Shown: piece by piece, positions 1 through 64,000 of the stretch | Numbering within the stretch: the first letter of the stretch is position 1 | Layout: every line of letters begins with the position of its first letter | Assembly (NCBI GenBank): GCA_020847855.1 | Contig: JADLBH010000037.1 | Coordinates: 124,001 to 188,000 of the forward strand | DNA: 64,000 bases | Source of the DNA: Fimbriimonadaceae bacterium | GTDB lineage: Bacteria; Armatimonadota; Fimbriimonadia; Fimbriimonadales; Fimbriimonadaceae | Direction: 5' to 3' | Program-made: the position numbers and the translations under genes | The notes under the pieces: generated by a model | Told to the model about the DNA's origin: nothing | Database searches by the model: none | What the model saw: the letters and a program-made list of their open reading frames with translations, nothing else

Positions 1-560
1 AGGCTAGCTTCGAGCTGAGCGGCCTCTATTACGACCACGTGACCGGGGGCGACTACCGCCGGGAGGTCAGTGCCGAAATCTCGGCGAGGACCCGATCCGA
101 CTTTGGCTTCCAGCTTCAGACGGAGATCGCGCGGTTCGAAGGGTTCGACGATGTCGGGGCCAGCGTCTTCGCCGGTTACCCGTTGAGCGACCCGTACCGA
201 AACGTCGGTGTTTCCTACGAGAACGGCAGCTTCCTCGAGCAGAGGTTCCAGGCGTACGGACTCAACGTCGCCTATCGCCCGATCCGCCAGCTCCAACTCT
301 TTGCCCGCAACGAATTCGTCTCGGCCCGGGGGGCGAACGAAGTGCAACAGATCCTCACGTGGAACTGGGACATCGGCCGCTATGAGGCCTTCGGTGGAAG
401 GCTAGTGCGGAGGGGGGAGGACGTGAACTGGTACGTGAGCTACCGAATGAGCGGCAAACGGGGCAACGAGTGGTTCCTTATCCTGGGGGATCCCAACTCT
501 CGTACCTTCCAGCCTCAGATCATCCTGAAGGTGGTCGTTCCGATCACGATCCGGCTCTAG
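1..560 (+). CDS. C-terminal part of a putative outer-membrane beta-barrel protein
   Basis: The frame is already open at the left edge (from base 3), so the gene starts outside the window and about 185 residues are visible. The sequence alternates hydrophobic and polar residues in short stretches rich in Tyr, Trp and Phe (RFQAYGLNVAYRPIRQLQLF, WYVSYRMSG, PQIILKVVVPITIRL), the pattern of transmembrane beta strands near the end of a barrel. It ends in Leu rather than the usual terminal Phe. A GTG at 39 is only an internal codon. The stop shares a CTAG with the convergent ATPase gene. I do not recognise a specific family, and the barrel assignment is an inference from strand pattern. Confidence 0.6.
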   Translation, partial: ASFELSGLYYDHVTGGDYRREVSAEISARTRSDFGFQLQTEIARFEGFDDVGASVFAGYPLSDPYRNVGVSYENGSFLEQRFQAYGLNVAYRPIRQLQLFARNEFVSARGANEVQQILTWNWDIGRYEAFGGRLVRRGEDVNWYVSYRMSGKRGNEWFLILGDPNSRTFQPQIILKVVVPITIRL

Positions 561-2209
561 GAGACCCGGCTCCGCGCCCGGTCGCTCTCTGTGGTCTCTC
601 GGACCGAGCGCACAGCGACAACGCTCGCAGGCTCCACGTCGAGGAGCTTCACCCAGTCGTCCGCCGCATCGCCCTTCGGGAAGATCTCGTTCTCCTTGTA
701 CTCTTGGCTCAAGGCGTCGAGCATGTCCTCCAACCGAAGGCCCGCCTCGCTCCCGTCCTCGATCGCCCGCTTGATGGCGTAGTCCTTGGCGCGGTCCACA
801 ACCGACTTGAGCAATGCCCCGCTCGCAAAGTCCTTCCAGTGGAGGACGCGGCTCACGCCCGAACGGTACGACACCCGCACGAACTCGGTCTCGGACGACT
901 CGGACCAGAGACGGTCCACCGTCCGCTCGATCAGGAAAGCTCGGGCGCACTCGGGCTCGTGGTGCTCGGCCAGGAGCACCGGGTCGAAGGGGAGCGCCTC
1001 CGTGAGGTAGAGGCCGAGGATCTGCCGTGCCGCGTTCTTGTCCGGTCGCTCGACCTTCACCTTTCGATCAATGCGCTCGGGCCTCAAGACGGCCGGGTCT
1101 ATATAGTCGGGGCGGTTCGAGGTCAGCACCGTGACGACGTTCTGGATCCCCACGATGCCGTCCATCTCGGCGCAAAACTGGGGCACTACAGTATTGTTGA
1201 TGTTCGTCATCCGGCCCGTCGAGCGGGTTCGGAGGATGGATTCCGCCTCGTCCAAGAAGATCACCACGATCTCCCCCTCCTTGGCCCGTTCTCGTGCGGT
1301 GCTGAAGATCTCCCGGACGAACCGCTCGGTCTCGCCCAGCCACATGTTGAGAATCTTGGGACCGCTGATGTGAAGGAAGCAGTCCTTGACCTCCCTCCCC
1401 AGTTTCTCGCCGTACCGGCGGGCCAGGTTGTGGGCGATCGCCTTGCCGATCATGGTCTTTCCACAACCGGGGGGGCCATAGAGCAAGACGCCCTTGGGCG
1501 GGGACTTTTGGAACTTGCTGAAGAGCTCCGGATAGAGCATGGGCCTCTCGATGATCTCTTGGATCGTCTCGATCGCCTTTGCTTGGCCCCCGATGCACTC
1601 CCAAGGCATGTCGGGGACTTCCTCGATGAAGTAGTCGCTGGGCGCCTTTCGGACGAAGTGTTCGATGGCGAGCCTCCCGGTCGGGTCCAGGAGAACGTGA
1701 TCTCCGGGACGCACCTTCCTGCCCTCTAAGGATCGAGCCCGGCCCACGATACGCCCGGATGCGCCCTCGATATCGGATCCAAGCTGAAGGCGGTCGTCAG
1801 CGAGAACCTCGGCCACCTTTGCGAGCCCTCCGAGCGGGCTCGGCTCCACAGTGCCCACCACGGCGTAGGCCTCGTTCAAGCGGACTCGGACCCCAGGGGT
1901 CAGGCCTTGGGGGTCGAGCTTGGGATCCACGGCCACGACAAACTCGCTTTCACCCAGCGTCACGCTCGCGAGCCCCTCCTTGTCCAACCCGAGGAACGTG
2001 CCTACCCGGTTCGCCGGTGCGACCAGCTTCTCATAGGCCTCCCGAAGCTCACTAGCCTCGTTTTCGACCGCAACGTGGGCCGACTCCATCTGCGTGAGCC
2101 CGTCTCGCAGTGCCGCCAAGTACGCTTGCGCCTTGGCGTCCGCTGGATCGAGTTCGCTTGCGAGTCGTTCTACGATCTCGTGGACCTGCTCGCGCGGATC
2201 TCCTGGCAT
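557..2209 (-). CDS. arc: Proteasome-associated AAA+ ATPase (Mpa/ARC family)
   Basis: About 550 residues with the full Mpa/ARC layout: an N-terminal coiled coil (about 20-65), OB-type interdomain (about 68-180) and one AAA+ module with Walker A GPPGCGKT near 245-252, Walker B VVIFLDEAE near 315-323 and a TSNRPDYIDPAVLRP sensor segment. In actinobacteria this hexamer unfolds Pup-tagged substrates for the 20S proteasome. The C-terminus is ESDRARSRVS and lacks the QYL tail that docks on the proteasome in Mpa. I place the start at the ATG at 2209, 8 bases after the stop of the GGDEF gene, because the codons further upstream (to a GTG at 2272) are low-complexity and overlap that gene. No pup/UBact, dop, pafA or prcAB lies in the window. 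Confidence 0.88.
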   Translation of the reverse strand: MPGDPREQVHEIVERLASELDPADAKAQAYLAALRDGLTQMESAHVAVENEASELREAYEKLVAPANRVGTFLGLDKEGLASVTLGESEFVVAVDPKLDPQGLTPGVRVRLNEAYAVVGTVEPSPLGGLAKVAEVLADDRLQLGSDIEGASGRIVGRARSLEGRKVRPGDHVLLDPTGRLAIEHFVRKAPSDYFIEEVPDMPWECIGGQAKAIETIQEIIERPMLYPELFSKFQKSPPKGVLLYGPPGCGKTMIGKAIAHNLARRYGEKLGREVKDCFLHISGPKILNMWLGETERFVREIFSTARERAKEGEIVVIFLDEAESILRTRSTGRMTNINNTVVPQFCAEMDGIVGIQNVVTVLTSNRPDYIDPAVLRPERIDRKVKVERPDKNAARQILGLYLTEALPFDPVLLAEHHEPECARAFLIERTVDRLWSESSETEFVRVSYRSGVSRVLHWKDFASGALLKSVVDRAKDYAIKRAIEDGSEAGLRLEDMLDALSQEYKENEIFPKGDAADDWVKLLDVEPASVVAVRSVRETTESDRARSRVS

Positions 2210-2217
2210 GGCTGATT

Positions 2218-3405
2218 CTACGCCGGATGTGCAGGGCTCGTCTGCGGGGTCTCCCCCGCCAAGCTGACCCACGCCTCGGCCAAGGACTGATAGAGGTCTG
2301 CCACAACCTGAAGGCTCGCGAGGCGGGACGTGCCGTCCGACACCTGGCCCATCACCGTCACCCAGACCTTGCCGTCCTGGGCGAGGCTAGCCCTGGAACG
2401 CAGGGGGCGCATCGCGACCCCTCCGAGCTTGGAGAGCGCGTCCGCGGTAGCCAATCCGACCGAGGAAAGCACCGACTCCGTCTCCCGATGATGAAAGCCC
2501 GTCGCCGCGTTCTCCCCTCGTCGCACCCGAACGGCGGTGGGTACGCCGATGTCCTCCTCGTCCAGTGCCACGAACTCACCCTCCGCGGTGGGGGCGTGCC
2601 GTCCCGCCTTGGACGCCAGGCAGGCCCTGCTCGCCAGGGTGATCAAGTTGTCGAGCGTCGCCGCATAGTGCGACGCCTCGCGCTCCTTGGTCCGCTTGCC
2701 CCCGCTCGTTCCGTGGCTCACCCGGACACCCGAGGGGACTTCGTCCACTTGGACGGGCTCGACCAAAAGCTCGAACACGGAGTCGTCCACCATGACACGG
2801 GGCCGCGCCGTGCCCAAGACGAACTCGTCGCCACCATAGCGGACGAGGATGTCGCCGCCCTCGACCAGGGACTCCAACCGGTGGGACACGGCCTGGATCA
2901 CCCGGTCTCCCACAACGTGCCCGTGTGCCTTGTTGAACGCACCGAAATCATCAATGTCGAAGAAGACGAGCGAGATTTCGTGTCCCGATGCGAGCATCTT
3001 GCTGCCCCAGACCCGGAGGGCGTCGCTCCAGCTCAGGCCTGTCATCGGATCCCACGACCGGCCCAACTCGGGCAAGAGGAGCCGAGCCGTCACGAGGCCC
3101 ACGAACCGGTCGCCATCGTAGACGGGAGCGAAGTCGTTCTGCTGGCGGACCAAGTGCTGCGCCGCCGTCCTGACCGGGGTCTTGAGGTCGAGGGCCTCCC
3201 CCACATAGGGAATCCCTTGGCCGACGGGTTGATCGGGCCGCAGGGCGGCCGCCCCCTCCTTCGCCACTGCGCCCAGGAACTTCCCGTCCTGTACGACCGA
3301 GATTGGTTCGCCCGTGTTCTCGGTGATCAACATCATCGCGGTCGCCACGGACGAGCGCGGGTCAATGGATGTTCTCACCAGTGGAATGTCGTTGAGGGTT
3401 TGCAA
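2218..3405 (-). CDS. CBS-pair and GGDEF domain protein, probable diguanylate cyclase
   Basis: A 395-residue cytosolic protein. Residues about 10-112 look like a CBS pair (DPRSSVATAMMLITE, then DLKTPVRTAAQHLVRQ with APVYDGDRFVGLVT), which usually binds adenine nucleotides. A GGDEF domain follows: DPMTGL near 119, metal-binding FFDIDDF near 148-154 and an intact RYGGDEF loop near 189-195, so c-di-GMP synthesis is plausible. The last roughly 150 residues are an unassigned extension. There is no membrane segment. The start is TTG. It sits between the DnaA-like ATPase and the proteasomal ATPase on the same strand, with short gaps, so the three may be cotranscribed. Confidence 0.82.
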   Translation of the reverse strand: MQTLNDIPLVRTSIDPRSSVATAMMLITENTGEPISVVQDGKFLGAVAKEGAAALRPDQPVGQGIPYVGEALDLKTPVRTAAQHLVRQQNDFAPVYDGDRFVGLVTARLLLPELGRSWDPMTGLSWSDALRVWGSKMLASGHEISLVFFDIDDFGAFNKAHGHVVGDRVIQAVSHRLESLVEGGDILVRYGGDEFVLGTARPRVMVDDSVFELLVEPVQVDEVPSGVRVSHGTSGGKRTKEREASHYAATLDNLITLASRACLASKAGRHAPTAEGEFVALDEEDIGVPTAVRVRRGENAATGFHHRETESVLSSVGLATADALSKLGGVAMRPLRSRASLAQDGKVWVTVMGQVSDGTSRLASLQVVADLYQSLAEAWVSLAGETPQTSPAHPA

Positions 3406-3459
3406 GTCTGCTTTCAGAGTGACGGTCCAAGGGCCGGGCCAAGTTTGCGGGTTAGACCA

Positions 3460-4452
3460 TTAGGAGGCGCGGAGGGCGCAAATAATGGCATTTCTGCAGG
3501 CATCCACCGGGCAACTCGCGGAGCCGTCCTCCAGGCTCCTTTTCACGTCCTCAGCCCAGCGGTAGACGGTGGCCTCTCGCACCTTGAGAAACGAAGCAGA
3601 CTCGTGCTCGGTCAACCCGAGCTCATCGAGCAAGAAATAGGCGATCGTTCGATTCATGGCGTCCTCGCAGTGGGCACCGCCGCAAGTGAAGGCAACTGCA
3701 TCGGCAACCGTGTCTCGTGCGTCCCATCCACCCGAACCCAGCCAGTAAGGGCGCAACACACCGCAGGCGAGGAGGACGTCCGATGGCTGCGACCACTCTT
3801 GCCTCATGAGCTTGAGCCGCTCCAAGGCCCCGATAAGGGAACGACCGTTCCCTCGCAAGTGCCGAGCGATGAGCATGCCGACCTCGTCCGAGAGTTGTAG
3901 GTCCATCCCGGATGCGAGCGACCGGACGATGGCGAGCTTTTCGGAGTCGCAGGGCGGCTCGATGGAAACGAACTTCCACGGTCTCGATGCGCTCGGTAGG
4001 AGCTTGCTGATCGTAGGGCAATACTCGCTCGTGCCCACGAGCATGGTCGCCCGGCGCGCCCTCGCCCGCTGTGCCAACAGGAGTCGCAACGAGTGCCGGA
4101 GCCGAGGGTGACGGGCAAGGCCTTGCACATCCTCAAGGATCAAGACACAGTTGTGGTCGGTTCGGCTCGGTGCCGCCGCCCAGTTCACGGCGTCTCGAAC
4201 CCGGATGCGAAGGCCCCGCTCGATGCCCTCGGCCTCGATTCCGAGGACGAGTTGGCTCTTTCCCCAGCCGGAAGGCCCGTGTAGGACTACGAACGGGCTG
4301 TCACCCCGTAGGAACTTGATCCCGGCCTCGACCGCGGCGATGTTCGATGCCACCACGGTCATGCCTTGAAGGGCGCGATATCCCAGGGGCCGAGGCACCT
4401 CGGCCTCGTCCGCCTCGATGCAACCCCCTCCGTGGTACGTCAGCAAGCCCAA
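3460..4452 (-). CDS. DnaA-related AAA+ ATPase with divergent C-terminal HTH
   Basis: A 330-residue relative of DnaA/Hda. Walker A GPSGWGKS lies near 59-66 and Walker B VLILEDVQ near 103-110, preceded by the DnaA-like lead-in VVASNIAAVEAG. The C-terminal part keeps a helix-turn-helix shape (LTEHESASFLKVREATVYRW) but not the DHT signature of true DnaA domain IV. Hda lacks domain IV altogether, so this is neither Hda nor a second complete DnaA. The true dnaA is at 13678. Start taken at TTG 4452; an ATG at 4362 is an alternative. A perfect DnaA box lies about 160 bp upstream. The function may be replication control or transcription; the sequence does not decide. Confidence 0.65.
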   Translation of the reverse strand: MGLLTYHGGGCIEADEAEVPRPLGYRALQGMTVVASNIAAVEAGIKFLRGDSPFVVLHGPSGWGKSQLVLGIEAEGIERGLRIRVRDAVNWAAAPSRTDHNCVLILEDVQGLARHPRLRHSLRLLLAQRARARRATMLVGTSEYCPTISKLLPSASRPWKFVSIEPPCDSEKLAIVRSLASGMDLQLSDEVGMLIARHLRGNGRSLIGALERLKLMRQEWSQPSDVLLACGVLRPYWLGSGGWDARDTVADAVAFTCGGAHCEDAMNRTIAYFLLDELGLTEHESASFLKVREATVYRWAEDVKRSLEDGSASCPVDACRNAIICALRAS

Positions 4453-4529
4453 ATCCTTCGGTCTCCGGGGGGATTGTCCCTCACTTTGCCCTCTCGCGCA
4501 AGGCCGATCGCACCAGAGGATTCCTTCAA

Positions 4530-4544
4530 GTTTCGCTTCGAAAC
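4530..4544. repeat. Inverted repeat, candidate operator
   Basis: GTTTCG-CTT-CGAAAC is a perfect 6 bp inverted repeat with a 3 bp spacer. It lies in the 172 bp non-coding stretch upstream of the DnaA-like gene, beside an AT-rich CATATAAA. The position suits a repressor or activator site, but no regulator is known. Confidence 0.35.
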
Positions 4545-4610
4545 ATATAAAGTTCGGAGATCTATCGGCTCATCCATCGGAGGGAACTCGCCGAGAAAGT
4601 TTGTCCCAAG

Positions 4611-4619
4611 TTATCCACA
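4611..4619 (+). promoter_or_regulatory. Consensus DnaA box
   Basis: TTATCCACA matches the strict DnaA box consensus exactly. It lies between the DnaA-like ATPase gene (starting at 4452, reading left) and the end of the cytochrome gene. I see only one box here and no box cluster with an AT-rich unwinding element, so it fits a regulatory site better than oriC. Confidence 0.55.
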
Positions 4620-4624
4620 GTGGA

Positions 4625-5863
4625 TCAGTGCGCGATCTTCTTCCAGTACGCCTCGAAGTCGAACTTTGGACTGTGGTCCGGGGTATGGCAAGGAAGGCAA
4701 GAGGCCCTGCCCACCTTCCCCAACTTGGCGGTGAGGGGTTGCTTCGCGTGGTCGCCTCCAGGCCCGTGGCACGACTCGCACCCGACATCGGCGAGATCCG
4801 GGGTGGACTTGCGGTCGCGAAACCCTTCGGTGCTCGCAAGGCCGACGACATGGCAGCCGACACAGTCCGGGTCGCGGTCCACACCCTCGCGCTCCAGGGT
4901 CGCTAAGGCATGGGCGTGCGCGGACTTCTCCCACACCTCCGCTGCCGCCGCGTGACACGGCAGGCACGTCTTGCTCCCCGCAAATTTCGCGCCAGGGGAG
5001 CGGGGAAGCATGTCGAGCAGGCCCTCCTCGGCGACCCGGTGCTGGTACCTCCCAAGGACCTCACGGGCGTCACGGTCGTCCTGAACCTCCTCGTCGAGCT
5101 CGATGCTTCGGACCACGGGCTTGGCGCCACGGAGCAGGTCAATGGAGAGGACAAACCTTCCTCGGTCGCCAGGAGAGACCAGGAGAGTCGCACCAACTGT
5201 CTCCGCCGTCGTGTCGGGCCGCCCTCCCGAGCGGTAGGCGATGACGGCGATCCAAGGGTTTTCGACCGCGATCTGACGAGCTTGCTCCCGGCCCAAGGGG
5301 ACGGCAAGGACCACAACCTCGTCGCGTGCGGCCAAGCGAAGGGCTTCCAACTGCGATTTCTGGTCCCGCGGAGGAACGCCGAGGGGTGTTGCGACGAGGC
5401 CGGGCTCCGGAGCCAACGCACCCACCACGAACCCTGCGCCCCGGACGAAGGGAGCCACGGCCTCGGACTCTGTGCCGAGGGCCAGGGACGTGATTCCCCC
5501 TAGGCCGAGCCTCTGCGGCCCGAGCAACGCGCCCTCACCCAGGGCAGCCTCCTCAGGCCCCAAGGCAAGGGCCCAAGGCTGGCAGGCCGCCATCGCCTCG
5601 GTGAGGGCCTCGAGCTTCATCTCGCTTTGCCGACCTGGGGCGGCCAGGACCGGGCCAACGTCCAGGACAAAGGTGGACTCCCCACCCAGGGCCTGCAGCA
5701 CGGTGAGCCGCCGCGCGAGGCCGCCGCTCATGGGCTTGGAGCATCCGCACGGTTCAAGGTGACCAGGGGTGCCGCCCACGAGAACCAAGCGTTGGACGCG
5801 GCTTGGAGCCGGGGCGAATGCGGCGATGGCCGCAAAGACCGCCGCCCAGGCCAGCAGCCTCAT
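4625..5863 (-). CDS. Secreted multihaem c-type cytochrome with phosphoesterase-like N-terminal domain
   Basis: A 412-residue exported protein with an N-terminal signal sequence (MRLLAWAAVFAAIAAFAPA). Residues about 25-260 resemble the 5'-nucleotidase/metallophosphoesterase-like domain seen fused to multihaem cytochromes, with LEPCGCSKPMSGGLARR near 36-52. The C-terminal part has four haem-binding CxxCH motifs: CLPCH, CVGCH, CESCH and CLPCH. An extracytoplasmic electron-transfer role is likely. Its ATG overlaps the stop of the DUF1573 gene (ATGA, 5860-5863), so the two are translationally coupled. The redox partner is not visible. Confidence 0.8.
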   Translation of the reverse strand: MRLLAWAAVFAAIAAFAPAPSRVQRLVLVGGTPGHLEPCGCSKPMSGGLARRLTVLQALGGESTFVLDVGPVLAAPGRQSEMKLEALTEAMAACQPWALALGPEEAALGEGALLGPQRLGLGGITSLALGTESEAVAPFVRGAGFVVGALAPEPGLVATPLGVPPRDQKSQLEALRLAARDEVVVLAVPLGREQARQIAVENPWIAVIAYRSGGRPDTTAETVGATLLVSPGDRGRFVLSIDLLRGAKPVVRSIELDEEVQDDRDAREVLGRYQHRVAEEGLLDMLPRSPGAKFAGSKTCLPCHAAAAEVWEKSAHAHALATLEREGVDRDPDCVGCHVVGLASTEGFRDRKSTPDLADVGCESCHGPGGDHAKQPLTAKLGKVGRASCLPCHTPDHSPKFDFEAYWKKIAH

Positions 5864-7467
5864 CGAACGACCGCGCTCAAAGGCACCCTGATCTCGGGTT
5901 GAGCGGGATCGTCGGTGAGCACGATCACCTCGGACTGAAACTGGCCTGCAGGCGCCCCGGGGAGAATCTCGACGATGACGCGATAGTCACCCGCGTCGCG
6001 GTAGGGCAGGGCGCTCGCCTCGACATAGGCAGAAGCCGAGCGCACGCCGGTCACCTTGAACGGCCGACCGGGCCGGGACACGAGGAAGTCGGCCCGCCGG
6101 GGCGAACGGGCGAGGTCGCCAAAGTACAGACTGTTCGGCACAGCGGCGATCCCGGACTGGTAGGAGAAGTTCGCAAAGATCGTCGGACAGTCGGGGTCGT
6201 CGGTCTTGAAGGTGAGCGTCGCGCTCTTGCGACCTTCGACCTGGCCGGGATCGAACTTGACCTTGACCTTATAGCCGAACCTCTCGCCTACCGGCTCGCC
6301 ATAGGCGCCGTCGGCGAGCTCACCTTGCCAAGGGGAGACCGTCAGCTCACCCTTGACGCCGGCGAGGCCCTCCCCGAGGAGCCGAAACTTCCGTTCGGGC
6401 TGATAGACCAGGTAGAAGTCCGCCTCGCCGCCCTCCGGTCCGATGAAGACCGGCCCTGTCCCCTCCATGCGCAAGAGCCTATAGATCGGCCGAACCTTGG
6501 AGACGAAGCGGCAGACGATCTCGGGGCGGTCCGGGTCGTTGGTCTGAAGGATCACTTTCTTGTCAAACGGGCCGGGCACGTCGAACGTGTTGGCATAGAC
6601 CTTGACCAAGCTGCTCTGCCCTGGTTCGAGCTGTTGCTGGTATTGCACCGCGAAGCAGCCACAGTCCGGCAGCGCCGCGATCCGCAGGGGGGCGTTGCCT
6701 TGGTTGGAGATCTCGATCTCCCATTCCAGGACCGCGCCCTGGATCACCGGTCCCGCCTCGAACCCGGACTGCCGCACCTCGGCCTTGGGGAGCGACGCAA
6801 CTAGGCGCCTACCGTCCACGGCCGCTTTCCTCAAGGTGTCCGAGACGCTCAGCGTTTCCAAGGCGATGGAGCGCTCCAAGGCGGTCACCCCGGTCGCGAC
6901 GCTTGTGAGCGTATCCACTCGGCGCATCACGGACATTCCCTTCGGGCTCTCCGCGAGTCCGAGGTACGCACCGATCGCAAAGGCGATCTCGTTCCTGACG
7001 TCGTTGGGCTCCACCGGCTGTGGGGGGTCTTCACGCTTCAGCGCGAGCACCGCCTCCAAATGCGGCTCACCAAGGGCATCGCTGAAGAGGGAGGCCGCAC
7101 CCGCGGGCCGGAACCCATCGGGCGGGGGCGGTAGCGTCTCCACGAAGTTCACGACCAGGTCCGTGCCTTGGCCCAGGCGTATCTTGACCTCGGGGACCGC
7201 CTCTGCCCATTCTGCGACCGCCTGCTCGACGGCGGCACGGAACGCCTTCCTCCGTCGTTCGGGGACTGGGGCATCGTCGTACTGCAAGACGAACTCCCTC
7301 TTCGGAAGACGGGCCGCCTTGGCCCGGGCCGTGTCGAAGTCGCCTGCCTCCAAGGCCCGCTGGACCTCGGTCGCCTGCTCCAGGAACTGCCGAGACGCCA
7401 TTGCGGGCACCACAGGGGCCGCCTCTTGGGCGGATAGGAGGAGGAGCACAGGAATCAGCACGGGCAC
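5860..7467 (-). CDS. Exported protein with matrixin-like domain and DUF1573 repeats
   Basis: A 535-residue protein with a short hydrophobic N-terminus (MPVLIPVLLLLSAQ) and two parts. Residues about 25-190 resemble a matrixin-type peptidase, but the expected zinc site HExxHxxGxxH is replaced by NEIAFAIGAYLGL, so catalysis by that mechanism is unlikely. From about 235 onward come Ig-like segments of DUF1573 type, with SNQGNAPLRIAALPDCGC and QTNDPDRPEI, repeated further on. DUF1573 proteins are usually periplasmic or cell-surface. The start is GTG, 27 bases after prfB. It is coupled to the multihaem cytochrome, suggesting a shared extracytoplasmic role. Confidence 0.72.
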   Translation of the reverse strand: MPVLIPVLLLLSAQEAAPVVPAMASRQFLEQATEVQRALEAGDFDTARAKAARLPKREFVLQYDDAPVPERRRKAFRAAVEQAVAEWAEAVPEVKIRLGQGTDLVVNFVETLPPPPDGFRPAGAASLFSDALGEPHLEAVLALKREDPPQPVEPNDVRNEIAFAIGAYLGLAESPKGMSVMRRVDTLTSVATGVTALERSIALETLSVSDTLRKAAVDGRRLVASLPKAEVRQSGFEAGPVIQGAVLEWEIEISNQGNAPLRIAALPDCGCFAVQYQQQLEPGQSSLVKVYANTFDVPGPFDKKVILQTNDPDRPEIVCRFVSKVRPIYRLLRMEGTGPVFIGPEGGEADFYLVYQPERKFRLLGEGLAGVKGELTVSPWQGELADGAYGEPVGERFGYKVKVKFDPGQVEGRKSATLTFKTDDPDCPTIFANFSYQSGIAAVPNSLYFGDLARSPRRADFLVSRPGRPFKVTGVRSASAYVEASALPYRDAGDYRVIVEILPGAPAGQFQSEVIVLTDDPAQPEIRVPLSAVVR

Positions 7468-7494
7468 ATTCTGGACGCTCGGAACCCTGACGGA

Positions 7495-8611
7495 TTACTC
7501 GATGAACGCCCCCTCCTCAGGCGGTTGACGCAGAAAGGCTTGGATAAAGGGCCCAAGGTTCCCTTCGAGCACCGACTGCGCGTTCCCCACTTCGCACCCG
7601 GTCCGGTGATCTTTCACCATCGTGTAGGGTTGCAGGACGTAGCTTCGGATCTGACGTCCCCACTCGGCAGGGCTCACCTCGCCACGAAGCGCCTTCACCT
7701 TGTCCGCGTCGGCCGCTCTCTGGAGCTCTGCGAGCCGCGATGCGAGGACCCTCATCGCGCTTGCTCGGTTCTTGTGCTGGCTACGCTCGTTCTGGCAGTT
7801 CACGACGATGCCGGTCGGGATATGGGTGATCCTCACTGCGCTCTCGGTCTTGTTCACATGCTGTCCCCCCGCCCCGCCCGCTCGAAGCGTCTCTACTTTG
7901 AGGTCGTCGGGATTGATCTCAAGTTCCGACTCCTCGGACTCGGGGAGCACATCTACACGGCAGAACGAAGTGTGCCTTCGTGCAGCGGCGTCGAACGGGG
8001 AGATCCGCACCAGGCGATGCACGCCGTGCTCGCCCTTGAGGAACCCATAGGCATTGTCCCCCTCGATCAGGAACGAAACGTTCCGATAGCCGGTCACGTC
8101 GCCAGGCGTGGCACTGAGCTCCTCGATCTTGTAGCCTTCCGCCTCGGCCCAGCGGGTGTACATGCGGTACAAGATCTCGGCCCAATCGCAGGCCTCGCTC
8201 CCTCCGGCGCCCGCACTGATCTCGAAGAGGGCGTTCCGGTCGTCGTGGTCCCCCGAGAGCAAGGTCGCCAGCTCATAGGCGTCCAGATCCCGGACAAACC
8301 GATCGCTGAGCCGCGCCGCTTCGGCCTCGAGATCTGCGTCCTGCTCCTGGTCGAGCATCGCGAAGATGCCCTCCAGCTCGCTGAGCCGACCCGTGAGATC
8401 GTCGAACGGTTGGAGTCGGGCGCGTGTACGGCTCAGCCGCCGGAGCAACTTCTGAGCCTCGCCTGGGTCGTCCCAGAGATCGGGCGACTGGGTGGCGGTT
8501 TCGAGTTCTAGGATGATGCGCTGAAGACCGGGCCGGTCAAAGATGCCCCCCGATCGCGTCCAGCCGACCGCGCGCCTGTCGCAACGCTTCTTGCTGCTCG
8601 ATCCCAACCAT
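7495..8611 (-). CDS. prfB: Peptide chain release factor 2, programmed +1 frameshift
   Basis: RF2 ends translation at UGA and UAA. The codon-recognition tripeptide SPF (VRISPFDA) and the catalytic GGQ loop ([17 protein letters not shown]) are present. The first 24 codons start at ATG 8611 in another frame ([12 protein letters not shown]...GGHL) and reach CTT TGA at 8537-8542. A +1 slip there (CTT, skip T, GAC) continues as [13 protein letters not shown], giving about 371 residues, normal for RF2. This is the autoregulatory frameshift known in most bacteria. A frame-restricted call would begin near 8616 and give a wrong N-terminus. TACAGT ends 6 bases before the ATG with no clear Shine-Dalgarno, so the mRNA may be leaderless. 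Confidence 0.95.
8536..8551 (-). promoter_or_regulatory. RF2 programmed frameshift signal
   Basis: On the minus strand the site reads GGGGGGCATCTTTGAC. It has an internal Shine-Dalgarno-like G tract, a CTT slippery codon, an in-frame TGA and a following C, the same arrangement as the E. coli element AGGGGGTATCTTTGAC. Low RF2 slows termination at TGA and favours the +1 slip. Confidence 0.93.
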
Positions 8612-8617
8612 TCCAAG

Positions 8618-8623
8618 ACTGTA
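8618..8623 (-). promoter_or_regulatory. -10 element, prfB (leaderless candidate)
   Basis: TACAGT followed by 6 bases and then the ATG at 8611. It fits the TANNNT pattern seen at many starts in this window. Confidence 0.5.
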
Positions 8624-8653
8624 CCGCGAACGCAGAAACGGGGCCGAGACGCC

Positions 8654-8659
8654 TATACT
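8654..8659 (+). promoter_or_regulatory. -10 element (leaderless candidate)
   Basis: TATACT lies 8 bases before the ATG at 8668 and 2 bases before the ATG at 8662. The spacing favours 8668 as the real start of the secreted protein gene. Confidence 0.5.
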
Positions 8660-8667
8660 GCATGGGT

Positions 8668-10176
8668 ATGCGGTGCGTGCCAGTCCTTCTTGTAGCCCTT
8701 TCCGGAATCGGGGTCGCCCAGGGTCAACCCGTCCTCAGCTCCCCGCCCCAGCAGACGATCGAGCTCGGAGAGGCGTACACGGACTCCACGGCCCGGTTCG
8801 TCAAACCGATCGTCCCGCCGACCGGCACGCGTTGGTTTCGGCACTGGCACCCGAAGCTCTTCCAGTCCATCGCGACCGGGGAGCCAAACTCGCTCTCGGC
8901 TTCGAGCGGCCGGAGCGACACCCTGGCCACTCCAGGCAGCAAGTTCCCCGGCATCTCCTTCAGCGGGTTGGTCCCGCCCGACCCATCCATCGGTGTCGGG
9001 CCTGCTCACATCGTTCAGGTCGTGAACACGCAGATCGCTTTCTTCACCAAGGGCGGCACCCCCGAGTTTCAGCAGAGCATGGACGGTAACGGGTTCTTCT
9101 CCGGTGTGGCCGAGACCGACTTCGTCTTCGATCCCCGCGCGGTCTATGACCAGGGCGCGAAGCGGTTCTTTGTGATCGCCTTGGAGCAGCGGGACTTCCC
9201 ACCTAGCAGCGCGATCCTCCTTGGGGTGTCCGACGACAGCAATCCGCACGGCACTTGGTACAAGTATCGAATCCCGACCGTCGTGAGCCGGTTCGGCCAG
9301 CAGTATTGGTGGGACTATCCGACCCTCGCCTATAACAAGGACGGCCTCGTCCTCACAGGCAACATGTTCTCGTTCACATCGAGCAGCGCCTTCGGAAGAT
9401 CCATCTCCATAGACAAGGCGCCCCTCTTGACCGGCTCGACCGCGAAGGCGTACGGCTGGTTCCATGACGACTACTTCACGATCCAAGCGGCGCGCACATA
9501 CGAGAGTGTGAGCAACACGATCTATGGGATCTCGTTGGCCTCGACGACTCGGATGAGGCTCTTCTCCTGGCGGAACCTGAAGGGGGTGCCGATCATGTCC
9601 CAAGGCGATCTTGCCGTGCCTTCCTACTTGGTCTTCAACGGGTTTGCCCAAGCACCGGGTGGGACTTCCATTGATGCGATCGGGGATCGCATGATGGACG
9701 CCTCGTTTCGAAGCGGCAAGCTCGTTTGCGCCCATACAGTACGGGTCTCGACCAGCCAGAACCGCTCGATGGTGCGATGGTACGAGGTTCGCGTAGGTAC
9801 CTGGCCGGTCTCGGGTTCGCCCAGGCTCCACCAAAGCGGGAACATCGCGTTGAGCGGCACGAACAACCTCCTGATGCCCGCCATCGCGGAGAACGGCAAG
9901 GGCGCGATCTCTCTCGTCCTCACGCGTACCAGCACCTCGGCCAACCCCGGACTTTTCTACTGTTCGCGCAAGGTCAGCGATCCGCGAGGCAGCATGGGGC
10001 CGCTCAAGAACGTGGTCACGAGCGCCAATTCGCCCAACTCGGCCAACTCACGATGGGGCGACTATTTCGACGTCGTCATTGACCCAGGCGACAGTGCCAA
10101 GTTGTGGGGCACGGGCGAGTACCTCCAGGCGAACCGGGCTTGGACGACCGAGATCTTCAGCTGGTCCGTGAACTAG
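8668..10176 (+). CDS. Secreted protein of unknown function
   Basis: About 502 residues. A signal peptide (MRCVPVLLVALSGIGVAQG) is followed by a globular region without membrane segments. PPDPSIGVGPAHIVQVVNTQ and later repeated short strand blocks with conserved Trp and Tyr suggest a beta-rich, possibly propeller-like extracellular fold; I do not recognise a catalytic motif. I start it at 8668 rather than 8662 because TATACT is spaced properly for that ATG. The stop TAG overlaps the stop of fliS on the other strand (CTAG at 10173-10176). It is divergent from prfB. Confidence 0.7.
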   Translation: MRCVPVLLVALSGIGVAQGQPVLSSPPQQTIELGEAYTDSTARFVKPIVPPTGTRWFRHWHPKLFQSIATGEPNSLSASSGRSDTLATPGSKFPGISFSGLVPPDPSIGVGPAHIVQVVNTQIAFFTKGGTPEFQQSMDGNGFFSGVAETDFVFDPRAVYDQGAKRFFVIALEQRDFPPSSAILLGVSDDSNPHGTWYKYRIPTVVSRFGQQYWWDYPTLAYNKDGLVLTGNMFSFTSSSAFGRSISIDKAPLLTGSTAKAYGWFHDDYFTIQAARTYESVSNTIYGISLASTTRMRLFSWRNLKGVPIMSQGDLAVPSYLVFNGFAQAPGGTSIDAIGDRMMDASFRSGKLVCAHTVRVSTSQNRSMVRWYEVRVGTWPVSGSPRLHQSGNIALSGTNNLLMPAIAENGKGAISLVLTRTSTSANPGLFYCSRKVSDPRGSMGPLKNVVTSANSPNSANSRWGDYFDVVIDPGDSAKLWGTGEYLQANRAWTTEIFSWSVN

Positions 10177-10574
10177 GCCGCCTTCTCGGTGGCGACCATG
10201 CTCCGCAGGTCGCTCCAGCAGAGCCGAAGGTCCGCGATCACCCGCTCGGCCTCGTCCACGGCGGTCGCGTCGTCCTGCATGTTCCCTTCCACGAGCCGAC
10301 CATGGGCGAAGGTGTAGAGCGCGGCCAAGTTCTGGGCGATGTCGCCCCCGCTGTCATGGTCGAGCGCGCAGAGCAGCTCGGTCACGATGCGCTGAGCCTT
10401 GGTGAGGTGGGCGTTCTGCTTGAAGCGGTCGCCGCTCGCCATGGCGTCCTTGGCGCGGTGGATGTTCGCCAGGGCTGCGTCGTACAGCATGACTACGAGG
10501 TCGAGGGGGGAAGCCGTCGTGACGGCTGCCTGCTGATAGGCGTTCGCGCCTTCCGAGTACGTTGTCAATGGCAT
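10173..10574 (-). CDS. fliS: Flagellar export chaperone FliS
   Basis: 133 residues, the normal length for FliS, which holds flagellin unfolded in the cytosol before export. The N-terminal segment SEGANAYQQAAVTTASPLDL and the helix VMLYDAALANIHRAKDAM are typical. The ATG at 10574 has GGAGAG just upstream. No other flagellar gene is in the window; it is the last gene after a symporter, an FHA protein and a small membrane protein, so its placement is isolated. Confidence 0.85.
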   Translation of the reverse strand: MPLTTYSEGANAYQQAAVTTASPLDLVVMLYDAALANIHRAKDAMASGDRFKQNAHLTKAQRIVTELLCALDHDSGGDIAQNLAALYTFAHGRLVEGNMQDDATAVDEAERVIADLRLCWSDLRSMVATEKAA

Positions 10575-10606
10575 GCTCTCCGTACAGGCCTGATTCTCGG
10601 CAGACG

Positions 10607-10996
10607 TCAAGTCTCTTGTAGGGCAGATCGAGCAATCCACACAAAAAGTGCAGTCGCGGTCGCGACGTACACGACCCAACCGAGCGGTACGAGGAACACG
10701 GCTGCTTGCGCATAGTTCGGATCCGGGGTCTCAGGATCTTGAATGGATGCGAACGTGTGGTTCAGCCGCAGATACTGGAAGACGCCTGCCGAGAGGGTTC
10801 CCCCCGCAAAGCCGACGATCCCCGCGAGCTTGAGCCTGCTCGTGGCGATGGCCCCTACGAGGCTCGCGAGACCCGCCCCGACACCGACAGCGGACGCCAA
10901 TCCCGTCCTCTCGTACTCTGGGAACACAAACCACGGGCCCACTGAGACCGCATAACATAGAAGCGCAATCCCGGCGATCGAGACGCACCCGGACAT
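10607..10996 (-). CDS. Small integral membrane protein, unknown function
   Basis: About 129 residues from the ATG at 10996, with four hydrophobic segments (around SIAGIALLCYAVSV, TGLASAVGVGAGLASLVGAI, LAGIVGFAGGTLSAG and AAVFLVPLGWVVYVATATAL). No charged functional motif stands out. It lies between the FHA gene and fliS with short gaps and is probably cotranscribed. The open frame continues to 11218 inside the FHA gene, but those codons look like a shadow. Confidence 0.6.
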   Translation of the reverse strand: MSGCVSIAGIALLCYAVSVGPWFVFPEYERTGLASAVGVGAGLASLVGAIATSRLKLAGIVGFAGGTLSAGVFQYLRLNHTFASIQDPETPDPNYAQAAVFLVPLGWVVYVATATALFVWIARSALQET

Positions 10997-11079
10997 AAGC
11001 TGGGCCTCGAAGGAAGGCTTTCGCCGCCACGGCCCTTCCGCCTGCTCGTCCGTGCCTAGGGGCTCGAAGGGGGCCAGGG

Positions 11080-11496
11080 CTAGCCGTCCCGAAAGACGAA
11101 CTTGGCGTTGCCCAGCGCGATTTGAGCTCCGTCGGTGAGCACCGCCTCCTCGACGCGCTCCCAGGCCTCGCCAAGGAGGAAGAGGCCGTTCGAGGACCCA
11201 AGGTCGCGGATCTTCCACTGGCCCCCCTCGGTCCAGACCTCGGCATGGCGGCGGGAGACATAGGAGCTGTCCGGCGCCGACGAGACGTCCACTTCGATGG
11301 GGCCGACGCTGGGATCAAAGCGCCCGATCGTGCCCTTCTCCGGTAGCTCGAACGCAATCTCCGTCTCTTCGCCGTTCGCGAGGGCGACCAACCTCGCCCC
11401 CGTCGCAATCGGCACCGGCTCGGGAGCGGCCGCCTCCTCTTCCGGATCTTCTGTCGCGAGGTCTTGACCGTCGAGTTCGTCGTTCACGTCGCTCAT
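11080..11496 (-). CDS. FHA domain protein
   Basis: 138 residues. An acidic N-terminal tail (about 1-30) precedes a forkhead-associated domain with its key residues: GTIGRFD, SYVSRRHAEV and IRDLGSSNGLFL. FHA domains bind phosphothreonine peptides, so a Ser/Thr kinase partner is expected, though none lies in the window. Its ATG overlaps the symporter stop by 4 bases (ATGA, 11493-11496). Confidence 0.88.
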   Translation of the reverse strand: MSDVNDELDGQDLATEDPEEEAAAPEPVPIATGARLVALANGEETEIAFELPEKGTIGRFDPSVGPIEVDVSSAPDSSYVSRRHAEVWTEGGQWKIRDLGSSNGLFLLGEAWERVEEAVLTDGAQIALGNAKFVFRDG

Positions 11497-12911
11497 AGCG
11501 TGGCTCCGCTCGGAAGTCGCCGCCTTCCTGCAAGCAGCAAAGTCGTGGTGACCGCCCAGCTAGGGATGAGCGTACCCAAGCCGGTCTGTTCGCCCGTCGG
11601 CAAGGTCACGAGGAGTTGCGGGTTCCCGGTCGCCATGCCGAAGGACATCCACCCAAACCCTACGAGGAACCCGACGGCTGCCGAGGCCGCGACCCAACCG
11701 TCCGAGCGGGACGAGCGCGGCCAGAGATAGGCTTGGAGGAACGGGGTGAGGAGAGCGCCCACGATGCAACCGGCCCAGCTGTACCAAAGGGCGACGACGC
11801 TCTGGACCGCCATCGCGAGCGCGACCGCCAAGAGGACGGCGATCACGACCCCCCAGCGCGATGAACGCAGTGGATCGGCCGAGGGCCAGCGGGGTGCGAT
11901 CACGTCTCGACCGATCGCCGACCCTGAGACCAGGGCGTAGGCGACCAAGGCGTTGAGGACGGTTCCGACCACACCCGCGAAGAACAGGCCCTTGAGGCCA
12001 GGAGGGAGCGCTCGGCCTGCCAACAAGGGGAAGAGGAGCAAGGGGTCGTCTGGAGCGGGCTGGACGAGCGCGACCGCATACAGGCCCGCCGTGATGCTCA
12101 GCAGATCGAAGAACGCCCAGCACGCCACGGCGACGAGCACCCCACGCCTGGCCACGTCCTTGGACGCGGCGCTCGCCGCACGCTGGTGAAACCCAGGGTC
12201 CACCAAGGTCCAGGCTCCCAGGAGGAAGAACGTGACCACCGTCAAGGGCCCCTGCCCGCCGTCCCAAGCGCCTCGCGGCCCCTGAAGGATCGAGTGAAGG
12301 GCCTCCGTCGGTGGAAACCGCACCAGGCACGTAGCGACGATCGCGATGAAACCCGCGAACATCAGCGGGAACGCGACGAGCGCGGCACGGACGTCCGCCA
12401 CAAGGCCCGACCGGACAAAGCAGGCAGACGCCACCACCGCCGCCACGAGGATCGAGGCTTCGATCGGCCACCCGCTGAGCGAGCGGAGTAGTACGCCCAG
12501 CATGAGCGCATGAGCAGCGGGCACCCCCAGAAGCACCACCAAAGTCGCTGCGACAAGCCCTGACCTTGGGCCGAAGACAGTGCGGAAACGCTCTGGGATG
12601 CTCACCTCGTCGGCCGCCCTCACCCGCCGGGCCAGGAGCAAGGAGTACGCCACCCCGAACACGTAATAGGGCAACCCGAGCAGGAGCCAGGTTCCGATCC
12701 CGAAGTAGCTGACCGACTCGCCGATCCCAAGGATCCCCCCGTACCACGTGACCACCAAGGTGGCGACGAACGCAGGCAACGTCAACGAGCGCCCCGCCGT
12801 CACGTAATCGAGCACGTTCGACCTTGCCAATCTGGCACTGCCCCCCAGCACTAAGATGGCAAGGGCCAGCAGTCCGAACGCGGCCCAGTCCCAAGCGCTG
12901 AGAGCTACCAA
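11493..12911 (-). CDS. Sodium:solute symporter family protein
   Basis: 472 residues with about 12-13 hydrophobic spans. Motifs of the SSS family include YVTAGRSLTLPAFVATLVVTWYGG near the N-terminus and a GxHQR-type segment (VDPGFHQRAASA) in the middle. It should couple sodium entry to uptake of a small solute; the substrate cannot be inferred. TTG start with GAGG upstream; the start overlaps the thiamine pyrophosphokinase stop by 7 bases and the stop overlaps the FHA gene. Confidence 0.82.
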   Translation of the reverse strand: MVALSAWDWAAFGLLALAILVLGGSARLARSNVLDYVTAGRSLTLPAFVATLVVTWYGGILGIGESVSYFGIGTWLLLGLPYYVFGVAYSLLLARRVRAADEVSIPERFRTVFGPRSGLVAATLVVLLGVPAAHALMLGVLLRSLSGWPIEASILVAAVVASACFVRSGLVADVRAALVAFPLMFAGFIAIVATCLVRFPPTEALHSILQGPRGAWDGGQGPLTVVTFFLLGAWTLVDPGFHQRAASAASKDVARRGVLVAVACWAFFDLLSITAGLYAVALVQPAPDDPLLLFPLLAGRALPPGLKGLFFAGVVGTVLNALVAYALVSGSAIGRDVIAPRWPSADPLRSSRWGVVIAVLLAVALAMAVQSVVALWYSWAGCIVGALLTPFLQAYLWPRSSRSDGWVAASAAVGFLVGFGWMSFGMATGNPQLLVTLPTGEQTGLGTLIPSWAVTTTLLLAGRRRLPSGATL

Positions 12912-13546
12912 AGAGGAACCTCGTCGTCTTGGACGCCGGCAACGAGCAGTGCTGCACCCTCACGCAGGGAGACCGTGACGGGCCCCAAGGCCACGTTGCT
13001 CACGCTCACCTGGCCGTCAAGCGAGAGGGCTGCGCGATCCAAGGGCCATCGAGCTCCGGAGAGGCACACCTCAGAACACGGCGAGAGAGGCAAGAGCGAA
13101 AGGACGGTGCCCGGCCTCAGGTCGAGATCAAGCGACCTTCCCTCGCGAACAACCCAAGCCAGACCGGTCCGGAGGGCGAGCCGGATGTCCAGCGGCGACC
13201 TCAACGCGCTACCCAAGCTCGCAAGGACATGGTCAAGGCGATCACCCTCGATGCCAACCAGGGTCGCTCGCTCGTGGCCGTCTCGCGCGATCTGGCGAAG
13301 CAACTTGTCGCAGTCCGTCCGGTCTTGGCTGGGGTCAATCACGACCTGGGTCGCCGTAGAAACCTCGGAGAGCTCGGCGGAGTCGAAGTCGCCCACGACC
13401 ACGGGCCGAAACCCCATTCGACACAGTCGGGCCCCGCCACCGTCCGCGCCATAGAGCCTCGTGGCCGAGGTAGCCCAACGGGCGAGCACCGCATCCTCCA
13501 AGTCGTTGCCAGCCACCACGCCGAGGACTCTTTCGGACATCTCCAT
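12905..13546 (-). CDS. thiN: Thiamine pyrophosphokinase
   Basis: Transfers pyrophosphate from ATP to thiamine to give TPP. The 213-residue protein has the family signatures ADGGGARLCRMGFRPVVVGDFDS and DPSQDRTDCDKLLRQ, plus GIEGDRLDHVLASL for the active site, and a C-terminal beta domain for thiamine binding. Two close starts exist (ATG 13546 and 13540); 13546 has GGGA 5 bases upstream. The frame is open further upstream, but those codons cross the dnaA promoter region. Confidence 0.85.
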   Translation of the reverse strand: MEMSERVLGVVAGNDLEDAVLARWATSATRLYGADGGGARLCRMGFRPVVVGDFDSAELSEVSTATQVVIDPSQDRTDCDKLLRQIARDGHERATLVGIEGDRLDHVLASLGSALRSPLDIRLALRTGLAWVVREGRSLDLDLRPGTVLSLLPLSPCSEVCLSGARWPLDRAALSLDGQVSVSNVALGPVTVSLREGAALLVAGVQDDEVPLW

Positions 13547-13633
13547 AAGTTTCCCAGATATGGTTGTGGGGAACTTTGGGAAGTCGCTCACAATCGCGAT
13601 CTGCCAGGGGTCACAAGGGACCGGACCCATGTG

Positions 13634-13639
13634 TATAAT
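13634..13639 (+). promoter_or_regulatory. -10 element of dnaA
   Basis: TATAAT in an otherwise GC-rich 131 bp gap between thiN and dnaA. It implies a 5' leader of roughly 30 bases before the ATG at 13678. I see no good -35 box. Confidence 0.5.
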
Positions 13640-13644
13640 CGCTA

Positions 13645-13666
13645 GCCCGGAGGTCCTCAGCCGGGC
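13645..13666 (+). promoter_or_regulatory. Hairpin in the dnaA leader
   Basis: GCCCGG and CCGGGC form a perfect 6 bp stem around a 10-base loop, between the TATAAT and the dnaA start. The GGAGG in the hairpin is about 25 bases from the ATG, too far for a normal ribosome binding site. Possible role in translation or transcript stability. Confidence 0.35.
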
Positions 13667-13677
13667 ACGAACGAACC

Positions 13678-15072
13678 ATGGATGACCAATACTCACTGCT
13701 GGACGGCGAAGACAAGACCGCACTGAACAAGGCATGGACCGCCTTCCTCGCCGCGAGCAGGGACGAGTTCCCTGAGACGGTTCTCGAACGGTTCTTCAAG
13801 CCCCTTCAACCGATCGGGATGACCGAGCGAACCATGGTGATGGCCGCGCCGGGTCACTTCATTGCGGACTGGATCCGGGACAAGTACCTCGAAAGGATCG
13901 AGGACGCCCTCAACGAGGCTCTCGGGAGCAAGCGACGCCTCGAGATTCAGGCCGAGCTCCGCAGCAAGCCCGGCACGGCGCCGGCCGTCCAGGCCAGCGT
14001 CGCCGTGGCTACGTCGTCGCCACCACAGCGTGGCGCGACCGGCCGCTTCGTGCCGGAAGGGCGGTTCCGCTTCGACAACTTCATCGTGGGAGAGACGAAC
14101 CGTATGGCGTTCGCCGGAGCCAAGGCTGTCGCGGACTCTCCCGGGACCCGATACAACCCCCTCTTCATCTATGGGATGAGCGGGCTGGGCAAGACCCACC
14201 TGATGCACGCCATCGCCCACTCGATCAAGAAGTCCAACCCGCACGCGGTTGTCATGTACATGACCGCTCAGCAGTTCGCCGAGGACTTTGTGCAGGCGCT
14301 CCAGAACAACCGCATTGACGTGTTTCGACAAACCCAGCGGAACGTCAGCCTGTGGCTCCTGGACGACGTGCAGTTCATCGCAGGCAAGGAGCGCACCCAA
14401 GAGGAGCTGTTCCACACGTTCAACTATCTTTACGGGCTCAAGAAGCAGATCGTGCTCTGCTCGGATCGGCCACCGCGCGACCTCCTGCTCATGGAGGAGA
14501 GGTTCCGGAGCCGCATGGAGTCGAGCCTGGTGGCCGACGTCCTGATGCCCGGCACCGAACTGAGGTGCGCCATCCTTCAGGCGAAGGCGGGCGAAGAAGG
14601 GCTCACCCTCGACCACGAGGTCGCCATGTACCTCGCCGAGACGATCCCGAGCAACGTCCGAATCCTGGAAGGCGCCCTCACCAAGGTAGCCGCACACGCG
14701 AGCCTTCTCGGACGGCCCATCAACCTCGAACTGGCGCAGGAGATCGTCGAACGCTATTACTCGCAGGTGAACGCAGTGAGACCGAGCACGGACCAGATCA
14801 TAGACACCGTCTCCAAGCACTACCGGATCCCGACGAACGACATCAAGGGCCAGTCGCGGAAGGCACCTATCGCCCACGCCCGACACGTCGCGGTCTATAT
14901 GACCCGTGAGATCACAGGGGACTCCTGGAAGCACATCGGCGAGCTCTTCGGGAGCCGGGACCACACCTCCGCGATGCACGGCTATAAGAAGATCCGAGAC
15001 CTCATGGATCGTGACAAGGAACTGAACTCCACGGTTCGCATGTTGATCCGCGACATCTGGCCGGAGGTCTGA
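13678..15072 (+). CDS. dnaA: Chromosomal replication initiator DnaA
   Basis: 464 residues with all four DnaA domains: N-terminal domain I (about 15-95), a short linker, AAA+ domain III with Walker A GMSGLGKT near 166-173 and Walker B LWLLDDVQF near 225-233, and domain IV with the DnaA-box-binding signature IGELFGSRDHTSAMHGYKKI near the end. It binds DnaA boxes and opens oriC. dnaN and recF do not follow; a creatininase-family gene starts immediately at the stop. No DnaA-box cluster is seen in the flanking gaps. Confidence 0.98.
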   Translation: MDDQYSLLDGEDKTALNKAWTAFLAASRDEFPETVLERFFKPLQPIGMTERTMVMAAPGHFIADWIRDKYLERIEDALNEALGSKRRLEIQAELRSKPGTAPAVQASVAVATSSPPQRGATGRFVPEGRFRFDNFIVGETNRMAFAGAKAVADSPGTRYNPLFIYGMSGLGKTHLMHAIAHSIKKSNPHAVVMYMTAQQFAEDFVQALQNNRIDVFRQTQRNVSLWLLDDVQFIAGKERTQEELFHTFNYLYGLKKQIVLCSDRPPRDLLLMEERFRSRMESSLVADVLMPGTELRCAILQAKAGEEGLTLDHEVAMYLAETIPSNVRILEGALTKVAAHASLLGRPINLELAQEIVERYYSQVNAVRPSTDQIIDTVSKHYRIPTNDIKGQSRKAPIAHARHVAVYMTREITGDSWKHIGELFGSRDHTSAMHGYKKIRDLMDRDKELNSTVRMLIRDIWPEV

Positions 15073-15825
15073 GTGGTTCTTGGGCACGCGACGTGGCAGG
15101 AGGTTCGCGACCTCGACCGCGACACCGTCGCCCTGTTGCCTACCGGGTCCTGTGAGCAGCACGGGCCCCACCTTCCGTTGCTCACCGACACTCTGCTGGT
15201 GAGCGCGGTCGCCCGTGAGGTCGAGAAGGCCCTCCCGAACGATGTCCTGCTCCTCCCGGCGATTTGGCTAGGGGCGAGCTCCCACCATATGGCGTTCGAC
15301 GGTAGCATGGACGGCACAGAAGTAGCCTACGCGGAGTCGGTACGAGCTACCCTCGCTTGCCTAGCCACCCACGGGTTCCACCACACCTTCGTCCTCAACG
15401 GCCACGGAGGAAACACGTCCTATAACGACACCGCTTGTAGACGGCACAAGGCTGCCCATCCAGGTCACGTCGTGGGCCACAGTGGCTACTTCGCCTGGAT
15501 CGAGGCCGACCTCCTAGACAAGACCCTGGAAGGGCCTGTGAAGACGATCCGCCATGCCTGCGAGGCCGAGACCAGTCTCATGCTCCACCTCCATCCTGAC
15601 CTGGTGCGGATGGATCGGGCAAGGGACGACGGTCTGGCTACCGTACCGCCCGTTCCGGGCCTGGTCTGGCACTTTGACGAGTGCACCGAGGAAGGCTCTC
15701 ATGGCTATGCCACTTTGGCCACGGCCGAGAAGGGAAGAGCACTGTTCGAGGCCAGTGTCGCGGGCGTGACCGCGGCGATGGAGGCGATCCGGCAAGGCGT
15801 GGCCCTGTTCCCGGCAGAACACTGA
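15073..15825 (+). CDS. Creatininase family protein
   Basis: 250 residues with the metal-binding residues of the creatininase/MftE fold: SCEQHGPHLPLLTDT, LNGHGGNTS and ACEAETSLMLH. Members are metal-dependent amidohydrolases that act on creatinine, formamide intermediates or peptide precursors; the substrate cannot be inferred. The GTG start directly abuts the dnaA stop (TGAGTG), so it is probably translated from the dnaA message. Confidence 0.85.
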   Translation: MVLGHATWQEVRDLDRDTVALLPTGSCEQHGPHLPLLTDTLLVSAVAREVEKALPNDVLLLPAIWLGASSHHMAFDGSMDGTEVAYAESVRATLACLATHGFHHTFVLNGHGGNTSYNDTACRRHKAAHPGHVVGHSGYFAWIEADLLDKTLEGPVKTIRHACEAETSLMLHLHPDLVRMDRARDDGLATVPPVPGLVWHFDECTEEGSHGYATLATAEKGRALFEASVAGVTAAMEAIRQGVALFPAEH

Positions 15826-15840
15826 GCGCGCTGACCGGGC

Positions 15841-15846
15841 TATCAT
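15841..15846 (+). promoter_or_regulatory. -10 element (leaderless candidate)
   Basis: TATCAT, 5 bases before the ATG at 15852, with no Shine-Dalgarno. Confidence 0.45.
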
Positions 15847-15851
15847 TGAGC

Positions 15852-16400
15852 ATGCGTCGCGTACTCGTCGCCTGCATCGCCCTTTCGTCCGCCCCTGCCT
15901 TCGCCCAATACGATCAAATCGGCCTCGGCCCGAGCGCCGGTATCTACATGCCCTCGAGCTCTACCCTGCGGGATGCCCTGGGCGACTCGTGGATCAGCTT
16001 CGGCATTGGCGTGACGAACGGTGCCCAGATCAAGCGCAAGATGGGTATGGACTGGAACTTTGTGAGCCAGAACAGCCGCGGAAACCGCGTCCTTATCATC
16101 ACGCCCAGCTTCGGCATCATGATGCCTTTCCAGCAGCAGCAGGTGATGGGCCCGGTCGGAGCTCAGTTCTACGGCGCGGCTCGCGCCGGGGTGAGCTACA
16201 TTGACTACGGGATCACAAGGCCAGGAAGCCTCGTCCGGGACAGTGCAAGAAGGTTCACGCTTGATGGCAACGTCGAGCTCGGTGCCGGGCTCGGGCAGAT
16301 GTGGAAGGCCTATATTCGCTACGACCTTATGCAAAAGGTGGACGACTTCGACTTCAGCGGCCTCTCGCTCGGTGTCAGCTATAGTCTTTTCAAGTTCTAG
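15852..16400 (+). CDS. Small exported beta-barrel-like protein
   Basis: 182 residues. Signal peptide MRRVLVACIALSSAPAFAQ, then alternating strands (GPSAGIYMPSSS, WISFGIGVTNG, RVLIITPSFGIMMPF) and a C-terminal strand LSLGVSYSLFKF ending in Phe, the hallmark of outer-membrane barrels. This is likely a small outer-membrane protein of unknown function. It lies between the dnaA unit and hflX. Confidence 0.65.
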   Translation: MRRVLVACIALSSAPAFAQYDQIGLGPSAGIYMPSSSTLRDALGDSWISFGIGVTNGAQIKRKMGMDWNFVSQNSRGNRVLIITPSFGIMMPFQQQQVMGPVGAQFYGAARAGVSYIDYGITRPGSLVRDSARRFTLDGNVELGAGLGQMWKAYIRYDLMQKVDDFDFSGLSLGVSYSLFKF

Positions 16401-16433
16401 CCGAACGGCACGGGCCGCGGGAGCGCAACGATC

Positions 16434-17693
16434 TTGAGCGGCCACGCACTGGAAGAGGCGCGGGAGCGGATCCTCGCGGTGTTCGTCAACCCGGACGCTG
16501 AGGACGATGAGTACTCGGAGCTCGAATTCGGCGGGCTCGTCGAGGCGGCTCAGGGCGAAGTGGTCGGAACGGTCCGCCAGCGCGTGGATCGGCCCACGTC
16601 GGCCACCTTTGTGCGAAGCGGCAAGGTACAAGAGATCGCGGGGTTCGCCGCGGAACTGGACGCCGACGTGGTCGCTTTCGATTGCGAGCTAACGGGGGTT
16701 CAGATCCGAAATCTGGAAGAGGCGATCGAGAAGCGGGTGATTGACCGACCGACGCTCATCCTGGACATCTTTGCCCGCCGTGCGCACACCAAGGAAGGTC
16801 AGCTCCAAGTCGAGCTCGCGATGATGAGCTACCGACTCCCAAGGCTGATGAGCGTCTACACGAAGTTCGAGCGGCAAAAGGGCGGCATCGGGATGCGAGG
16901 GCCGGGCGAGACGAAGCTGGAGAGCGACCGGCGAATGGTTAAGGCACGCATCGCCAAGCTCACCGAGGAGATCGCCAAGGTCAAGGAACACCGAGAGCAA
17001 CAAAGGCAGGAAAGGGAGCGATTGCCCTATCCGCTCGTCTCGCTCGTCGGCTACACGAGCGCGGGGAAGAGCACCTTGATGAACCGGATCGCGGACACTG
17101 CCGTTCTCGCCGACGCGATGCCCTTCGCCACCCTCGACCCCACGACTCGGCTCGTCACCAGCGAGACCGGCTCCAAGATCTTCCTGAGCGACACGGTCGG
17201 GTTCATCCGGCGGCTGCCCACGACCCTGGTCGCCGCGTTTCGAGCGACACTGGAGGAAGTTGCACGGAGCCACCTGCTGCTCCACGTCGTGGACGCGAGC
17301 CTCGACGGGTGGGAGATCCAACGCGACGCCGTCCTCGACACCCTCGAGGTGATCGGCGCAGCGGACCTGCCCATCCTCACGGTCTTCAACAAGTCCGATC
17401 TCCTCGCACCAGGCCACGCCGAGCGTATCGCGGAAGAGTGGCCCGGTTCCGTCGCAGTGAGCGCACTCCATGGTGAGGGTGTCGGCGAGCTCCTTCGAGC
17501 CGTGCAAGACCGGATCACGATCGGCTGGCGCGAAGTGGACGTCCTCTTGCCCTACGACCAGAGCAGCCTGATCGAGAGCTGTCACAAGTACGGTCGGGTC
17601 TTGAGCGAAGAGTACACGCCGGAGGGGGTCGCCATACGTTCGGACGTGCCCGCGGAGTGGGCCGAGCGGCTGGCGGCCTTCGCAAGGAAGTGA
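16434..17693 (+). CDS. hflX: GTPase HflX
   Basis: 419 residues. HflX is a ribosome-associated GTPase that splits stalled 70S ribosomes. The N-terminal nucleotide-binding domain and coiled coil carry the GGIGMRGPGETKLESDRR signature, and the G domain has G1 GYTSAGKST, G3 DTVGFI and G4 NKSD. TTG start, GGGAG about 10 bases upstream. Its stop overlaps the prmC GTG (GTGA). It heads the hflX-prmC-def-fmt run. Confidence 0.93.
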   Translation: MSGHALEEARERILAVFVNPDAEDDEYSELEFGGLVEAAQGEVVGTVRQRVDRPTSATFVRSGKVQEIAGFAAELDADVVAFDCELTGVQIRNLEEAIEKRVIDRPTLILDIFARRAHTKEGQLQVELAMMSYRLPRLMSVYTKFERQKGGIGMRGPGETKLESDRRMVKARIAKLTEEIAKVKEHREQQRQERERLPYPLVSLVGYTSAGKSTLMNRIADTAVLADAMPFATLDPTTRLVTSETGSKIFLSDTVGFIRRLPTTLVAAFRATLEEVARSHLLLHVVDASLDGWEIQRDAVLDTLEVIGAADLPILTVFNKSDLLAPGHAERIAEEWPGSVAVSALHGEGVGELLRAVQDRITIGWREVDVLLPYDQSSLIESCHKYGRVLSEEYTPEGVAIRSDVPAEWAERLAAFARK

Positions 17694-18532
17694 CGGTCGG
17701 GGAGTGGCTCGGCCAGGCCTCGGCGCGACTCGCAAAGGTGGGGTCGAACGAGGCCAGAGCGGAGGCGAGCCTTCTCCTCCGGCACGCTACCGGACTCAGC
17801 AAGGCGGCGCTCCTGGCTTCTCCTAACTCCCCTGCCCCGGAAGCACTGGAGGGGCTTCTCGCGCGTCGGTTGCGGGGTGAGCCGGTCGCGTACATCGTCG
17901 GGAGCCGAGAGTTCTATGGCCGAGAGTTTGCGGTCTCCCCGGCTGTGCTCGTGCCCAGGCACGAGACCGAAACCTTGGTGGACGCCGCCCTCTTCCGAAG
18001 TCTCGAGCCTGGCTCGCGAGTGCTCGACGTGGGAACCGGATCGGGCTGCCTGGCGGTGACCTTGGCCCTGGAGCGGCCCGACCTGAAGGTCTTTGCCAGC
18101 GACGTCTCCCAGTCCGCGCTCGATGTGGCGGTCGGCAACGCAGCAAGGCTCGGGGCGAGGGTTGACCTTCGCGCCGGGGACCTGTTCGAGCCGTGGGGTG
18201 GGGAACGTTTCGACCTTATGGTCAGCAACCCGCCCTATGTTGCGGTGGGGGACGAACTCCCCGCCGAGGTCGCTGGATTCGAGCCTGAAGTGGCGCTCTA
18301 TGCCGGAGAGGACGGGCTCGCCTTTTATCGTCGGCTCGCTAGCGAAGCCGCTGGGTACCTCGACTCCGAAGCGGCTCTCCTCTTGGAGGCGGGAGACAGG
18401 GCGGCGGCAAGGGTCGAAGAGATCTTCGTAGGAGCGGGCTGGCGTACGGAAGGCTGGCGAGACGACCTGATGGGGATGCCTAGGGCCGGAACCTTTCTGC
18501 CGCCGAGCCTCGGCCCGAGTGAGTCAGAATAG
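17690..18532 (+). CDS. prmC: Release factor glutamine N5-methyltransferase
   Basis: 280 residues. PrmC methylates the Gln of the GGQ motif in RF1 and RF2, so it acts on the prfB product encoded in this window. SAM-binding motif DVGTGSGCLAVTLAL and active-site NPPY (VSNPPYVAVG) are present, after the N-terminal helical domain. Start at GTG 17690, overlapping the hflX stop by 4 bases. Confidence 0.93.
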   Translation: MTVGEWLGQASARLAKVGSNEARAEASLLLRHATGLSKAALLASPNSPAPEALEGLLARRLRGEPVAYIVGSREFYGREFAVSPAVLVPRHETETLVDAALFRSLEPGSRVLDVGTGSGCLAVTLALERPDLKVFASDVSQSALDVAVGNAARLGARVDLRAGDLFEPWGGERFDLMVSNPPYVAVGDELPAEVAGFEPEVALYAGEDGLAFYRRLASEAAGYLDSEAALLLEAGDRAAARVEEIFVGAGWRTEGWRDDLMGMPRAGTFLPPSLGPSESE

Positions 18533-18546
18533 TCAGGCAAGCCGAG

Positions 18547-19074
18547 ATGGAGATCGTCGTTCCGCCGGATTACCGACATCTTTGGGTCACGGATTCCCGG
18601 CACCCGGTGCTCAAAGTGCCCGACCCCGCGTTACGCGAGGTCGCCAAAACCGTGCGCAAGGTGACGCCGCGGCACAGGGTGCTCGTGGAGAACATGGTGA
18701 AGGTCATGAGGCAAGCGGACGGGATCGGACTCGCGGCAACCCAGCTGGGCATCATGGAGCGCATCATCGTCGTTTGCCCCGATACGAAACCCCTCGCCTT
18801 GATCAACCCCGTCATCACCAGCCAAGAAGGAGAGGAGGACGGCGAGGAAGGTTGCCTGAGCCTCCCGGCGCTTTATGGAACGGTGACTCGGGCCCAAAAG
18901 ATCACAGTGAACGGCCTCGACCGAAAAGGTGCGGCCGTGTGCATCGAGGCAGAAGGCACCGCGGCCCGAGTGCTCCAGCACGAGATTGACCACCTCGACG
19001 GCATCCTGTTCATTGACAAGGCCGACCCGGCGACGCTGTACTGGTCAGAGCCGTCCGGCAAGGACTCCGGTTGA
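18547..19074 (+). CDS. def: Peptide deformylase
   Basis: 175 residues. Removes the formyl group from nascent N-terminal Met. All three motifs are intact: GIGLAATQ, EGCLSLP and HEIDHLDG (metal ligands Cys, His, His). Its stop overlaps the fmt start (TTGA), the usual def-fmt pairing. Confidence 0.96.
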   Translation: MEIVVPPDYRHLWVTDSRHPVLKVPDPALREVAKTVRKVTPRHRVLVENMVKVMRQADGIGLAATQLGIMERIIVVCPDTKPLALINPVITSQEGEEDGEEGCLSLPALYGTVTRAQKITVNGLDRKGAAVCIEAEGTAARVLQHEIDHLDGILFIDKADPATLYWSEPSGKDSG

Positions 19075-19988
19075 AGATCGTCTTCTTCGGTACGGCCGAC
19101 TTCGCCGTGCCCACCCTGCGACGGGTTGCCCAGCACGTGAGACTGGTTGTGAGCCAGCCCGACCGACCCTCGGGGAGGGGCCTTCGGCTTCAGCCCTCCC
19201 CGGTAAGCCACGCAGCAGTGGAACTCGGCCTACCGATCTCCAAGCCGGAGCGTGCCCGCGCCCCGGACTTCATCCAAAGCATCCGCGAACTTGATCCAGA
19301 CCTCTCGCTCGTTGTCGCCTACGGGCAGATCCTCAGGCAAGACCTGCTCGACGCGGGCCGACAGGGCTCCTTCAACCTTCACGGCTCGATCCTGCCCGCG
19401 TGGCGGGGCGCCGCGCCAATCCAGCGCTGTATCGAGAGCGGCGCGAGCGAGACCGGGGTCACCCTGATGAAGATGGACGCAGGCATGGACACGGGGGCCA
19501 TCGTCTCCATGGTCAGGACGCCGATCGGACCCGACGAGACCTCGGACGAGCTCGCGACCCGACTCGCCGACTCTGCCGCCGGGCTTGCTGAAGACTGGCT
19601 CCCCAAGCTTGCGACCGGGGACTTTGCGGCCCAGCCCCAGGACGAGGCTCTCGCCACCCATGCCGCCAAGTTGACGAAACTGGACGCGAGGCTCGAACCG
19701 ACCTTGGACGCCCGCGCACAGTACGACCGCTTCCGGGCGTGTACGTCTCGTCCCGGCGCATGGATCGAGTCGCTCCACGGACTGATTCGGATTCGGGAGG
19801 CGCGCTTCGTTTCTGGCGAATCCTCGGTTCCCGGCGCGGTCGAGGCGATCAAACCCGAACTCGTGATCGGCTTCGCCCGCGGCGGGCTTCGGCTCCTCAA
19901 GGTCCAGGCTCCCGGCAAGGGTCCCGTATCGGGTGCCGAGTTCGCGATGGGGGCACGACTGGCTATCGGTGACCGTTTCGTGCCATAA
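19071..19988 (+). CDS. fmt: Methionyl-tRNA formyltransferase
   Basis: 305 residues. Formylates initiator Met-tRNA using 10-formyl-THF. The N-terminal catalytic domain includes NLHGSILPAWRGAAPI with the catalytic segment, followed by a C-terminal OB-like domain. TTG start overlapping def by 4 bases; coupling with def balances formylation and deformylation. Confidence 0.95.
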   Translation: MKIVFFGTADFAVPTLRRVAQHVRLVVSQPDRPSGRGLRLQPSPVSHAAVELGLPISKPERARAPDFIQSIRELDPDLSLVVAYGQILRQDLLDAGRQGSFNLHGSILPAWRGAAPIQRCIESGASETGVTLMKMDAGMDTGAIVSMVRTPIGPDETSDELATRLADSAAGLAEDWLPKLATGDFAAQPQDEALATHAAKLTKLDARLEPTLDARAQYDRFRACTSRPGAWIESLHGLIRIREARFVSGESSVPGAVEAIKPELVIGFARGGLRLLKVQAPGKGPVSGAEFAMGARLAIGDRFVP

Positions 19989-19998
19989 GGAGCCGCAA

Positions 19999-21612
19999 AT
20001 GCCGCAAGACCCGTATCCCCTCTTAGGGACCACTCCGGAAGCGACCGAGCGCGATGTTCGACGCGCTTACCGGGCCCGGCTCTTCGAACTGGAAGAGTCG
20101 GCGGCGGGCCAGGCCGACTTCCCCTCCAAGAAGGCTGACCTCGACGCTGCGCTCGCCCAAGCCTTGGAGCACGCAAAGCCCAACGTAGCTGCGGAAGCAC
20201 CGAAGCTGACGGAAGCAGACGCGAAGCGCACCCCTGAGGCCACGAGAAAGATCGCGACCCGGTTTGGCATCGGCCTGCTCGTCATCGCCGCCTTGTTCGT
20301 GGCCTGGCAGGTCGCGCGCGACAAGCTCGTGGACCCCTACGGCGACTCGCCGGTCGAGACTTCGGGATGGATCGCCGCCATCGAGGACACCGGCACGGGC
20401 GGCCGAGCCGTCGTGTTCAAGGCGGACGGGACAAAGATCTCGGCACCGATGGACAGAGCCGCAACCAGCGATAGCGAAGTCGTGTGGAGGCCCGATGGGA
20501 ATCGTATCTTCGTCGTGGGGAGCCGTGGGGAATCCAGCTTCGACATCTATCGTTGGAACCCTGCCGACGGCAGATTCGAGTCTCGAACCCTCGGCTCCAT
20601 GTCAAAGACCGCGCTCCACTACGGCCCGGCGGATTGGCCAGACCTCACGGCGAGCGGGCTGCTCGTCTCCGGCGGCCAGGTCTACGATTACGACCAGCGA
20701 ACCCGAGAGATGCACCAAGTCCTGCCCCCCGAGTTCAAAGAGCGCCGCACCGAGGGATCGGCGACGGAAGGCGAGGGCACGCTGGGGCAGATGGAGGCGA
20801 TGTACAAGGAGATCGGTACGAGCTTCGTTCAGGCGATATGGGGCAAAGAGCGGAAATGGATCTGGTGCGTCATGACCTCCGAGGCAGGCCAGGTCTTGGT
20901 CTACCAACCGATGGAGGCTCCCAAAACGGAGGCTGGCACCGACCCAGGGCTCCCCAGGCCGTTCAAAGTTCTGGAAGCGGATCGAATCGAACTCACCGTG
21001 GACGCGGACGGGCAGGCTTTCGTCACCACAACGGGGCAGACCACCCTCGACCTCGATGTCACCCTGGGCTACATGGAGAAGTATCAGGAGGCCCTTACCA
21101 AGCGCACAGAGTCGGCAGGATTGGAGCGGGTCGGCTCCGAGAGCGAGCGCACGGCGATGCTCGCCAGTATCGAGGAACTTGTACGTAAAGAACTGATCAG
21201 CTTGGAGCGAGCCGCGCGCGGCGCCCGTGTGTACCTCGTCTTCGGGGACGGTGGACCGAGGGCGGGGATCCAACCCATCGCCGGTCTCGCCAGTGCGTCT
21301 ACGACCTTCTCTCAGCCTGCGGCCTCGCCTGGGGACGACAGAGTCGCCGTCGTGGTGAGGTCGAAGAACCCGACGACGGGCAAGATGGAGCCCGGCCTGG
21401 TCGTTCTCTCACGGAGCGGGAACCCGGTCGGGGTTACTCAGGGAGAGGTCGCGAACCCTACATGGAGCCCAGACGGAAAGCGGCTCACGTTCACCATGAA
21501 GGACGCTTCGGGCAAGCGGGGACTTTTCGTTGCCGACTTGGAGGGCAAGCGTTTGACCCAGATTGGCAAAGACGGGAACTACTCCCATCCCCGCTTCAGC
21601 CCTCAAGACTAG
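19999..21612 (+). CDS. Membrane-anchored J-domain-like / beta-propeller protein
   Basis: 537 residues. Residues about 1-55 resemble a J domain (DPYPLLGTTPEATERDVRRAYRARL), but the HPD tripeptide needed to stimulate DnaK is absent. One transmembrane helix (IGLLVIAALFVAWQVA, about 89-106) is followed by a large outer part with TolB/PD40-like blades (SEVVWRPDGNRIFVV, NPTWSPDGKRLTF, HPRFSPQD). The ATG at 19999 has a perfect AAGGAG 7 bases upstream. It follows fmt closely. A sensor or assembly role is possible; not known. Confidence 0.7.
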   Translation: MPQDPYPLLGTTPEATERDVRRAYRARLFELEESAAGQADFPSKKADLDAALAQALEHAKPNVAAEAPKLTEADAKRTPEATRKIATRFGIGLLVIAALFVAWQVARDKLVDPYGDSPVETSGWIAAIEDTGTGGRAVVFKADGTKISAPMDRAATSDSEVVWRPDGNRIFVVGSRGESSFDIYRWNPADGRFESRTLGSMSKTALHYGPADWPDLTASGLLVSGGQVYDYDQRTREMHQVLPPEFKERRTEGSATEGEGTLGQMEAMYKEIGTSFVQAIWGKERKWIWCVMTSEAGQVLVYQPMEAPKTEAGTDPGLPRPFKVLEADRIELTVDADGQAFVTTTGQTTLDLDVTLGYMEKYQEALTKRTESAGLERVGSESERTAMLASIEELVRKELISLERAARGARVYLVFGDGGPRAGIQPIAGLASASTTFSQPAASPGDDRVAVVVRSKNPTTGKMEPGLVVLSRSGNPVGVTQGEVANPTWSPDGKRLTFTMKDASGKRGLFVADLEGKRLTQIGKDGNYSHPRFSPQD

Positions 21613-22060
21613 CCGCGATCCGTTCCACGATGGACGTAGTCGAGCACCCTTCGCGGAACGGCACCACCACGACGATGCCGTCGTGCGCCTCCACCACTGC
21701 CCGCTCCGGAAGATCCTCCATGCGATAGTCCCCGCCCTTCACGTGGACGTCCGGCCTCAAAGCTCCGAGAAGGGCCTCGGGCGTCGGCTCCTCGAAGCTG
21801 ACCACGGCGTCCACGCACCGCAATGCCGCCACCACCCTAGCGCGGTCTTCCAAACTTACGAACGGCCGGCCACGGCCCTTGCCAAGACGGCGCGCGCTCT
21901 CGTCCGAGTTCAAGGCGACCACGAGCATGTCCCCCAGGGCCCTCGCATCCTCCAGCAGGCCGATGTGTCCGGCGTGCAGCAGGTCAAAGACGCCGTTCGT
22001 AGTGACAAGGCGCTTGCCGGCCCGTTGGGCCGCGACTTGGGCGAGAGTGGAAAGGCTCAT
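21596..22060 (-). CDS. Heptose-1-phosphate adenylyltransferase (HldE/RfaE domain II type)
   Basis: 154 residues, a single cytidylyltransferase-fold domain: TTNGVFDLLHAGHIGLLEDAR with the HxGH nucleotide-binding motif, and a C-terminal EGCSTTSIVERI that matches RfaE domain II. It would make ADP-heptose from heptose-1-phosphate for LPS core; the kinase half (domain I) is not fused and not in the window. The ATG at 22060 overlaps the stop of the glycosyltransferase gene (ATGA). The 3' end overlaps the end of the convergent propeller gene by 17 bases. Confidence 0.82.
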   Translation of the reverse strand: MSLSTLAQVAAQRAGKRLVTTNGVFDLLHAGHIGLLEDARALGDMLVVALNSDESARRLGKGRGRPFVSLEDRARVVAALRCVDAVVSFEEPTPEALLGALRPDVHVKGGDYRMEDLPERAVVEAHDGIVVVVPFREGCSTTSIVERIAASLEG

Positions 22061-22986
22061 GCGTGCTCCGAAAGGATTCTTTCTGCGACCGTCTCGGCCG
22101 ATACCGCCGAGACCCTGGCGTCGAAGCAACGGCTATGCTCGCCGTAGGGGCAGCTTCGTTCCGGCGAGGTGAGGGTGTAGACGCTCCACGCCGGTTTGCC
22201 AAGAGCGGCCGCGATGTGGGAGCTGCCCGTGTCGCCCCCGACGTGCAAAGCGCACAGCGAGAGCAGTCCGACCAGTGCCCCCATGCCGGTCGCCCCGATC
22301 AGATCGAGGGGACTGCCGGGCTCGTGCGCCGCGACCGCGTCCCAGACCCCACGTTCCGATGGTGCGCCGATGAACGCGACCGCGAATCCGGCGCGACCCA
22401 AACGAGACGACAAGGAGGCGAACTCGCGAGGGTCCCACCGTTTGGTGGACCAGCCCGCGCCCGCGTTCATGACCGCCACGGGCGAGCCGTCCCACCCCGC
22501 CTTGCGCAGAGCAGCGCCTGCGTCGCTCTGGTCTTGTTCCGTCGCCTCCAGTCCCCAGACCGCCCGGTCCGCAGGAAAGCCCGCCGCCCGGGCGACGTCC
22601 AGGTATTGGTCCACGATGTGAAGGCTGCTGGGATCGGGTCGCACGCTGGCAGAGACGAGCCACGAGCCCTCTCGTTGCCAGTGGTATCCGAGCCTCCGCT
22701 TGCACGGCACCGTCGCCACGACCATCGCCGACTTCGCGAGGCCCTGAAGGTCAAACGCGAGATCAAACCGCCCTAGGCCCCGTGCCTGGCGGAGCCAGGG
22801 GCCGATCCCCTTCTCCCGAACCACCACCCGATCCACGGCCGGGCACCGGCTGACGATGGGTTCGAACGCCCTGTCAACGACCCAGGTGACCTCAGCTTCG
22901 GGGTTCGTCCTCTTCACGCTGACGGCCACGGGAAGGCCGTGGACGACGTCCCCCATCGAGGAGAGACGGCTAACCAAGACCCGCAC
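22057..22986 (-). CDS. Glycosyltransferase family 9 (heptosyltransferase-like), copy 1
   Basis: 309 residues from the GTG at 22986, which has AGGAG 6 bases upstream; codons further left in the open frame belong to the neighbouring gene. GT9 hallmarks are VLVSRLSSMGDVVHGLPVA at the N-terminus and GGDTGSSHIAAALGKPAWSV with a terminal-domain SPERSCPYG. It would transfer heptose from ADP-heptose to lipid A/Kdo. It overlaps the second GT9 gene by 17 bases. Confidence 0.85.
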   Translation of the reverse strand: MRVLVSRLSSMGDVVHGLPVAVSVKRTNPEAEVTWVVDRAFEPIVSRCPAVDRVVVREKGIGPWLRQARGLGRFDLAFDLQGLAKSAMVVATVPCKRRLGYHWQREGSWLVSASVRPDPSSLHIVDQYLDVARAAGFPADRAVWGLEATEQDQSDAGAALRKAGWDGSPVAVMNAGAGWSTKRWDPREFASLSSRLGRAGFAVAFIGAPSERGVWDAVAAHEPGSPLDLIGATGMGALVGLLSLCALHVGGDTGSSHIAAALGKPAWSVYTLTSPERSCPYGEHSRCFDARVSAVSAETVAERILSEHA

Positions 22987-23893
22987 TCTGGCTCCTGAGA
23001 AGCTTCTCGGCCTCGGCGACGATCTGGGCGGGCGAGACTTCACCCGGTGTGGCTGCCTTCAATACGCCCACCCCCTTCCCGAAGGGACGAAATCTTTCGG
23101 GGTCGGTCGGGCCGAACACAGAGACCACCGGCGTCCCATAGGCGGCCGCCACGTGCCCGGTCCCGGTATCGGCTGCAAGGTGCAAAGAAGAACGAGCCAC
23201 CCAGCCGATGCTCTCGAGCAGGCTCAGCCGTCCTACCTGCGACTCTGCGTTCTCCGGGCTCGGATCGCCGGGCGCCCCCAGATAGACGACCCTATGCCCC
23301 AGGGCCTTCAAGTCTCCGCCGACCTCTGCCCACTGCCCCGGCGGGTACGCCTTGCGGGCTTCCCCGGCGCCGGTCTGGATCGTCACCAGTCCGGGCTCGC
23401 GGCCCTCCCGCACTGCGGGCATGATCGGGCCCTTCCCATCGTTCCGGCACCAAGGTTCCACGAGCCCAAACCCCATCTCCACTTCGTGCCGAGCACTGGG
23501 CGGCGGAGGCAACGGCTTCAGGAGCCAGCGGGCAAGCACGTCCGTCGCCCGGTTCGCGCGAACCTCCCGGCACTTTGCGCAGCGCAAGAGAAGGGCCGTC
23601 TTGCTGTGACCTTGGAAGTCGAGCCCTACATCGAACTCCCGCTTGCGCATCCCGAGGTAGAACCGAACCTGGGACGCCCATGTGGACGGTGACCACCGGG
23701 CCCGCTTCCACCTCTCTCTTGGCACCACGTGAACCATGTCCACGAGCCCTGGACAGGCAACTACCGGCGCGCACTTCTCTTGCACCGCCCAAACGAACTC
23801 GGAACCAGGAAAGGCCCGCCGCAAGGAAGAGACCGCGTGCGCGGTCATCACACAGTCGCCGATCGCACTGAGCCTGGCGATCAGAAACCTCAC
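22970..23893 (-). CDS. Glycosyltransferase family 9 (heptosyltransferase-like), copy 2
   Basis: 307 residues from the GTG at 23893, which overlaps the acyltransferase stop (GTGA). RFLIARLSAIGDCVMTAHA at the N-terminus and ADTGTGHVAAAYGTPVVSVFG with DPERFRPFG near the end are GT9 signatures. Together with copy 1 it could add two successive heptoses, as WaaC and WaaF do, though which does which cannot be read from sequence. Confidence 0.85.
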   Translation of the reverse strand: MRFLIARLSAIGDCVMTAHAVSSLRRAFPGSEFVWAVQEKCAPVVACPGLVDMVHVVPRERWKRARWSPSTWASQVRFYLGMRKREFDVGLDFQGHSKTALLLRCAKCREVRANRATDVLARWLLKPLPPPPSARHEVEMGFGLVEPWCRNDGKGPIMPAVREGREPGLVTIQTGAGEARKAYPPGQWAEVGGDLKALGHRVVYLGAPGDPSPENAESQVGRLSLLESIGWVARSSLHLAADTGTGHVAAAYGTPVVSVFGPTDPERFRPFGKGVGVLKAATPGEVSPAQIVAEAEKLLRSQSAGLG

Positions 23894-24786
23894 CGAAGCC
23901 CGGCCTCGCGGGCGTAGCGCCACCGGTTGTGGAACCACAGCCACTGGCCCGGTTCGCGAAGGATACAGGTCTCGAAGTACCGGTGGAAGGCCAGCATCAT
24001 CCCGCTCCCTCGGCCCGCCTCGTCCGGCAGGGCCTGGAGCGGGGGGCCGATCTCGCCGACGACCCGACCGTTCCCGAGGTAGTAGGCGCACGAAGGGAGC
24101 ACGGGAGCACCGGTGCGGGCCGCGATGACCCCCACCCCTAGGTTCACTCCTGCCATGCGTCCCAGGAAGGGGAGGAACGCGTCCTCCGCGTTTTGATCGG
24201 CGAGGATCGCGATGGCGCGGTTGTCACGCAAACGCCGCAGCGTCACGGCGGCGGAGTCGCCCCTCGAGAGGATCTCGGTGCCGCTCGCCCGTCTCGCATC
24301 GTTCACGATTCGGTTCACGCCTTCGTCGTTCGCATCCCGCGCAATCGCGGTGAGCGGGTATCCATGCAGGCTCAACCATTGAGCGCCGCGCTCCCAATGG
24401 CCCATGTGACCGGTGACGATCAGTGCGCCCTTCCCCAAGGAAAGGGCGTCGTCCAAGTGGTTCAACCCGTGCTGCGAGGTGAGGGCGTCCACCTCCTCGA
24501 TCCCCCGTCTCGATCCCGCCAAGAAATCCGCAGCGACGGTGCCGAAGTGAACGAACGAGGCCTTGGCCAAGGATCGAACCGCACGGTCCCCCATCTCTGG
24601 GAAGACCATCGCGATGTTCTCCTCGGCGCGGTGCCTGCGTCGCGCACCGAGCCTGTGGAGAGCCCGCCCAACCGAAGCACCAAAGGCAAGGCTCCGCTCC
24701 ATGGGCCAGCTTTGGAGCTTGGACTCGGCCGTGGCCGTAAGGCTAGCGGCCACGAGCCCGAATAGGCGCTTAGGGATCGGATCCAT
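23890..24786 (-). CDS. Lipid A acyltransferase, LpxL/HtrB family
   Basis: 298 residues. The Hx4E active site sits in ALIVTGHMGHWERGA, as in LpxL/LpxM late acyltransferases that add acyl chains to Kdo-lipid A. LADQNAEDAFLPFLGR and the C-terminal WLWFHNRWRY are also typical of the family. It is an inner-membrane-associated enzyme. It overlaps lpxK by 17 bases and the following GT9 gene by 4 bases. Confidence 0.88.
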   Translation of the reverse strand: MDPIPKRLFGLVAASLTATAESKLQSWPMERSLAFGASVGRALHRLGARRRHRAEENIAMVFPEMGDRAVRSLAKASFVHFGTVAADFLAGSRRGIEEVDALTSQHGLNHLDDALSLGKGALIVTGHMGHWERGAQWLSLHGYPLTAIARDANDEGVNRIVNDARRASGTEILSRGDSAAVTLRRLRDNRAIAILADQNAEDAFLPFLGRMAGVNLGVGVIAARTGAPVLPSCAYYLGNGRVVGEIGPPLQALPDEAGRGSGMMLAFHRYFETCILREPGQWLWFHNRWRYAREAGLR

Positions 24787-25738
24787 CCAGCGAGTCCAAG
24801 AGCCAAGCCCGGAAACGATCTTCCGGCTCGACCGACCAAGTGTAGTCCGCCACGAGGATGGGAGCAGGGGCCGTCGCTGGATTGCGGGCTAACTTGACCC
24901 AGTCCTTGCCTGTGACGACGATCGGCAGATCAGATCGAAAGGACTCCCAAACATCGCTCCCGTCGAGGGGATCGTGGTCGCGCTCTGCAATGTGGTAGAT
25001 GACCTCGCTCCCGGCACCTTGGATCGCCCGGACGAGCGCATCCGGACGCGCCACCGCGGTGAGCGCCTGAACTTGAGGAGGAACCTCGGCAGGGAGCCCG
25101 TCCGTATCGCACAGGGACCACTCGCGGACAAGCTCGTACCCCTCGTTAGGAAGCACGAGCGAGGCCCTCTTCCTGCCGGATCGGCGCGGCTCTCTATAGG
25201 GCCCCGCAGGCAGGCACCACGTGTTCCAAGAGGGAGGATCTAAAAGGACCGCCAGGTGGCAGGAGAGGCGGAGATGTTGATACCCGTCGTCGAGGACGAG
25301 GACCTTGTCGGGGTGATCCAGCTCGGCAATCTGCGCAGCCAGTACCCGGTCGCGACCTACGATGAGAGGGGTGTCGGGCAACCATGACCGCAGGAGGGCC
25401 GCCTCATCCCCCCACCGCCCCGGATCAAGAGGCCCCTCAGGGGCCGGCGAAGCTCCCTCGGCCGCGGGGGACCGGTACCCGGAGACACTGAGGACCACGC
25501 TTCGGCCCGACTCCAAGAGGATCTTCGAGACCGTCAAGGTCATCGGGGTTTTGCCCGTACCTCCTACGCGAAGGTTTCCGATGCACACGGAGGGGACCTC
25601 GGGGATGTAAGCTCGCTTGAGCCCAAGGTCATAGACGAGGCGGTATGCCGTCCACCCGATCGCGTACAGACCGGACAACGGGGACACGAGGACACGAAGG
25701 ACAGGATCGTCCCAGACTGGCTCGAACCCTGCGCCCAC
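24770..25738 (-). CDS. lpxK: Tetraacyldisaccharide 4'-kinase
   Basis: 322 residues. Phosphorylates the 4' position of the lipid A disaccharide at the inner membrane. The ATP-binding P loop lies in VCIGNLRVGGTGKTPMTLT and the family motif LVLDDGYQHLRL is intact; an N-terminal hydrophobic segment (SPLSGLYAIGWTAYRLVY) fits the membrane anchor. GTG start with TAGAAT 6 bases before it, so it may be leaderless. First gene of the lipid A/core operon, and strong evidence for LPS. Confidence 0.93.
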   Translation of the reverse strand: MGAGFEPVWDDPVLRVLVSPLSGLYAIGWTAYRLVYDLGLKRAYIPEVPSVCIGNLRVGGTGKTPMTLTVSKILLESGRSVVLSVSGYRSPAAEGASPAPEGPLDPGRWGDEAALLRSWLPDTPLIVGRDRVLAAQIAELDHPDKVLVLDDGYQHLRLSCHLAVLLDPPSWNTWCLPAGPYREPRRSGRKRASLVLPNEGYELVREWSLCDTDGLPAEVPPQVQALTAVARPDALVRAIQGAGSEVIYHIAERDHDPLDGSDVWESFRSDLPIVVTGKDWVKLARNPATAPAPILVADYTWSVEPEDRFRAWLLDSLDGSDP

Positions 25739-25744
25739 AGGCGC

Positions 25745-25750
25745 ATTCTA
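25745..25750 (-). promoter_or_regulatory. -10 element, lpxK (leaderless candidate)
   Basis: TAGAAT on the minus strand, 6 bases before the GTG at 25738. It drives the lipid A/core operon and is divergent from mtaB. Confidence 0.5.
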
Positions 25751-25772
25751 GCCCTCGTGCAACCCAATGACG

Positions 25773-25778
25773 TAATAT
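25773..25778 (+). promoter_or_regulatory. -10 element, mtaB (leaderless candidate)
   Basis: TAATAT, 6 bases before the GTG at 25785. With the lpxK element it fills a 46 bp divergent gap, too short for long leaders. Confidence 0.5.
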
Positions 25779-25784
25779 CTGGCC

Positions 25785-27101
25785 GTGCCGACCGTCGGGC
25801 TGACAACGCTGGGTTGCAAGGTGAACCAATACGAGACCCAACGGATCGCGGACGGGTTCGAGAGCCTCGGTTTCGAGATCGTGCCGTTCGACGCCAAGGC
25901 TGACGTCTATGTCGTGAACACGTGCAGCGTCACGGGGCAAGCGGAGGCCAAGAGCCGGTACACGCTCCGCCGAACACTCCGGGCGAACCCATCAGCAGTA
26001 CGGGTCGTTACCGGCTGCGCAGCCCAGCTTGCGCTTGCGCGCGGCGAGGAGTTCCCGCTCGCCGACCTTCTGGTCCCCAATCCGGTCAAGCTCTCCACCC
26101 CGTTCCGCTTCGCAGCCGCGTTTCCGCGACTGGCATCGGACGCCGAGAAGGACAAAGGCCGGGACAAGGGCCGACCCTTACCCAGAACCCGCGCCACCCT
26201 CAAGGTGCAAGACGGGTGCGATGTCCGCTGCTCGTTTTGCTCGATCCCCCTGAGCCGGCCTCAAATGGCCAGTCGCCCGGTCGCCGACGTGCTGGCCGAG
26301 GCCCAGCGGCTGTCTCGCGCGGGAACGCGGGAGGCGGTCCTCACCGGGGTCCTCATCGGTTCGTACGGCCCGGAAACTGGGAGCGGCGGGCCCGACTTTG
26401 AAGATCTCGTCGAATTGTTGGCGGCGGAATCGGGCCTCGAACGTTTGCGCATCAGTAGCATCGAGGTGCAACAGGTGACGCCCCGGCTGCTCGAACTCGC
26501 CGCGCAGGGATGCGTGGTGCCCCATTTCCACATCCCCCTTCAGAGCGGCGACGACGGAACCCTTGCCGACATGGGGAGACGGTATCGGCAGAAGGACTTC
26601 CTTGAACTCGTCCGAAGGGCCCGAGCCACGGTCCCCGATCTCTGCCTGACGACCGACGTCATGGTCGGGTTCCCGACTGAGAACGCGACTAGGTTCCAAT
26701 CCACCTTGGAGGTCTGCGCGGAGGCGTCCTTCCTGAAAGCCCACGTCTTCCGGTTCAGCCCGCGACCAGGAACCCCAGCCGACCGCCTGGGGGATCCCGT
26801 CCCCCCGAGCGAGAAGTCCGAGCGGGCGCGTGCCGTGGCAGCGAGAGTGGAAGGAACGGCAAGGGATGTGGTCCGGCGGTTCGTGGGGCGGACACTCCGC
26901 GTGATCGTGGAAGGGGGGAAACGGGCAGACGGGCTCCTGGAAGGGTGTACGGACAACGGCATCACCACCCGGTTCGTGGGTTCCAAGGAGTGGCGCGGGA
27001 GTGTGAGGTACGTTCGATTGGACGAAGCGCACTCCTGGGGGGCGGCGGGCGAGGTCGTTGACCAACCTCCCAGCGGCGTGCCGCTCGCGATCCTGCCGTA
27101 G
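25785..27101 (+). CDS. mtaB: tRNA t6A37 methylthiotransferase MtaB
   Basis: 438 residues. A radical SAM enzyme that adds a methylthio group to t6A at position 37 of ANN-decoding tRNAs. The N-terminal UPF0004 domain begins TTLGCKVNQYETQ, diagnostic for MtaB rather than MiaB; the radical SAM CxxxCxxC is in CDVRCSFCSIP; a C-terminal TRAM-like region follows. A lysine tRNA that could be a substrate (tRNA-Lys UUU) is encoded at 44284. Confidence 0.92.
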   Translation: MPTVGLTTLGCKVNQYETQRIADGFESLGFEIVPFDAKADVYVVNTCSVTGQAEAKSRYTLRRTLRANPSAVRVVTGCAAQLALARGEEFPLADLLVPNPVKLSTPFRFAAAFPRLASDAEKDKGRDKGRPLPRTRATLKVQDGCDVRCSFCSIPLSRPQMASRPVADVLAEAQRLSRAGTREAVLTGVLIGSYGPETGSGGPDFEDLVELLAAESGLERLRISSIEVQQVTPRLLELAAQGCVVPHFHIPLQSGDDGTLADMGRRYRQKDFLELVRRARATVPDLCLTTDVMVGFPTENATRFQSTLEVCAEASFLKAHVFRFSPRPGTPADRLGDPVPPSEKSERARAVAARVEGTARDVVRRFVGRTLRVIVEGGKRADGLLEGCTDNGITTRFVGSKEWRGSVRYVRLDEAHSWGAAGEVVDQPPSGVPLAILP

Positions 27102-27106
27102 CGCGG

Positions 27107-27112
27107 TATCGT
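27107..27112 (+). promoter_or_regulatory. -10 element (leaderless candidate)
   Basis: TATCGT, 6 bases before the ATG at 27119 and directly after the mtaB stop. Confidence 0.45.
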
Positions 27113-27118
27113 CTCCCT

Positions 27119-30076
27119 ATGAGGGCGGTCGCGAACCGATTGCTTCCGGCTTGGCTCGCAGCGGCGGGCTCTCTTGCCCTCGGACTCGCCGTTCCCGGCC
27201 AGGCGCCACCGGCCCAGCCTGCTCTGAGCCCAAGGTCGAACGATCCGCAACTCGGGTTTGATCCTCAGGTATGGCGCGTCTTCAAGGCCTCGTGCGCGGT
27301 CTGTCACAACTCGGACGGAGCGAGCGGTGGCTTGGACCTGACCTCGGAGAAGACGCTCGCGAAGGGCGGGGTTTCCGGCCAGCTCGTCGTCCCCGGGGCC
27401 CCGGAGCAGAGCGAGCTCGTGCGCAGGATCACAGGCTCCAGCGGAAAACCCGTGATGCCCTTGGGGTTCAAGCCGCTCGCCAAGGAAGACGTTCAGCGGA
27501 TCATTGACTGGATCAAGAACGGGGCACGGGCCGGATCGACGGAGGTGCACTGGTCGTACCGCCCGATCGTGAAGCCGCCCGTCCCCGATTTGGACGTCGA
27601 CGCCTGGGCTCGGAACGACATAGACCGGTTCGTTCTCGACCGGATTCGCAAGGCGGGCCAGGAGCCGAGCCCCGAGGCGGACAAAGAGGCCCTACTCCGG
27701 CGACTCTCGCTCGACCTGACCGGCCTACCGCCCACGATCGAGGAGCTCGACCGGTTCCTCGCCGATGACTCCCCCCAAGCCTACGACCAACAAGTCGAGA
27801 GGCTCCTCGCCTCCCCCCACTACGGCGAGCGCCGGGCCCTTTTTTGGCTCGACCTCGCCCGATATGCCGATACGAACGGCTTCGAGGCCGACCGCACCCG
27901 TGCCGCTTGGATGTACCGCGACTACGTGATCCGGGCCTTCAACGAGAACACACCGTTCGACCGGTTCACGAGCGAGCAGATCGCGGGCGACCTCCTCCCC
28001 GATGGAGGAACCCGAGGAAAGGTTGCGACCGGCTTCCTCAGGAACTCGATGTTCAACGAGGAAGGAGGCGTGGACCCTGCCGAGGGGCACTTTGCCGTCC
28101 TCCTCGATCGAGCCGACACCGTGGCGAACGTCTGGCTCGGCTCGACCCTCGAGTGCGCCCGTTGCCACGACCACAAGTACGACCCCTTCACCCAGGATGA
28201 CTACTACTCGTTCTTGGCCTATTTCAGTGCGACCAAGTATGAGAAGCGCGGTGACAACCTAGTCGGCCAGGAGAAGTGGTACGAGCCCACGCTGCCCGTG
28301 CCCCAGCCCGGACAAGAAAAGGCACTGGCCGAGGCAGAGGCCAGTGCGAGAGACGCGCGGGCCAAGCTGGAAGAAGCTGCGAAGGGCCCTGAGTTCGAGG
28401 CTTGGGCCAAGCGGCTAAGAACCGAGAGGCTGGATCCTCTGGGCCCAGCGTGGGTGCCCCAAGGGTCGTACTGGAAGCAAGCCGAGGCGGATAGTTGGCG
28501 GTGGGAGGGCCCGACCCCCGACCAGTACGTCACACGCCTAGACGGAACCTTGGCCGCGGGTTCGACCGGGATCGTCGTGGAAGCCCTCCCAGACCCCGGG
28601 TTCAAGCGAGGTGGCCCTGGCCTTTCGAGCGGGGGGAACTTCATCGTGACATCGCTACGGCTCAAGGTGAACGGCGAGCCGGTTCCGCTCCAAAACGCCG
28701 CGGCCTCCTTCACCCAGTCCGGGTACGACCCTTCGAGCCTTGCCGCCGGGCTGACCCAGGACGCCTGGGCGATCTATCCCGAGCCCGGAAAGCCCCATCG
28801 CCTCGTCGTCACCCTCGCTCCGGGGCACCTGTCGGGGCCGGCCACCTTGGAAGTCGGGCAAGAGTCGAAGGCCTGGCCTCAGCACATGATCGGCCGAATC
28901 CGGGTGAGAGCCACGACGACTCCGAGGCCCCACGAGATCATCTCCCAGGAACGCTTGAAGGGGCTGAGCGACGACGAACTCCGTTCCGCTTTCATGAAGT
29001 CGGGAGCTCTGGCGGACCTGGAGCGCTCCGACCGCGAGTGCCAAGCGCGCCTGGAGGCGGCGCGGGCCGCGATCCCTTTGGCGCTCGTCGTCGAGGAGGC
29101 TCCGCACGAGGGGCCGCCCAGTGCCTTCGTCCGGGAGCGCGGAGCGTTCCTCGACCTCGGTAAGGAGGTGCGTGCCGCCCCGCCCGCGTTCCTACCCAAG
29201 CCCTCACCCGCCGAGACGGAGTCACGGCTCGGCCTGTCCCATTGGCTCACGCGAAAGGACAACCCCCTCGTTTCGCGCGTGCAGGTGAACCGCGTGTGGT
29301 CGCAGTTCTTCGGCAGGGGGCTCGCGCCCTCACTCGGCGACATGGGTACAAAAGGCGTCCCGCCCACCCAGCCCGAGCTACTCGACTTCCTTGCGTCCGA
29401 GTTCTCCACTACTTGGGACGTGAAAGCACTGGTGCGTGCGATCGTCACTTCGGCCACGTACAGGCAGTCCTCGCGGTTCAGGCCCGAGCTAGCGCAGCTC
29501 GACCCAGAGAACGACCTTCTCGCCAGGATGCCCAGGCTGCGTCTCGAGGCCGAGACGATTCACGACGCTCTCCTCGCCGCGAGCGGACTCTTGAACCCTG
29601 CCATAGGCGGGCCGAGCGTCTTTCCCTTCCAGCCCGAAGGGGTCTGGAACGGGCCCTACAGCGGCGAGTCCTGGACCCGCTCTCCAGGGGTCGAGTCCTA
29701 CAGGCGTGGAATCTACACCTTCTGGAAGCGCACGGCAACCTATCCCGCGTTCGAGATCTTTGACGCACCGAACCGACAGGCATGCACCGTCGCCCGGCAG
29801 CGCAGCAACACCCCGCTCCAGGCCCTGGCCATGCTGAACGACCCCTTCGTCCTCGAAGCGTCCGAGGCCCTGGCAGAACGGACAACGAAGCACGAGTCCG
29901 GCACGGCGGCACGCTTCGATCTCATGTTTCGACTCTGCACCTCGCGGCGACCGAGCCAGAAGGAGTCGGATCGGGGGCTCGCCCTGCTCGCCGAGCTCAA
30001 GGGCACGGACGCCGAGAACTGGGTGCTTGTTGCGAACACCCTGTTGAACTTGGAGGAGACGAGGACAAGGCCATGA
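27119..30076 (+). CDS. PSD1/DUF1549/DUF1553 cytochrome-type secreted protein
   Basis: 985 residues with a signal peptide (LLPAWLAAAGSLALGLAVPG). A planctomycete-type cytochrome domain has haem motif CAVCH near 60; DUF1549 (about 160-370) contains a second CARCHDHKYDPF; DUF1553 fills the C-terminal third (SRVQVNRVWSQFFGRGL, RQACTVARQRSNTPLQALAMLNDP). These proteins are thought to take part in extracytoplasmic degradation of sugars or other polymers. It is coupled by ATGA to a DUF1501 gene, the standard pairing in Planctomycetes and relatives. Confidence 0.9.
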   Translation: MRAVANRLLPAWLAAAGSLALGLAVPGQAPPAQPALSPRSNDPQLGFDPQVWRVFKASCAVCHNSDGASGGLDLTSEKTLAKGGVSGQLVVPGAPEQSELVRRITGSSGKPVMPLGFKPLAKEDVQRIIDWIKNGARAGSTEVHWSYRPIVKPPVPDLDVDAWARNDIDRFVLDRIRKAGQEPSPEADKEALLRRLSLDLTGLPPTIEELDRFLADDSPQAYDQQVERLLASPHYGERRALFWLDLARYADTNGFEADRTRAAWMYRDYVIRAFNENTPFDRFTSEQIAGDLLPDGGTRGKVATGFLRNSMFNEEGGVDPAEGHFAVLLDRADTVANVWLGSTLECARCHDHKYDPFTQDDYYSFLAYFSATKYEKRGDNLVGQEKWYEPTLPVPQPGQEKALAEAEASARDARAKLEEAAKGPEFEAWAKRLRTERLDPLGPAWVPQGSYWKQAEADSWRWEGPTPDQYVTRLDGTLAAGSTGIVVEALPDPGFKRGGPGLSSGGNFIVTSLRLKVNGEPVPLQNAAASFTQSGYDPSSLAAGLTQDAWAIYPEPGKPHRLVVTLAPGHLSGPATLEVGQESKAWPQHMIGRIRVRATTTPRPHEIISQERLKGLSDDELRSAFMKSGALADLERSDRECQARLEAARAAIPLALVVEEAPHEGPPSAFVRERGAFLDLGKEVRAAPPAFLPKPSPAETESRLGLSHWLTRKDNPLVSRVQVNRVWSQFFGRGLAPSLGDMGTKGVPPTQPELLDFLASEFSTTWDVKALVRAIVTSATYRQSSRFRPELAQLDPENDLLARMPRLRLEAETIHDALLAASGLLNPAIGGPSVFPFQPEGVWNGPYSGESWTRSPGVESYRRGIYTFWKRTATYPAFEIFDAPNRQACTVARQRSNTPLQALAMLNDPFVLEASEALAERTTKHESGTAARFDLMFRLCTSRRPSQKESDRGLALLAELKGTDAENWVLVANTLLNLEETRTRP

Positions 30077-31485
30077 ACGACCTGAGGAACCTCACTCGAA
30101 GGGCCTTGTTCGCCGAGACCGGGAACGGGATCGGGAAGCTCGCCCTGGCCTCCATGCTCACCGGCATCGGGGCTCGATCCATTGCAGCGCAGGCCAATCC
30201 CAAGGTCAAGGCAAAGAGCGTGATCTTCCTCTTCATGGCGGGCGCGCCCTCACAACTCGACCTCTTCGATCCAAAACCGACCCTTTACTTGCACGACGGC
30301 GAACCGATCCCCGAAGAACTGGTCAAGGGCGAAAGGTTCGCGTTCATTCGTGGGACCCCGAAGCTCCTCGCCTCGCCCCACACCTTCCACCAGGTCGGTA
30401 GGAGCGGGCAGTGGGTCTCGAACCTGCTCCCCCACTTTGCCACGATCGCCGACGATGTGTCGGTCGTCCGAAGCATGGTCACCGACCAGTTCAACCATGC
30501 GCCCGCGCAGATCTTTCTGAACACCGGGTTCCAAATCCCTGGCCGGCCCAGCATGGGCTCTTGGCTCACCTATGGCCTCGGATCGGAGAGCCAAGATCTG
30601 CCTGGGTTCGTCGTGCTCTTGAGCGGCGAGAACGACCCTGACGGGGGCCGGGCATGCTGGTCTAACGGGTTCCTTCCCTCGATCCACCAAGGCGTGGTGA
30701 TGCGGTCGGCGGGCGAGCCCGTGATGTTCGTCGCGAACCCCGAAGGGGTGGACGACCAGGAACGCAAGGCGACGATCGGTGCGATCAACGACCTCAACCG
30801 GCTCGGCCACGAGCGAACCCTGGACCCTGAGGTCGAGACCACGATCGCGCAGTACGAGCTCGCGTACCGCATGCAATCGAGCGTCCCCGAGCTCCTCGAG
30901 TTTGGTAAGGAGACGCCCGAAACCCACACGCTCTACGGGACCGAGCCCGGCAAGCGGAGCTTCGCCAACAACTGCCTTCTCGCAAGGAGGCTCGTCGAGC
31001 GGGGGGTTCGATGCGTTCAGCTCTACCACCGGGGCTGGGACCACCATGGCAACGCGGACAGCAACGACCTCACCCACGGGCTCCCGCGGCTCTGCCTCGA
31101 AACGGACCAAGCCGCCGCTGCCCTCGTCACCGACCTCAAACAGCGAGGGATGCTCGACGACACCTTGGTCGTCTGGGCGGGCGAGTTCGGTCGAACCCCC
31201 ATGAACGAGGCAAGAGGGGGCTCGACCTTCCTGGGCAGGGACCACCACCCCCGAGCCTTCACCATTTGGTTGGCAGGGGGCGGCGTCAAGTCCGGCCTTT
31301 CTTATGGCTCCACCGACGAACTCGGATACAACGTTGCGAGCGACCCCGTCCACGTCCACGACCTTCACGCGACGATCCTTCATTTGATGGGGATCGAGCA
31401 CACCGGGCTCACCTATAGCCATTTGGGCAGGAACTTCAGGCTCACCGACGTGGCGGGCGAAGTGGTAACAGGCCTTCTGAGATAG
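30073..31485 (+). CDS. DUF1501 domain exported protein
   Basis: 470 residues. The N-terminal NLTRRALFAETGNGIGKLAL is a twin-arginine-like export signal, followed by a sulfatase/alkaline-phosphatase-like DUF1501 fold with KAKSVIFLFMAGAPSQLDLFDPKP, VVWAGEFGRTP and GRDHHPRAFTIWLAGGG. The ATG at 30073 overlaps the upstream stop (ATGA). It is expected to act with the DUF1549/DUF1553 partner outside the cytoplasm. Confidence 0.9.
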   Translation: MNDLRNLTRRALFAETGNGIGKLALASMLTGIGARSIAAQANPKVKAKSVIFLFMAGAPSQLDLFDPKPTLYLHDGEPIPEELVKGERFAFIRGTPKLLASPHTFHQVGRSGQWVSNLLPHFATIADDVSVVRSMVTDQFNHAPAQIFLNTGFQIPGRPSMGSWLTYGLGSESQDLPGFVVLLSGENDPDGGRACWSNGFLPSIHQGVVMRSAGEPVMFVANPEGVDDQERKATIGAINDLNRLGHERTLDPEVETTIAQYELAYRMQSSVPELLEFGKETPETHTLYGTEPGKRSFANNCLLARRLVERGVRCVQLYHRGWDHHGNADSNDLTHGLPRLCLETDQAAAALVTDLKQRGMLDDTLVVWAGEFGRTPMNEARGGSTFLGRDHHPRAFTIWLAGGGVKSGLSYGSTDELGYNVASDPVHVHDLHATILHLMGIEHTGLTYSHLGRNFRLTDVAGEVVTGLLR

Positions 31486-31487
31486 CC

Positions 31488-31820
31488 ATGTCCACCCTTT
31501 TCACAAGAATCGCCAAGGGAGAGATCCCGGCTGAGATCGTTTATGAGGACTCCCACGTCTTCGCCTTTCGGGACGTTGCCCCTCAAGCACCGTTCCACGT
31601 CCTCATCGTTCCCCGAGAAGAGACGGCCGGACTGGCGTCCCTACCGGATGAGGGCGACCACCTCTACATCCTGAACGCCGCCAGGAGGATCGCCGAGAAG
31701 TTCAGCCTCGATAGCGGGTACCGGCTCGTGATCAACCAAGGCAAGGACGCAGGCCAGACCGTGCAGCACCTGCACGCCCACCTAATGGCAGGTCGCCCGT
31801 TCGCCTGGCCGCCTGGATAA
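31488..31820 (+). CDS. HIT family protein (HinT-like)
   Basis: 110 residues. A nucleoside phosphoramidase/hydrolase of the histidine-triad family. The active-site triad is in TVQHLHAHLMAGRPF, and FAFRDVAPQAPFHVLIVP is the typical N-terminal core. The start is 2 bases after the DUF1501 stop, so it probably belongs to the same message. Confidence 0.93.
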   Translation: MSTLFTRIAKGEIPAEIVYEDSHVFAFRDVAPQAPFHVLIVPREETAGLASLPDEGDHLYILNAARRIAEKFSLDSGYRLVINQGKDAGQTVQHLHAHLMAGRPFAWPPG

Positions 31821-31999
31821 CCTGTTGAAAACACGTGGGTGCCCTCTTCGTGCGACGTCCCACCGGTGGGACCGTCAGGTACATTCGACCCAAGCTGAAC
31901 GGCCCGATCACCTGGCGTCGAGTCACACTTACCTGTGGGCTTGGCCAGTGCGCGAGGAGACGCTTTCGAGCCGAGCGGACCACTGATACCGAGGCCATC
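31821..31999 (+). other. 179 bp gap upstream of the pseudopilin gene
   Basis: No gene seen. It includes CCCACCGGTGGG (perfect 12 bp palindrome near 31860) and a TACATT that could be a -10 near 31879. A ribosome binding site GAGG (31991) precedes the ATG at 32000. I looked for a c-di-GMP riboswitch core and did not find one. Confidence 0.4.
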
Positions 32000-32944
32000 A
32001 TGCGAAAGGCATTCACCCTGATCGAGCTTCTTGTCGTCATCGCGATCATCGCGATCCTCGCCGCTATCCTGTTCCCCGTCTTCGCCCAGGCGAAGGTCGC
32101 TGCGAAGAAAGCCCAGCAGATCAGCAACAACAAGCAGATCAACACGGCCACCATGATCTACATGGCGGACTACGACGATTACTACCCGCGCAACGATGAC
32201 TGCCAGGCCGGATCCTCGTTGAATCCAGCCCTTAAGAATGCAACATTCAACCCGAACGGGATCGGCTGCACCGCACCGCCGTTCTACAACCGAATGAACC
32301 ACTACGCTTGGCAGAAGTGGATCATGCCGTACGCCAAGAACGTTCCCATCTTTATCCACAGCACACGACCCCCGCTTGACTCCTCCACAGGAAGCTGCCC
32401 TGGCGGCATCTGGTCCGCCTGTGGCCAAATCTACGGTAGCGTGGCAATTAACCTCGCGCTGACAGGTGCGCTGGACACGTACGCCAAACCACCGTCTGCA
32501 ACCCGGCAGTTCCGAAACAGTTGGCTTGGTGGTAACCAGACTTCACTTCCGGACGCTGCCGCACCATGGCTTTTCATGGATCTGTACAGTACAAGTCTGA
32601 ACTTTGCCCCCGTGTTCACCTCACCTGAAGCGGTCACTCAGACCGCTTATCCTGTTGCTATCCGAGAACTCTGGGTTCCCCAGTTCATGAAGGGCAACGC
32701 CTCCAGCTGCAATTACACCAACGAAGTAGACACGACTCGGGTGCCTTTCTCGGAGACCGTGGTCCTTGGATTCGCCGACGGCCACACGGCCACGATGAAC
32801 GTCAAAAGGTTTCTCAGCAATACGCCGACCGCTGCACAGTACAACGTATCAAGCCGATGGAACTGCACGTTCACCGGAGGCTCTTGGACGATCTCGACCC
32901 CACCCACCTGGACCGGCACTTGGCCGATGTGGGCCTTGCAGTGA
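32000..32944 (+). CDS. Prepilin-type N-terminal cleavage/methylation protein (pseudopilin)
   Basis: 314 residues. N-terminal KAFTLIELLVVIAIIAIL is a type IV prepilin helix, processed before FTLIEL (Ala rather than Gly at -1), followed by FPVFAQAKVAAKKAQQISN, typical of Armatimonadota and planctomycete pseudopilins. The C-terminal ETVVLGFADGHTATMNV matches the DGH block of DUF1559-like proteins. Start chosen at the ATG at 32000 because GAGG lies just before it. Probably part of a type II-like secretion or surface structure. It overlaps the next small gene (GTGA). Confidence 0.9.
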   Translation: MRKAFTLIELLVVIAIIAILAAILFPVFAQAKVAAKKAQQISNNKQINTATMIYMADYDDYYPRNDDCQAGSSLNPALKNATFNPNGIGCTAPPFYNRMNHYAWQKWIMPYAKNVPIFIHSTRPPLDSSTGSCPGGIWSACGQIYGSVAINLALTGALDTYAKPPSATRQFRNSWLGGNQTSLPDAAAPWLFMDLYSTSLNFAPVFTSPEAVTQTAYPVAIRELWVPQFMKGNASSCNYTNEVDTTRVPFSETVVLGFADGHTATMNVKRFLSNTPTAAQYNVSSRWNCTFTGGSWTISTPPTWTGTWPMWALQ

Positions 32945-33117
32945 GGTTCTTCCACGGGGTGATCGCACTGTGTGCTCTTGGGGTGACACTTGGCTGTGCA
33001 GCTGGACAAGGTCCTTCGGATCAAGCCGTGCAGGATACGGACAAGGCCTGGAAGGAAAACAACCAGAGGGCAATGGAGGAGAACCCCCCGCCGCCGGGGG
33101 AGGGGCCAGGCAACTAG
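32941..33117 (+). CDS. Small putative lipoprotein
   Basis: 58 residues from the GTG at 32941, which overlaps the pseudopilin stop. The N-terminus RFFHGVIALCALGVTLGCAA looks like a lipoprotein signal with Cys after Gly, followed by a polar tail ending in PPPPGEGPGN. Pseudopilin genes followed by tiny lipoprotein genes are common in this phylum as I recall; function unknown. Confidence 0.55.
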   Translation: MRFFHGVIALCALGVTLGCAAGQGPSDQAVQDTDKAWKENNQRAMEENPPPPGEGPGN

Positions 33118-33186
33118 TGCTCAATTTTGCGATGATTCTGTAGCTCGGTGCGTCATGGTATTCTCCGGCTCACCGCAATGTAGAAC

Positions 33187-33954
33187 ATGTCTCCTGTTAT
33201 GCTTCGACTCGCAGGGAGTGCTCAGCTTGCCCTAATGTGGGCGGCTTGCGTGTCGGGGCAGAGCAACTTCAGCGTTCAAGCAACTTCAGCGTTCACGAAG
33301 TATATGTCGTGAACCACACGAATGGAACCGGCGTCGAAAGGCGCGTGACATTCCTGGGCGTGCACGGACAAGGCGACATCCATGCATGGGTTCCCAATGT
33401 CAGCACGGGCGTCTACAGTGGCTCTCCTGGGAGGGGCGACGAGTTTCGAAGATGGTTGGGCTCGCGTGGAAGATACACCCATCTTTCGGTGGACGATAGA
33501 CCTTGTTGTCAATGTCCCAGTGCCTGGGAACAACATTCTCAGGGACGTGAGTTTCGTCACCGAATCTAGCTCGACTATCCGAGGGTTCGGAAGCGTACGG
33601 GAGGGATTCCCTGAAACGCTGACTGCGCAGTTCGACTTCGCGAGCGTCTGCGGACTCTACACGACATACAAGAGCGCTTCGACGTGGCATCCCGTCTACG
33701 GCTGGTCTTACGGCTTCCACTGGCAGGAGGAGCCCCTAACGATGCTTCAAGGGCCGCAGCCGATCGAGGTGGACGACGATGTCTTTCCGAGGATTCCCGC
33801 ACCGAACTCCGTTCGTGTGTTTCGGAGAGTGGTCTCTGTGTCGCCAGCCTTTCTCGCTAGCACCGCTTGGAATTGCGATGCGTATCCGGGCGGGCAGGCC
33901 ATGGCATACGTTGACAATTCCGTTACGCTGTCCGACGTCAAGCCGCCAGACTAA
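33187..33954 (+). pseudogene. Frameshifted gene for a secreted protein
   Basis: An N-terminal signal peptide is clear (MLRLAGSAQLALMWAACVSG, from 33199; an upstream ATG lies at 33187). Just after it, a 17 bp tandem duplication (33262-33278 and 33279-33295) throws the reading frame off. The sequence then reads well in the next frame (NFSVHEVYVVNHTNGTGVER) until about 33425-33440, where a second one-base shift in GGGAGGGG restores the original frame (GGATSFEDGWARVEDTP) to the stop. No family recognised. An assembly error is possible, but a perfect 17 bp repeat is a natural cause. Confidence 0.65.
33262..33295 (+). repeat. 17 bp perfect tandem duplication
   Basis: Two adjacent copies of AGCAACTTCAGCGTTCA. 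Removing one copy joins the signal peptide to the downstream frame (GQSNFSVHEVYVV), so the duplication is the cause of the frameshift. Confidence 0.9.
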
Positions 33955-33971
33955 GCTGAACCGGTTTGCAG

Positions 33972-33977
33972 TACCAT
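33972..33977 (+). promoter_or_regulatory. -10 element, darA (leaderless candidate)
   Basis: TACCAT, 7 bases before the GTG at 33985. It would drive the darA-holB-sigma operon. Confidence 0.45.
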
Positions 33978-33984
33978 AGAGGGG

Positions 33985-34314
33985 GTGAAACTCGCGATCT
34001 GCATTGTCCACAACCGCGATCGGAACCGCTTGCACGACCGACTGGTCGAAGCTGGCTTCAAGTTCACGGTGATCGGGAGCACGGGCGGTTTCCTGCGCGA
34101 AGGGAACACGACTGTCCTCATCGGCTTTGAGGCCGAGCAAAAGGAGGCGCTCTCCGAGATCGTCTCCGGAGCGTGTTGCAGTCGCGAGCAGATGGTCACG
34201 GTCGCCCCGTTCGAGAGCGGGCCCTCGGCGGGAATCCCACCGACCGCTGTGAACGTCCCGGTCGGCGGCGCCGTCGTTTTCTTTCTGAACGTGGATGAGT
34301 TCCAACGCTTTTGA
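33985..34314 (+). CDS. darA: c-di-AMP receptor, PII-like (DarA/PstA)
   Basis: 109 residues, nearly the length of B. subtilis DarA (109). KLAICIVHNRDRNRLHDRLVEAGF, TGGFLREGNTTVLIG and GAVVFFLNVDEFQRF match the family closely. It binds c-di-AMP; its output is unknown in most bacteria. In Firmicutes the gene is beside tmk and holB, and here it overlaps holB by 20 bases, so the synteny holds. No diadenylate cyclase gene is visible in the window. Confidence 0.93.
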   Translation: MKLAICIVHNRDRNRLHDRLVEAGFKFTVIGSTGGFLREGNTTVLIGFEAEQKEALSEIVSGACCSREQMVTVAPFESGPSAGIPPTAVNVPVGGAVVFFLNVDEFQRF

Positions 34315-35212
34315 GACCGTGCTCGATAAGATCCCCGCGCTCGCGAGCCAGGATCGCGGCGTTCACGCCGTGCTGTTCTTCGGCTCGGCGGGTGCGGGCA
34401 TGGCCCAAGCCGCCCGTGCGCTCGCCCGCGCTTGGCTCGGGGAGGAAGGTTCCCCGGCCCTTCGCTCCTTCGACGCCGACCGTTGCGTGGACTTCCAACT
34501 CGTCGAGCCGTGGGGAGCAGGACACAGGATCAAGGAGAGTGCGATCAGCCTGGCACCGACCGGTCAAAAGGACGCCTTCGCAGGAACCCCGATGCGGGAG
34601 TTCTTCCGGACACGGCCCGCGTTGGCGAGGAACAAGGTCATGGCGTTCCACGGCGCCCACCTGCTGACCCCTGGCGCGGCGAACGCCATGCTCAAGACGC
34701 TGGAAGAACCCTTCCCCTATGCCAAGGTCGCCCTCACCACCGACTCGCTCGGGAAGGTGCTTCCCACGATCCGCTCCCGGTGCCTCTGCGTGCCGTGTCA
34801 GCACGACCGGTCCGACTCCGCCGACCCCATGACCCGCGTCTTCGGCGAGACCCCGGAGCTAGCGGCCCGGGTCACGGAGCACCCTGATCCCTACCAGGGC
34901 CTCTGGGCCCTTCTCGAAAGCCTGCCCACCGCTCCGATCTACGCCGCCGATGGGCTTGCCGAGAGGTTCCGCGAGACCGGCGAGCAAATGGGCAAGGCTC
35001 TGGGTGGCAGTGCAAGGACCGGTCACCTCGAAGCCCTCCGTTGCGCCGCCGCCTTCGTCCGAACCTTTCGGCACAACGATCCTGCGATCCTCGCGCGCCT
35101 GGCAGAGGCCCATCGAGCCGTGGAGAACTATGCCGCGGTCGGGCTCGTGACCGACTCGCTTTTCGTACACTGGGTAGGTCTGGGAACCCGAACGCCAGAC
35201 AATTGGGTATGA
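34295..35212 (+). CDS. holB: DNA polymerase III delta-prime subunit-like protein
   Basis: 305 residues. Clamp-loader family, with the delta-prime/tau signature ANAMLKTLEEP and SRC (TIRSRCLCVPC). The Walker A region is degenerate (FGSAGAGMA), as in E. coli delta-prime, which does not bind ATP. Expected to load the sliding clamp. Adjacent to darA as in Bacillus; the stop overlaps the sigma-factor ATG (ATGA). Confidence 0.85.
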   Translation: MSSNAFETVLDKIPALASQDRGVHAVLFFGSAGAGMAQAARALARAWLGEEGSPALRSFDADRCVDFQLVEPWGAGHRIKESAISLAPTGQKDAFAGTPMREFFRTRPALARNKVMAFHGAHLLTPGAANAMLKTLEEPFPYAKVALTTDSLGKVLPTIRSRCLCVPCQHDRSDSADPMTRVFGETPELAARVTEHPDPYQGLWALLESLPTAPIYAADGLAERFRETGEQMGKALGGSARTGHLEALRCAAAFVRTFRHNDPAILARLAEAHRAVENYAAVGLVTDSLFVHWVGLGTRTPDNWV

Positions 35213-35802
35213 AGATTCCGAAGATGGTCTCGAATTTGGTTCGAGAGCGCACCGGGAACGGAGCGCTCGGCAGAGAGGTCTATGAGGCCAAGGTGCGCGA
35301 ATCGTACAAGCGCGCCTATGCGATGGCCTATCGCCTCACCGGAAGCCATCACGACGCAGACGACCTGGTGCAAGAGACCTTCCTCCGCGCCTACCGGTTT
35401 TGGCACCGCTATGATCCCAGCCTGCCCTTCCTCAGCTGGATCTACCGGATCATGTCTAACTTGAGCGTGGACACCGCTCGGCGCAAGGCACGCCTCCGCA
35501 CGCTGAGCTTGGACGCGGCAGACGCGGACGGCAGAAGCTTCGAGCCTGCCGACAAGTCGGTCGGTGCGGACGAGGCCCTGGAGAACTCTCAGCTCGACGA
35601 GGCGATCGTCCATGGACTTCGCGCCATGAATGCAGAGTTTCGAACCGCGGTGGTCCTCTCCGACCTGGAAGGTATGTCCTACGAAGAGATCGCAGAGGTG
35701 ATGCAGACCTCCATTGGGACGGTCCGCTCCCGGATCCATCGCGGCAGAAAGCAGCTGCGCGAGTTCCTCACCGCCCACCGAAGCGAGGTGGCCCCCCTGT
35801 GA
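35209..35802 (+). CDS. ECF sigma-70 factor (RpoE-like)
   Basis: 197 residues. Region 2 includes AMAYRLTGSHHDADDLVQETFLRAY and SWIYRIMSNLSVDTAR; region 4 contains VVLSDLEGMSYEEIAEVMQT and GTVRSRIHRGRKQLRE. It would direct RNA polymerase to envelope-stress promoters. Start at ATG 35209 overlapping holB. The zinc-binding anti-sigma gene follows with a GTGA overlap, so it is likely under direct partner control. Confidence 0.93.
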   Translation: MKIPKMVSNLVRERTGNGALGREVYEAKVRESYKRAYAMAYRLTGSHHDADDLVQETFLRAYRFWHRYDPSLPFLSWIYRIMSNLSVDTARRKARLRTLSLDAADADGRSFEPADKSVGADEALENSQLDEAIVHGLRAMNAEFRTAVVLSDLEGMSYEEIAEVMQTSIGTVRSRIHRGRKQLREFLTAHRSEVAPL

Positions 35803-36233
35803 ACTGCACCTCGGTGGAAGCGCGCCTGTCTTCCTATCTGGACGGGGAGCTGAGCGGGAGCGTATCGCTCGCCGTCCGAAACCACCTATCCCAGTGCGAG
35901 GCTTGCTCGGTCGAGCTCGAGTCCCTTCGGCAGACCAAGGCGATCCTTCACTCCGCCAGGGTGCCCGAGCCCACCACGTCCCCGGAGGAGCTTCTGCGGA
36001 AGGTTCGGATCGCGGAGCGGGAGGTGCCCCGCCGCTGGGCTGTCGCACTCATCGCCGCGAGCGCGGTCTGCGCCGGACTCGTCGCGCTCAACGTCTCGAT
36101 GCATCGAACCGTCGCCCCCGCCAGCAGCAACGAAGTCCTCAGCGCCTCGGCGGCGGACGCACCCTACACCTATAGCGGCGACACCCTCGCGGGAGGCCTG
36201 CCCATTGTCCGCGCGGCTTACTCGGGCGACTAG
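35799..36233 (+). CDS. Zinc-binding membrane anti-sigma factor (RseA/RsrA type)
   Basis: 144 residues. The N-terminal zf-HC2 motif is H29-x3-C33-x2-C36 (HLSQCEAC) with an earlier Cys3. A hydrophobic span (VALIAASAVCAGLVAL, about 81-96) follows, then a periplasmic tail. It would hold the upstream sigma factor at the membrane until a signal causes its release. GTG start overlapping the sigma stop. Confidence 0.9.
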   Translation: MNCTSVEARLSSYLDGELSGSVSLAVRNHLSQCEACSVELESLRQTKAILHSARVPEPTTSPEELLRKVRIAEREVPRRWAVALIAASAVCAGLVALNVSMHRTVAPASSNEVLSASAADAPYTYSGDTLAGGLPIVRAAYSGD

Positions 36234-37194
36234 CCTACTCGCAGCCTCGGTCGGCCTGATCCCCAGCGGTCTCTTTCCGCACGAGGAGGACGCTCAGAAG
36301 TTTCTCGAGCTCGCGCTCGCCGGGCAACGGAACGTCCATGCCGTCATCGTACAAAACAGGCTCGGCCCGGACGGGCGGCCCGGCATGTTGGTGAAGATTC
36401 AGATCGTGCCGAGCAAGGGAATGAAGACCACGATCCTGCAACCCATCTCCATGCAAGGCTTCGTCGTCGTGGACGATGGCGTGGAGAGCAAGGTCTACGA
36501 TCCCGACCGCGAGGAGGTGTTCGTGCAACCTTCGCCGAACATCTTCATGCCGCCGATGAGCGTGCGCTCGCGATTGATCAAGGCGAACTACGAGGTCAAA
36601 TACGGCAGACACCGTGTCCTCGCGGGGAGGCGCTGCCACGAGGTCGTGCTCGACCCCAGACAGCCGAAGATGCCACAGCGAAGGCTCTCGATTGACGACA
36701 CGAAGCGGATCATCCTGCGCTACGTGATGGTCCCTGCAGGAGGGGAGGCCGCGATCTTTACCGACGTAAAGTCCGTGATCTACGACCAACGCGAGGCCAG
36801 CGAGGACTTCGGTCTGCCTGCGAGCACGGAGCGAATGCGAGTCCGCCGCATGGAAGGCCCGAAGGTCGTCAGCGACCCCGTCAGCGTGAAGGTCGAGGTC
36901 GGGTTCCGGCTCAAGAGGCCCTCGTCCCTGCCCTACGGGTTCGAAGTTCACGCGATCCACCTCGTCGGGCACGACGACGAAAAGTTCCTCGCCCTGCGCA
37001 CGAGCGACGGGATGTCCTTCGTCACCGTGTACGCCCGCAAGGACGCCTCGCACTCCTCGAGACCCCCTTCCAGGTCCGGCCCCGGCGTCACCAAGGACGG
37101 GATCAAGTTCTCGGCGGTCACGATGGCAGGCGACCCGATCCCTTCCGAAGTGCTGACGTCGCTCTCCGAGGCCGTGTCGCGCTCCCTCCGGTAG
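36205..37194 (+). CDS. RseB/MucB-like periplasmic protein
   Basis: 329 residues with a signal sequence (ATSLLAASVGLIPSGLF) and a LolA/RseB-like first domain (KIQIVPSKGMKTTILQPI, VVDDGVESKVYDPDREEVFV). In gammaproteobacteria RseB/MucB binds the periplasmic part of RseA and protects it from proteolysis. TTG start, overlapping the anti-sigma gene by 29 bases. Assignment rests on fold pattern and position between anti-sigma and HtrA genes. Confidence 0.7.
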   Translation: MSARLTRATSLLAASVGLIPSGLFPHEEDAQKFLELALAGQRNVHAVIVQNRLGPDGRPGMLVKIQIVPSKGMKTTILQPISMQGFVVVDDGVESKVYDPDREEVFVQPSPNIFMPPMSVRSRLIKANYEVKYGRHRVLAGRRCHEVVLDPRQPKMPQRRLSIDDTKRIILRYVMVPAGGEAAIFTDVKSVIYDQREASEDFGLPASTERMRVRRMEGPKVVSDPVSVKVEVGFRLKRPSSLPYGFEVHAIHLVGHDDEKFLALRTSDGMSFVTVYARKDASHSSRPPSRSGPGVTKDGIKFSAVTMAGDPIPSEVLTSLSEAVSRSLR

Positions 37195-37286
37195 GCCCGC
37201 GGAACCCCGTTCCCGCCACGTCGCGTTTACTCCTATATCCAGCGGCCCAGACGCAATCCCATGGGCGGCACGAACGAGAAACAACT

Positions 37287-38846
37287 ATGAATTGGGCAAA
37301 CACATTGACTCGACCCTTGACGTGGATGGGAATAGGAGCCGTGATCGTGGGAGGCGCGGTTTGGGCTCAGAACAGCAATCGCAGCCTTCCGCAGCGCGAT
37401 GCGGCGACCCTGCAGCTCACCCCCGCCCTCACCTCGACCACTGGCGGCCCGAGCGTCTCGCCCAACGCGATGGAGGAAACGTTCGTCACCCTCTCCGACC
37501 ACGCGAGCAAGGCCGTGGTCCACATCACGAGCGACACGCGGGGCCTGGTGAACGACCCAGGAAACCAGGGCATGACCATGGGGGGAGAAGGCTCGGGCTT
37601 CATCTACCGCAACGACGGCTGGATCGTTACCAACGAGCACGTGGTCGAGGGCAAGTCCAACGTCCGCGTCATCCTAGCGGACGGGCGCGAGCTACTGGGG
37701 AAGGTCACGGCTGCGAACGATCCGCAATTGGACCTGGCCGTCGTCAAGATTGATGCTACTGGCCTCGACACCCTCGAGTTCGCCCCGGAGAAGTGGGTAC
37801 GACCCGGTCAATACGCCATCGCCGTGGGAGCACCCTTCGGCTTGGAGAACTCGGTCACGATCGGGCACGTGAGCGCGATCAGCCGCCAAGGCATGATCAA
37901 CGACCCGCGGACCGGCGTGGCCAGGGGTTACACGGGCATGATCCAGACCGACGCCTCGATCAACCCCGGTAACAGCGGTGGCCCGCTCATTGACATCGAG
38001 GGCAAGGTCATCGGCATCAACACTTCGATCTATAGCACCACGGGCGGAAACAACGGGATCGGGTTCGCGATCCCCAGCAGGGTGGTCAAGGAAGTTGTGG
38101 ACGAGCTCATCACCAAGGGCAAGTTCGACCGTGGTCTGCTCGGCGTGGTCCCCCGCGACCTCAAGCCCTTCGAGAAGAAGGAGAAGGGGGTTTCGAGCGG
38201 CGCGCTCCTCACCGAGGTGCCGGACGACTCCGGAGCCTACAAGGCCGGGATTCGAACGGGAGACATCGTCGTCAAGGTGAACAACAACGAGGTCGCTGAC
38301 GAGCTCGACCTGCGGATCGCGGCCTATCGACACTCGCCTGGCGAGACCGTGACCGTGACCTACCTTCGCGGGAAGGACACCAAGACCGCTTCGGTGAAGC
38401 TCGGCACGCCGACCGACCTCGAACAGCCCCAGCAGGCACCCCAGCTCAGTCCGCGGCTCCCTGAGCCCGATGGAGACGGGTTCTTCCGGTTGCCGTTCGG
38501 GCAGGACGACGGCAGCGCACCGCGACAGTCGCAACCTGGCGCCAAGCCGAAGCTCGGGGTCGCCGTGCAGAACCTCGATGCGACGTTGCGGACCCAGTTC
38601 AAGCTCGGCGCGGACGTGCAGGGCGTGGTGGTGCTCACGGTCGAGCCCGGTGGGTTCGCCTCGAAGCTCGGGGTCAAGCCCGGCGACATCCTCAAGTCCA
38701 TTGACGACAAGCCGATCCGGTCTGTCGCCGATGTGAGCGCTGCCATGGAGAAGGTGGGCTGGGGAGACCAGATCGCCCTTGCCTTCGATCGCTATAGCAA
38801 CGGCACCAAGTCCGCCTACACTACGATCGTTCCCTTCAACCGGTAA
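37287..38846 (+). CDS. HtrA/DegP-family periplasmic serine protease with two PDZ domains
   Basis: 519 residues. One N-terminal membrane or signal segment (WMGIGAVIVGGAVWA), then a trypsin-like domain with the triad H118 (TNEHVV), D149 (DLAVV) and S230 (GNSGGP), then two PDZ domains (GALLTEVPDDSGAYKAGIRT; VVVLTVEPGGFASKLGVKP). It degrades misfolded envelope proteins and in many bacteria belongs to the sigma-E regulon. It is 92 bases after the RseB-like gene and ends at a strong terminator. Confidence 0.93.
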   Translation: MNWANTLTRPLTWMGIGAVIVGGAVWAQNSNRSLPQRDAATLQLTPALTSTTGGPSVSPNAMEETFVTLSDHASKAVVHITSDTRGLVNDPGNQGMTMGGEGSGFIYRNDGWIVTNEHVVEGKSNVRVILADGRELLGKVTAANDPQLDLAVVKIDATGLDTLEFAPEKWVRPGQYAIAVGAPFGLENSVTIGHVSAISRQGMINDPRTGVARGYTGMIQTDASINPGNSGGPLIDIEGKVIGINTSIYSTTGGNNGIGFAIPSRVVKEVVDELITKGKFDRGLLGVVPRDLKPFEKKEKGVSSGALLTEVPDDSGAYKAGIRTGDIVVKVNNNEVADELDLRIAAYRHSPGETVTVTYLRGKDTKTASVKLGTPTDLEQPQQAPQLSPRLPEPDGDGFFRLPFGQDDGSAPRQSQPGAKPKLGVAVQNLDATLRTQFKLGADVQGVVVLTVEPGGFASKLGVKPGDILKSIDDKPIRSVADVSAAMEKVGWGDQIALAFDRYSNGTKSAYTTIVPFNR

Positions 38847-38863
38847 CGATCGGTCCCAAAGAG

Positions 38864-38903
38864 GGTTCTGCTTCGCCCAAAAAGGCGGGGCAGAACCTTC
38901 TTT
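38864..38903 (+). terminator. Rho-independent terminator after htrA
   Basis: GGTTCTGC pairs with GCAGAACC and an inner GCC pairs with GGC across an A-rich loop, followed by TTCTTT. It ends the envelope-stress operon. Confidence 0.8.
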
Positions 38904-38905
38904 CC

Positions 38906-39122
38906 CTAGGCTCCCCTGAACCGAAGCTCGCTCGTGTCCTGGCCTTCTTTGAGGTGAACTCCGAACCGTGAGCACGATTTCTCGTTGCTTTCAACCTAGA
39001 ATTGTCCCGAAGGGCTTGCACTCACGGGTTCATTTGAGGCACACTCCATTGAAGTTGGAACCAACCCGGCAACATGACGGGCATGGGCCGACCCAAGCTA
39101 AGAGGCATCAAAGGAACAAGCC
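38906..39122. other. Gap between htrA terminator and the small basic protein gene
   Basis: 217 bp without a gene. It should hold the promoter of the 64-residue gene; TTGCAC near 39013 and TTGAAG near 39050 could be -35 boxes but I cannot choose. AAAGGAACAA near 39110 is a ribosome binding site. Confidence 0.4.
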
Positions 39123-39317
39123 ATGAAGTTTTACAACCTGAAGACCCGCTCGCACGTTGACGTTCCGGATGGAGACATTCGGAAGATGAAGATGGTCCGC
39201 AAGACCAAGAATGGCGAGCAGGTTCGCTACGCGCTCACCGCCACCTACGAAGGCACCAAGCTGTTCAAGTTCGTCAACGAGGCCACCTACAAGGCCTCGA
39301 ACGCCAAGGAAGCCTAA
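39123..39317 (+). CDS. Small basic protein, unknown function
   Basis: 64 residues, Lys-rich (MKFYNLKTRSHVDVPDGDIR then KMKMVRKTKNGEQ), without signal or membrane segment. AAGGAA lies about 8 bases before the ATG, and a strong terminator follows, so it is a free-standing, properly expressed gene. The charge suggests nucleic acid or ribosome contact, but no family is recognised. Confidence 0.75.
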   Translation: MKFYNLKTRSHVDVPDGDIRKMKMVRKTKNGEQVRYALTATYEGTKLFKFVNEATYKASNAKEA

Positions 39318-39341
39318 GCGCCCGCTAGGCACGTCCAAACT

Positions 39342-39372
39342 GCCCCGTGGGTTCTGAACTCACGGGGCTTTT
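39342..39372 (+). terminator. Rho-independent terminator
   Basis: GCCCCGTG and CACGGGGC flank an inner GTTC/GAAC stem, followed by TTTT. Excellent canonical terminator ending the small basic protein gene; it also rules out a DUF1800 start before 39372. Confidence 0.9.
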
Positions 39373-39388
39373 GTACGTCTGTAGGGGT

Positions 39389-40786
39389 ATGTTCGAGGTT
39401 GCGCAAGCGGAGAACGTACGCCATTTGCTCCGTCGGTTCGGCTTGGGAGCCTCTGCGACCGAAGTCGAGTTCTATGGCAAGGAAGGCTACAGCCGGGCGG
39501 TCGAACTCCTGATCTCGACCGCGAGCACCGACGAGGCGTTCGACTGCGCCCTGGAGAAGTTCGCCAACGATCAGGGCATCATCGCGGCACGCTCGCTCCA
39601 GGCGCGATGGCTCACGGCGATGATCGCCACCCGCCGCCCGCTGGTTCATGCGATGGCACTCTTCTGGCACGACCATTTCGCGACGAGTGCCACGAAGGTG
39701 GACAAGCCGATGATGATGCACGGCCAGGTGGAGATCCTTCAGCGGCAAGCCCTAGGGTCCTTCCCCGACCTGCTTCGCGCCGTGAGCAAGGATCCTGCCA
39801 TGCTCTACTGGCTCGACAACCACGAGAACCGCAAGGGCAAGCCCAACGAGAACTTCGCTCGCGAGGTGATGGAGCTCTTCACCCTCGGCATCGGTCACTA
39901 CAGCGAGAAGGACGTGCAAGAAGCGGCCCGTGCGTTCACAGGATGGACCTTCCGGAGCCGCGGCAATGGCCGGAACATCAATCAGACGAATCTGACGGCC
40001 TTCGTGGATAGAGCGACCGACCACGATGACGGCTCGAAGACCATCCTCGGCTCCACCGCTCCCTTCACCGGAGACGAAGTGCTCGACCTGCTGTGCCGCC
40101 AAGCGCGGACCGCCTACTACATCACGGAAAAGGTGTGGGGATGGTTCGCCTATCCCGAGCCTGACCCCAAGCTCGTCGAACGCATCGCGGGCGAGTGGCA
40201 GAAGAAAGGAATGGTAATCGCCGATCTCGTCCGGCTCGTCGCCACCGCCCCCGAGTTCACCTCGGACAAGGCCAAGCGCGCGATTGTGAAGAACCCGGTG
40301 CAGTTCTGCGTCGCTCCCATGCGGCAGCTCGGAATGGGGCAGTTGGCCATCGAATCCCTCGCCGCGGAAGGGGACTTGAGGCGGAGGGCCGCCCTCGGCG
40401 GGCTCGCCAGTGTCTCTACAAAGGCGATGGGGATGGAACTGCTCTATCCGCCGGACGTCTCCGGCTGGGAAGGCGGGCCAGGCTGGATCTCGAGCGCCAC
40501 CATGGTGGAACGGATCAAATGGGCGGACAAGCTCTTCGGAGGTCGGCAGAACCCCAGAGCCTCCCAAGCGATGATGATGCTCTATGCCGGCAACACTGAG
40601 CCCGAGGCGTTCGCGAAGCGGACGATGGAGATCCTCGATGCCGAGCTCCCCGCCACCAAGGTCACGTCTCTTGTCGAAGGGGTCAAGGCCTCGGCCCCGC
40701 GAGGGGTCACCGCTGGGAACATCCGGCCCGCCGCCCACGAGGTGACGAAGCTGCTCTTTGGGGCACCCGAGTTCCAGTTCTGCTGA
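39389..40786 (+). CDS. DUF1800 family protein
   Basis: 465 residues. Typical motifs are VRHLLRRFGLGASATEVE, MALFWHDHFATS, NFAREVMELFTLGIGHYSE and DVSGWEGGPGW. DUF1800 genes usually pair with DUF1501 genes; here the nearest DUF1501 is 8 kb upstream and the gene stands alone. Function unknown; no signal peptide. I start it at 39389 because the terminator covers the earlier ATG. Confidence 0.85.
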   Translation: MFEVAQAENVRHLLRRFGLGASATEVEFYGKEGYSRAVELLISTASTDEAFDCALEKFANDQGIIAARSLQARWLTAMIATRRPLVHAMALFWHDHFATSATKVDKPMMMHGQVEILQRQALGSFPDLLRAVSKDPAMLYWLDNHENRKGKPNENFAREVMELFTLGIGHYSEKDVQEAARAFTGWTFRSRGNGRNINQTNLTAFVDRATDHDDGSKTILGSTAPFTGDEVLDLLCRQARTAYYITEKVWGWFAYPEPDPKLVERIAGEWQKKGMVIADLVRLVATAPEFTSDKAKRAIVKNPVQFCVAPMRQLGMGQLAIESLAAEGDLRRRAALGGLASVSTKAMGMELLYPPDVSGWEGGPGWISSATMVERIKWADKLFGGRQNPRASQAMMMLYAGNTEPEAFAKRTMEILDAELPATKVTSLVEGVKASAPRGVTAGNIRPAAHEVTKLLFGAPEFQFC

Positions 40787-40797
40787 TGCAGCACCGG

Positions 40798-40803
40798 TAG
40801 ACT
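40798..40803 (+). promoter_or_regulatory. -10 element, tyrS (leaderless candidate)
   Basis: TAGACT, 8 bases before the GTG at 40812. Confidence 0.45.
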
Positions 40804-40811
40804 GCCCCGTC

Positions 40812-42011
40812 GTGACCATTGACGAGCAACTGGCGCTCCTGCGGCGGGGCACCGCCGAGATCATCAGCGAAGAGGACCTGGCCGCAAAGCTTCGGTCCGG
40901 GCGCCCCTTGCGAATCAAGCTCGGGGTGGATCCCACGGTCGCGCACGTCACGCTCGGGTGGGCGGTGGTCCTCCGAAAGCTCCGCGACTTTCAACGGCTG
41001 GGCCACACCGCCGTGCTCATCATCGGAGACTTCACCGCGATGATCGGCGACCCCAGCGGGAAGTCGAAGACGCGGCCCCAGCTCAGCCGCGAAGAGATCG
41101 AAACCAACGTCGCCGCCGTCTCCAAGCAGGTCTTCAAGATCCTCGATCCGGAGCGGACGGAGATCGTCTACAACCGGGACTGGCTCGGTGCGCTCACTTT
41201 GGAGGACTTCGTCAAGATCGCAGCCCAGACGACGGTCGCCAGAATCATGGAGAGGGACGACTTCACCAAACGGTGGAACGAGCACCGCGCGATCGGGCTC
41301 CACGAGATCCTGTACCCCCTCTGCCAGGGCTACGACAGTGTGGCGGTTCGGTCGGACACCGAGCTGGGGGGCACGGATCAGAAGTTCAACAACCTCGTGG
41401 GAAGGGACCTCCAGGGGCACTATGGCCAAGAGCCACAGACCGTGATGCTCTGCCCGCTGTTGGTCGGCACGGACGGAGCGGAAAAGATGTCCCAGTCCCT
41501 CGGGAACTACATCAGCGTCGTGGACGAGCCGAACGAAATGTACGGCAAGACGATGTCCATCCCGGACCACCTCCTCACCAATTGGTTCGAACTTTGCACC
41601 GACGTCCCCATGGCCGAGGCCACGGAGATCATCGTCGCCGATCCGTATCGGGCCAAGCGCAGGCTCGCCGCAGAGATCACAACGATCTATCACTCGGAGG
41701 CAGACGCCCGATCCGCCTCCGATTACTTCGATTCCGTTTTCGCCAAGCGCGAGCTCCCGAGCGAGGTCGAGGAAGCGGCCGTGCCCACCGAGCTGCTCGC
41801 CGAGGGGAGCGTCGCGCTAGCCCAGCTCGTGGCCTCTCTCGGACTGGCGAAGAGCAACGGGGCAGCGCGACAGCTGATTCAGCAAGGTGCGGTCTCCCTG
41901 GATGGCGACAAGGTGGGCGACCCCTTCGCACGCCTGGAACCAGGGGATCTCGACGGCAGGCTGCTCAGGGTCGGACGGCACCAGTTCCGCAAGCTGTTCC
42001 TACCGAGGTAG
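40812..42011 (+). CDS. tyrS: Tyrosine--tRNA ligase
   Basis: 399 residues. Class I synthetase: HVTLG in the HIGH position near 44, EKMSQS for KMSKS, and GGTDQKFNNL in the tyrosine pocket. A C-terminal S4 RNA-binding domain (LAKSNGAARQLIQQGAVSLDG) completes it. The short HVTLG form and overall layout fit the TyrZ-like group. Start chosen at GTG 40812. Confidence 0.95.
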   Translation: MTIDEQLALLRRGTAEIISEEDLAAKLRSGRPLRIKLGVDPTVAHVTLGWAVVLRKLRDFQRLGHTAVLIIGDFTAMIGDPSGKSKTRPQLSREEIETNVAAVSKQVFKILDPERTEIVYNRDWLGALTLEDFVKIAAQTTVARIMERDDFTKRWNEHRAIGLHEILYPLCQGYDSVAVRSDTELGGTDQKFNNLVGRDLQGHYGQEPQTVMLCPLLVGTDGAEKMSQSLGNYISVVDEPNEMYGKTMSIPDHLLTNWFELCTDVPMAEATEIIVADPYRAKRRLAAEITTIYHSEADARSASDYFDSVFAKRELPSEVEEAAVPTELLAEGSVALAQLVASLGLAKSNGAARQLIQQGAVSLDGDKVGDPFARLEPGDLDGRLLRVGRHQFRKLFLPR

Positions 42012-42060
42012 GCCCGCGTGCAACCCGTCCGAGCCCCCAGGCGTCGAATACGGACAGAGG

Positions 42061-42309
42061 ATGAACAACCTCCCAGGCAGGCCCCGCCCTCCGGCGTGGG
42101 CTCCCATCGTCTCCATCGTCGTGGCCCTGTTCTACGGCGTCTCCCCTGTTGACCTCATCCCGGAGGTGATCCCGCTCTTTGGGTTGCTCGACGACGCCCT
42201 TGTGGTCCCCACGTTCCTGCTCCTGGGGATCGTTTGGTGGGCCAGGCGCAAGCGGGCCCAGCGCGACGATCGTCGAGCCGCGATCGAGATCGCTGCCAAG
42301 GCGGACTAG
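42061..42309 (+). CDS. DUF1232 small membrane protein
   Basis: 82 residues. FYGVSPVDLIPEVIPLFGLLDD is the DUF1232 (YkvA) signature, flanked by two hydrophobic stretches; a basic tail follows. AGAGG lies right before the ATG. The stop shares CTAG with the convergent ftsY gene. Function unknown. Confidence 0.88.
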   Translation: MNNLPGRPRPPAWAPIVSIVVALFYGVSPVDLIPEVIPLFGLLDDALVVPTFLLLGIVWWARRKRAQRDDRRAAIEIAAKAD

Positions 42310-43178
42310 GCGAAAAGCCGCTCCGCAAACCACTTCGGGTCGAAGAGGCGCAGGTCCTCGATGCCTTCGCCGGTGCCGACGAGCTTCACAGGTAGATGCA
42401 AGCCTCGCTGGAGCCCGATCAACGCTCCCCCCTTGGCGGTGCCGTCCACTTTGGTGAGAACGAGCCCGGTGACCCCGGCGATGTGACCGAACTCCTCGGC
42501 CTGCCGCACCGCGTTCTGGCCGGTGTTCGCATCGAGGACGAGGAGTACCTCGTCGGGAGCTCGGCCCATGGCCTTCTCGGCGACCCGCACCGTCTTGCCG
42601 AGCTCGGTCATGAGCGCGGACTTCGTGTGCTGTCGCCCGGCTGTATCGGCCAGCACATGGGTGCATCCTCTCGCTTTGGCCGCCTCGATCGCGGAGAACA
42701 CGACGCTGGCGCTGTCCGAGCCGGGGGAGGCGCCGACGAAGTCTGCGCCCGACCTTTCCGCCCAGACTTGGAGCTGTTCGATCGCGGCGGCGCGGAAGGT
42801 GTCCCCCGCCGCGAGCAAGGGCCGCTTGCCCTTGCTTTTCAGAGACGAGGCGAGCTTGCCGATCGTCGTCGTCTTCCCGACGCCGTTCACCCCCACAAAG
42901 AGCCAGAGGGCCGGGGGAACGGCAGGCTCGTTGAGACCCTTCACCCGGTCCCAATCGAACCGCGACGCGATCTCGTGGCGCAACCGCTCGCGGATCCCGT
43001 CCACGGTGGTCACCTTGTCCTTGCGGACGGCGTCCCGAAGCTCGCTCAGGATCTCCTCCGTAACCGCGACGCTCGTGTCGGCGAGGAGCAGTTCCTCTTC
43101 CAGCACCGAGTACAGGTTCTCGTCAATAACGCCGCGACCGAGCACGCGGTCGAGCCGCTCCATTACCTTGCGAAACAC
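42306..43178 (-). CDS. ftsY: Signal recognition particle receptor FtsY
   Basis: About 290 residues. N-terminal helical bundle (VIDENLYSVLEEELLLADTSVAV) and NG domain with G1 GVNGVGKTTTIGKLA, DTAGRQ, TKVDGTAKGG and the terminal GEGIEDLRLFDPKWFAERLF. It docks SRP-ribosome complexes at the membrane. The acidic N-terminal A domain of E. coli FtsY is absent. GTG 43178 taken as start; ATG 43163 is possible. It follows purM by 13 bases. Confidence 0.95.
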   Translation of the reverse strand: MFRKVMERLDRVLGRGVIDENLYSVLEEELLLADTSVAVTEEILSELRDAVRKDKVTTVDGIRERLRHEIASRFDWDRVKGLNEPAVPPALWLFVGVNGVGKTTTIGKLASSLKSKGKRPLLAAGDTFRAAAIEQLQVWAERSGADFVGASPGSDSASVVFSAIEAAKARGCTHVLADTAGRQHTKSALMTELGKTVRVAEKAMGRAPDEVLLVLDANTGQNAVRQAEEFGHIAGVTGLVLTKVDGTAKGGALIGLQRGLHLPVKLVGTGEGIEDLRLFDPKWFAERLFA

Positions 43179-43191
43179 GGGGCCAGTATCC

Positions 43192-44229
43192 TCAGACCAG
43201 TTGGACGTCGTGGGGCCCATTCCGGAGCTGGCCGATCTCGGCGGCGTGCTCACCGGACTCGTTCAAGGCTTGGACGATCTCGCCCGCCGCGTCTTGATCC
43301 ACGACCAGGATCATCCCAATCCCCATGTTGAAAGTTCGGAACATCTCCGCTGACTCGATTCCGCCGTCCCGCTGGATGTGCTGAAAGATCGTCGGGGGGT
43401 TCCAAGTCATGGTCTCTACGACGGCTTGGAGGTTGGACGGGATGACCCGGACCAGGTTTCCTGCGATCCCGCCTCCGGTGATGTGCGCTGCGGCCAAGAC
43501 AGACTCCTGCGCCAAGAGCGGCCAGACCGAGGAAAGGTACGTACGGTGGGGCTTGAGAAGCTCCTGGCCCAACGTGCCCTCCATTCCCTCCAACTGGTCC
43601 GAGATCGAGTGCCCCGCGACACTGAAGAGTGCCTGCCGGGCCAACGTGTACCCGTTCGTGTGCAGGCCGTCCGAGGCGATGCCGATCAGCTTGTCCCCTG
43701 ACCGCGGATCGGTACGAGGCAACCGCCTCGCGCTTTCCACGACTCCTACGATCGCCCCAACCACATCAATCTCGCCGTCCACATACACCCCAGGCATCTC
43801 GGCGGTCTCGCCCCCGAGCAGGGCGCACCCCGCGTCACGGCACGCGGCGGCGGCAGAACTCACCACTTGGTCAATGACCACCGGGTCGAGCCGCGAGCAA
43901 CCGAAGTAGTCCAGGAAGAAGAGGGGCTGTGCGCCCTGGCACAAGATGTCGTTCACGCAATGGTTCACGATGTCATAGCCAAGCTGGGAGAAATCTCCCG
44001 CCATCGCGGCGACCGCCGTCTTCGTTCCCACGCCGTCAATGCTCGAGACCAGCACCGGGCTCTCCATGTCTTGAAACTGGGCGCGGAACATGCCTCCGAA
44101 GCCGCCGATCCCACCGAGGACCCGCTCATCGTGGGTCGTTGCGACCGCGCCCGCGAACCCGCGGACCGCTCTCTCCGCCACCTCGGGGTCAACCCCGGAC
44201 GCGGCATAGGTGAGAGGCTCGTGATCCAT
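43192..44229 (-). CDS. purM: Phosphoribosylformylglycinamidine cyclo-ligase
   Basis: 345 residues. AIR synthetase, step 5 of purine synthesis. YAASGVDPEVAERAV at the N-terminus, SSIDGVGTKTAVA, GGETAEMPGVY and the glycine-rich HITGGGIAGNLVRV are typical. TACTCT lies 7 bases before the ATG, so it may be leaderless. Probably cotranscribed with ftsY. Confidence 0.96.
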   Translation of the reverse strand: MDHEPLTYAASGVDPEVAERAVRGFAGAVATTHDERVLGGIGGFGGMFRAQFQDMESPVLVSSIDGVGTKTAVAAMAGDFSQLGYDIVNHCVNDILCQGAQPLFFLDYFGCSRLDPVVIDQVVSSAAAACRDAGCALLGGETAEMPGVYVDGEIDVVGAIVGVVESARRLPRTDPRSGDKLIGIASDGLHTNGYTLARQALFSVAGHSISDQLEGMEGTLGQELLKPHRTYLSSVWPLLAQESVLAAAHITGGGIAGNLVRVIPSNLQAVVETMTWNPPTIFQHIQRDGGIESAEMFRTFNMGIGMILVVDQDAAGEIVQALNESGEHAAEIGQLRNGPHDVQLV

Positions 44230-44236
44230 GGAGACG

Positions 44237-44242
44237 AGAGTA
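44237..44242 (-). promoter_or_regulatory. -10 element, purM (leaderless candidate)
   Basis: TACTCT on the minus strand, 7 bases before the ATG at 44229. Confidence 0.45.
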
Positions 44243-44283
44243 CCCCTCGCTGTGCAGGCCGGTTGGAGTAAAACGGGCCCCAG

Positions 44284-44356
44284 GAGCCGGTAGCTCAGTT
44301 GGTAGAGCAGCGCCCTTTTAAGGCGCGGGTCCTGGGTTCGAGTCCCAGCCGGCTCA
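44284..44356 (+). tRNA. tRNA-Lys (UUU)
   Basis: 73 bases fold into a full cloverleaf: acceptor GAGCCGG/CCGGCTC, D arm GCTC...GAGC, anticodon stem GCGCC/GGCGC with loop CTTTTAA (anticodon TTT), and T arm CTGGG-TTCGAGT-CCCAG. The discriminator is A and the 3' CCA is not encoded. Its last three bases are the stop codon of the GH2 gene on the other strand. Confidence 0.97.
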
Positions 44357-46489
44357 CTCCTCCCTCGCCAGGGAGAGGAGTCGCCGGAGCGCCTCCGCCC
44401 CAGCAGGGTTCGAGCCAAGGCCGGAAGGCTGCACCCCCTCGCCACCTCCCACGCTCAAGGCCGCGATGACCTGCCCCGGGCGATGCACGACGACCGGTTC
44501 CACCCCATAGGTGCGCGTGTCCACCCGCTCGACCATCGGTTTCCAACCCTTCCCTCGCTCGGCGAGCCAAGAACGACCGATTGTATGGGATGCAGCGACG
44601 CACAGCCATGAGTCGTAGGCATCCTCGGGCAGAATCGCGGAAAGCCCGCGATGGACGCACTCTCGGAAGAAAGGGCGACTTGGCCCTTGGGTGGAGAGGA
44701 CTACCGTAGCGGAGGGCTCGCGATCCGCATCGAGGGCGACCAGGGGCCCCTCGTCGCCCGGTTCGACGCGAAGGAGTTCAGCTGCGCCTGGAGTGAACCG
44801 TACTCCTCCTACCCACGCAAGCCAGAACTGGATCTCCAGTTCCTCGGTGCGTTCGCCCCACTCCACGGTAAGGCTCGCTCGTTCGCCATGCGCCCCGTTC
44901 AGGGCGACTTGAGCGATCTCCGAGGGCACACCAGGAGCGAGGGCGATCTCGCCTTCCCAGAGCGCGCAACCGTCGAGCACGACCCTTGCCCTCCCATGGT
45001 AACCCGCCTCGGACCGGACACCCACTCGGACGACGCCCTCGCCCGCGGGCTGCACATAGGGCCAGTGCCACCCCGGACGGTTTCCCCCGTCTTCCCAAGG
45101 CATCTGCCGGGGCGGGATCAAGAATGCGTGTCCGCTCTGGAAGTCCCCAACCTCGAACCTCCCAGTCTCCAGGATCCCTGAACTCGAAATTGGAGTGTCA
45201 TGGATGCCCGTGAGTACGTACCCCTGCACCCCTGGCTGGGACATCGCCGAGCGCACGGCGTGCTTGCGCATCCACCGGCCCTTCCTGAGCGAGGCCGCTG
45301 CGAGCTCCGCCTCGTCGGGCAACGGGATCCCCCGGCGTACGATGTCAGGAAGGTCGTACTGCCATCGAACCCCTTGGTCGTTCGCCGCGGGGTCGCTCGA
45401 TGCCCAGTACTCGCCCCGCAAAGGTGCCACGGGCCGGAGTGCGTCGTAGTCGTTGAACTCGCCGAGGAGGATAGGACGGGCTCGACGGGCGCCGGGACGC
45501 AGTGCCTCTAGAACTGGCGGGTACCACTGCGCATCGCAGTAAGGATGAAAGTCCTCGAACGACCCGTACTCCCGAAGGTCGCCCCCGTACATCTCCGATC
45601 CGCCGCTGCTGTCCTTGAAGAGAGCGGCCCCGGTGAGTTCTTCCCCCAGCTCGACCAGCCGTTTGCGAAACTCGTGCGGCGTCTCCCGGGAGAGCTCGCA
45701 GCCGAACGACCATGCCACGATGCAAGGGTGCCTCCGGTACTGCCGAACGATCCTTCCGACCTCCTCCAGGGCACCGTCTAGGCTCGCCGGATCCGTTGCG
45801 GGCATCCATAGCGGGAGTTCGATCCAGGCGAGCAAACCTTCCTCATCCAGGGCGCGGAGCACCTCGTGAGGCGGCAGCCAGAGGCATGCCTTCCAGGTGT
45901 TGAGCCCCAAGGCCTTCATTCTCCGAAGGGACTCTCGGAACGAGCCCAACTCCGGTTGCGGCGCCCCGACCTCGGGGTGCCATCCCCACGAGAGCACGCC
46001 TCGCATCTCCCAAGGGCTGCCGTCGAGCCTCAGACTCGATCCTTCGACCTCGATCCGGCACGGCGGTGCCGGTGGTTCCAAATCTGGTTCCACGGAATGT
46101 AGCTCGACCTCGCGATAGAGCCCCCCAAAAGTGCCATAGACATAGGGCAAGAACCCGGACAGCACGTTCCGGACCGGATAGCTCGGGCCTCCGTTCTTCG
46201 TCACCGTGACCGTCACCTCGTGCTTGCCTGGAGGAAGCTCCACAGCGAACGCGTCCCATATGCCGGTGTGGCTCAGGACAGGCGTTCCGTCCACGGCCAC
46301 GTCGGCACGGTAGCTCGCGCCACGGAAGACCAGCCAGCCCGGTTGCTTGCCACAGTCCAGGCTCGTGCGGTAGAGGGCAGGGCCCTCCCAACGGAGGTCG
46401 GCCTCCCGTGTCCAGTTGTGCGGGACTTGGCAGGGCCTCGGGCCGTCGCCGTAGTCCACCGTCCACTCGGAGACCCTCTTAGCGTTCAA
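44354..46489 (-). CDS. Glycoside hydrolase family 2 enzyme
   Basis: 711 residues. An N-terminal jelly-roll sugar-binding domain (YRTSLDCGKQPGWLVFRGASY), an Ig-like domain, then a TIM barrel (LRRMKALGLNTWKACLWLPPHE). The acid/base Glu is in AWSFGCELS, where the usual Asn before Glu is Cys, and the nucleophile is probably the Glu of LLGEFNDY. Beta-galactosidase, mannosidase or glucuronidase activity cannot be distinguished. No signal peptide, so probably cytoplasmic. TTG start overlapping the RtcA-like gene by 11 bases. Confidence 0.82.
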   Translation of the reverse strand: MNAKRVSEWTVDYGDGPRPCQVPHNWTREADLRWEGPALYRTSLDCGKQPGWLVFRGASYRADVAVDGTPVLSHTGIWDAFAVELPPGKHEVTVTVTKNGGPSYPVRNVLSGFLPYVYGTFGGLYREVELHSVEPDLEPPAPPCRIEVEGSSLRLDGSPWEMRGVLSWGWHPEVGAPQPELGSFRESLRRMKALGLNTWKACLWLPPHEVLRALDEEGLLAWIELPLWMPATDPASLDGALEEVGRIVRQYRRHPCIVAWSFGCELSRETPHEFRKRLVELGEELTGAALFKDSSGGSEMYGGDLREYGSFEDFHPYCDAQWYPPVLEALRPGARRARPILLGEFNDYDALRPVAPLRGEYWASSDPAANDQGVRWQYDLPDIVRRGIPLPDEAELAAASLRKGRWMRKHAVRSAMSQPGVQGYVLTGIHDTPISSSGILETGRFEVGDFQSGHAFLIPPRQMPWEDGGNRPGWHWPYVQPAGEGVVRVGVRSEAGYHGRARVVLDGCALWEGEIALAPGVPSEIAQVALNGAHGERASLTVEWGERTEELEIQFWLAWVGGVRFTPGAAELLRVEPGDEGPLVALDADREPSATVVLSTQGPSRPFFRECVHRGLSAILPEDAYDSWLCVAASHTIGRSWLAERGKGWKPMVERVDTRTYGVEPVVVHRPGQVIAALSVGGGEGVQPSGLGSNPAGAEALRRLLSLAREE

Positions 46490-47531
46490 CGGTGACCCGC
46501 CCGCTCCCCCCTTCCGTTCCGTGGACGGTCACCCTTATCGGCATGAACTGGCGCACCGCCCAAGCCATCGTAGTGAGTCGCCGCGTGACCTTGGGGGTCG
46601 AATACTCGCTCTGGCCGTCCGCCAAGCACGCGGGGAGGAGCATCTGGTCCGCAAGGAAGGGGTCCGCGGTCGCATCGGTCTGGTACCACCTGAGGAAGTC
46701 GGCAAAGGCTTGGGATGCCACCTCCGCGACGGGCGACCGCGTCCGGCCCACCGCGGTTCCACTGCCCATGCCGGTTTCGAACCTCGCCCAGCACGTGATC
46801 TGAGTCTCGGGGTCGGAATCGGGGTGCCGGGAGATGGAGATCTCGGGCCGAAGGCCCGCGTCATGAAAGAGGTCGTTCAGGGCATCGGCCGCCCTCCCAC
46901 CTTGCTCCTTCTGCGCCCCGGCGACCGTCACGCTCGCCCCACACGCTTCGAGGCGGCCCCGCGCACCCCACTGCACGCTCTCCAGGACGCTGGGCTCTAC
47001 CTCCAGGCTGATGTGCCCGTTCGCGACCGGGAAGAAAGCTGCCTTCCGCAGCTCGACCGAGGAGAAGAGCCCTTGCCTGCGGTGGGCCTCCACTGAGACC
47101 CCTTCCAGGGCCTCGAAGGCCAGCGTGTTCTGGCCATGGGTCGAGCCATGAAGCTCGACCGTGCTCATCCCACCTGCCCTGGCGAGCACAGGCAGGAGCG
47201 CATGGCCCACCACACAGGCACTCACCGATCCGCCTCCATAGGTCTCCCCGCTGAACGAATAGCGGAGCGGGCGCGCCGCGCGACGAGGATAGAACTCGAC
47301 CTCGTGATCCCCGATGCCGCCCACGACGTCGGCATCGCACGTGGACGCGAGCGCATCGAGGAACATCATGTCCTCCGATGCCAGTCCCCGGCTCCTGAGC
47401 CCTCCTCGAACCGAGCCCACAATCACGGGCCTCCCGGTGAGCACGCTCATAGCGAGCACGGTGCGGAGCAGCGCTCCCCCGCCTTCGCCGTGAGACCCGT
47501 TCAGGTGTAAGGGCTCGATCGCTGTCGCCAC
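46479..47531 (-). CDS. RNA 3'-terminal phosphate cyclase-like protein (RtcA family)
   Basis: 350 residues. GSHGEGGGALLRTVLAMSVLTG at the N-terminus and LADQMLLPACLA near the C-terminus identify the RtcA/Rcl1 family. RtcA is adenylated on a His near its C-terminus (in E. coli, in CHLLTNIAVV). The aligned stretch here is TRRLTTMAWAV, with Arg where the His should be, near residue 318. It may therefore be a non-catalytic, Rcl1-like member. No rtcB or rtcR nearby. GTG start 1 base after the upstream membrane-protein gene. Confidence 0.8.
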   Translation of the reverse strand: MATAIEPLHLNGSHGEGGGALLRTVLAMSVLTGRPVIVGSVRGGLRSRGLASEDMMFLDALASTCDADVVGGIGDHEVEFYPRRAARPLRYSFSGETYGGGSVSACVVGHALLPVLARAGGMSTVELHGSTHGQNTLAFEALEGVSVEAHRRQGLFSSVELRKAAFFPVANGHISLEVEPSVLESVQWGARGRLEACGASVTVAGAQKEQGGRAADALNDLFHDAGLRPEISISRHPDSDPETQITCWARFETGMGSGTAVGRTRSPVAEVASQAFADFLRWYQTDATADPFLADQMLLPACLADGQSEYSTPKVTRRLTTMAWAVRQFMPIRVTVHGTEGGSGRVTVER

Positions 47532-47532
47532 G

Positions 47533-48609
47533 TCAGACCTTGAGCTTGAAGATCAAGAACTCGATGAATCGAATCACATACGCCAGGGCGATGAGCATGA
47601 TGGCCCCTAACACGAACTCGTGGAAGAAGTTCCCGCCCTTCGAGTTGCTGGACGGGCTCACGGTGTTGAGCGTCGCGTTGTTCACGAAGCGGTCGAGGTT
47701 CGCGACCATCCCCGCCACCCCACTGAGCAAGGGCTCTCGGAACGCGAAGTAGATCCCACCCAGGCCCAGGATCGCCACCGGCATCGCTAGCTTGTACTTG
47801 TGCTTCTGGTGCTCGTTGTAGATCACGCACTGGCGGCACCGCTCGATCTTCTTGTCGTCCGAGATGGACTGGTTGTAGGGGATCATGGAAGCGGCGGCGA
47901 TCGTGTCCTTGGGCACGAGCTTCCCTGCCATCGCGTTGCGGATCACCGACTCTTCGCACATGCAACCGACGCGCTCCTTCCAGCAAGTTCTGCGCGCGTG
48001 ATAGATCGGGCATTTCTCCCGGACGAACTTGCGGCAGTATGGGAGCTGCCAACACTTGCCCAGGAAGACGTTCTGGATGTCGGCCTCCTCCTTGATCCCT
48101 TTGCCGTACTTGAGCTGTTCGGCGCGCGCGCCTTCCCTGGAACGGATCCGCACCCGAGTCGCCACGTCTATGGTGAGCACGATGAAGCCCACGATCCCGA
48201 TGGCGAGCCCGGTGTTCTGCAGGCCGGAGATCACGGTCCGGCTTGCATCGGTCGGTGCAGGGGAGCCGAAGATCGAGGGAACGTAGAAGGGTGAGAAGTA
48301 ATAGGCGGCCGCCACGATCAAGATCAAGGGTGCCAGCGTCTCCTCGCCCCACTGGAGCCATGCGACGCCGAGGCTCACGGCCACCCCGCCATAAAGTAGG
48401 AACGGTGCGATGGCCTGGGCGTTCTTCAGCGCTTGCGCCGAGACCCCTGGCGCACCGCCCACGTTGAAGTTCATGAGCAGGAGCACCGTCCCCACGAGCA
48501 AGGCGCCGCCCCCAACATAGACCGCCATTCGGGCGACCGAGTCCAGGAACCCAGCGAGCGAATCGCTCAACTGGCTCCCAGCTCGGTTTTTCGGCTCTTT
48601 GCTCGCCAA
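47533..48609 (-). CDS. Polytopic membrane protein with a cysteine-rich cytoplasmic motif
   Basis: 358 residues. Four to six hydrophobic spans, with a central soluble loop containing nine Cys in two clusters: CWQLPYC, EKCPIYHARRTC, CMC and later CRQC. The CW...CP.Y...CW pattern recalls two-CW-type metal or Fe-S binding segments. TTG start at 48609 with a perfect AGGAGG 8 bases upstream. It lies between efp and the RtcA-like gene. Function unknown. Confidence 0.7.
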   Translation of the reverse strand: MASKEPKNRAGSQLSDSLAGFLDSVARMAVYVGGGALLVGTVLLLMNFNVGGAPGVSAQALKNAQAIAPFLLYGGVAVSLGVAWLQWGEETLAPLILIVAAAYYFSPFYVPSIFGSPAPTDASRTVISGLQNTGLAIGIVGFIVLTIDVATRVRIRSREGARAEQLKYGKGIKEEADIQNVFLGKCWQLPYCRKFVREKCPIYHARRTCWKERVGCMCEESVIRNAMAGKLVPKDTIAAASMIPYNQSISDDKKIERCRQCVIYNEHQKHKYKLAMPVAILGLGGIYFAFREPLLSGVAGMVANLDRFVNNATLNTVSPSSNSKGGNFFHEFVLGAIMLIALAYVIRFIEFLIFKLKV

Positions 48610-48621
48610 TTTGCGTTCCTC

Positions 48622-49194
48622 CTACTTTTTGTTGACGCGCTCGATGTACTGTCCGGTCCGGGTGTCCACCTTGATCACGTCACCCACGTCAATGTGCATA
48701 GGCACTTGGACGGAGGCCCCGGTCTCAAGGGTCGCGCCCTTGGTTACGCCGCCGCTGGCCGTGTCCCCCCGTACGCCGGGCTCAGCCTCTGCCACTTCGA
48801 GCTCGGCGAAGTTCGCGATCTCGTATCCGAGGATGGAGCCATCGGCGGTCAAGGCGTTCACCATCGCTTCCTCCTTGAGGAACCTGGCAGGATCTCCGAT
48901 CTGGGTCACGGGCACAGTGACCTGCTCATAGGAGTCGGTGTCCATCAGGACGAGATCGTCGGCTTGCCGGTAGAGGAACTGGTATTCGACGGTCTCAAGG
49001 AAGCAAGGGTCCACCTTTTCGCCCGAGCGGAAGGTCTTCTCCATCACGTTCCCGGATCGGAGCCGCTTGAGCCGAGTCCGGACGAATGCCCCTCCCTTGC
49101 CAGGCTTGACATGCTGAAACTCGAGGATTTGGTAGATCTCGCCGTCCAGGTAGAATGCGAGTCCGTTTCGAAAGTCGCTGGTGTCAATCGCCAA
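48622..49194 (-). CDS. efp: Translation elongation factor P
   Basis: 190 residues. Relieves ribosome stalling at polyproline. Starts DTSDFRNGLAFYLDGE and contains EFQHVKPGKGGAFVRTRLK with the loop Lys that is modified in many bacteria. C-terminal GDVIKVDTRTGQYIERV matches. I place the start at TTG 49194, where GGAG lies 8 bases upstream; the open frame extends 13 codons further but family length argues against it. Confidence 0.95.
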   Translation of the reverse strand: MAIDTSDFRNGLAFYLDGEIYQILEFQHVKPGKGGAFVRTRLKRLRSGNVMEKTFRSGEKVDPCFLETVEYQFLYRQADDLVLMDTDSYEQVTVPVTQIGDPARFLKEEAMVNALTADGSILGYEIANFAELEVAEAEPGVRGDTASGGVTKGATLETGASVQVPMHIDVGDVIKVDTRTGQYIERVNKK

Positions 49195-49415
49195 GATGGG
49201 TTCTCCGGAACTAAGATTGTGGCACACAGCCACCCGCGAGGGCTTGGAAGGGTTGCGAGCACCGTTCCGAGTCCCAGAGAGTCCCGGAACCGGGACTCAC
49301 GACGGCCGATCCGTGGTAGGATTTGCGTTCGCGCCCGCCGCCTTGCACGGAGGCTGGCGCAAGGCTCCCCGCCCTTTTAGACGGATGAGAGGTCGCAAGA
49401 GCCGCCTGAGGTCGA

Positions 49416-49529
49416 ATGAAAGTACGAGCAAGTGTCAAGAAGATCTGCGACAAGTGCAAGATCGTGAAGCGCGAGGGAGTCGTGCGCGTCATCTGCATCA
49501 ACCCGAAGCACAAGCAGAGGCAAGGGTAA
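49416..49529 (+). CDS. rpmJ: 50S ribosomal protein L36
   Basis: 37 residues, [20 protein letters not shown] and on. The zinc ribbon C-x2-C...C...H (CDKC, CINPKH) is intact. It heads the rpmJ-rpsM-rpsK-rpoA-rplQ operon. infA, which often precedes it, is not here. Confidence 0.97.
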
Positions 49530-49533
49530 GGCC

Positions 49534-49908
49534 ATGGCACGTATCGCTGGCGTTGACCTCCCGCGCGACAAGAGCGTCTTCATCGGTCTCCAGAGCATTT
49601 TTGGAATCGGCCCCAAGAGGGCCGGCGAGATCGTCGAAAAGACCGGGATAGACGCGAGGACGAAGATCCGCGACCTGAACGACAACGAGGTCGCCAAGCT
49701 ACGACAAGTCATTGACGAGGACTACGAGGTCGAAGGCGACCTTCGGCGGGACATCTACGCCAACATTCGCCGATTGATCGAGATCAATTCCTACCGAGGG
49801 ATCCGCCACCGTCGCGGCCTTCCCACACGGGGCCAGAACACTCGGACCAACGCACGGACCCGCAAAGGCAAGCCGAAGACCGTCGCAGGAAAGAAGAAGG
49901 CGAAGTAA
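49534..49908 (+). CDS. rpsM: 30S ribosomal protein S13
   Basis: 124 residues. [27 protein letters not shown] and the basic C-terminus [19 protein letters not shown] are characteristic. It contacts the 30S head and the P-site tRNA. It is 4 bases after rpmJ. Confidence 0.98.
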
Positions 49909-49911
49909 CCC

Positions 49912-50304
49912 ATGGCACGCAAAGCAGCACCCCGAGGCAAACAAAAGGAGAAGCGACAAGTCGCCCACGGCTTGGCGCACATTCACTCCACCTTCAACAA
50001 CACGATCGTCAACATCACCGACGCCCAAGGCAACACCCTTTGCTGGGCGAGCAGCGGCAACGTGGGCTTCAAGGGCTCGCGCAAGGGCACTCCCTTCGCG
50101 GCCCAGCTGAGCGCCGAGAAGGCGGCCGAAAGGGCCAAGGCCCACGGGATGCAGTCCGTGGACGTCTTCGTGAGCGGTCCAGGAAGCGGTCGCGAAACCG
50201 CGGTCCGCTCCCTCCACGCAGCCGGACTGGAAGTGAGGTCGCTGCGAGACGTCACCAAGGTGCCGCACAACGGTTGCCGACCGCGGAAGAGGCCGCGAAA
50301 CTAA
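49912..50304 (+). CDS. rpsK: 30S ribosomal protein S11
   Basis: 130 residues. [38 protein letters not shown] and [13 protein letters not shown] are family signatures. It starts 3 bases after rpsM. rpsD, usually between rpsK and rpoA, is missing from this operon and must lie elsewhere. Confidence 0.98.
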
Positions 50305-50314
50305 CAGCACACCC

Positions 50315-51301
50315 ATGCCGCACATCCAGACACTCGAACTCGAAGAATCCTACGCCAAGTTCGTGCTCGAACCCCTCGAGCGCGGGTATGGGCAGACCAT
50401 TGGCAATGCCCTCCGACGGGTCTTGCTCAGTAGCATCCAGGGCGCGGCCGTGTGCGGCGTCAAGATTGATAAGGTGTTCCACGAGTTCGCCCCGATCCCA
50501 GGGGTCAAGGAGGACACGACCGAGTTCCTCCTCAACCTCAAGAGCCTTGCGATCCGTTGGGAGTTCGAAGGGCCGATCCCTGAGGACGTGACGCTCAGGA
50601 TTGACGTCAAGGGCCCAGGCCGGGTCACCGGAGCCGACGTCCACTGCCCGCCCGGCGTCACGATCATGAACCCTGAGTGCTACCTCGCCACGATCAGTGC
50701 CGCCAAGGAGACGCTTAGCGCCGAGATCTATGTCGGCTGGGGCAACGGATACGTCCTCCCAGAGAGGCAGGACAAGTACAAGGGAGTCATCGGAGTGATC
50801 CCCACCGGATCGCAACTCACTCCGGTTCGAAAGGTGAACTACATCGTCGAGGCGACCCGTGTGGGCCAGCGGACGGACTATGAACGGCTCGTCCTCGAAG
50901 TCTGGACGAACGGGGCAGTCGCCCCGAATGACGCGGTGACCCAGTCCGCGATCATTCTGGACAAGTGCTTCCAAATGTTCTTCGAGCTAGGCGAGGCAGG
51001 TGTGGACATTGACCTGGTCGGGGCCGAGGCGTCCCTCCCCGAGCTGAGCCACATCCCTGAGACCAGCATCGAAGACCTCGATTTTAGCCAGCGCACCTTC
51101 AACTGCCTGCGACGCGCGGGACTCCTCTCGCTCCGCCAGCTCGCGGCCGTGAACGAGGCTGATCTCACCGGGATCCGCGGCTTCGGGAAGAAATCGCTGC
51201 TCGAGGTGCGCGACAAGCTCCAAGAGCACGGGATCGAGCTACGACCGGCGGCTGGCGGCTACGTCAACATTGACCTCCTTGACGACGAGGACGACTTTTA
51301 G
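50315..51301 (+). CDS. rpoA: DNA-directed RNA polymerase subunit alpha
   Basis: 328 residues. Amino-terminal assembly domain (FVLEPLERGYGQTIGNALRR) and a C-terminal domain for UP-element and activator contact (FNCLRRAGLLSLRQLAAVNE, GFGKKSLLEVRDKL). Standard place between rpsK and rplQ. Confidence 0.98.
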   Translation: MPHIQTLELEESYAKFVLEPLERGYGQTIGNALRRVLLSSIQGAAVCGVKIDKVFHEFAPIPGVKEDTTEFLLNLKSLAIRWEFEGPIPEDVTLRIDVKGPGRVTGADVHCPPGVTIMNPECYLATISAAKETLSAEIYVGWGNGYVLPERQDKYKGVIGVIPTGSQLTPVRKVNYIVEATRVGQRTDYERLVLEVWTNGAVAPNDAVTQSAIILDKCFQMFFELGEAGVDIDLVGAEASLPELSHIPETSIEDLDFSQRTFNCLRRAGLLSLRQLAAVNEADLTGIRGFGKKSLLEVRDKLQEHGIELRPAAGGYVNIDLLDDEDDF

Positions 51302-51313
51302 GCGAGGCTCGAT

Positions 51314-51763
51314 ATGAACCACAAGATTGACCACCGAAAACTCGGCCTTCCCAGCGACCAGCGGCGGGCCCTACTCACGAACCTTGCCAGACAGTTCGTG
51401 AGAACCGGCTATGTCCATACCACCCTCGGACGAGGCAAGGAACTTCAGCGCATCGTCGAGAAGCTCGTTACCCTGGGCAAGAACGACACCCTCGCCTCGC
51501 GCCGAGAGGCCCGCAAGGTGCTAGTCGGCCACAGCCGCTCTTCCGACAAGCCGCTCAAGGCCCTCGCAGGGAAGACCGACGCCGAAAAGCTCCAAATCCT
51601 CCGCGAAAGGAGCCTGATCAACGGCGAGGACCTGGTCACTCACCTCTTCACCAACGTCGCCCCAAGGTTCAAGGACCGGAACGGCGGCTATACCCGGCTC
51701 GTCCGCACTGGCGTTCGGCGCGGAGACGCCGCCGAGACCGCTGTGCTGGAGCTTGTCAACTAG
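51314..51763 (+). CDS. rplQ: 50S ribosomal protein L17
   Basis: 149 residues. HRKLGLPSDQRRALLTNL, the LVTLGKN region and RFKDRNGGYTRLV are typical of L17. It is followed with an 11-base overlap by truA, a common arrangement. Confidence 0.97.
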   Translation: MNHKIDHRKLGLPSDQRRALLTNLARQFVRTGYVHTTLGRGKELQRIVEKLVTLGKNDTLASRREARKVLVGHSRSSDKPLKALAGKTDAEKLQILRERSLINGEDLVTHLFTNVAPRFKDRNGGYTRLVRTGVRRGDAAETAVLELVN

Positions 51764-52568
51764 GCGAATCAAGCTCGTCGTCGCGTACGACGGCACCGAC
51801 TTCTGCGGCTGGGCGCCGCAGCGTGGACAGAGGACTGTCCACGGTACATTGAAAGACGCAGTTCGCCAGATCTCGGGCGAAGAGATCGAGATCACAGGGG
51901 CGAGCAGAACCGACAGCGGTGCCCATGCCAAGGGACAAGTCGCACACTTCGACCAAGAGTCGAGCATGCCGACGGAGAACTGGGTGAGGGCGCTCGGGGA
52001 CGTCCTGCCTCCCGACTTGGCCGCGGTCGCGGCAAGCGAAGCGGATCCGCGGTTTCACGCCAGGTTCAGCGCAAAGTCACGGGTCTACCGATACGCGATC
52101 GCCACCGGGCCAAGGGATCCGTTCCGCGACCGCTTTGCGCACTGGAACGGCCGGGAGCTCGACATCGAAGCGATGCGACGAGCGGCAGGGTATCTCGTGG
52201 GAACCCACGACTTCGAACCGTTCAGCCAAGACCTCCCGCCCGGTTCGAACTTCCTTCGCACGGTGCTCCGGGCCGAGGTGAAGGCGAAGAGCGACCGTGT
52301 CGAGATCGAGGTGGACGGAAACGCCTTCCTCCGGGGAATGATGCGAAGGATCGCGGGTGCGCTCTGGCAGGTCGGGCGACACAAGTGGAAACCGATGCTC
52401 GTCGGCGACCTCACCCGCCCCGAAACCGCAGAAGGTATGGAGAGACCCCCAGTTCTCCCCGCCCGAGGACTGACCCTCCTCCGTGTGAACTACGGCCGAT
52501 GGCCCAGGGATTGGCGCGAGACGGAGGAAACGAACGATTGGAACGAGACAGGAAACGACGATGAATAG
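51753..52568 (+). CDS. truA: tRNA pseudouridine(38-40) synthase
   Basis: 271 residues. [14 protein letters not shown], catalytic Asp in [18 protein letters not shown] and RVYRYAI are TruA motifs. It modifies the anticodon arm at positions 38-40. TTG start with GGAG just upstream, overlapping rplQ; the stop overlaps the rplM start by 8 bases. Confidence 0.95.
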
Positions 52569-52998
52569 AACGTACACGGCAAAGCCGAGCACGATAGAGA
52601 GAAAGTGGCACATCGTGGACGCTACGGGCGTCCCGATCGGTCGCTTGGCGTCGCAGGTCGCCCAAGTCCTGCGCGGCAAGCACAAGCCCACCTTCACCTA
52701 CAACATGGACTGCGGGGACTTCGTGATCGTTATCAACGCAGCGAAGGCGGTCTGGACCGGAGGCAAGGGCGATGAGCTGATCTACTGGCACACGATGTGG
52801 CCGGGTGGGCTCCGCAACATCTCCCGCGAGGACTTCCTCGCTACCAAGCCCGAGCGACTGATCGAAAAGGTCGTCTGGGGGATGCTGCCCAAGACCAAGC
52901 TGGGTCGGGCCACCTTCAAAAAGCTCAAAGTCTACGCCGGGGCCGAGCACCCGCACTCTGCCCAAGAGCCCAAGCCGCTCGACATCTCCAAGAAGTAA
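52561..52998 (+). CDS. rplM: 50S ribosomal protein L13
   Basis: 145 residues. [20 protein letters not shown] and [15 protein letters not shown] with [15 protein letters not shown] are the L13 signatures. Cotranscribed with rpsI, the usual rplM-rpsI pair. Confidence 0.98.
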
Positions 52999-53000
52999 CC

Positions 53001-53396
53001 ATGCCGAACACAGCAGTCTCTTACGGAACCGGGCGCCGCAAGTGCGCCATCGCCCGCGTCTGGCTCGAGCCCGGCGACGGAAAGATCACGATCAACGACA
53101 CCGGGCACGAGGACTACCTGTGCCGCCCTGTATTGGAGATCCTCGTGAAGAGCCCCTTCACCCAGTTGGAACTCGAAGGCCGCTACAACGTCAAGGCCAA
53201 GGTCAAGGGTGGTGGGAAGACGGGCCAAGCCGGTGCCGTGCGGCTCGGGATCGCAAGAGCCCTGGTGGAGTTGGACGAGGGGCTCCGTCCCGCGCTCCGG
53301 GCCGAGGGTTTCCTCACCCGCGACGCCCGGGTCAAGGAACGGAAGAAGTACGGCCGCAAGAAGGCCCGCCGCGGCTTCCAGTTCGTCAAGCGCTAA
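53001..53396 (+). CDS. rpsI: 30S ribosomal protein S9
   Basis: 131 residues. [32 protein letters not shown] and the basic end [17 protein letters not shown], whose terminal Arg contacts P-site tRNA. Last gene of the ribosomal run, followed by a hairpin. Confidence 0.98.
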
Positions 53397-53415
53397 ACTC
53401 TGTCCGGTGAGCGAA

Positions 53416-53444
53416 GCGGCCCCCGGCACACCGCCAGGGGCCGC
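53416..53444 (+). terminator. Hairpin after rpsI, probable terminator
   Basis: GCGGCCCC and GGGGCCGC form an 8 bp GC-rich stem with a 13-base loop. There is no T run, so termination may need Rho or be partial. Confidence 0.55.
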
Positions 53445-53780
53445 ACACCTTATCCGTGCTCCCTCGTGAGAATCTGAAAGGTTGGCGGCCGGCACCAATA
53501 GCAGCTACATTGGAACCGGGTGACGCTCCCAGTCCCGAACTCGCTCGCGTCAGTACCGTGCTTTCGAAGGACCTCTACTGGCCGATCCACTCTCGGCACA
53601 GTCCGATTCGGCAGATCGCGTTGGGCGTGCGACTCGCCGTGCGTTCGAGCTCGCGATCCTTCATGTTCCGAAAGGCGACGCGCCTCATGCCGGCGGCTTA
53701 GCAGTCCCTGAGGGCCGCTCGAGGCACAACCCCCTGCGAGGGCGGGCGGAACGGGCGGATGTCGTGAGACGTCTACGTGT
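53445..53780. other. 336 bp degenerate stretch
   Basis: No intact gene. On the minus strand near 53641-53700 a short frame reads RRVAFRNMKDREL, resembling the C-terminal tail of a DUF1080-like protein, bounded by stops; the same RVAFRN block recurs at 55480-55520. It looks like an old gene remnant. The start of the accessory tract. Confidence 0.35.
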
Positions 53781-54905
53781 GTGGCTTGCCCACAAGATAC
53801 GCGTCGCCCAGTCTTCGTCGGACCGCCAGAGGGAACGTTCGCGCAATGGGCTTCCAGCGACGCCCTCGGCTCGCGCTGGCTAGTCGTCAGCAGTGCCCCT
53901 GAGTCCATTCTGAACTACGGAGCCGGGCCGCGCACCCTTTATAAGGTACGGATCCCCATCCCTGCCTCCGGACACCTTGACTTACGAACCTACCTTTGGC
54001 ACGTCAACAGGACCGGCTCCCAAAGGTACATCGCCTTTGTGCTGCGGTTAGAAAACGCTTCTACTGCCTGGTCGTACACCGGGTTCCGCAAGGAGGACGC
54101 TGCGCAGGGGATCGTGGCGGCAGGAATCTGCACGGTGGCGGCACACTTGTACGGCACGTTGAGCTTGGTCGGCGACGGAACAGGGGAGGTCGCCGCGAAC
54201 GGCACGTTGGTGCTCGGCCCCTACACCCTTACCAACAATGCGTTCCATGGGGCGGTTCACGAGGTTTGAGTGACAGGGACTCCGGAAAAGCTCTTCGAGA
54301 CCTACGCAATAGTCACTGACGATCCCGCAAATTTGGGCACGTACGCTTCGCCCATCCTCGACTCGGGCACCCACATCCGCGGTTCGTGGCCACATTGCGC
54401 CCAGCGAGTTGCGAGCCAGACGTTGCAGGCGCAGGCGAATCAGATCGCCACGTTTGAGCTTGCGCTTGGCCAGGCTGGCGAACCTGACAGAATCCGCATT
54501 CAAAAGCGCACGGAGGACGAGCATGGCAAAGACAACGAGGGGCTCTACGGTGTTGACACCTAATCTGTCGTTCACTACACGATTCCCTCGACTCGGTACA
54601 TTGACGTTGGGCTTTCTGGGTTTTGGCGCGACTTCTATGAACCAAAAGGTGAGACGCCGCACGGGGCCTCCCCGGAGACGTTCCCGAACCCGACGGACCT
54701 GAAGGTGCCTCAGGTTTGGCGGACGAAGGAGGGACCAAACAACACTCCTCCAACCACCCGGCTTGTCCGCCTCCGTAAGAACATGCAAGTCACTCAAAAC
54801 GGCAGTTTCACTGAGCGCTTCGCTGTCGGCGGCGGTCCGACGTTGCCCGGCTACCTCTTCGTCGGCTTCGGCCCAGCCCCGTTCCCCTATTACACCCCGA
54901 TCTGA
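53781..54905 (+). pseudogene. Secreted-protein gene broken by two in-frame stops
   Basis: One reading frame stays open from 53781 to 54905 except for TGA at 54267-54269 and TAA at 54561-54563. The three pieces read continuously as coding sequence (LDLRTYLWHVNRTGSQRYIA; TYAIVTDDPANLGTYASPIL; VPQVWRTKEGPNNTPPTTRL). I see no signal peptide at the GTG start, so the 5' end may also be lost. Two different stop codons make recoding unlikely; decay or sequencing error is more probable. No family recognised. Confidence 0.55.
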
Positions 54906-54911
54906 ATAGCC

Positions 54912-55463
54912 ATGAAGACCCTGATCCAGCCCTTCGCCACTGTGGTCCTCGCCGGGGCGACGTTCGTCCTCGGCCAGAACAACCCCGTGCAGTACTCCAA
55001 AGAGATCCGCACCCGCGCCCTCGTCATCGTGGACGGCGACGGCAACGAGGCAGGCCGCTTCGCCTCGCTCGACAACATCACCACGCTCTCGATGACGCCG
55101 CTCGGCAAGCCGATCGTCCAAATGCAGGCTCGAGATAAAGAGTTCCACGCGGGATTCGGGGCGGAGGGCGGTGGAATAGTCCTTCGCTCCTCCGGAACGG
55201 TATCCAACCTAGGCATGACCGCATCTCGCGGAGGCGGCCAACCAACGACGAGCTGTTAGATCGATGTAGCAACTGGGCTACTCCGGATGCTGGGCCGCCA
55301 ACCCCAGTCCGACGGCAGCTTGAGCCTCTATCTCGAGAGCGGGCCTATACGCGCGGGCTTCAGCTACCGGAACGAGTTTGGCGGCTGGCTGACGGGCGTA
55401 GATTCCGACGGCATCCACACGGTCGCGGGCCCGACGCGCAAGCCGTCGGAGAGCGGAGGCTAG
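54912..55463 (+). pseudogene. Exported protein gene with an in-frame amber
   Basis: ATG at 54912 with a signal peptide (MKTLIQPFATVVLAGATFVL). The open part ends at TAG 55257, but the same frame continues for 67 codons as convincing coding sequence (SLSLYLESGPIRAGFSYRNE, GVDSDGIHTVAG) to TAG at 55461. So one amber splits a gene of about 183 residues; if the first stop is real, the product is 115 residues. Repeated phrases such as DGDGNEAGRFASLDN suggest beta-strand segments. Function unknown. Confidence 0.55.
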
Positions 55464-55571
55464 TCGAACGTCCGCGCCTTGATGTTGCGGAAGGCGACGC
55501 GGCCGTACCTAGGGGGCGACTCGTAGAGGCTCGCCTTGTGGTTGCTTTCGCGCGGGAGCCTCCTCCACCTA
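55460..55571 (-). pseudogene. Gene remnant, DUF1080-like C-terminal tail
   Basis: The minus strand reads LPRESNHKASLYESPPRYGR then VAFRNIKARTFD and a stop at 55460-55462, similar in pattern to the end of 3-keto-disaccharide hydrolase (DUF1080) domains. No start is visible; the neighbouring minus gene ends at 55572. The stop shares a CTAG with the plus-strand interrupted gene. Identity is tentative. Confidence 0.35.
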
Positions 55572-56576
55572 TTAGCCCTTCGGCGTGAACGGTCCCGAGA
55601 ATTCCGTAGAAACCCCGATCTCCCGCCCTTTGATCTCGAGTTGGTATTGGAGTGTGAGGCGTGCTTTACGGTCGCCTATCTCGGCACGGTCGAAGAAGCG
55701 ACCAGCCTCCTCAGCCGACGCAAAGCCAAACCGCTCGAAACCGTGAAGCATCTCCTCCCGAAGCCGATTGGCCACAGCAGGAGGAAGGTCTGTCGCGCGG
55801 GAAGCATCGGCGAAGAGCCCCTCCTTGACCTGCCCCGACCCTGGGTCGTCCGCTGCGGCAAGGAGCGAGGTGTAGGCGGAGCGAACCGAGTCGGAAGCCC
55901 GTACGACCGCGGACCGGAAGCTCTCCATGGCTCGGGCCGCGGCCTCGGACCGATCCCTGACGCTCGGCGATAACCCTGGCGCGGAGGCGATCTCCACCGT
56001 CACGCTGGGGAACGCGTCGAACGAGAGCGCAGGGTGATCTGGAAGCGTCCTCTCCTTCCCCTTCTCGAGCGGAGAACAGGCTCCAGCCTTGAGTTCCTTC
56101 CCTGCGCGACTAAGGATTGCGGGAACCCAAACGGCCTTCCCGCCTGACTCCAACTGGAACCATCCGTTCACGCCGAGCCCGAACTCCATCGCGTCCACGG
56201 CCGGGGGCTCGTTCGAGCTCGATGCCGACCAGGCCACATGACCTTCGACGTCCTTCCTTAGATTGCCCGCCAACACCGAGCCTTGCATGGCTCCGTTCTG
56301 TCCTGCGGCACGCACCCACTGAAGCAGTTCGGCAGTTCGATCAGCTTCCGCTTGGACACCACACAGGTCGCTCGGGAAGGCCACCCAAAGTCCACCGTAG
56401 CTTTCTACGCCGAACGAGTGCTTGGCTCCCCACTCTTCCAACGCGGTCGCGGTCCAAGTCTTGGGCCCCGCCGGGGCTGGGTGCGCTTGCGTGTGGACGA
56501 TCGCGAGCCATGTGGGTGACTCTTGCTGAGCCGCCGTCGCGAAGAAGGCGCAGGCGAGGGAGATGAGAGCTGGCAT
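55572..56576 (-). CDS. Exported protein, unknown function
   Basis: 334 residues with a short signal peptide (MPALISLACAFFATAAQQ). The middle is mixed alpha/beta; the C-terminal half is Ala/Arg-rich and probably helical (SEAAARAMESFRSAVVRASD), then LQYQLEIKGREIGVSTEFSG. No domain recognised. It begins 3 bases after a lipoprotein gene, so the two probably form an operon. Confidence 0.65.
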   Translation of the reverse strand: MPALISLACAFFATAAQQESPTWLAIVHTQAHPAPAGPKTWTATALEEWGAKHSFGVESYGGLWVAFPSDLCGVQAEADRTAELLQWVRAAGQNGAMQGSVLAGNLRKDVEGHVAWSASSSNEPPAVDAMEFGLGVNGWFQLESGGKAVWVPAILSRAGKELKAGACSPLEKGKERTLPDHPALSFDAFPSVTVEIASAPGLSPSVRDRSEAAARAMESFRSAVVRASDSVRSAYTSLLAAADDPGSGQVKEGLFADASRATDLPPAVANRLREEMLHGFERFGFASAEEAGRFFDRAEIGDRKARLTLQYQLEIKGREIGVSTEFSGPFTPKG

Positions 56577-56579
56577 TGC

Positions 56580-57065
56580 CTAGCCTCCCCCCCCTGGCTC
56601 GCCTCCGCCAGGCCCAACCTCAGTATGGCCTTGCTTGACGAAGGTGTGCCAAGAGCGATCTCGAGCTGCGGAGACCGAGTTTCTCCACCATGTCTCTGTC
56701 CCGACTTCATGGCTGTACTCCATCGTAACCGTGAACGTGTAGCCGGCCGGGACGTCCCAGTTCACTTCCCAGTTCGTCACGAGGTTGCTGTCCGAGCGAG
56801 GCGTGAACTTGGCACCCCAAGTGGGACCGCTCGTTGCTGGCGGACCTTCCAGAGCCGATCCCCAAACCTTCCTTGCAGTTTGGTGTTGCCCTCCCACTTG
56901 GTGGTTGACCGTCGTCGTACCGCTGTTCGTGAAAGAATACACACTGTTGTCAATATACGGTAACGCCTCCAAGTAGTTGTAGGGGTAGCCAGAGGGAGTC
57001 TTGATCCAACCGGACGGAGTGACGAGACAGGCGGTGAGAAGCACCGCTCCAAGCCCATGGCCCAT
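56580..57065 (-). CDS. Putative lipoprotein
   Basis: 161 residues from ATG 57065. The N-terminus MGHGLGAVLLTACLVTPSGW has a lipobox (LTAC, Cys13). The rest is strand-rich (YSFTNSGTTTVNHQVGG, YTFTVTMEYSHEVGTETWW) with a C-terminal Gly-rich tail. Codons further left to 57383 also stay open but are probably non-coding. Likely outer-surface; function unknown. Confidence 0.6.
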   Translation of the reverse strand: MGHGLGAVLLTACLVTPSGWIKTPSGYPYNYLEALPYIDNSVYSFTNSGTTTVNHQVGGQHQTARKVWGSALEGPPATSGPTWGAKFTPRSDSNLVTNWEVNWDVPAGYTFTVTMEYSHEVGTETWWRNSVSAARDRSWHTFVKQGHTEVGPGGGEPGGGG

Positions 57066-57421
57066 GAGTATGGACTGAGCACGGCTCGAAGTTAGCCCAG
57101 TATTTTTACTTGACTTTCTTAGCTTCGGGGTACGGCGAAGATTGCCAGGCCCACTCCGCTTTGCAAACCGAACCCGCGCTTCGCTCTCGTTCTGCCATGG
57201 CAGTGCGCCTCCTTGCGCGGCACTGAGGAATGCGGTCCATCGTAGGCGGTTACCTCCATCGGTGGAGGAGGTTCGGAAGCGACCCCTGCTCCCGGCAAAC
57301 CGGTGGCAATTTCGAATGGAGGCCATGCGAGACAGCGCGCATGGTTCTCCAAGCACTGTGCCCCCTTGTGGGTCGCATCTCACCCCAAAGGCAACGCCCG
57401 GCCCATGTACGTGAAGCTCGG
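57066..57421. other. 356 bp intergenic region before gap
   Basis: No gene. An AT-rich block (near 57095-57120, with TATTTTTACTTGACTTT) could be the promoter of the minus-strand lipoprotein. Its other end carries the gap -10 element. The open minus-strand frame across it has no coding character that I can recognise. Confidence 0.4.
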
Positions 57422-57427
57422 TAGACT
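57422..57427 (+). promoter_or_regulatory. -10 element, gap (leaderless candidate)
   Basis: TAGACT, 6 bases before the ATG at 57434, without a Shine-Dalgarno. Confidence 0.5.
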
Positions 57428-57433
57428 GGTGCC

Positions 57434-58444
57434 ATGCCAGTCAAGGTAGGGATCAACGGGTTTGGGCGGATCGGGCGGCTCGCGCTGCGGGCGATGATCG
57501 AGCGCTCGCGGGAGAGCATCGAGGTCGTGGCGCTCAACGACCTCACCGACGTGGCGACGAACGCCCATCTCTTCCGCTGGGACACGGTCTACGGGCCCTA
57601 CCACGGCGAGGTCCGGCACGACGACGACTCGATCCAGGTGGCGGGCTACGACATCAAGGTCTTCAAGCAGACCGAGCCGAAGGCGATTGACTGGGCGAGC
57701 GTGGGGGCCGAGCTGGTCATCGAGTCCACCGGAAGGTTCACCGACGCGAACCTGGCCAAGGACCACCTGGGCGGCACGGTGAAGAAGGTGATGATCAGCG
57801 CACCGGCCAAGAACGAGGATGTAACCATTTGCTTGGGCGTGAACGAGGGGATGTACGACCCGCGGTCCCACCATGTGGTGAGCAACGCGAGCTGCACCAC
57901 GAACGGCCTCGCCCCGGTGGCGAAGGTGCTGCACGAGTCGTTCGGGATCCAGAAAGGGCTGCTCACCACCGTCCACGCCTACACGAACAGCCAGAGCGTG
58001 GTGGACACGGCCAAGAAGGACCTGCGGGACTCGAGGGCTGCCGCCGAGAACGTTATTCCCAGCAGCACCGGGGCGGCCAAAGCGGTCGGTCTCGTGATCC
58101 CCGAGCTGAAGGGGAAGTTCACCGGCATGGCGTTCCGGGTGCCGGTGCCCACGGTGAGCGTGGTGGACTTCACGGCGCACCTGGCCCGCGAGGCCTCGGT
58201 CGAAGAGGTGAACGCGGCGATGAAGGCGGCGGCGGAGGGCCCGATGAAGGGCATCCTCGCGTATACCGAAGAGGAACTCGTCAGCAGCGACCTGCGCGGC
58301 AACCCGAACAGCTCGGTCTTCAGCGCGGTGGACACGGTGGCGCTGGGCGACATGGCGAAGTGCGTGGCCTGGTACGACAACGAGTGGGGCTACAGCTGCC
58401 GCATCGCCGACATGTGCGGGTTCATGGCGCAGAAAGGGATGTAG
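57434..58444 (+). CDS. gap: Glyceraldehyde-3-phosphate dehydrogenase, type I
   Basis: 336 residues. NAD-binding INGFGRIGRLALRA, catalytic Cys in SNASCTTNGLAP and C-terminal [16 protein letters not shown]. Glycolysis and gluconeogenesis. It stands without pgk or tpi. A 154 bp copy of its 3' end lies at 63315. Confidence 0.97.
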   Translation: MPVKVGINGFGRIGRLALRAMIERSRESIEVVALNDLTDVATNAHLFRWDTVYGPYHGEVRHDDDSIQVAGYDIKVFKQTEPKAIDWASVGAELVIESTGRFTDANLAKDHLGGTVKKVMISAPAKNEDVTICLGVNEGMYDPRSHHVVSNASCTTNGLAPVAKVLHESFGIQKGLLTTVHAYTNSQSVVDTAKKDLRDSRAAAENVIPSSTGAAKAVGLVIPELKGKFTGMAFRVPVPTVSVVDFTAHLAREASVEEVNAAMKAAAEGPMKGILAYTEEELVSSDLRGNPNSSVFSAVDTVALGDMAKCVAWYDNEWGYSCRIADMCGFMAQKGM

Positions 58445-58519
58445 GGGCTTGGCGGTGGGAGCGAGCGGGCTGACCCCGTGGGTAAGCGAGAGCCGGCGCA
58501 CGAAGTACGATCCTTGAGG

Positions 58520-58525
58520 TATGCT
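58520..58525 (+). promoter_or_regulatory. -10 element of repeat locus 1
   Basis: TATGCT, 9 bases before the ATG at 58535. The same spacing occurs at locus 2, which supports the ATG in front of the repeats as the translation start. Confidence 0.4.
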
Positions 58526-58534
58526 CTCATCGAG

Positions 58535-59648
58535 ATGAGCCTCAAGCCTCAAGCCTCAAGCCTCAAGCCTCAAGCGGCTAGCCGCCGCCTTACTCGTGGC
58601 TAGCGCGTGGGCCTCAGCGCCCTTCGCGGCACTGTCTCAAACATCAAGCTGGATCCATCGGCACGACGACTCTGTCCATGCCTTTGTGCTACCAAGTTGG
58701 ACGCAGTTGGAAAGTGTCAGCCTAACCAATGCAGGTCGGCGCTTGAAGTTCACGTTGACGTTCGCCAGCGACTTGCCTGCGACAATTCCGGGGGACATGT
58801 GCATCGAGGTCTTCTACGGCGGCAAGAGCATCGTTGCCCCTCTGGGTGACTACACGTATAGCTCCTCTCCTCCGACTTCTGCCGGTCAAGCCGCAACGAT
58901 CCAGCCTGGTGGCGCGTGGACGCAGCTTGCGACAGGCACCGCAGTCCGAGGTGGAAACTCCATCGTTATCGATGTGCCGACGTTCCCCGTGCTATCTGGC
59001 GACGAGCCGTTCGTCGAAGTCCAGTACTTACCACCGGGTGCAAGGCCGAACGCACTGAATCGGCTCTCAGGTTCGGTAGCCAGTTCGATGTTCTTCTTCC
59101 CGACATCAGCTACGACTTCTATCTGGACGTATGGCCACCCGTGGAGCAACGGGGACGCTCCGCAAGACGACCCTGACTATCCGTGGATACCTGGGACGAA
59201 CGACACGCCCCACTGCCCTCCCGATCCGAATGACAACGTTACACACGATCCGGAGATTGGGCCCGACGACGAACCAGGTTACAAGTACAACGACGTGGAC
59301 ACTCCATACATGGGTGACACAGGCGGCAACCGGGTTGCCCTGTTTGGGATTGACGACTGCTTCCGTATCGGATACGGGCACGATGACAATGGCAACGGGA
59401 AGTAGGATCCTGGCGAGGTTGACCATTGGATCAGCAAGTGCGGGTTCACCAGAGGCCAGAACAAAGCCGGTTGGGATGAAATAGATGGCAAGTACTATTG
59501 GCGTCACGTAAACATGAAATGGCCCGCTCCACCGCGGGATTGGTACACATACATATACGACCCTGTCACGAACAAGCTGAAGGTGTATAGTCCGATCTCT
59601 GGGCTCATCTACATCGGACCTCCAGAAGGCTTTTGGGGGTGGGATTAG
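58535..59648 (+). pseudogene. Phase-variable secreted protein gene, locus 1 (off, plus amber)
   Basis: Begins ATGA, then five GCCTCAA repeats, then the signal-peptide core RLAAALLVASAWASA in a different frame. With 4, 7 or 10 repeats the ATG reads into the gene; with 5 it ends after 22 codons. The remaining open part (58596-59405, GTG start) encodes a beta-rich secreted protein ending GHDDNGNGK, then TAG at 59403. The frame continues (DPGEVDHWISKCGF ... LKVYSPISGLIYIG) to TAG 59646, aligning with locus 2 (NGKLDGSEV ... GKLKVYDENG), so the amber replaces a Leu codon. No family recognised. Confidence 0.65.
58539..58573 (+). repeat. Heptanucleotide tandem repeat, 5 copies
   Basis: Five perfect GCCTCAA units right after ATGA at 58535. 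Seven is not a multiple of three, so each change in number shifts the frame of the signal peptide. Confidence 0.95.
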
Positions 59649-59650
59649 GC

Positions 59651-60298
59651 ATGTTGACGGCTCTTCTCGCGCTACAAGCAACGTCGGTTGCCACCCAGCG
59701 AGTTTGGGTGCGAGAGTTTAAGGCTGACGGATGGACTTCTCCCTTCACGGTCAAGGAGGGCGAGGGGGCAGGAGTGGTGGCGGTACCCACCCCCAAGTGG
59801 ACCAACCGCTGCATCTTGCGGGTGACCTCGTTGGGGGATACGCTCAAGGTCCAGCTCGATTTCCCGCTCGCTGGCAGGCCAGCCAAGGGTGAGCAGATCG
59901 TCTTCGGAATGTTCAACGAAGAACAGGATTTCCGGCTCAAACAGTACAAGATCGTCGTATTCAACTGGTCTGGGACAGACCTGCCCACGACTCCAGTGGT
60001 CTGCGTGGGAGAGGCGGCGCTCCTGGTCCCTGGGCCCGCGTCCGAAGCCCGCAGAACAGGGGAAAACCTCGCGGTCTCGATCACGAAGCCGACGTTGGCC
60101 GGAACGAGCGTCAGCTGGACGCTACGCCACAAGAGCCTCGTCGGCTACAAGCCGTACTTCGCCGAGCTCTACTGGCTGCCGAAGGGGCGGACTCACGGTC
60201 CCAACGTGCTCAGCCATACGGCCGCCTTGTTCGATTTCGAAGACCGCGAGGGTAGCGTCTTCCACTTCTTCCCACAACTCTGGCCCTCGAAGGGGTAG
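59651..60298 (+). CDS. Exported protein, unknown function
   Basis: 215 residues from ATG 59651, 2 bases after the end of the locus 1 gene. MLTALLALQATSVATQRVWV is a short signal peptide, followed by strand-rich sequence (LRVTSLGDTLKVQLDFPLAG, SVSWTLRHKSLVGYKPYF). Probably the partner of the phase-variable gene, as the two arrangements repeat at locus 2. No family recognised. Confidence 0.6.
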   Translation: MLTALLALQATSVATQRVWVREFKADGWTSPFTVKEGEGAGVVAVPTPKWTNRCILRVTSLGDTLKVQLDFPLAGRPAKGEQIVFGMFNEEQDFRLKQYKIVVFNWSGTDLPTTPVVCVGEAALLVPGPASEARRTGENLAVSITKPTLAGTSVSWTLRHKSLVGYKPYFAELYWLPKGRTHGPNVLSHTAALFDFEDREGSVFHFFPQLWPSKG

Positions 60299-60343
60299 CC
60301 ATAGGCTCTCTGCGCGGCCCGGCGATCCTTGCGCGGACGACGG

Positions 60344-60349
60344 TACGAT
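60344..60349 (+). promoter_or_regulatory. -10 element (leaderless candidate)
   Basis: TACGAT, 6 bases before the ATG at 60356. Confidence 0.5.
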
Positions 60350-60355
60350 CCGTAA

Positions 60356-61414
60356 ATGTTCCGAGTGACCACGGTCGTCCCAGCCGTTCTGCTTGCCTCC
60401 TTAGCCCTCGCCCAAGCCCCAGGGTGGGAGGCGAAGGCCGACGATGCGGCTAAGCCTTGGGACCGCAAGGACAGTCCGGGCGGGGTGGTCGGCGTGGCGG
60501 TGGACGGCAAGCTGGTCTATGCCAAAGGTTTCGGCCTCGCCAACCTCGAGCACAGCGACCCGCTCTCGCCCGAGAGCGTGATGGACGTCGGCAGCGTCGC
60601 CAAGCAGTTCACCGCGATGTGCGTCTTGCTGCTCGAGGAAGAAGGCAAGCTCAAGACCAGCGACGACGTGCGCACCTATGTCCCCGAGGTCGCTACCGCG
60701 GGCCAGACGGTCACGCTCGACCATTTGCTCCACATGACCAGCGGCCTGCGCGACTACTTCACCATCTGGGGGCTCGAAGGCTGGAACGGGGTGGACGAGC
60801 GCACCGAGGCGGACGCGCTGGCGACGCTCGCCAAGCAGCAAGGCCTCAACTACGCTCCCGGCTCGCGCTTCCTCTACTCGAACTCGAACTATGTCGTCTT
60901 GGGGACGGTCGTGCGGCGGGTCTCGGGCAAGCCGCTCGCCGAGTTTGCCAAGGAGCACATCTTCGGCCATCTGGGGATGGATTCGACCCAGTTCGACGTA
61001 CCGGGATTGGTCAAGCCGCGACGGGCCACAAGCTATGGCCGCGGCCCGGGCGGGGCATGGGTCATGCTGTCTAGCGCGCTCGATACCAGCGGCGACGGCG
61101 GCATCGTCACCACGCTCGGCGACCTAGCCAAGTGGCATGCCAACCTTTTGGTGAACAAGCTCGGCAAGGGCGACGCGGCCCTGGTGGGGAAGCTCGTGAC
61201 GCCGGCGGTCCCCGAAGGCTCGCCGACCAAGTATGCCTGCGGAATCGTGGCGAGCGAGCTGCGCGGGGAGCGGCGGCTTGGCCACAACGGAAACTGGCTC
61301 GGGTTCAATGCGGCGACGCTCCTGTTCCCGGGCAAGAAGCTGTCTGTGTTCGCGCTGGGCGACGACTCTGCGGCCGTCCGCAGGCGCAGACGATGGGACT
61401 TGATGGTACAATGA
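60356..61414 (+). CDS. Serine hydrolase of the beta-lactamase/penicillin-binding (class C) family
   Basis: 352 residues with a signal peptide (VVPAVLLASLALAQA). The nucleophile Ser80 lies in SVAK, the second motif is YSN (LYSNSNYVVLG) and the third site is HNGNW in place of KTG, typical of the broad esterase/DD-peptidase-like group. A substrate cannot be assigned. The C-terminal RRRRRWDLMVQ is unusual, and the -10 element of the next gene lies inside it. Confidence 0.85.
   Translation: MFRVTTVVPAVLLASLALAQAPGWEAKADDAAKPWDRKDSPGGVVGVAVDGKLVYAKGFGLANLEHSDPLSPESVMDVGSVAKQFTAMCVLLLEEEGKLKTSDDVRTYVPEVATAGQTVTLDHLLHMTSGLRDYFTIWGLEGWNGVDERTEADALATLAKQQGLNYAPGSRFLYSNSNYVVLGTVVRRVSGKPLAEFAKEHIFGHLGMDSTQFDVPGLVKPRRATSYGRGPGGAWVMLSSALDTSGDGGIVTTLGDLAKWHANLLVNKLGKGDAALVGKLVTPAVPEGSPTKYACGIVASELRGERRLGHNGNWLGFNAATLLFPGKKLSVFALGDDSAAVRRRRRWDLMVQ
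61407..61412 (+). promoter_or_regulatory. -10 element of repeat locus 2
   Basis: TACAAT, 9 bases before the ATG at 61422; GAGGG in the gap could act as a ribosome binding site. Confidence 0.5.
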
Positions 61415-61425
61415 GGGTGAGATGA

Positions 61426-61481
61426 GCCTCAAGCCTCAAGCCTCAAGCCTCAAGCCTCAAGCCTCAAGCCTCAAGCCTCAA
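61426..61481 (+). repeat. Heptanucleotide tandem repeat, 8 copies
   Basis: Eight perfect GCCTCAA units after ATGA at 61422, the same unit and context as locus 1. The sequence following the repeats (CGGCTAGCGGC...GTGGCTAGCGC) is also shared. Confidence 0.95.
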
Positions 61482-61497
61482 GCGGCTAGCGGCAGTC

Positions 61498-62589
61498 GTG
61501 ATCGTGGCTAGCGCCCTTTCCTCTCGCCCGCTTGCATCGTGCGCGCAGACCGTGCCCGCCTTCGACCCGCTCGCCGAGACGGTGTTCCACGTTCCGTACC
61601 CGGAATTCACGCACTTCACGTCCGCCTCGGCGGCGTTCGCGGGCAAGACGCGCACGGTCACGATGCAAATGGCGGCAGACGTCGCCGCGCCGGCGGGGTC
61701 AGCCGGTCTATGGAAGGCTTACTTCAACGACGGAACGATCCTCGTCTACTGCCACGGCGCCGCTGAAATCCCGAACATCCCGATCGCGCCGGGCCAGGTG
61801 AAGTTGCTTCGAGGATCGGATCTCCAGCCGCTTGCTACGGGCTCGGCGACAGTCTCAGGCTCGACCGTGACGCTCACCGTCACCACCCTCCAGCTCGCCC
61901 CCGGCGGCCCAGTCCCGGCCGGAGGCATAGGGCTGGAGTGGTGCGAGACCAAATACCTGGATGCGGCGACGATCTCCCTGAAGGGCATGGCCGCGCTCGA
62001 CCTGGTTCCAGGCAGCTACTTCTGGCTAGCTGCTGCGCCAGCATCCTGGTTTTCACTATCCCTGATTACGGAGCAACCTGGGGACGTGCCGAGTCAGAAT
62101 TGGAAACGGTTCAGAGCAGAACCTCGATTGCGGACCGGGCCCGGAGTCGTGAGCCTTCCGAAACCAACGGACATTACTGGAGACGGACGGACGGATTGGG
62201 ACTCGGACTCCGACACGCACGTAGAAGGGGACACATACGTTGACGGTTGGATTAGCGACGCCGATTCGGGTGGATGGTTTGGCGACTGCATCATCATCGT
62301 GATCGGTCACGACACGAACCAGAATGGGAAACTAGACGGAAGCGAAGTCACGGACATCATCGGGAAATGCATCTACGACCCGGGCGCCAATAGTGCTAAG
62401 ATCTTCCCGATTCCCGACGGGTCTGTAATCCATCATTGGAACTGGGAGGACTCAAATCGTGACGGGGATCGCGATCCCGGCGAGCGTGCTCGGCACTACA
62501 TCTACAACACGAAGACGGGCAAGCTCAAAGTGTACGATGAGAACGGCAACCTGTTGTTCTTCGGGGATCCAGATGACTATGGTTGGTAG
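61498..62589 (+). CDS. Phase-variable secreted protein, locus 2
   Basis: The open frame gives 363 residues from a GTG at 61498, but the probable true start is ATG 61422, before eight GCCTCAA repeats. With 7 or 10 repeats the ATG reads through to the signal core RLAAVVIVASALS; with 8 it stops after 26 codons. The secreted part is beta-rich; the C-terminal region has Asp-rich repeats (DTNQNGKLDGSEV, DSNRDGDRDPGERA) that resemble calcium-binding loops, then KLKVYDENGNLLFFGDPDD. It shares these features with locus 1. Function unknown; a surface protein is likely. Confidence 0.65.
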   Translation: MIVASALSSRPLASCAQTVPAFDPLAETVFHVPYPEFTHFTSASAAFAGKTRTVTMQMAADVAAPAGSAGLWKAYFNDGTILVYCHGAAEIPNIPIAPGQVKLLRGSDLQPLATGSATVSGSTVTLTVTTLQLAPGGPVPAGGIGLEWCETKYLDAATISLKGMAALDLVPGSYFWLAAAPASWFSLSLITEQPGDVPSQNWKRFRAEPRLRTGPGVVSLPKPTDITGDGRTDWDSDSDTHVEGDTYVDGWISDADSGGWFGDCIIIVIGHDTNQNGKLDGSEVTDIIGKCIYDPGANSAKIFPIPDGSVIHHWNWEDSNRDGDRDPGERARHYIYNTKTGKLKVYDENGNLLFFGDPDDYGW

Positions 62590-63238
62590 CGGCTACGCCT
62601 CTCTCTTACTGATTGGCTGCGGATGCGCCGTATCTCGCCAGACGCTTAGTGATGCAGTCCAGCTCGAGCAGGCCGACACTCGACCCATGGTGCGTCGAGA
62701 TGGAAGCCGCGGAAACGTCGCAGTCCCCGGATGGGCCGCACTGGATCGCGCAGAGGTCAGCTCCCGCGGAACCCTTACGCTCAGCTTTCGAAGCCCCGCA
62801 CCTGCTCAGGGCCAAGGCTCCGGCTGGGCCGAAGTCTTCCTCGGCGACGTTGACAGAACGGGGAAGTGGACTCGCGAACCTACTTGCGCTGTTTACTTGC
62901 ACCTCAGTGGCCGGCCAGAGGACTCGCGAATGGCCGCGTTTACGAAACCGGGAGACGCGTTCGTTTGGAACCTAGCAGGGAAACTGAGGCGCGCTCCGGT
63001 GCGCAGTTCAGGCTCTGACTACGTCCTCGATCTCTCGCGGGCCGAAGTTCGCTCTGCAAAGATTTGCGCTGCCTCCTCACACTGGTACCCCGACCTAGGG
63101 AAACAATGGCGGGAGCCACGCGACTGGCAAACTGCCGTGGCGCGATTTGAGAGACCCCACGAAGCGCGAATGTGGTTCGAGCTGAGCTTTGCGGGTCTGG
63201 CAGGAGATTTGATGAAGGAACTCAAGCGACACGAGTAG
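62579..63238 (+). CDS. Putative lipoprotein, unknown function
   Basis: 219 residues from ATG 62579, overlapping the locus 2 gene by 11 bases. MVGSGYASLLLIGCGCAVSR has a plausible lipobox (LIGC). The remainder is strand-rich (GTLTLSFRSPAPAQGQGSGW, CAVYLHLSGRPEDSR). It occupies the same place after locus 2 as the 59651 gene after locus 1. No family recognised. Confidence 0.6.
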   Translation: MVGSGYASLLLIGCGCAVSRQTLSDAVQLEQADTRPMVRRDGSRGNVAVPGWAALDRAEVSSRGTLTLSFRSPAPAQGQGSGWAEVFLGDVDRTGKWTREPTCAVYLHLSGRPEDSRMAAFTKPGDAFVWNLAGKLRRAPVRSSGSDYVLDLSRAEVRSAKICAASSHWYPDLGKQWREPRDWQTAVARFERPHEARMWFELSFAGLAGDLMKELKRHE

Positions 63239-63297
63239 GCGCGCGAGCCCGAAGCCAGCAAATGGCTACGTAGTACGGCTGAGCGCCGCAGCACTAG

Positions 63298-63468
<171 letters not shown>

Positions 63469-64000
63469 GGCTTGCCGCCCGCATCCCGAGGGCCGGGCGT
63501 GTCGCGGCCTGCTACTTTTCGCCTTCGAACTCGTAAGCCAGAGCCTTGCCCAGCAACGGATGTCTGGAGCGAGCATCACGCTCGGCGTTGACGAACCGGC
63601 TTTCCGCTCGCTGGAGCAAGAGCTCAGGATTGTCCTGGGCGAAGAGAGATGAACCGCGAACCCTTGCTTTTCGTAGAGTTCTGACGTATACTTAGGGTCC
63701 TGAGTACCATGCTTCGGGCTTCTTGCGCTCTGCTCCGCGCTAGCGTCCGCGCACCAGCTATCCCGATGGCCTGAGGTCGGCATCGTGCAAAAGAACTTCA
63801 CAGGGAACCTCAGCCTCACGGATCGCTACTACCGTAGCGTTCCCGCCCATCGTCAAGTACCCAGCGATCGAGTACCCGGCGTCCCCGCCGATCCTGGGCG
63901 TCGCCTACCGGCGGGGCCTGAACGTCGTAGTAACGGTCACTTGAGGAACGACAACCCATTCCGGCTCGTGGGGACGATGACCTTGAACTGGGCCAAGCTC
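63469..64000. other. Degenerate end of the window
   Basis: No intact gene. On minus, 63512-63690 reads as a possible gene tail (FAQDNPELLLQRAESRFVNA, ending EFEGEK). On plus, an ATG at 63709 with TATACT at 63687 is one base out of frame with a signal-peptide-like stretch (LLALCSALASAHQL), then NFTGNLSLTDRYYR, and later a different frame reads PPILGVAYRRGLNVVVTVT. So a frameshifted secreted-protein gene probably starts here and may run past the edge. Confidence 0.4.

Follow-up and report, generated by a model that had tools for sequence, protein, structure and literature searches.

We conclude that a set of exported proteins in an uncultured Fimbriimonadaceae bacterium is very probably governed by multi-locus, slipped-strand phase variation at the N-termini of the proteins, working like the opa genes of Neisseria. 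Two of the switches lie in the window, by which we mean the whole 64,000-nucleotide stretch of DNA that was analyzed (G000:C37:124001-188000), and both would be part of a genome-wide set of about 20 switches with different units. In the mechanism we propose, transcription would begin a few bases 5′ of an ATG, the ribosome would initiate at this array-proximal ATG and translate through the repeat array and, as the unit in the window is seven bases long, gain or loss of one unit would shift the reading frame. With 1, 4, 7, or 10 units the product would be a complete Sec-type signal peptide followed by the exported protein, whereas any other number would yield a short peptide, some 10-36 residues long. 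At both window loci the consensus state is OFF. The B genes, which adjoin or overlap the switched A genes, probably co-switch by translational coupling. From the sequence we infer both slippage in the living population and export of the products, and the selective benefit would most likely be escape from phage or predators, or variability in surface interactions. The features of the two loci are as follows:

58520..58525, + strand: -10-like element TATGCT, 9 bases 5′ of the A1 ATG, a putative short-leader or leaderless start (from the sequence and the genome-wide TANNNT enrichment)
58535..58537, + strand: A1 start codon, ATG (switch locus 1)
58539..58573, + strand: five perfect GCCTCAA units, 2 mod 3, so that ATG and signal peptide are in different frames (OFF)
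58575..59402, + strand: A1 body, signal-peptide core RLAAALLVASAWASA and secreted protein, open until the TAG at 59403 (from the A2 paralogue)
59403..59648, + strand: in-frame TAG of A1 (59403-59405), then 80 open codons with a conserved C-terminus; natural stop at 59646
59651..60298, + strand: gene B1, a small exported protein, its ATG 2 bases 3′ of the natural A1 stop
60356..61414, + strand: exported serine hydrolase between the two switch loci (Pfam Beta-lactamase PF00144, E = 4.5e-62)
61407..61412, + strand: -10-like element TACAAT, 9 bases 5′ of the A2 ATG, the same spacing as at locus 1
61422..61424, + strand: A2 start codon, ATG (switch locus 2)
61426..61481, + strand: eight perfect GCCTCAA units, 2 mod 3 (OFF); ON at 7 or 10 units
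61483..62589, + strand: A2 body, signal-peptide core RLAAVVIVASALSS and an intact secreted protein carrying motifs of the D-x-N-x-N-G type
62573..63238, + strand: gene B2, exported, its start overlapping the end of A2; homologue of an A-overlapping gene in the relative G072

The layout that the earlier note had described for locus 1 (TATGCT, a 9-base spacer, ATG plus A, five GCCTCAA units and an out-of-frame signal-peptide core) was borne out to the base, as was its 22-codon dead end, since the ATG as assembled opens a 22-residue peptide terminated by TAG. Tandem Repeats Finder (TRF) gave 5.4 copies with a 100% match for this array. Frame arithmetic likewise agreed with the claim that 4, 7, or 10 units restore the frame, although one unit works too, and when the frame was computed for each unit number both window loci were ON at 1, 4, 7, and 10 units alone. 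The in-frame product of locus 1 is MSLKP...KRLAAALLVASAWASA, and a single unit yields the compact MSLKRLAAALLVASAWASA; this one-unit form is plausibly the ancestral state. A second locus, implied by the title of that note, does exist: eight units follow the ATG at 61422, 2.9 kb downstream of the first array. A1 and A2 are distant paralogues (29% identity over 1-368), and their DNA is more alike right after the arrays (29 of 40 bases) than over the whole 100-base stretch (55 of 100). Locus 1 is the weaker and locus 2 the cleaner switch of the two, because A1 is also broken by a second lesion that the earlier note lacked, the in-frame TAG at 59403-59405, the 80 codons beyond which end like the A2 protein. 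At both loci A adjoins or overlaps B; G072 shows a four-base A-B overlap, and the overlapping gene there matches B2 with 25% identity over 180 aa (E = 1.6e-10).

The 3′-terminal ~164 bases of the GAPDH gene (57434-58444) are duplicated 3′ of B2 at 63315-63477 with 93% identity, and part of this repeat occurs again 2.5 kb on (C37:189998-190075; L033:1998-2075), with 77% identity to the first repeat. The A1-B1-hydrolase-A2-B2 block thus sits between GAPDH 3′-end copies, resembling an insertion hot spot. From 63704 onwards, shortly 3′ of a TATACT, there is a signal-peptide gene that is homologous to the body of another repeat locus (C17:69289) and has an apparent frameshift near its 5′ end.

Could such arrays have arisen by chance? 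Doubled GCCTCAA occurs 11 times in the window, always inside the two arrays, compared with no occurrence in 100 shuffles, and it is found nowhere else in the 2.53-Mb genome; nor did 5 Mb of simulated order-3 Markov sequence contain any array of period 6-12 with at least three copies. Both window loci show what is expected of contingency loci: a longer-than-chance, non-triplet tandem repeat lies within the 5′ coding region, a change in unit number shifts the open reading frame into or out of frame, and the gene is predicted to encode a surface or exported protein with a hydrophobic signal-peptide core. Here and below, signal peptides were assigned by inspection and hydropathy, and gene calls are crude.

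The strongest support for the switch comes from the remainder of the genome (2.53 Mb in 41 contigs, 97% complete), for which perfect repeats were listed over 2.52 Mb. The earlier note had proposed a slipped-strand ON/OFF switch acting on the signal peptide, and this gains support from about 20 other non-triplet repeats placed at the same site in the same genome, and from homologues in other genera that have the like. Long non-triplet arrays are scarce in this genome and the majority are at gene starts, with about 20 start-site repeat loci, two of them in the window, carrying different units in genes for exported proteins. The uncurated list has 28 long non-triplet repeats, of which 14 are at most 45 bases 3′ of a TANNNT-ATG start (random expectation 2.8%, p = 4e-15) and 10 are in addition 5′ of a hydrophobic core (0.28% expected at random, p = 4e-19); none of 15 triplet-type repeats passed the same ATG-proximity test. 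This test is conservative, because it misses clear cases, the TGGCG genes among them, that have no TANNNT at the required distance. The units found at gene starts include the heptamers GCCTCAA, CTGCGGC, ACGGCTC, CTCGCGG, and CATGGGC, the unit TCGGCGCA (two loci, plus two carrying the same unit in another phase), TGGCG (three loci), TCAGG, GCGGT, ACAG, and G12/G13 tracts.

If a genome with at least 10 simple sequence repeat (SSR) loci at its gene starts counts as having a multi-locus phasome, this one does: 18 such loci have an assignable ATG, and there are further probable ones. Three of the 18 are ON and 15 OFF in the assembly, which is consistent with one third being ON (P = 0.10). A change of one or two units restores the frame in the 18 loci, and most then have a recognizable signal peptide, such as MAPALLGASAHRRIVAFIVASFVCLPANAQ or MSLKPQASSLKRLAAALLVASAWASA. 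Unit number also varies between paralogues: two TGGCG genes with 64% identity have 5.8 (OFF) and 6.8 (ON) units, and the two GCCTCAA genes have five and eight. Loss of mismatch repair was considered as a cause and set aside, as MutL is present in the genome. At one further site (C38:95433; L061:15433-17661) a short, repeat-led remnant of an exported gene is continued in frame by a full GroEL (Cpn60) sequence.

How far does this arrangement extend beyond one genome? Named matches in a homologue scan were metagenome-assembled genomes (MAGs), including ‘Fimbriimonadaceae bacterium ACE_ARM1’, and UBA relatives. They agree with genomes assigned to the same family, and on the strength of these relatives the bacterium is taken to belong to Armatimonadota, Fimbriimonadaceae; the free-living lifestyle that the earlier note presumed stays presumptive. 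Among homologues of the switched family F1, that of G053 has TCGGT x6.8 directly after the ATG (out of frame in the assembly), that of UBA2362 has a C15 tract, also after its ATG, and that of UBA6659 has a G9 tract between the -35 and -10 boxes. In G072, which has the closest A homologue (50% identity), this gene begins in the ordinary way and no repeats are present; the GCCTCAA pattern gave two chance-like matches only in 100 relatives (L012, L013), and a search for related loci with A2 as query found none. Given the different repeats in homologues from other genera and their absence from the G072 gene, the placing of repeats at start sites is a habit found across the family, whereas the individual arrays are apparently young. 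Poly-G counts across relatives were left out as evidence, many of these tracts being at contig ends. No Pfam family above cut-off was found for A1, A2, F1, or F3, and fold predictions were poor (pLDDT 58 for A2 and 62 for F1), with partial, low-scoring beta-sandwich matches alone in Foldseek. Family F1 (C27:39830 and homologues in several genera) has invariant His184, His190, Cys242, and Asp90 despite its lack of a Pfam match, and may be an exported enzyme.

The majority of loci that are out of frame invites another explanation, that these are decaying pseudogenes whose repeats expanded without counter-selection once the genes were dead. We consider this improbable, although it is the alternative that survives best. 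Some switch loci are decaying, because starts have been lost or stops are present: the ATG of C15:99762 has become AAG, C17:69289 and C19:13422 have stops in the signal peptide, and A1 has the TAG at 59403. That 15 of 18 loci are OFF is also a counterpoint to phase variation, as it is above what would be expected if most products were usually needed. Decay, however, would not put at least 10 different units at one spot after the ATG, nor would it explain why the same placement recurs in homologues of other genera. Moreover, the bodies 3′ of the arrays are open over hundreds of codons in most loci, A2 is intact except for its array, and three loci are in frame. Two OFF paralogues, C18:26470 and C27:46051, differ at 28, 22, and 51% of first, second, and third codon positions, respectively, and this divergence, rich in third positions, is a sign of selection on the protein. 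The broken loci fit relaxed selection on contingency genes. Breakage of A-type genes is also seen elsewhere, as in G029, where the A homologue is split over two frames (L016/L024).

Might the proteins instead be produced constitutively, from a downstream start or by frameshifting, with the array being irrelevant? An ORF caller would indeed pick GTG 58596 at locus 1 and GTG 61498 at locus 2. Yet both of these codons are inside the hydrophobic core, so that the product would be without a signal peptide, and no Shine-Dalgarno-like stretch precedes GTG 58596. As for frameshifting, the correction needed is +1 at some loci and +2 at others, which excludes a single programmed or common rule. This explanation is accordingly very improbable, and initiation at the array-proximal ATG, with unit number setting the frame, is the reading we retain.

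Assignment of the ATGs at the switch loci is supported by the presence of a start-adjacent promoter pattern. Over a set of 1405 gene starts, called crudely, TANNNT is most frequent 6 bases 5′ of the ATG (94 compared with a background of ~10) and has a shoulder at 7-12 bases, a pattern expected of mRNAs with no leader or almost none. So strong an enrichment suggests that many mRNAs of this Fimbriimonadaceae bacterium are leaderless. The arrangement TTGACA-17-TANNNT-7-ATG is found at C37:227536, C37:230229, and C18:26470. Could the repeats then act through transcription or mRNA structure rather than through the reading frame? A minority of tracts do lie 5′ of the start. Two exported-protein genes (C20:30820 and C20:32701; L150) have (AG)12 beside possible -10 elements, TAACCT and CATACT, each 6 bases 5′ of the ATG, and these tracts are possible promoter-spacer switches. 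On C10 (112557-112618; L088), (ATGCGCTA)7.75 separates a TTGACA from the beginning of a signal-peptide gene, and each unit holds an ATG that reaches a TAA two codons on. Among relatives, an exported-protein gene of G011 (L231) has C16 separating TTGACA from TATAAT, and G039 (L191) a G9 tract between TTGACA and TAGGGT, with the ATG 6-7 bases 3′ of the -10 box in each; these homopolymers would act as promoter-spacer switches. In both window loci and most others, though, the array is 3′ of the ATG and beyond the promoter, making a transcriptional mode for the set as a whole even less probable than a downstream start. Least probable of all, to the point of being negligible, is that unit numbers are artefacts of a metagenome assembly: there are 41 contigs, and contig-end poly-G in some relatives looks technical, but arrays of 35-62 bases are shorter than an ordinary read and lie within long contigs, and their units are many and concentrated at gene starts.

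If the loci are phase-variable switches, what were the events that distributed them over different genes? C27:39830 and C27:46051 have 47 of 60 upstream bases and a CATCGGCG array in common, yet they encode different protein families, whereas C27:46051 and its paralogue C18:26470 are 67% identical but have unrelated starts and different units. Similarly, C15:57699 (L091) and C15:99762 (L093) share a G12 tract whose flanks agree in 59 of 60 bases on the 5′ side and 20 of 20 on the 3′ side, while their bodies are 34-38% identical. For these few pairs the simplest reading would be recombination of 5′ modules, together with repeats that arose anew. We think it somewhat likelier than its converse that this is a modular multi-locus system in an environmental phylum, in which a promoter-ATG-repeat-signal-peptide module has been swapped among unrelated families and has re-arisen with different units. 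If so, a large phasome can evolve without pathogenesis. There is also a practical consequence: as the consensus frame is OFF, automatic annotation overlooks these exported proteins or gives them the wrong start.

Multi-gene repeat switching has been described mostly in pathogens, and our literature search found no paper joining Armatimonadetes and phase variation. In Neisseria opa, CTCTT pentamers lie in the region encoding the leader peptide and their number sets the frame (PMC3960869). The loci described here are similar in having a short non-triplet repeat in the 5′ signal-peptide coding region, with frame set by unit number, and several paralogues each with its own array. They differ in that opa uses a single unit, whereas here there are many, of 1, 4, 5, 7, and 8 bases (GCCTCAA, TGGCG, TCGGCGCA, and others, none of them CTCTT), in several protein families, behind putative short-leader or leaderless promoters, and in a member of the Armatimonadota rather than a host-restricted pathogen; an opacity-type outer-membrane domain was not found by Pfam in A1, A2, or two other switched families. 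Promoter-spacer homopolymers switch porA, opc, and fetA in Neisseria, and the G9 (G039) and C16 (G011) tracts between -35 and -10 boxes are like these, but that mode is a minority here and the window loci would be translational. The heptamers of Haemophilus hmw are located in the promoter and alter expression level, unlike those here, which are in the coding region and would alter the frame. Haemophilus influenzae nevertheless offers a close parallel in its multi-locus SSR contingency loci (PMC2651432) and in the heptanucleotide repeats of hmw1A (PMC8262952), as both organisms have multi-locus SSR switches on surface or exported functions and heptanucleotide units. The heptamer repeats of Xanthomonas and Nostoc share the 7-base unit and an organism that is not a human pathogen, but they are G-rich, mostly intergenic and unlinked to gene class (PMC4692102), whereas those here are intragenic and at signal peptides. 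The mechanism, consequently, is already known, and what is new is the organism, the scale, the mixture of units, the several protein families per genome, the putative start-adjacent promoters and the proposed exchange of modules.
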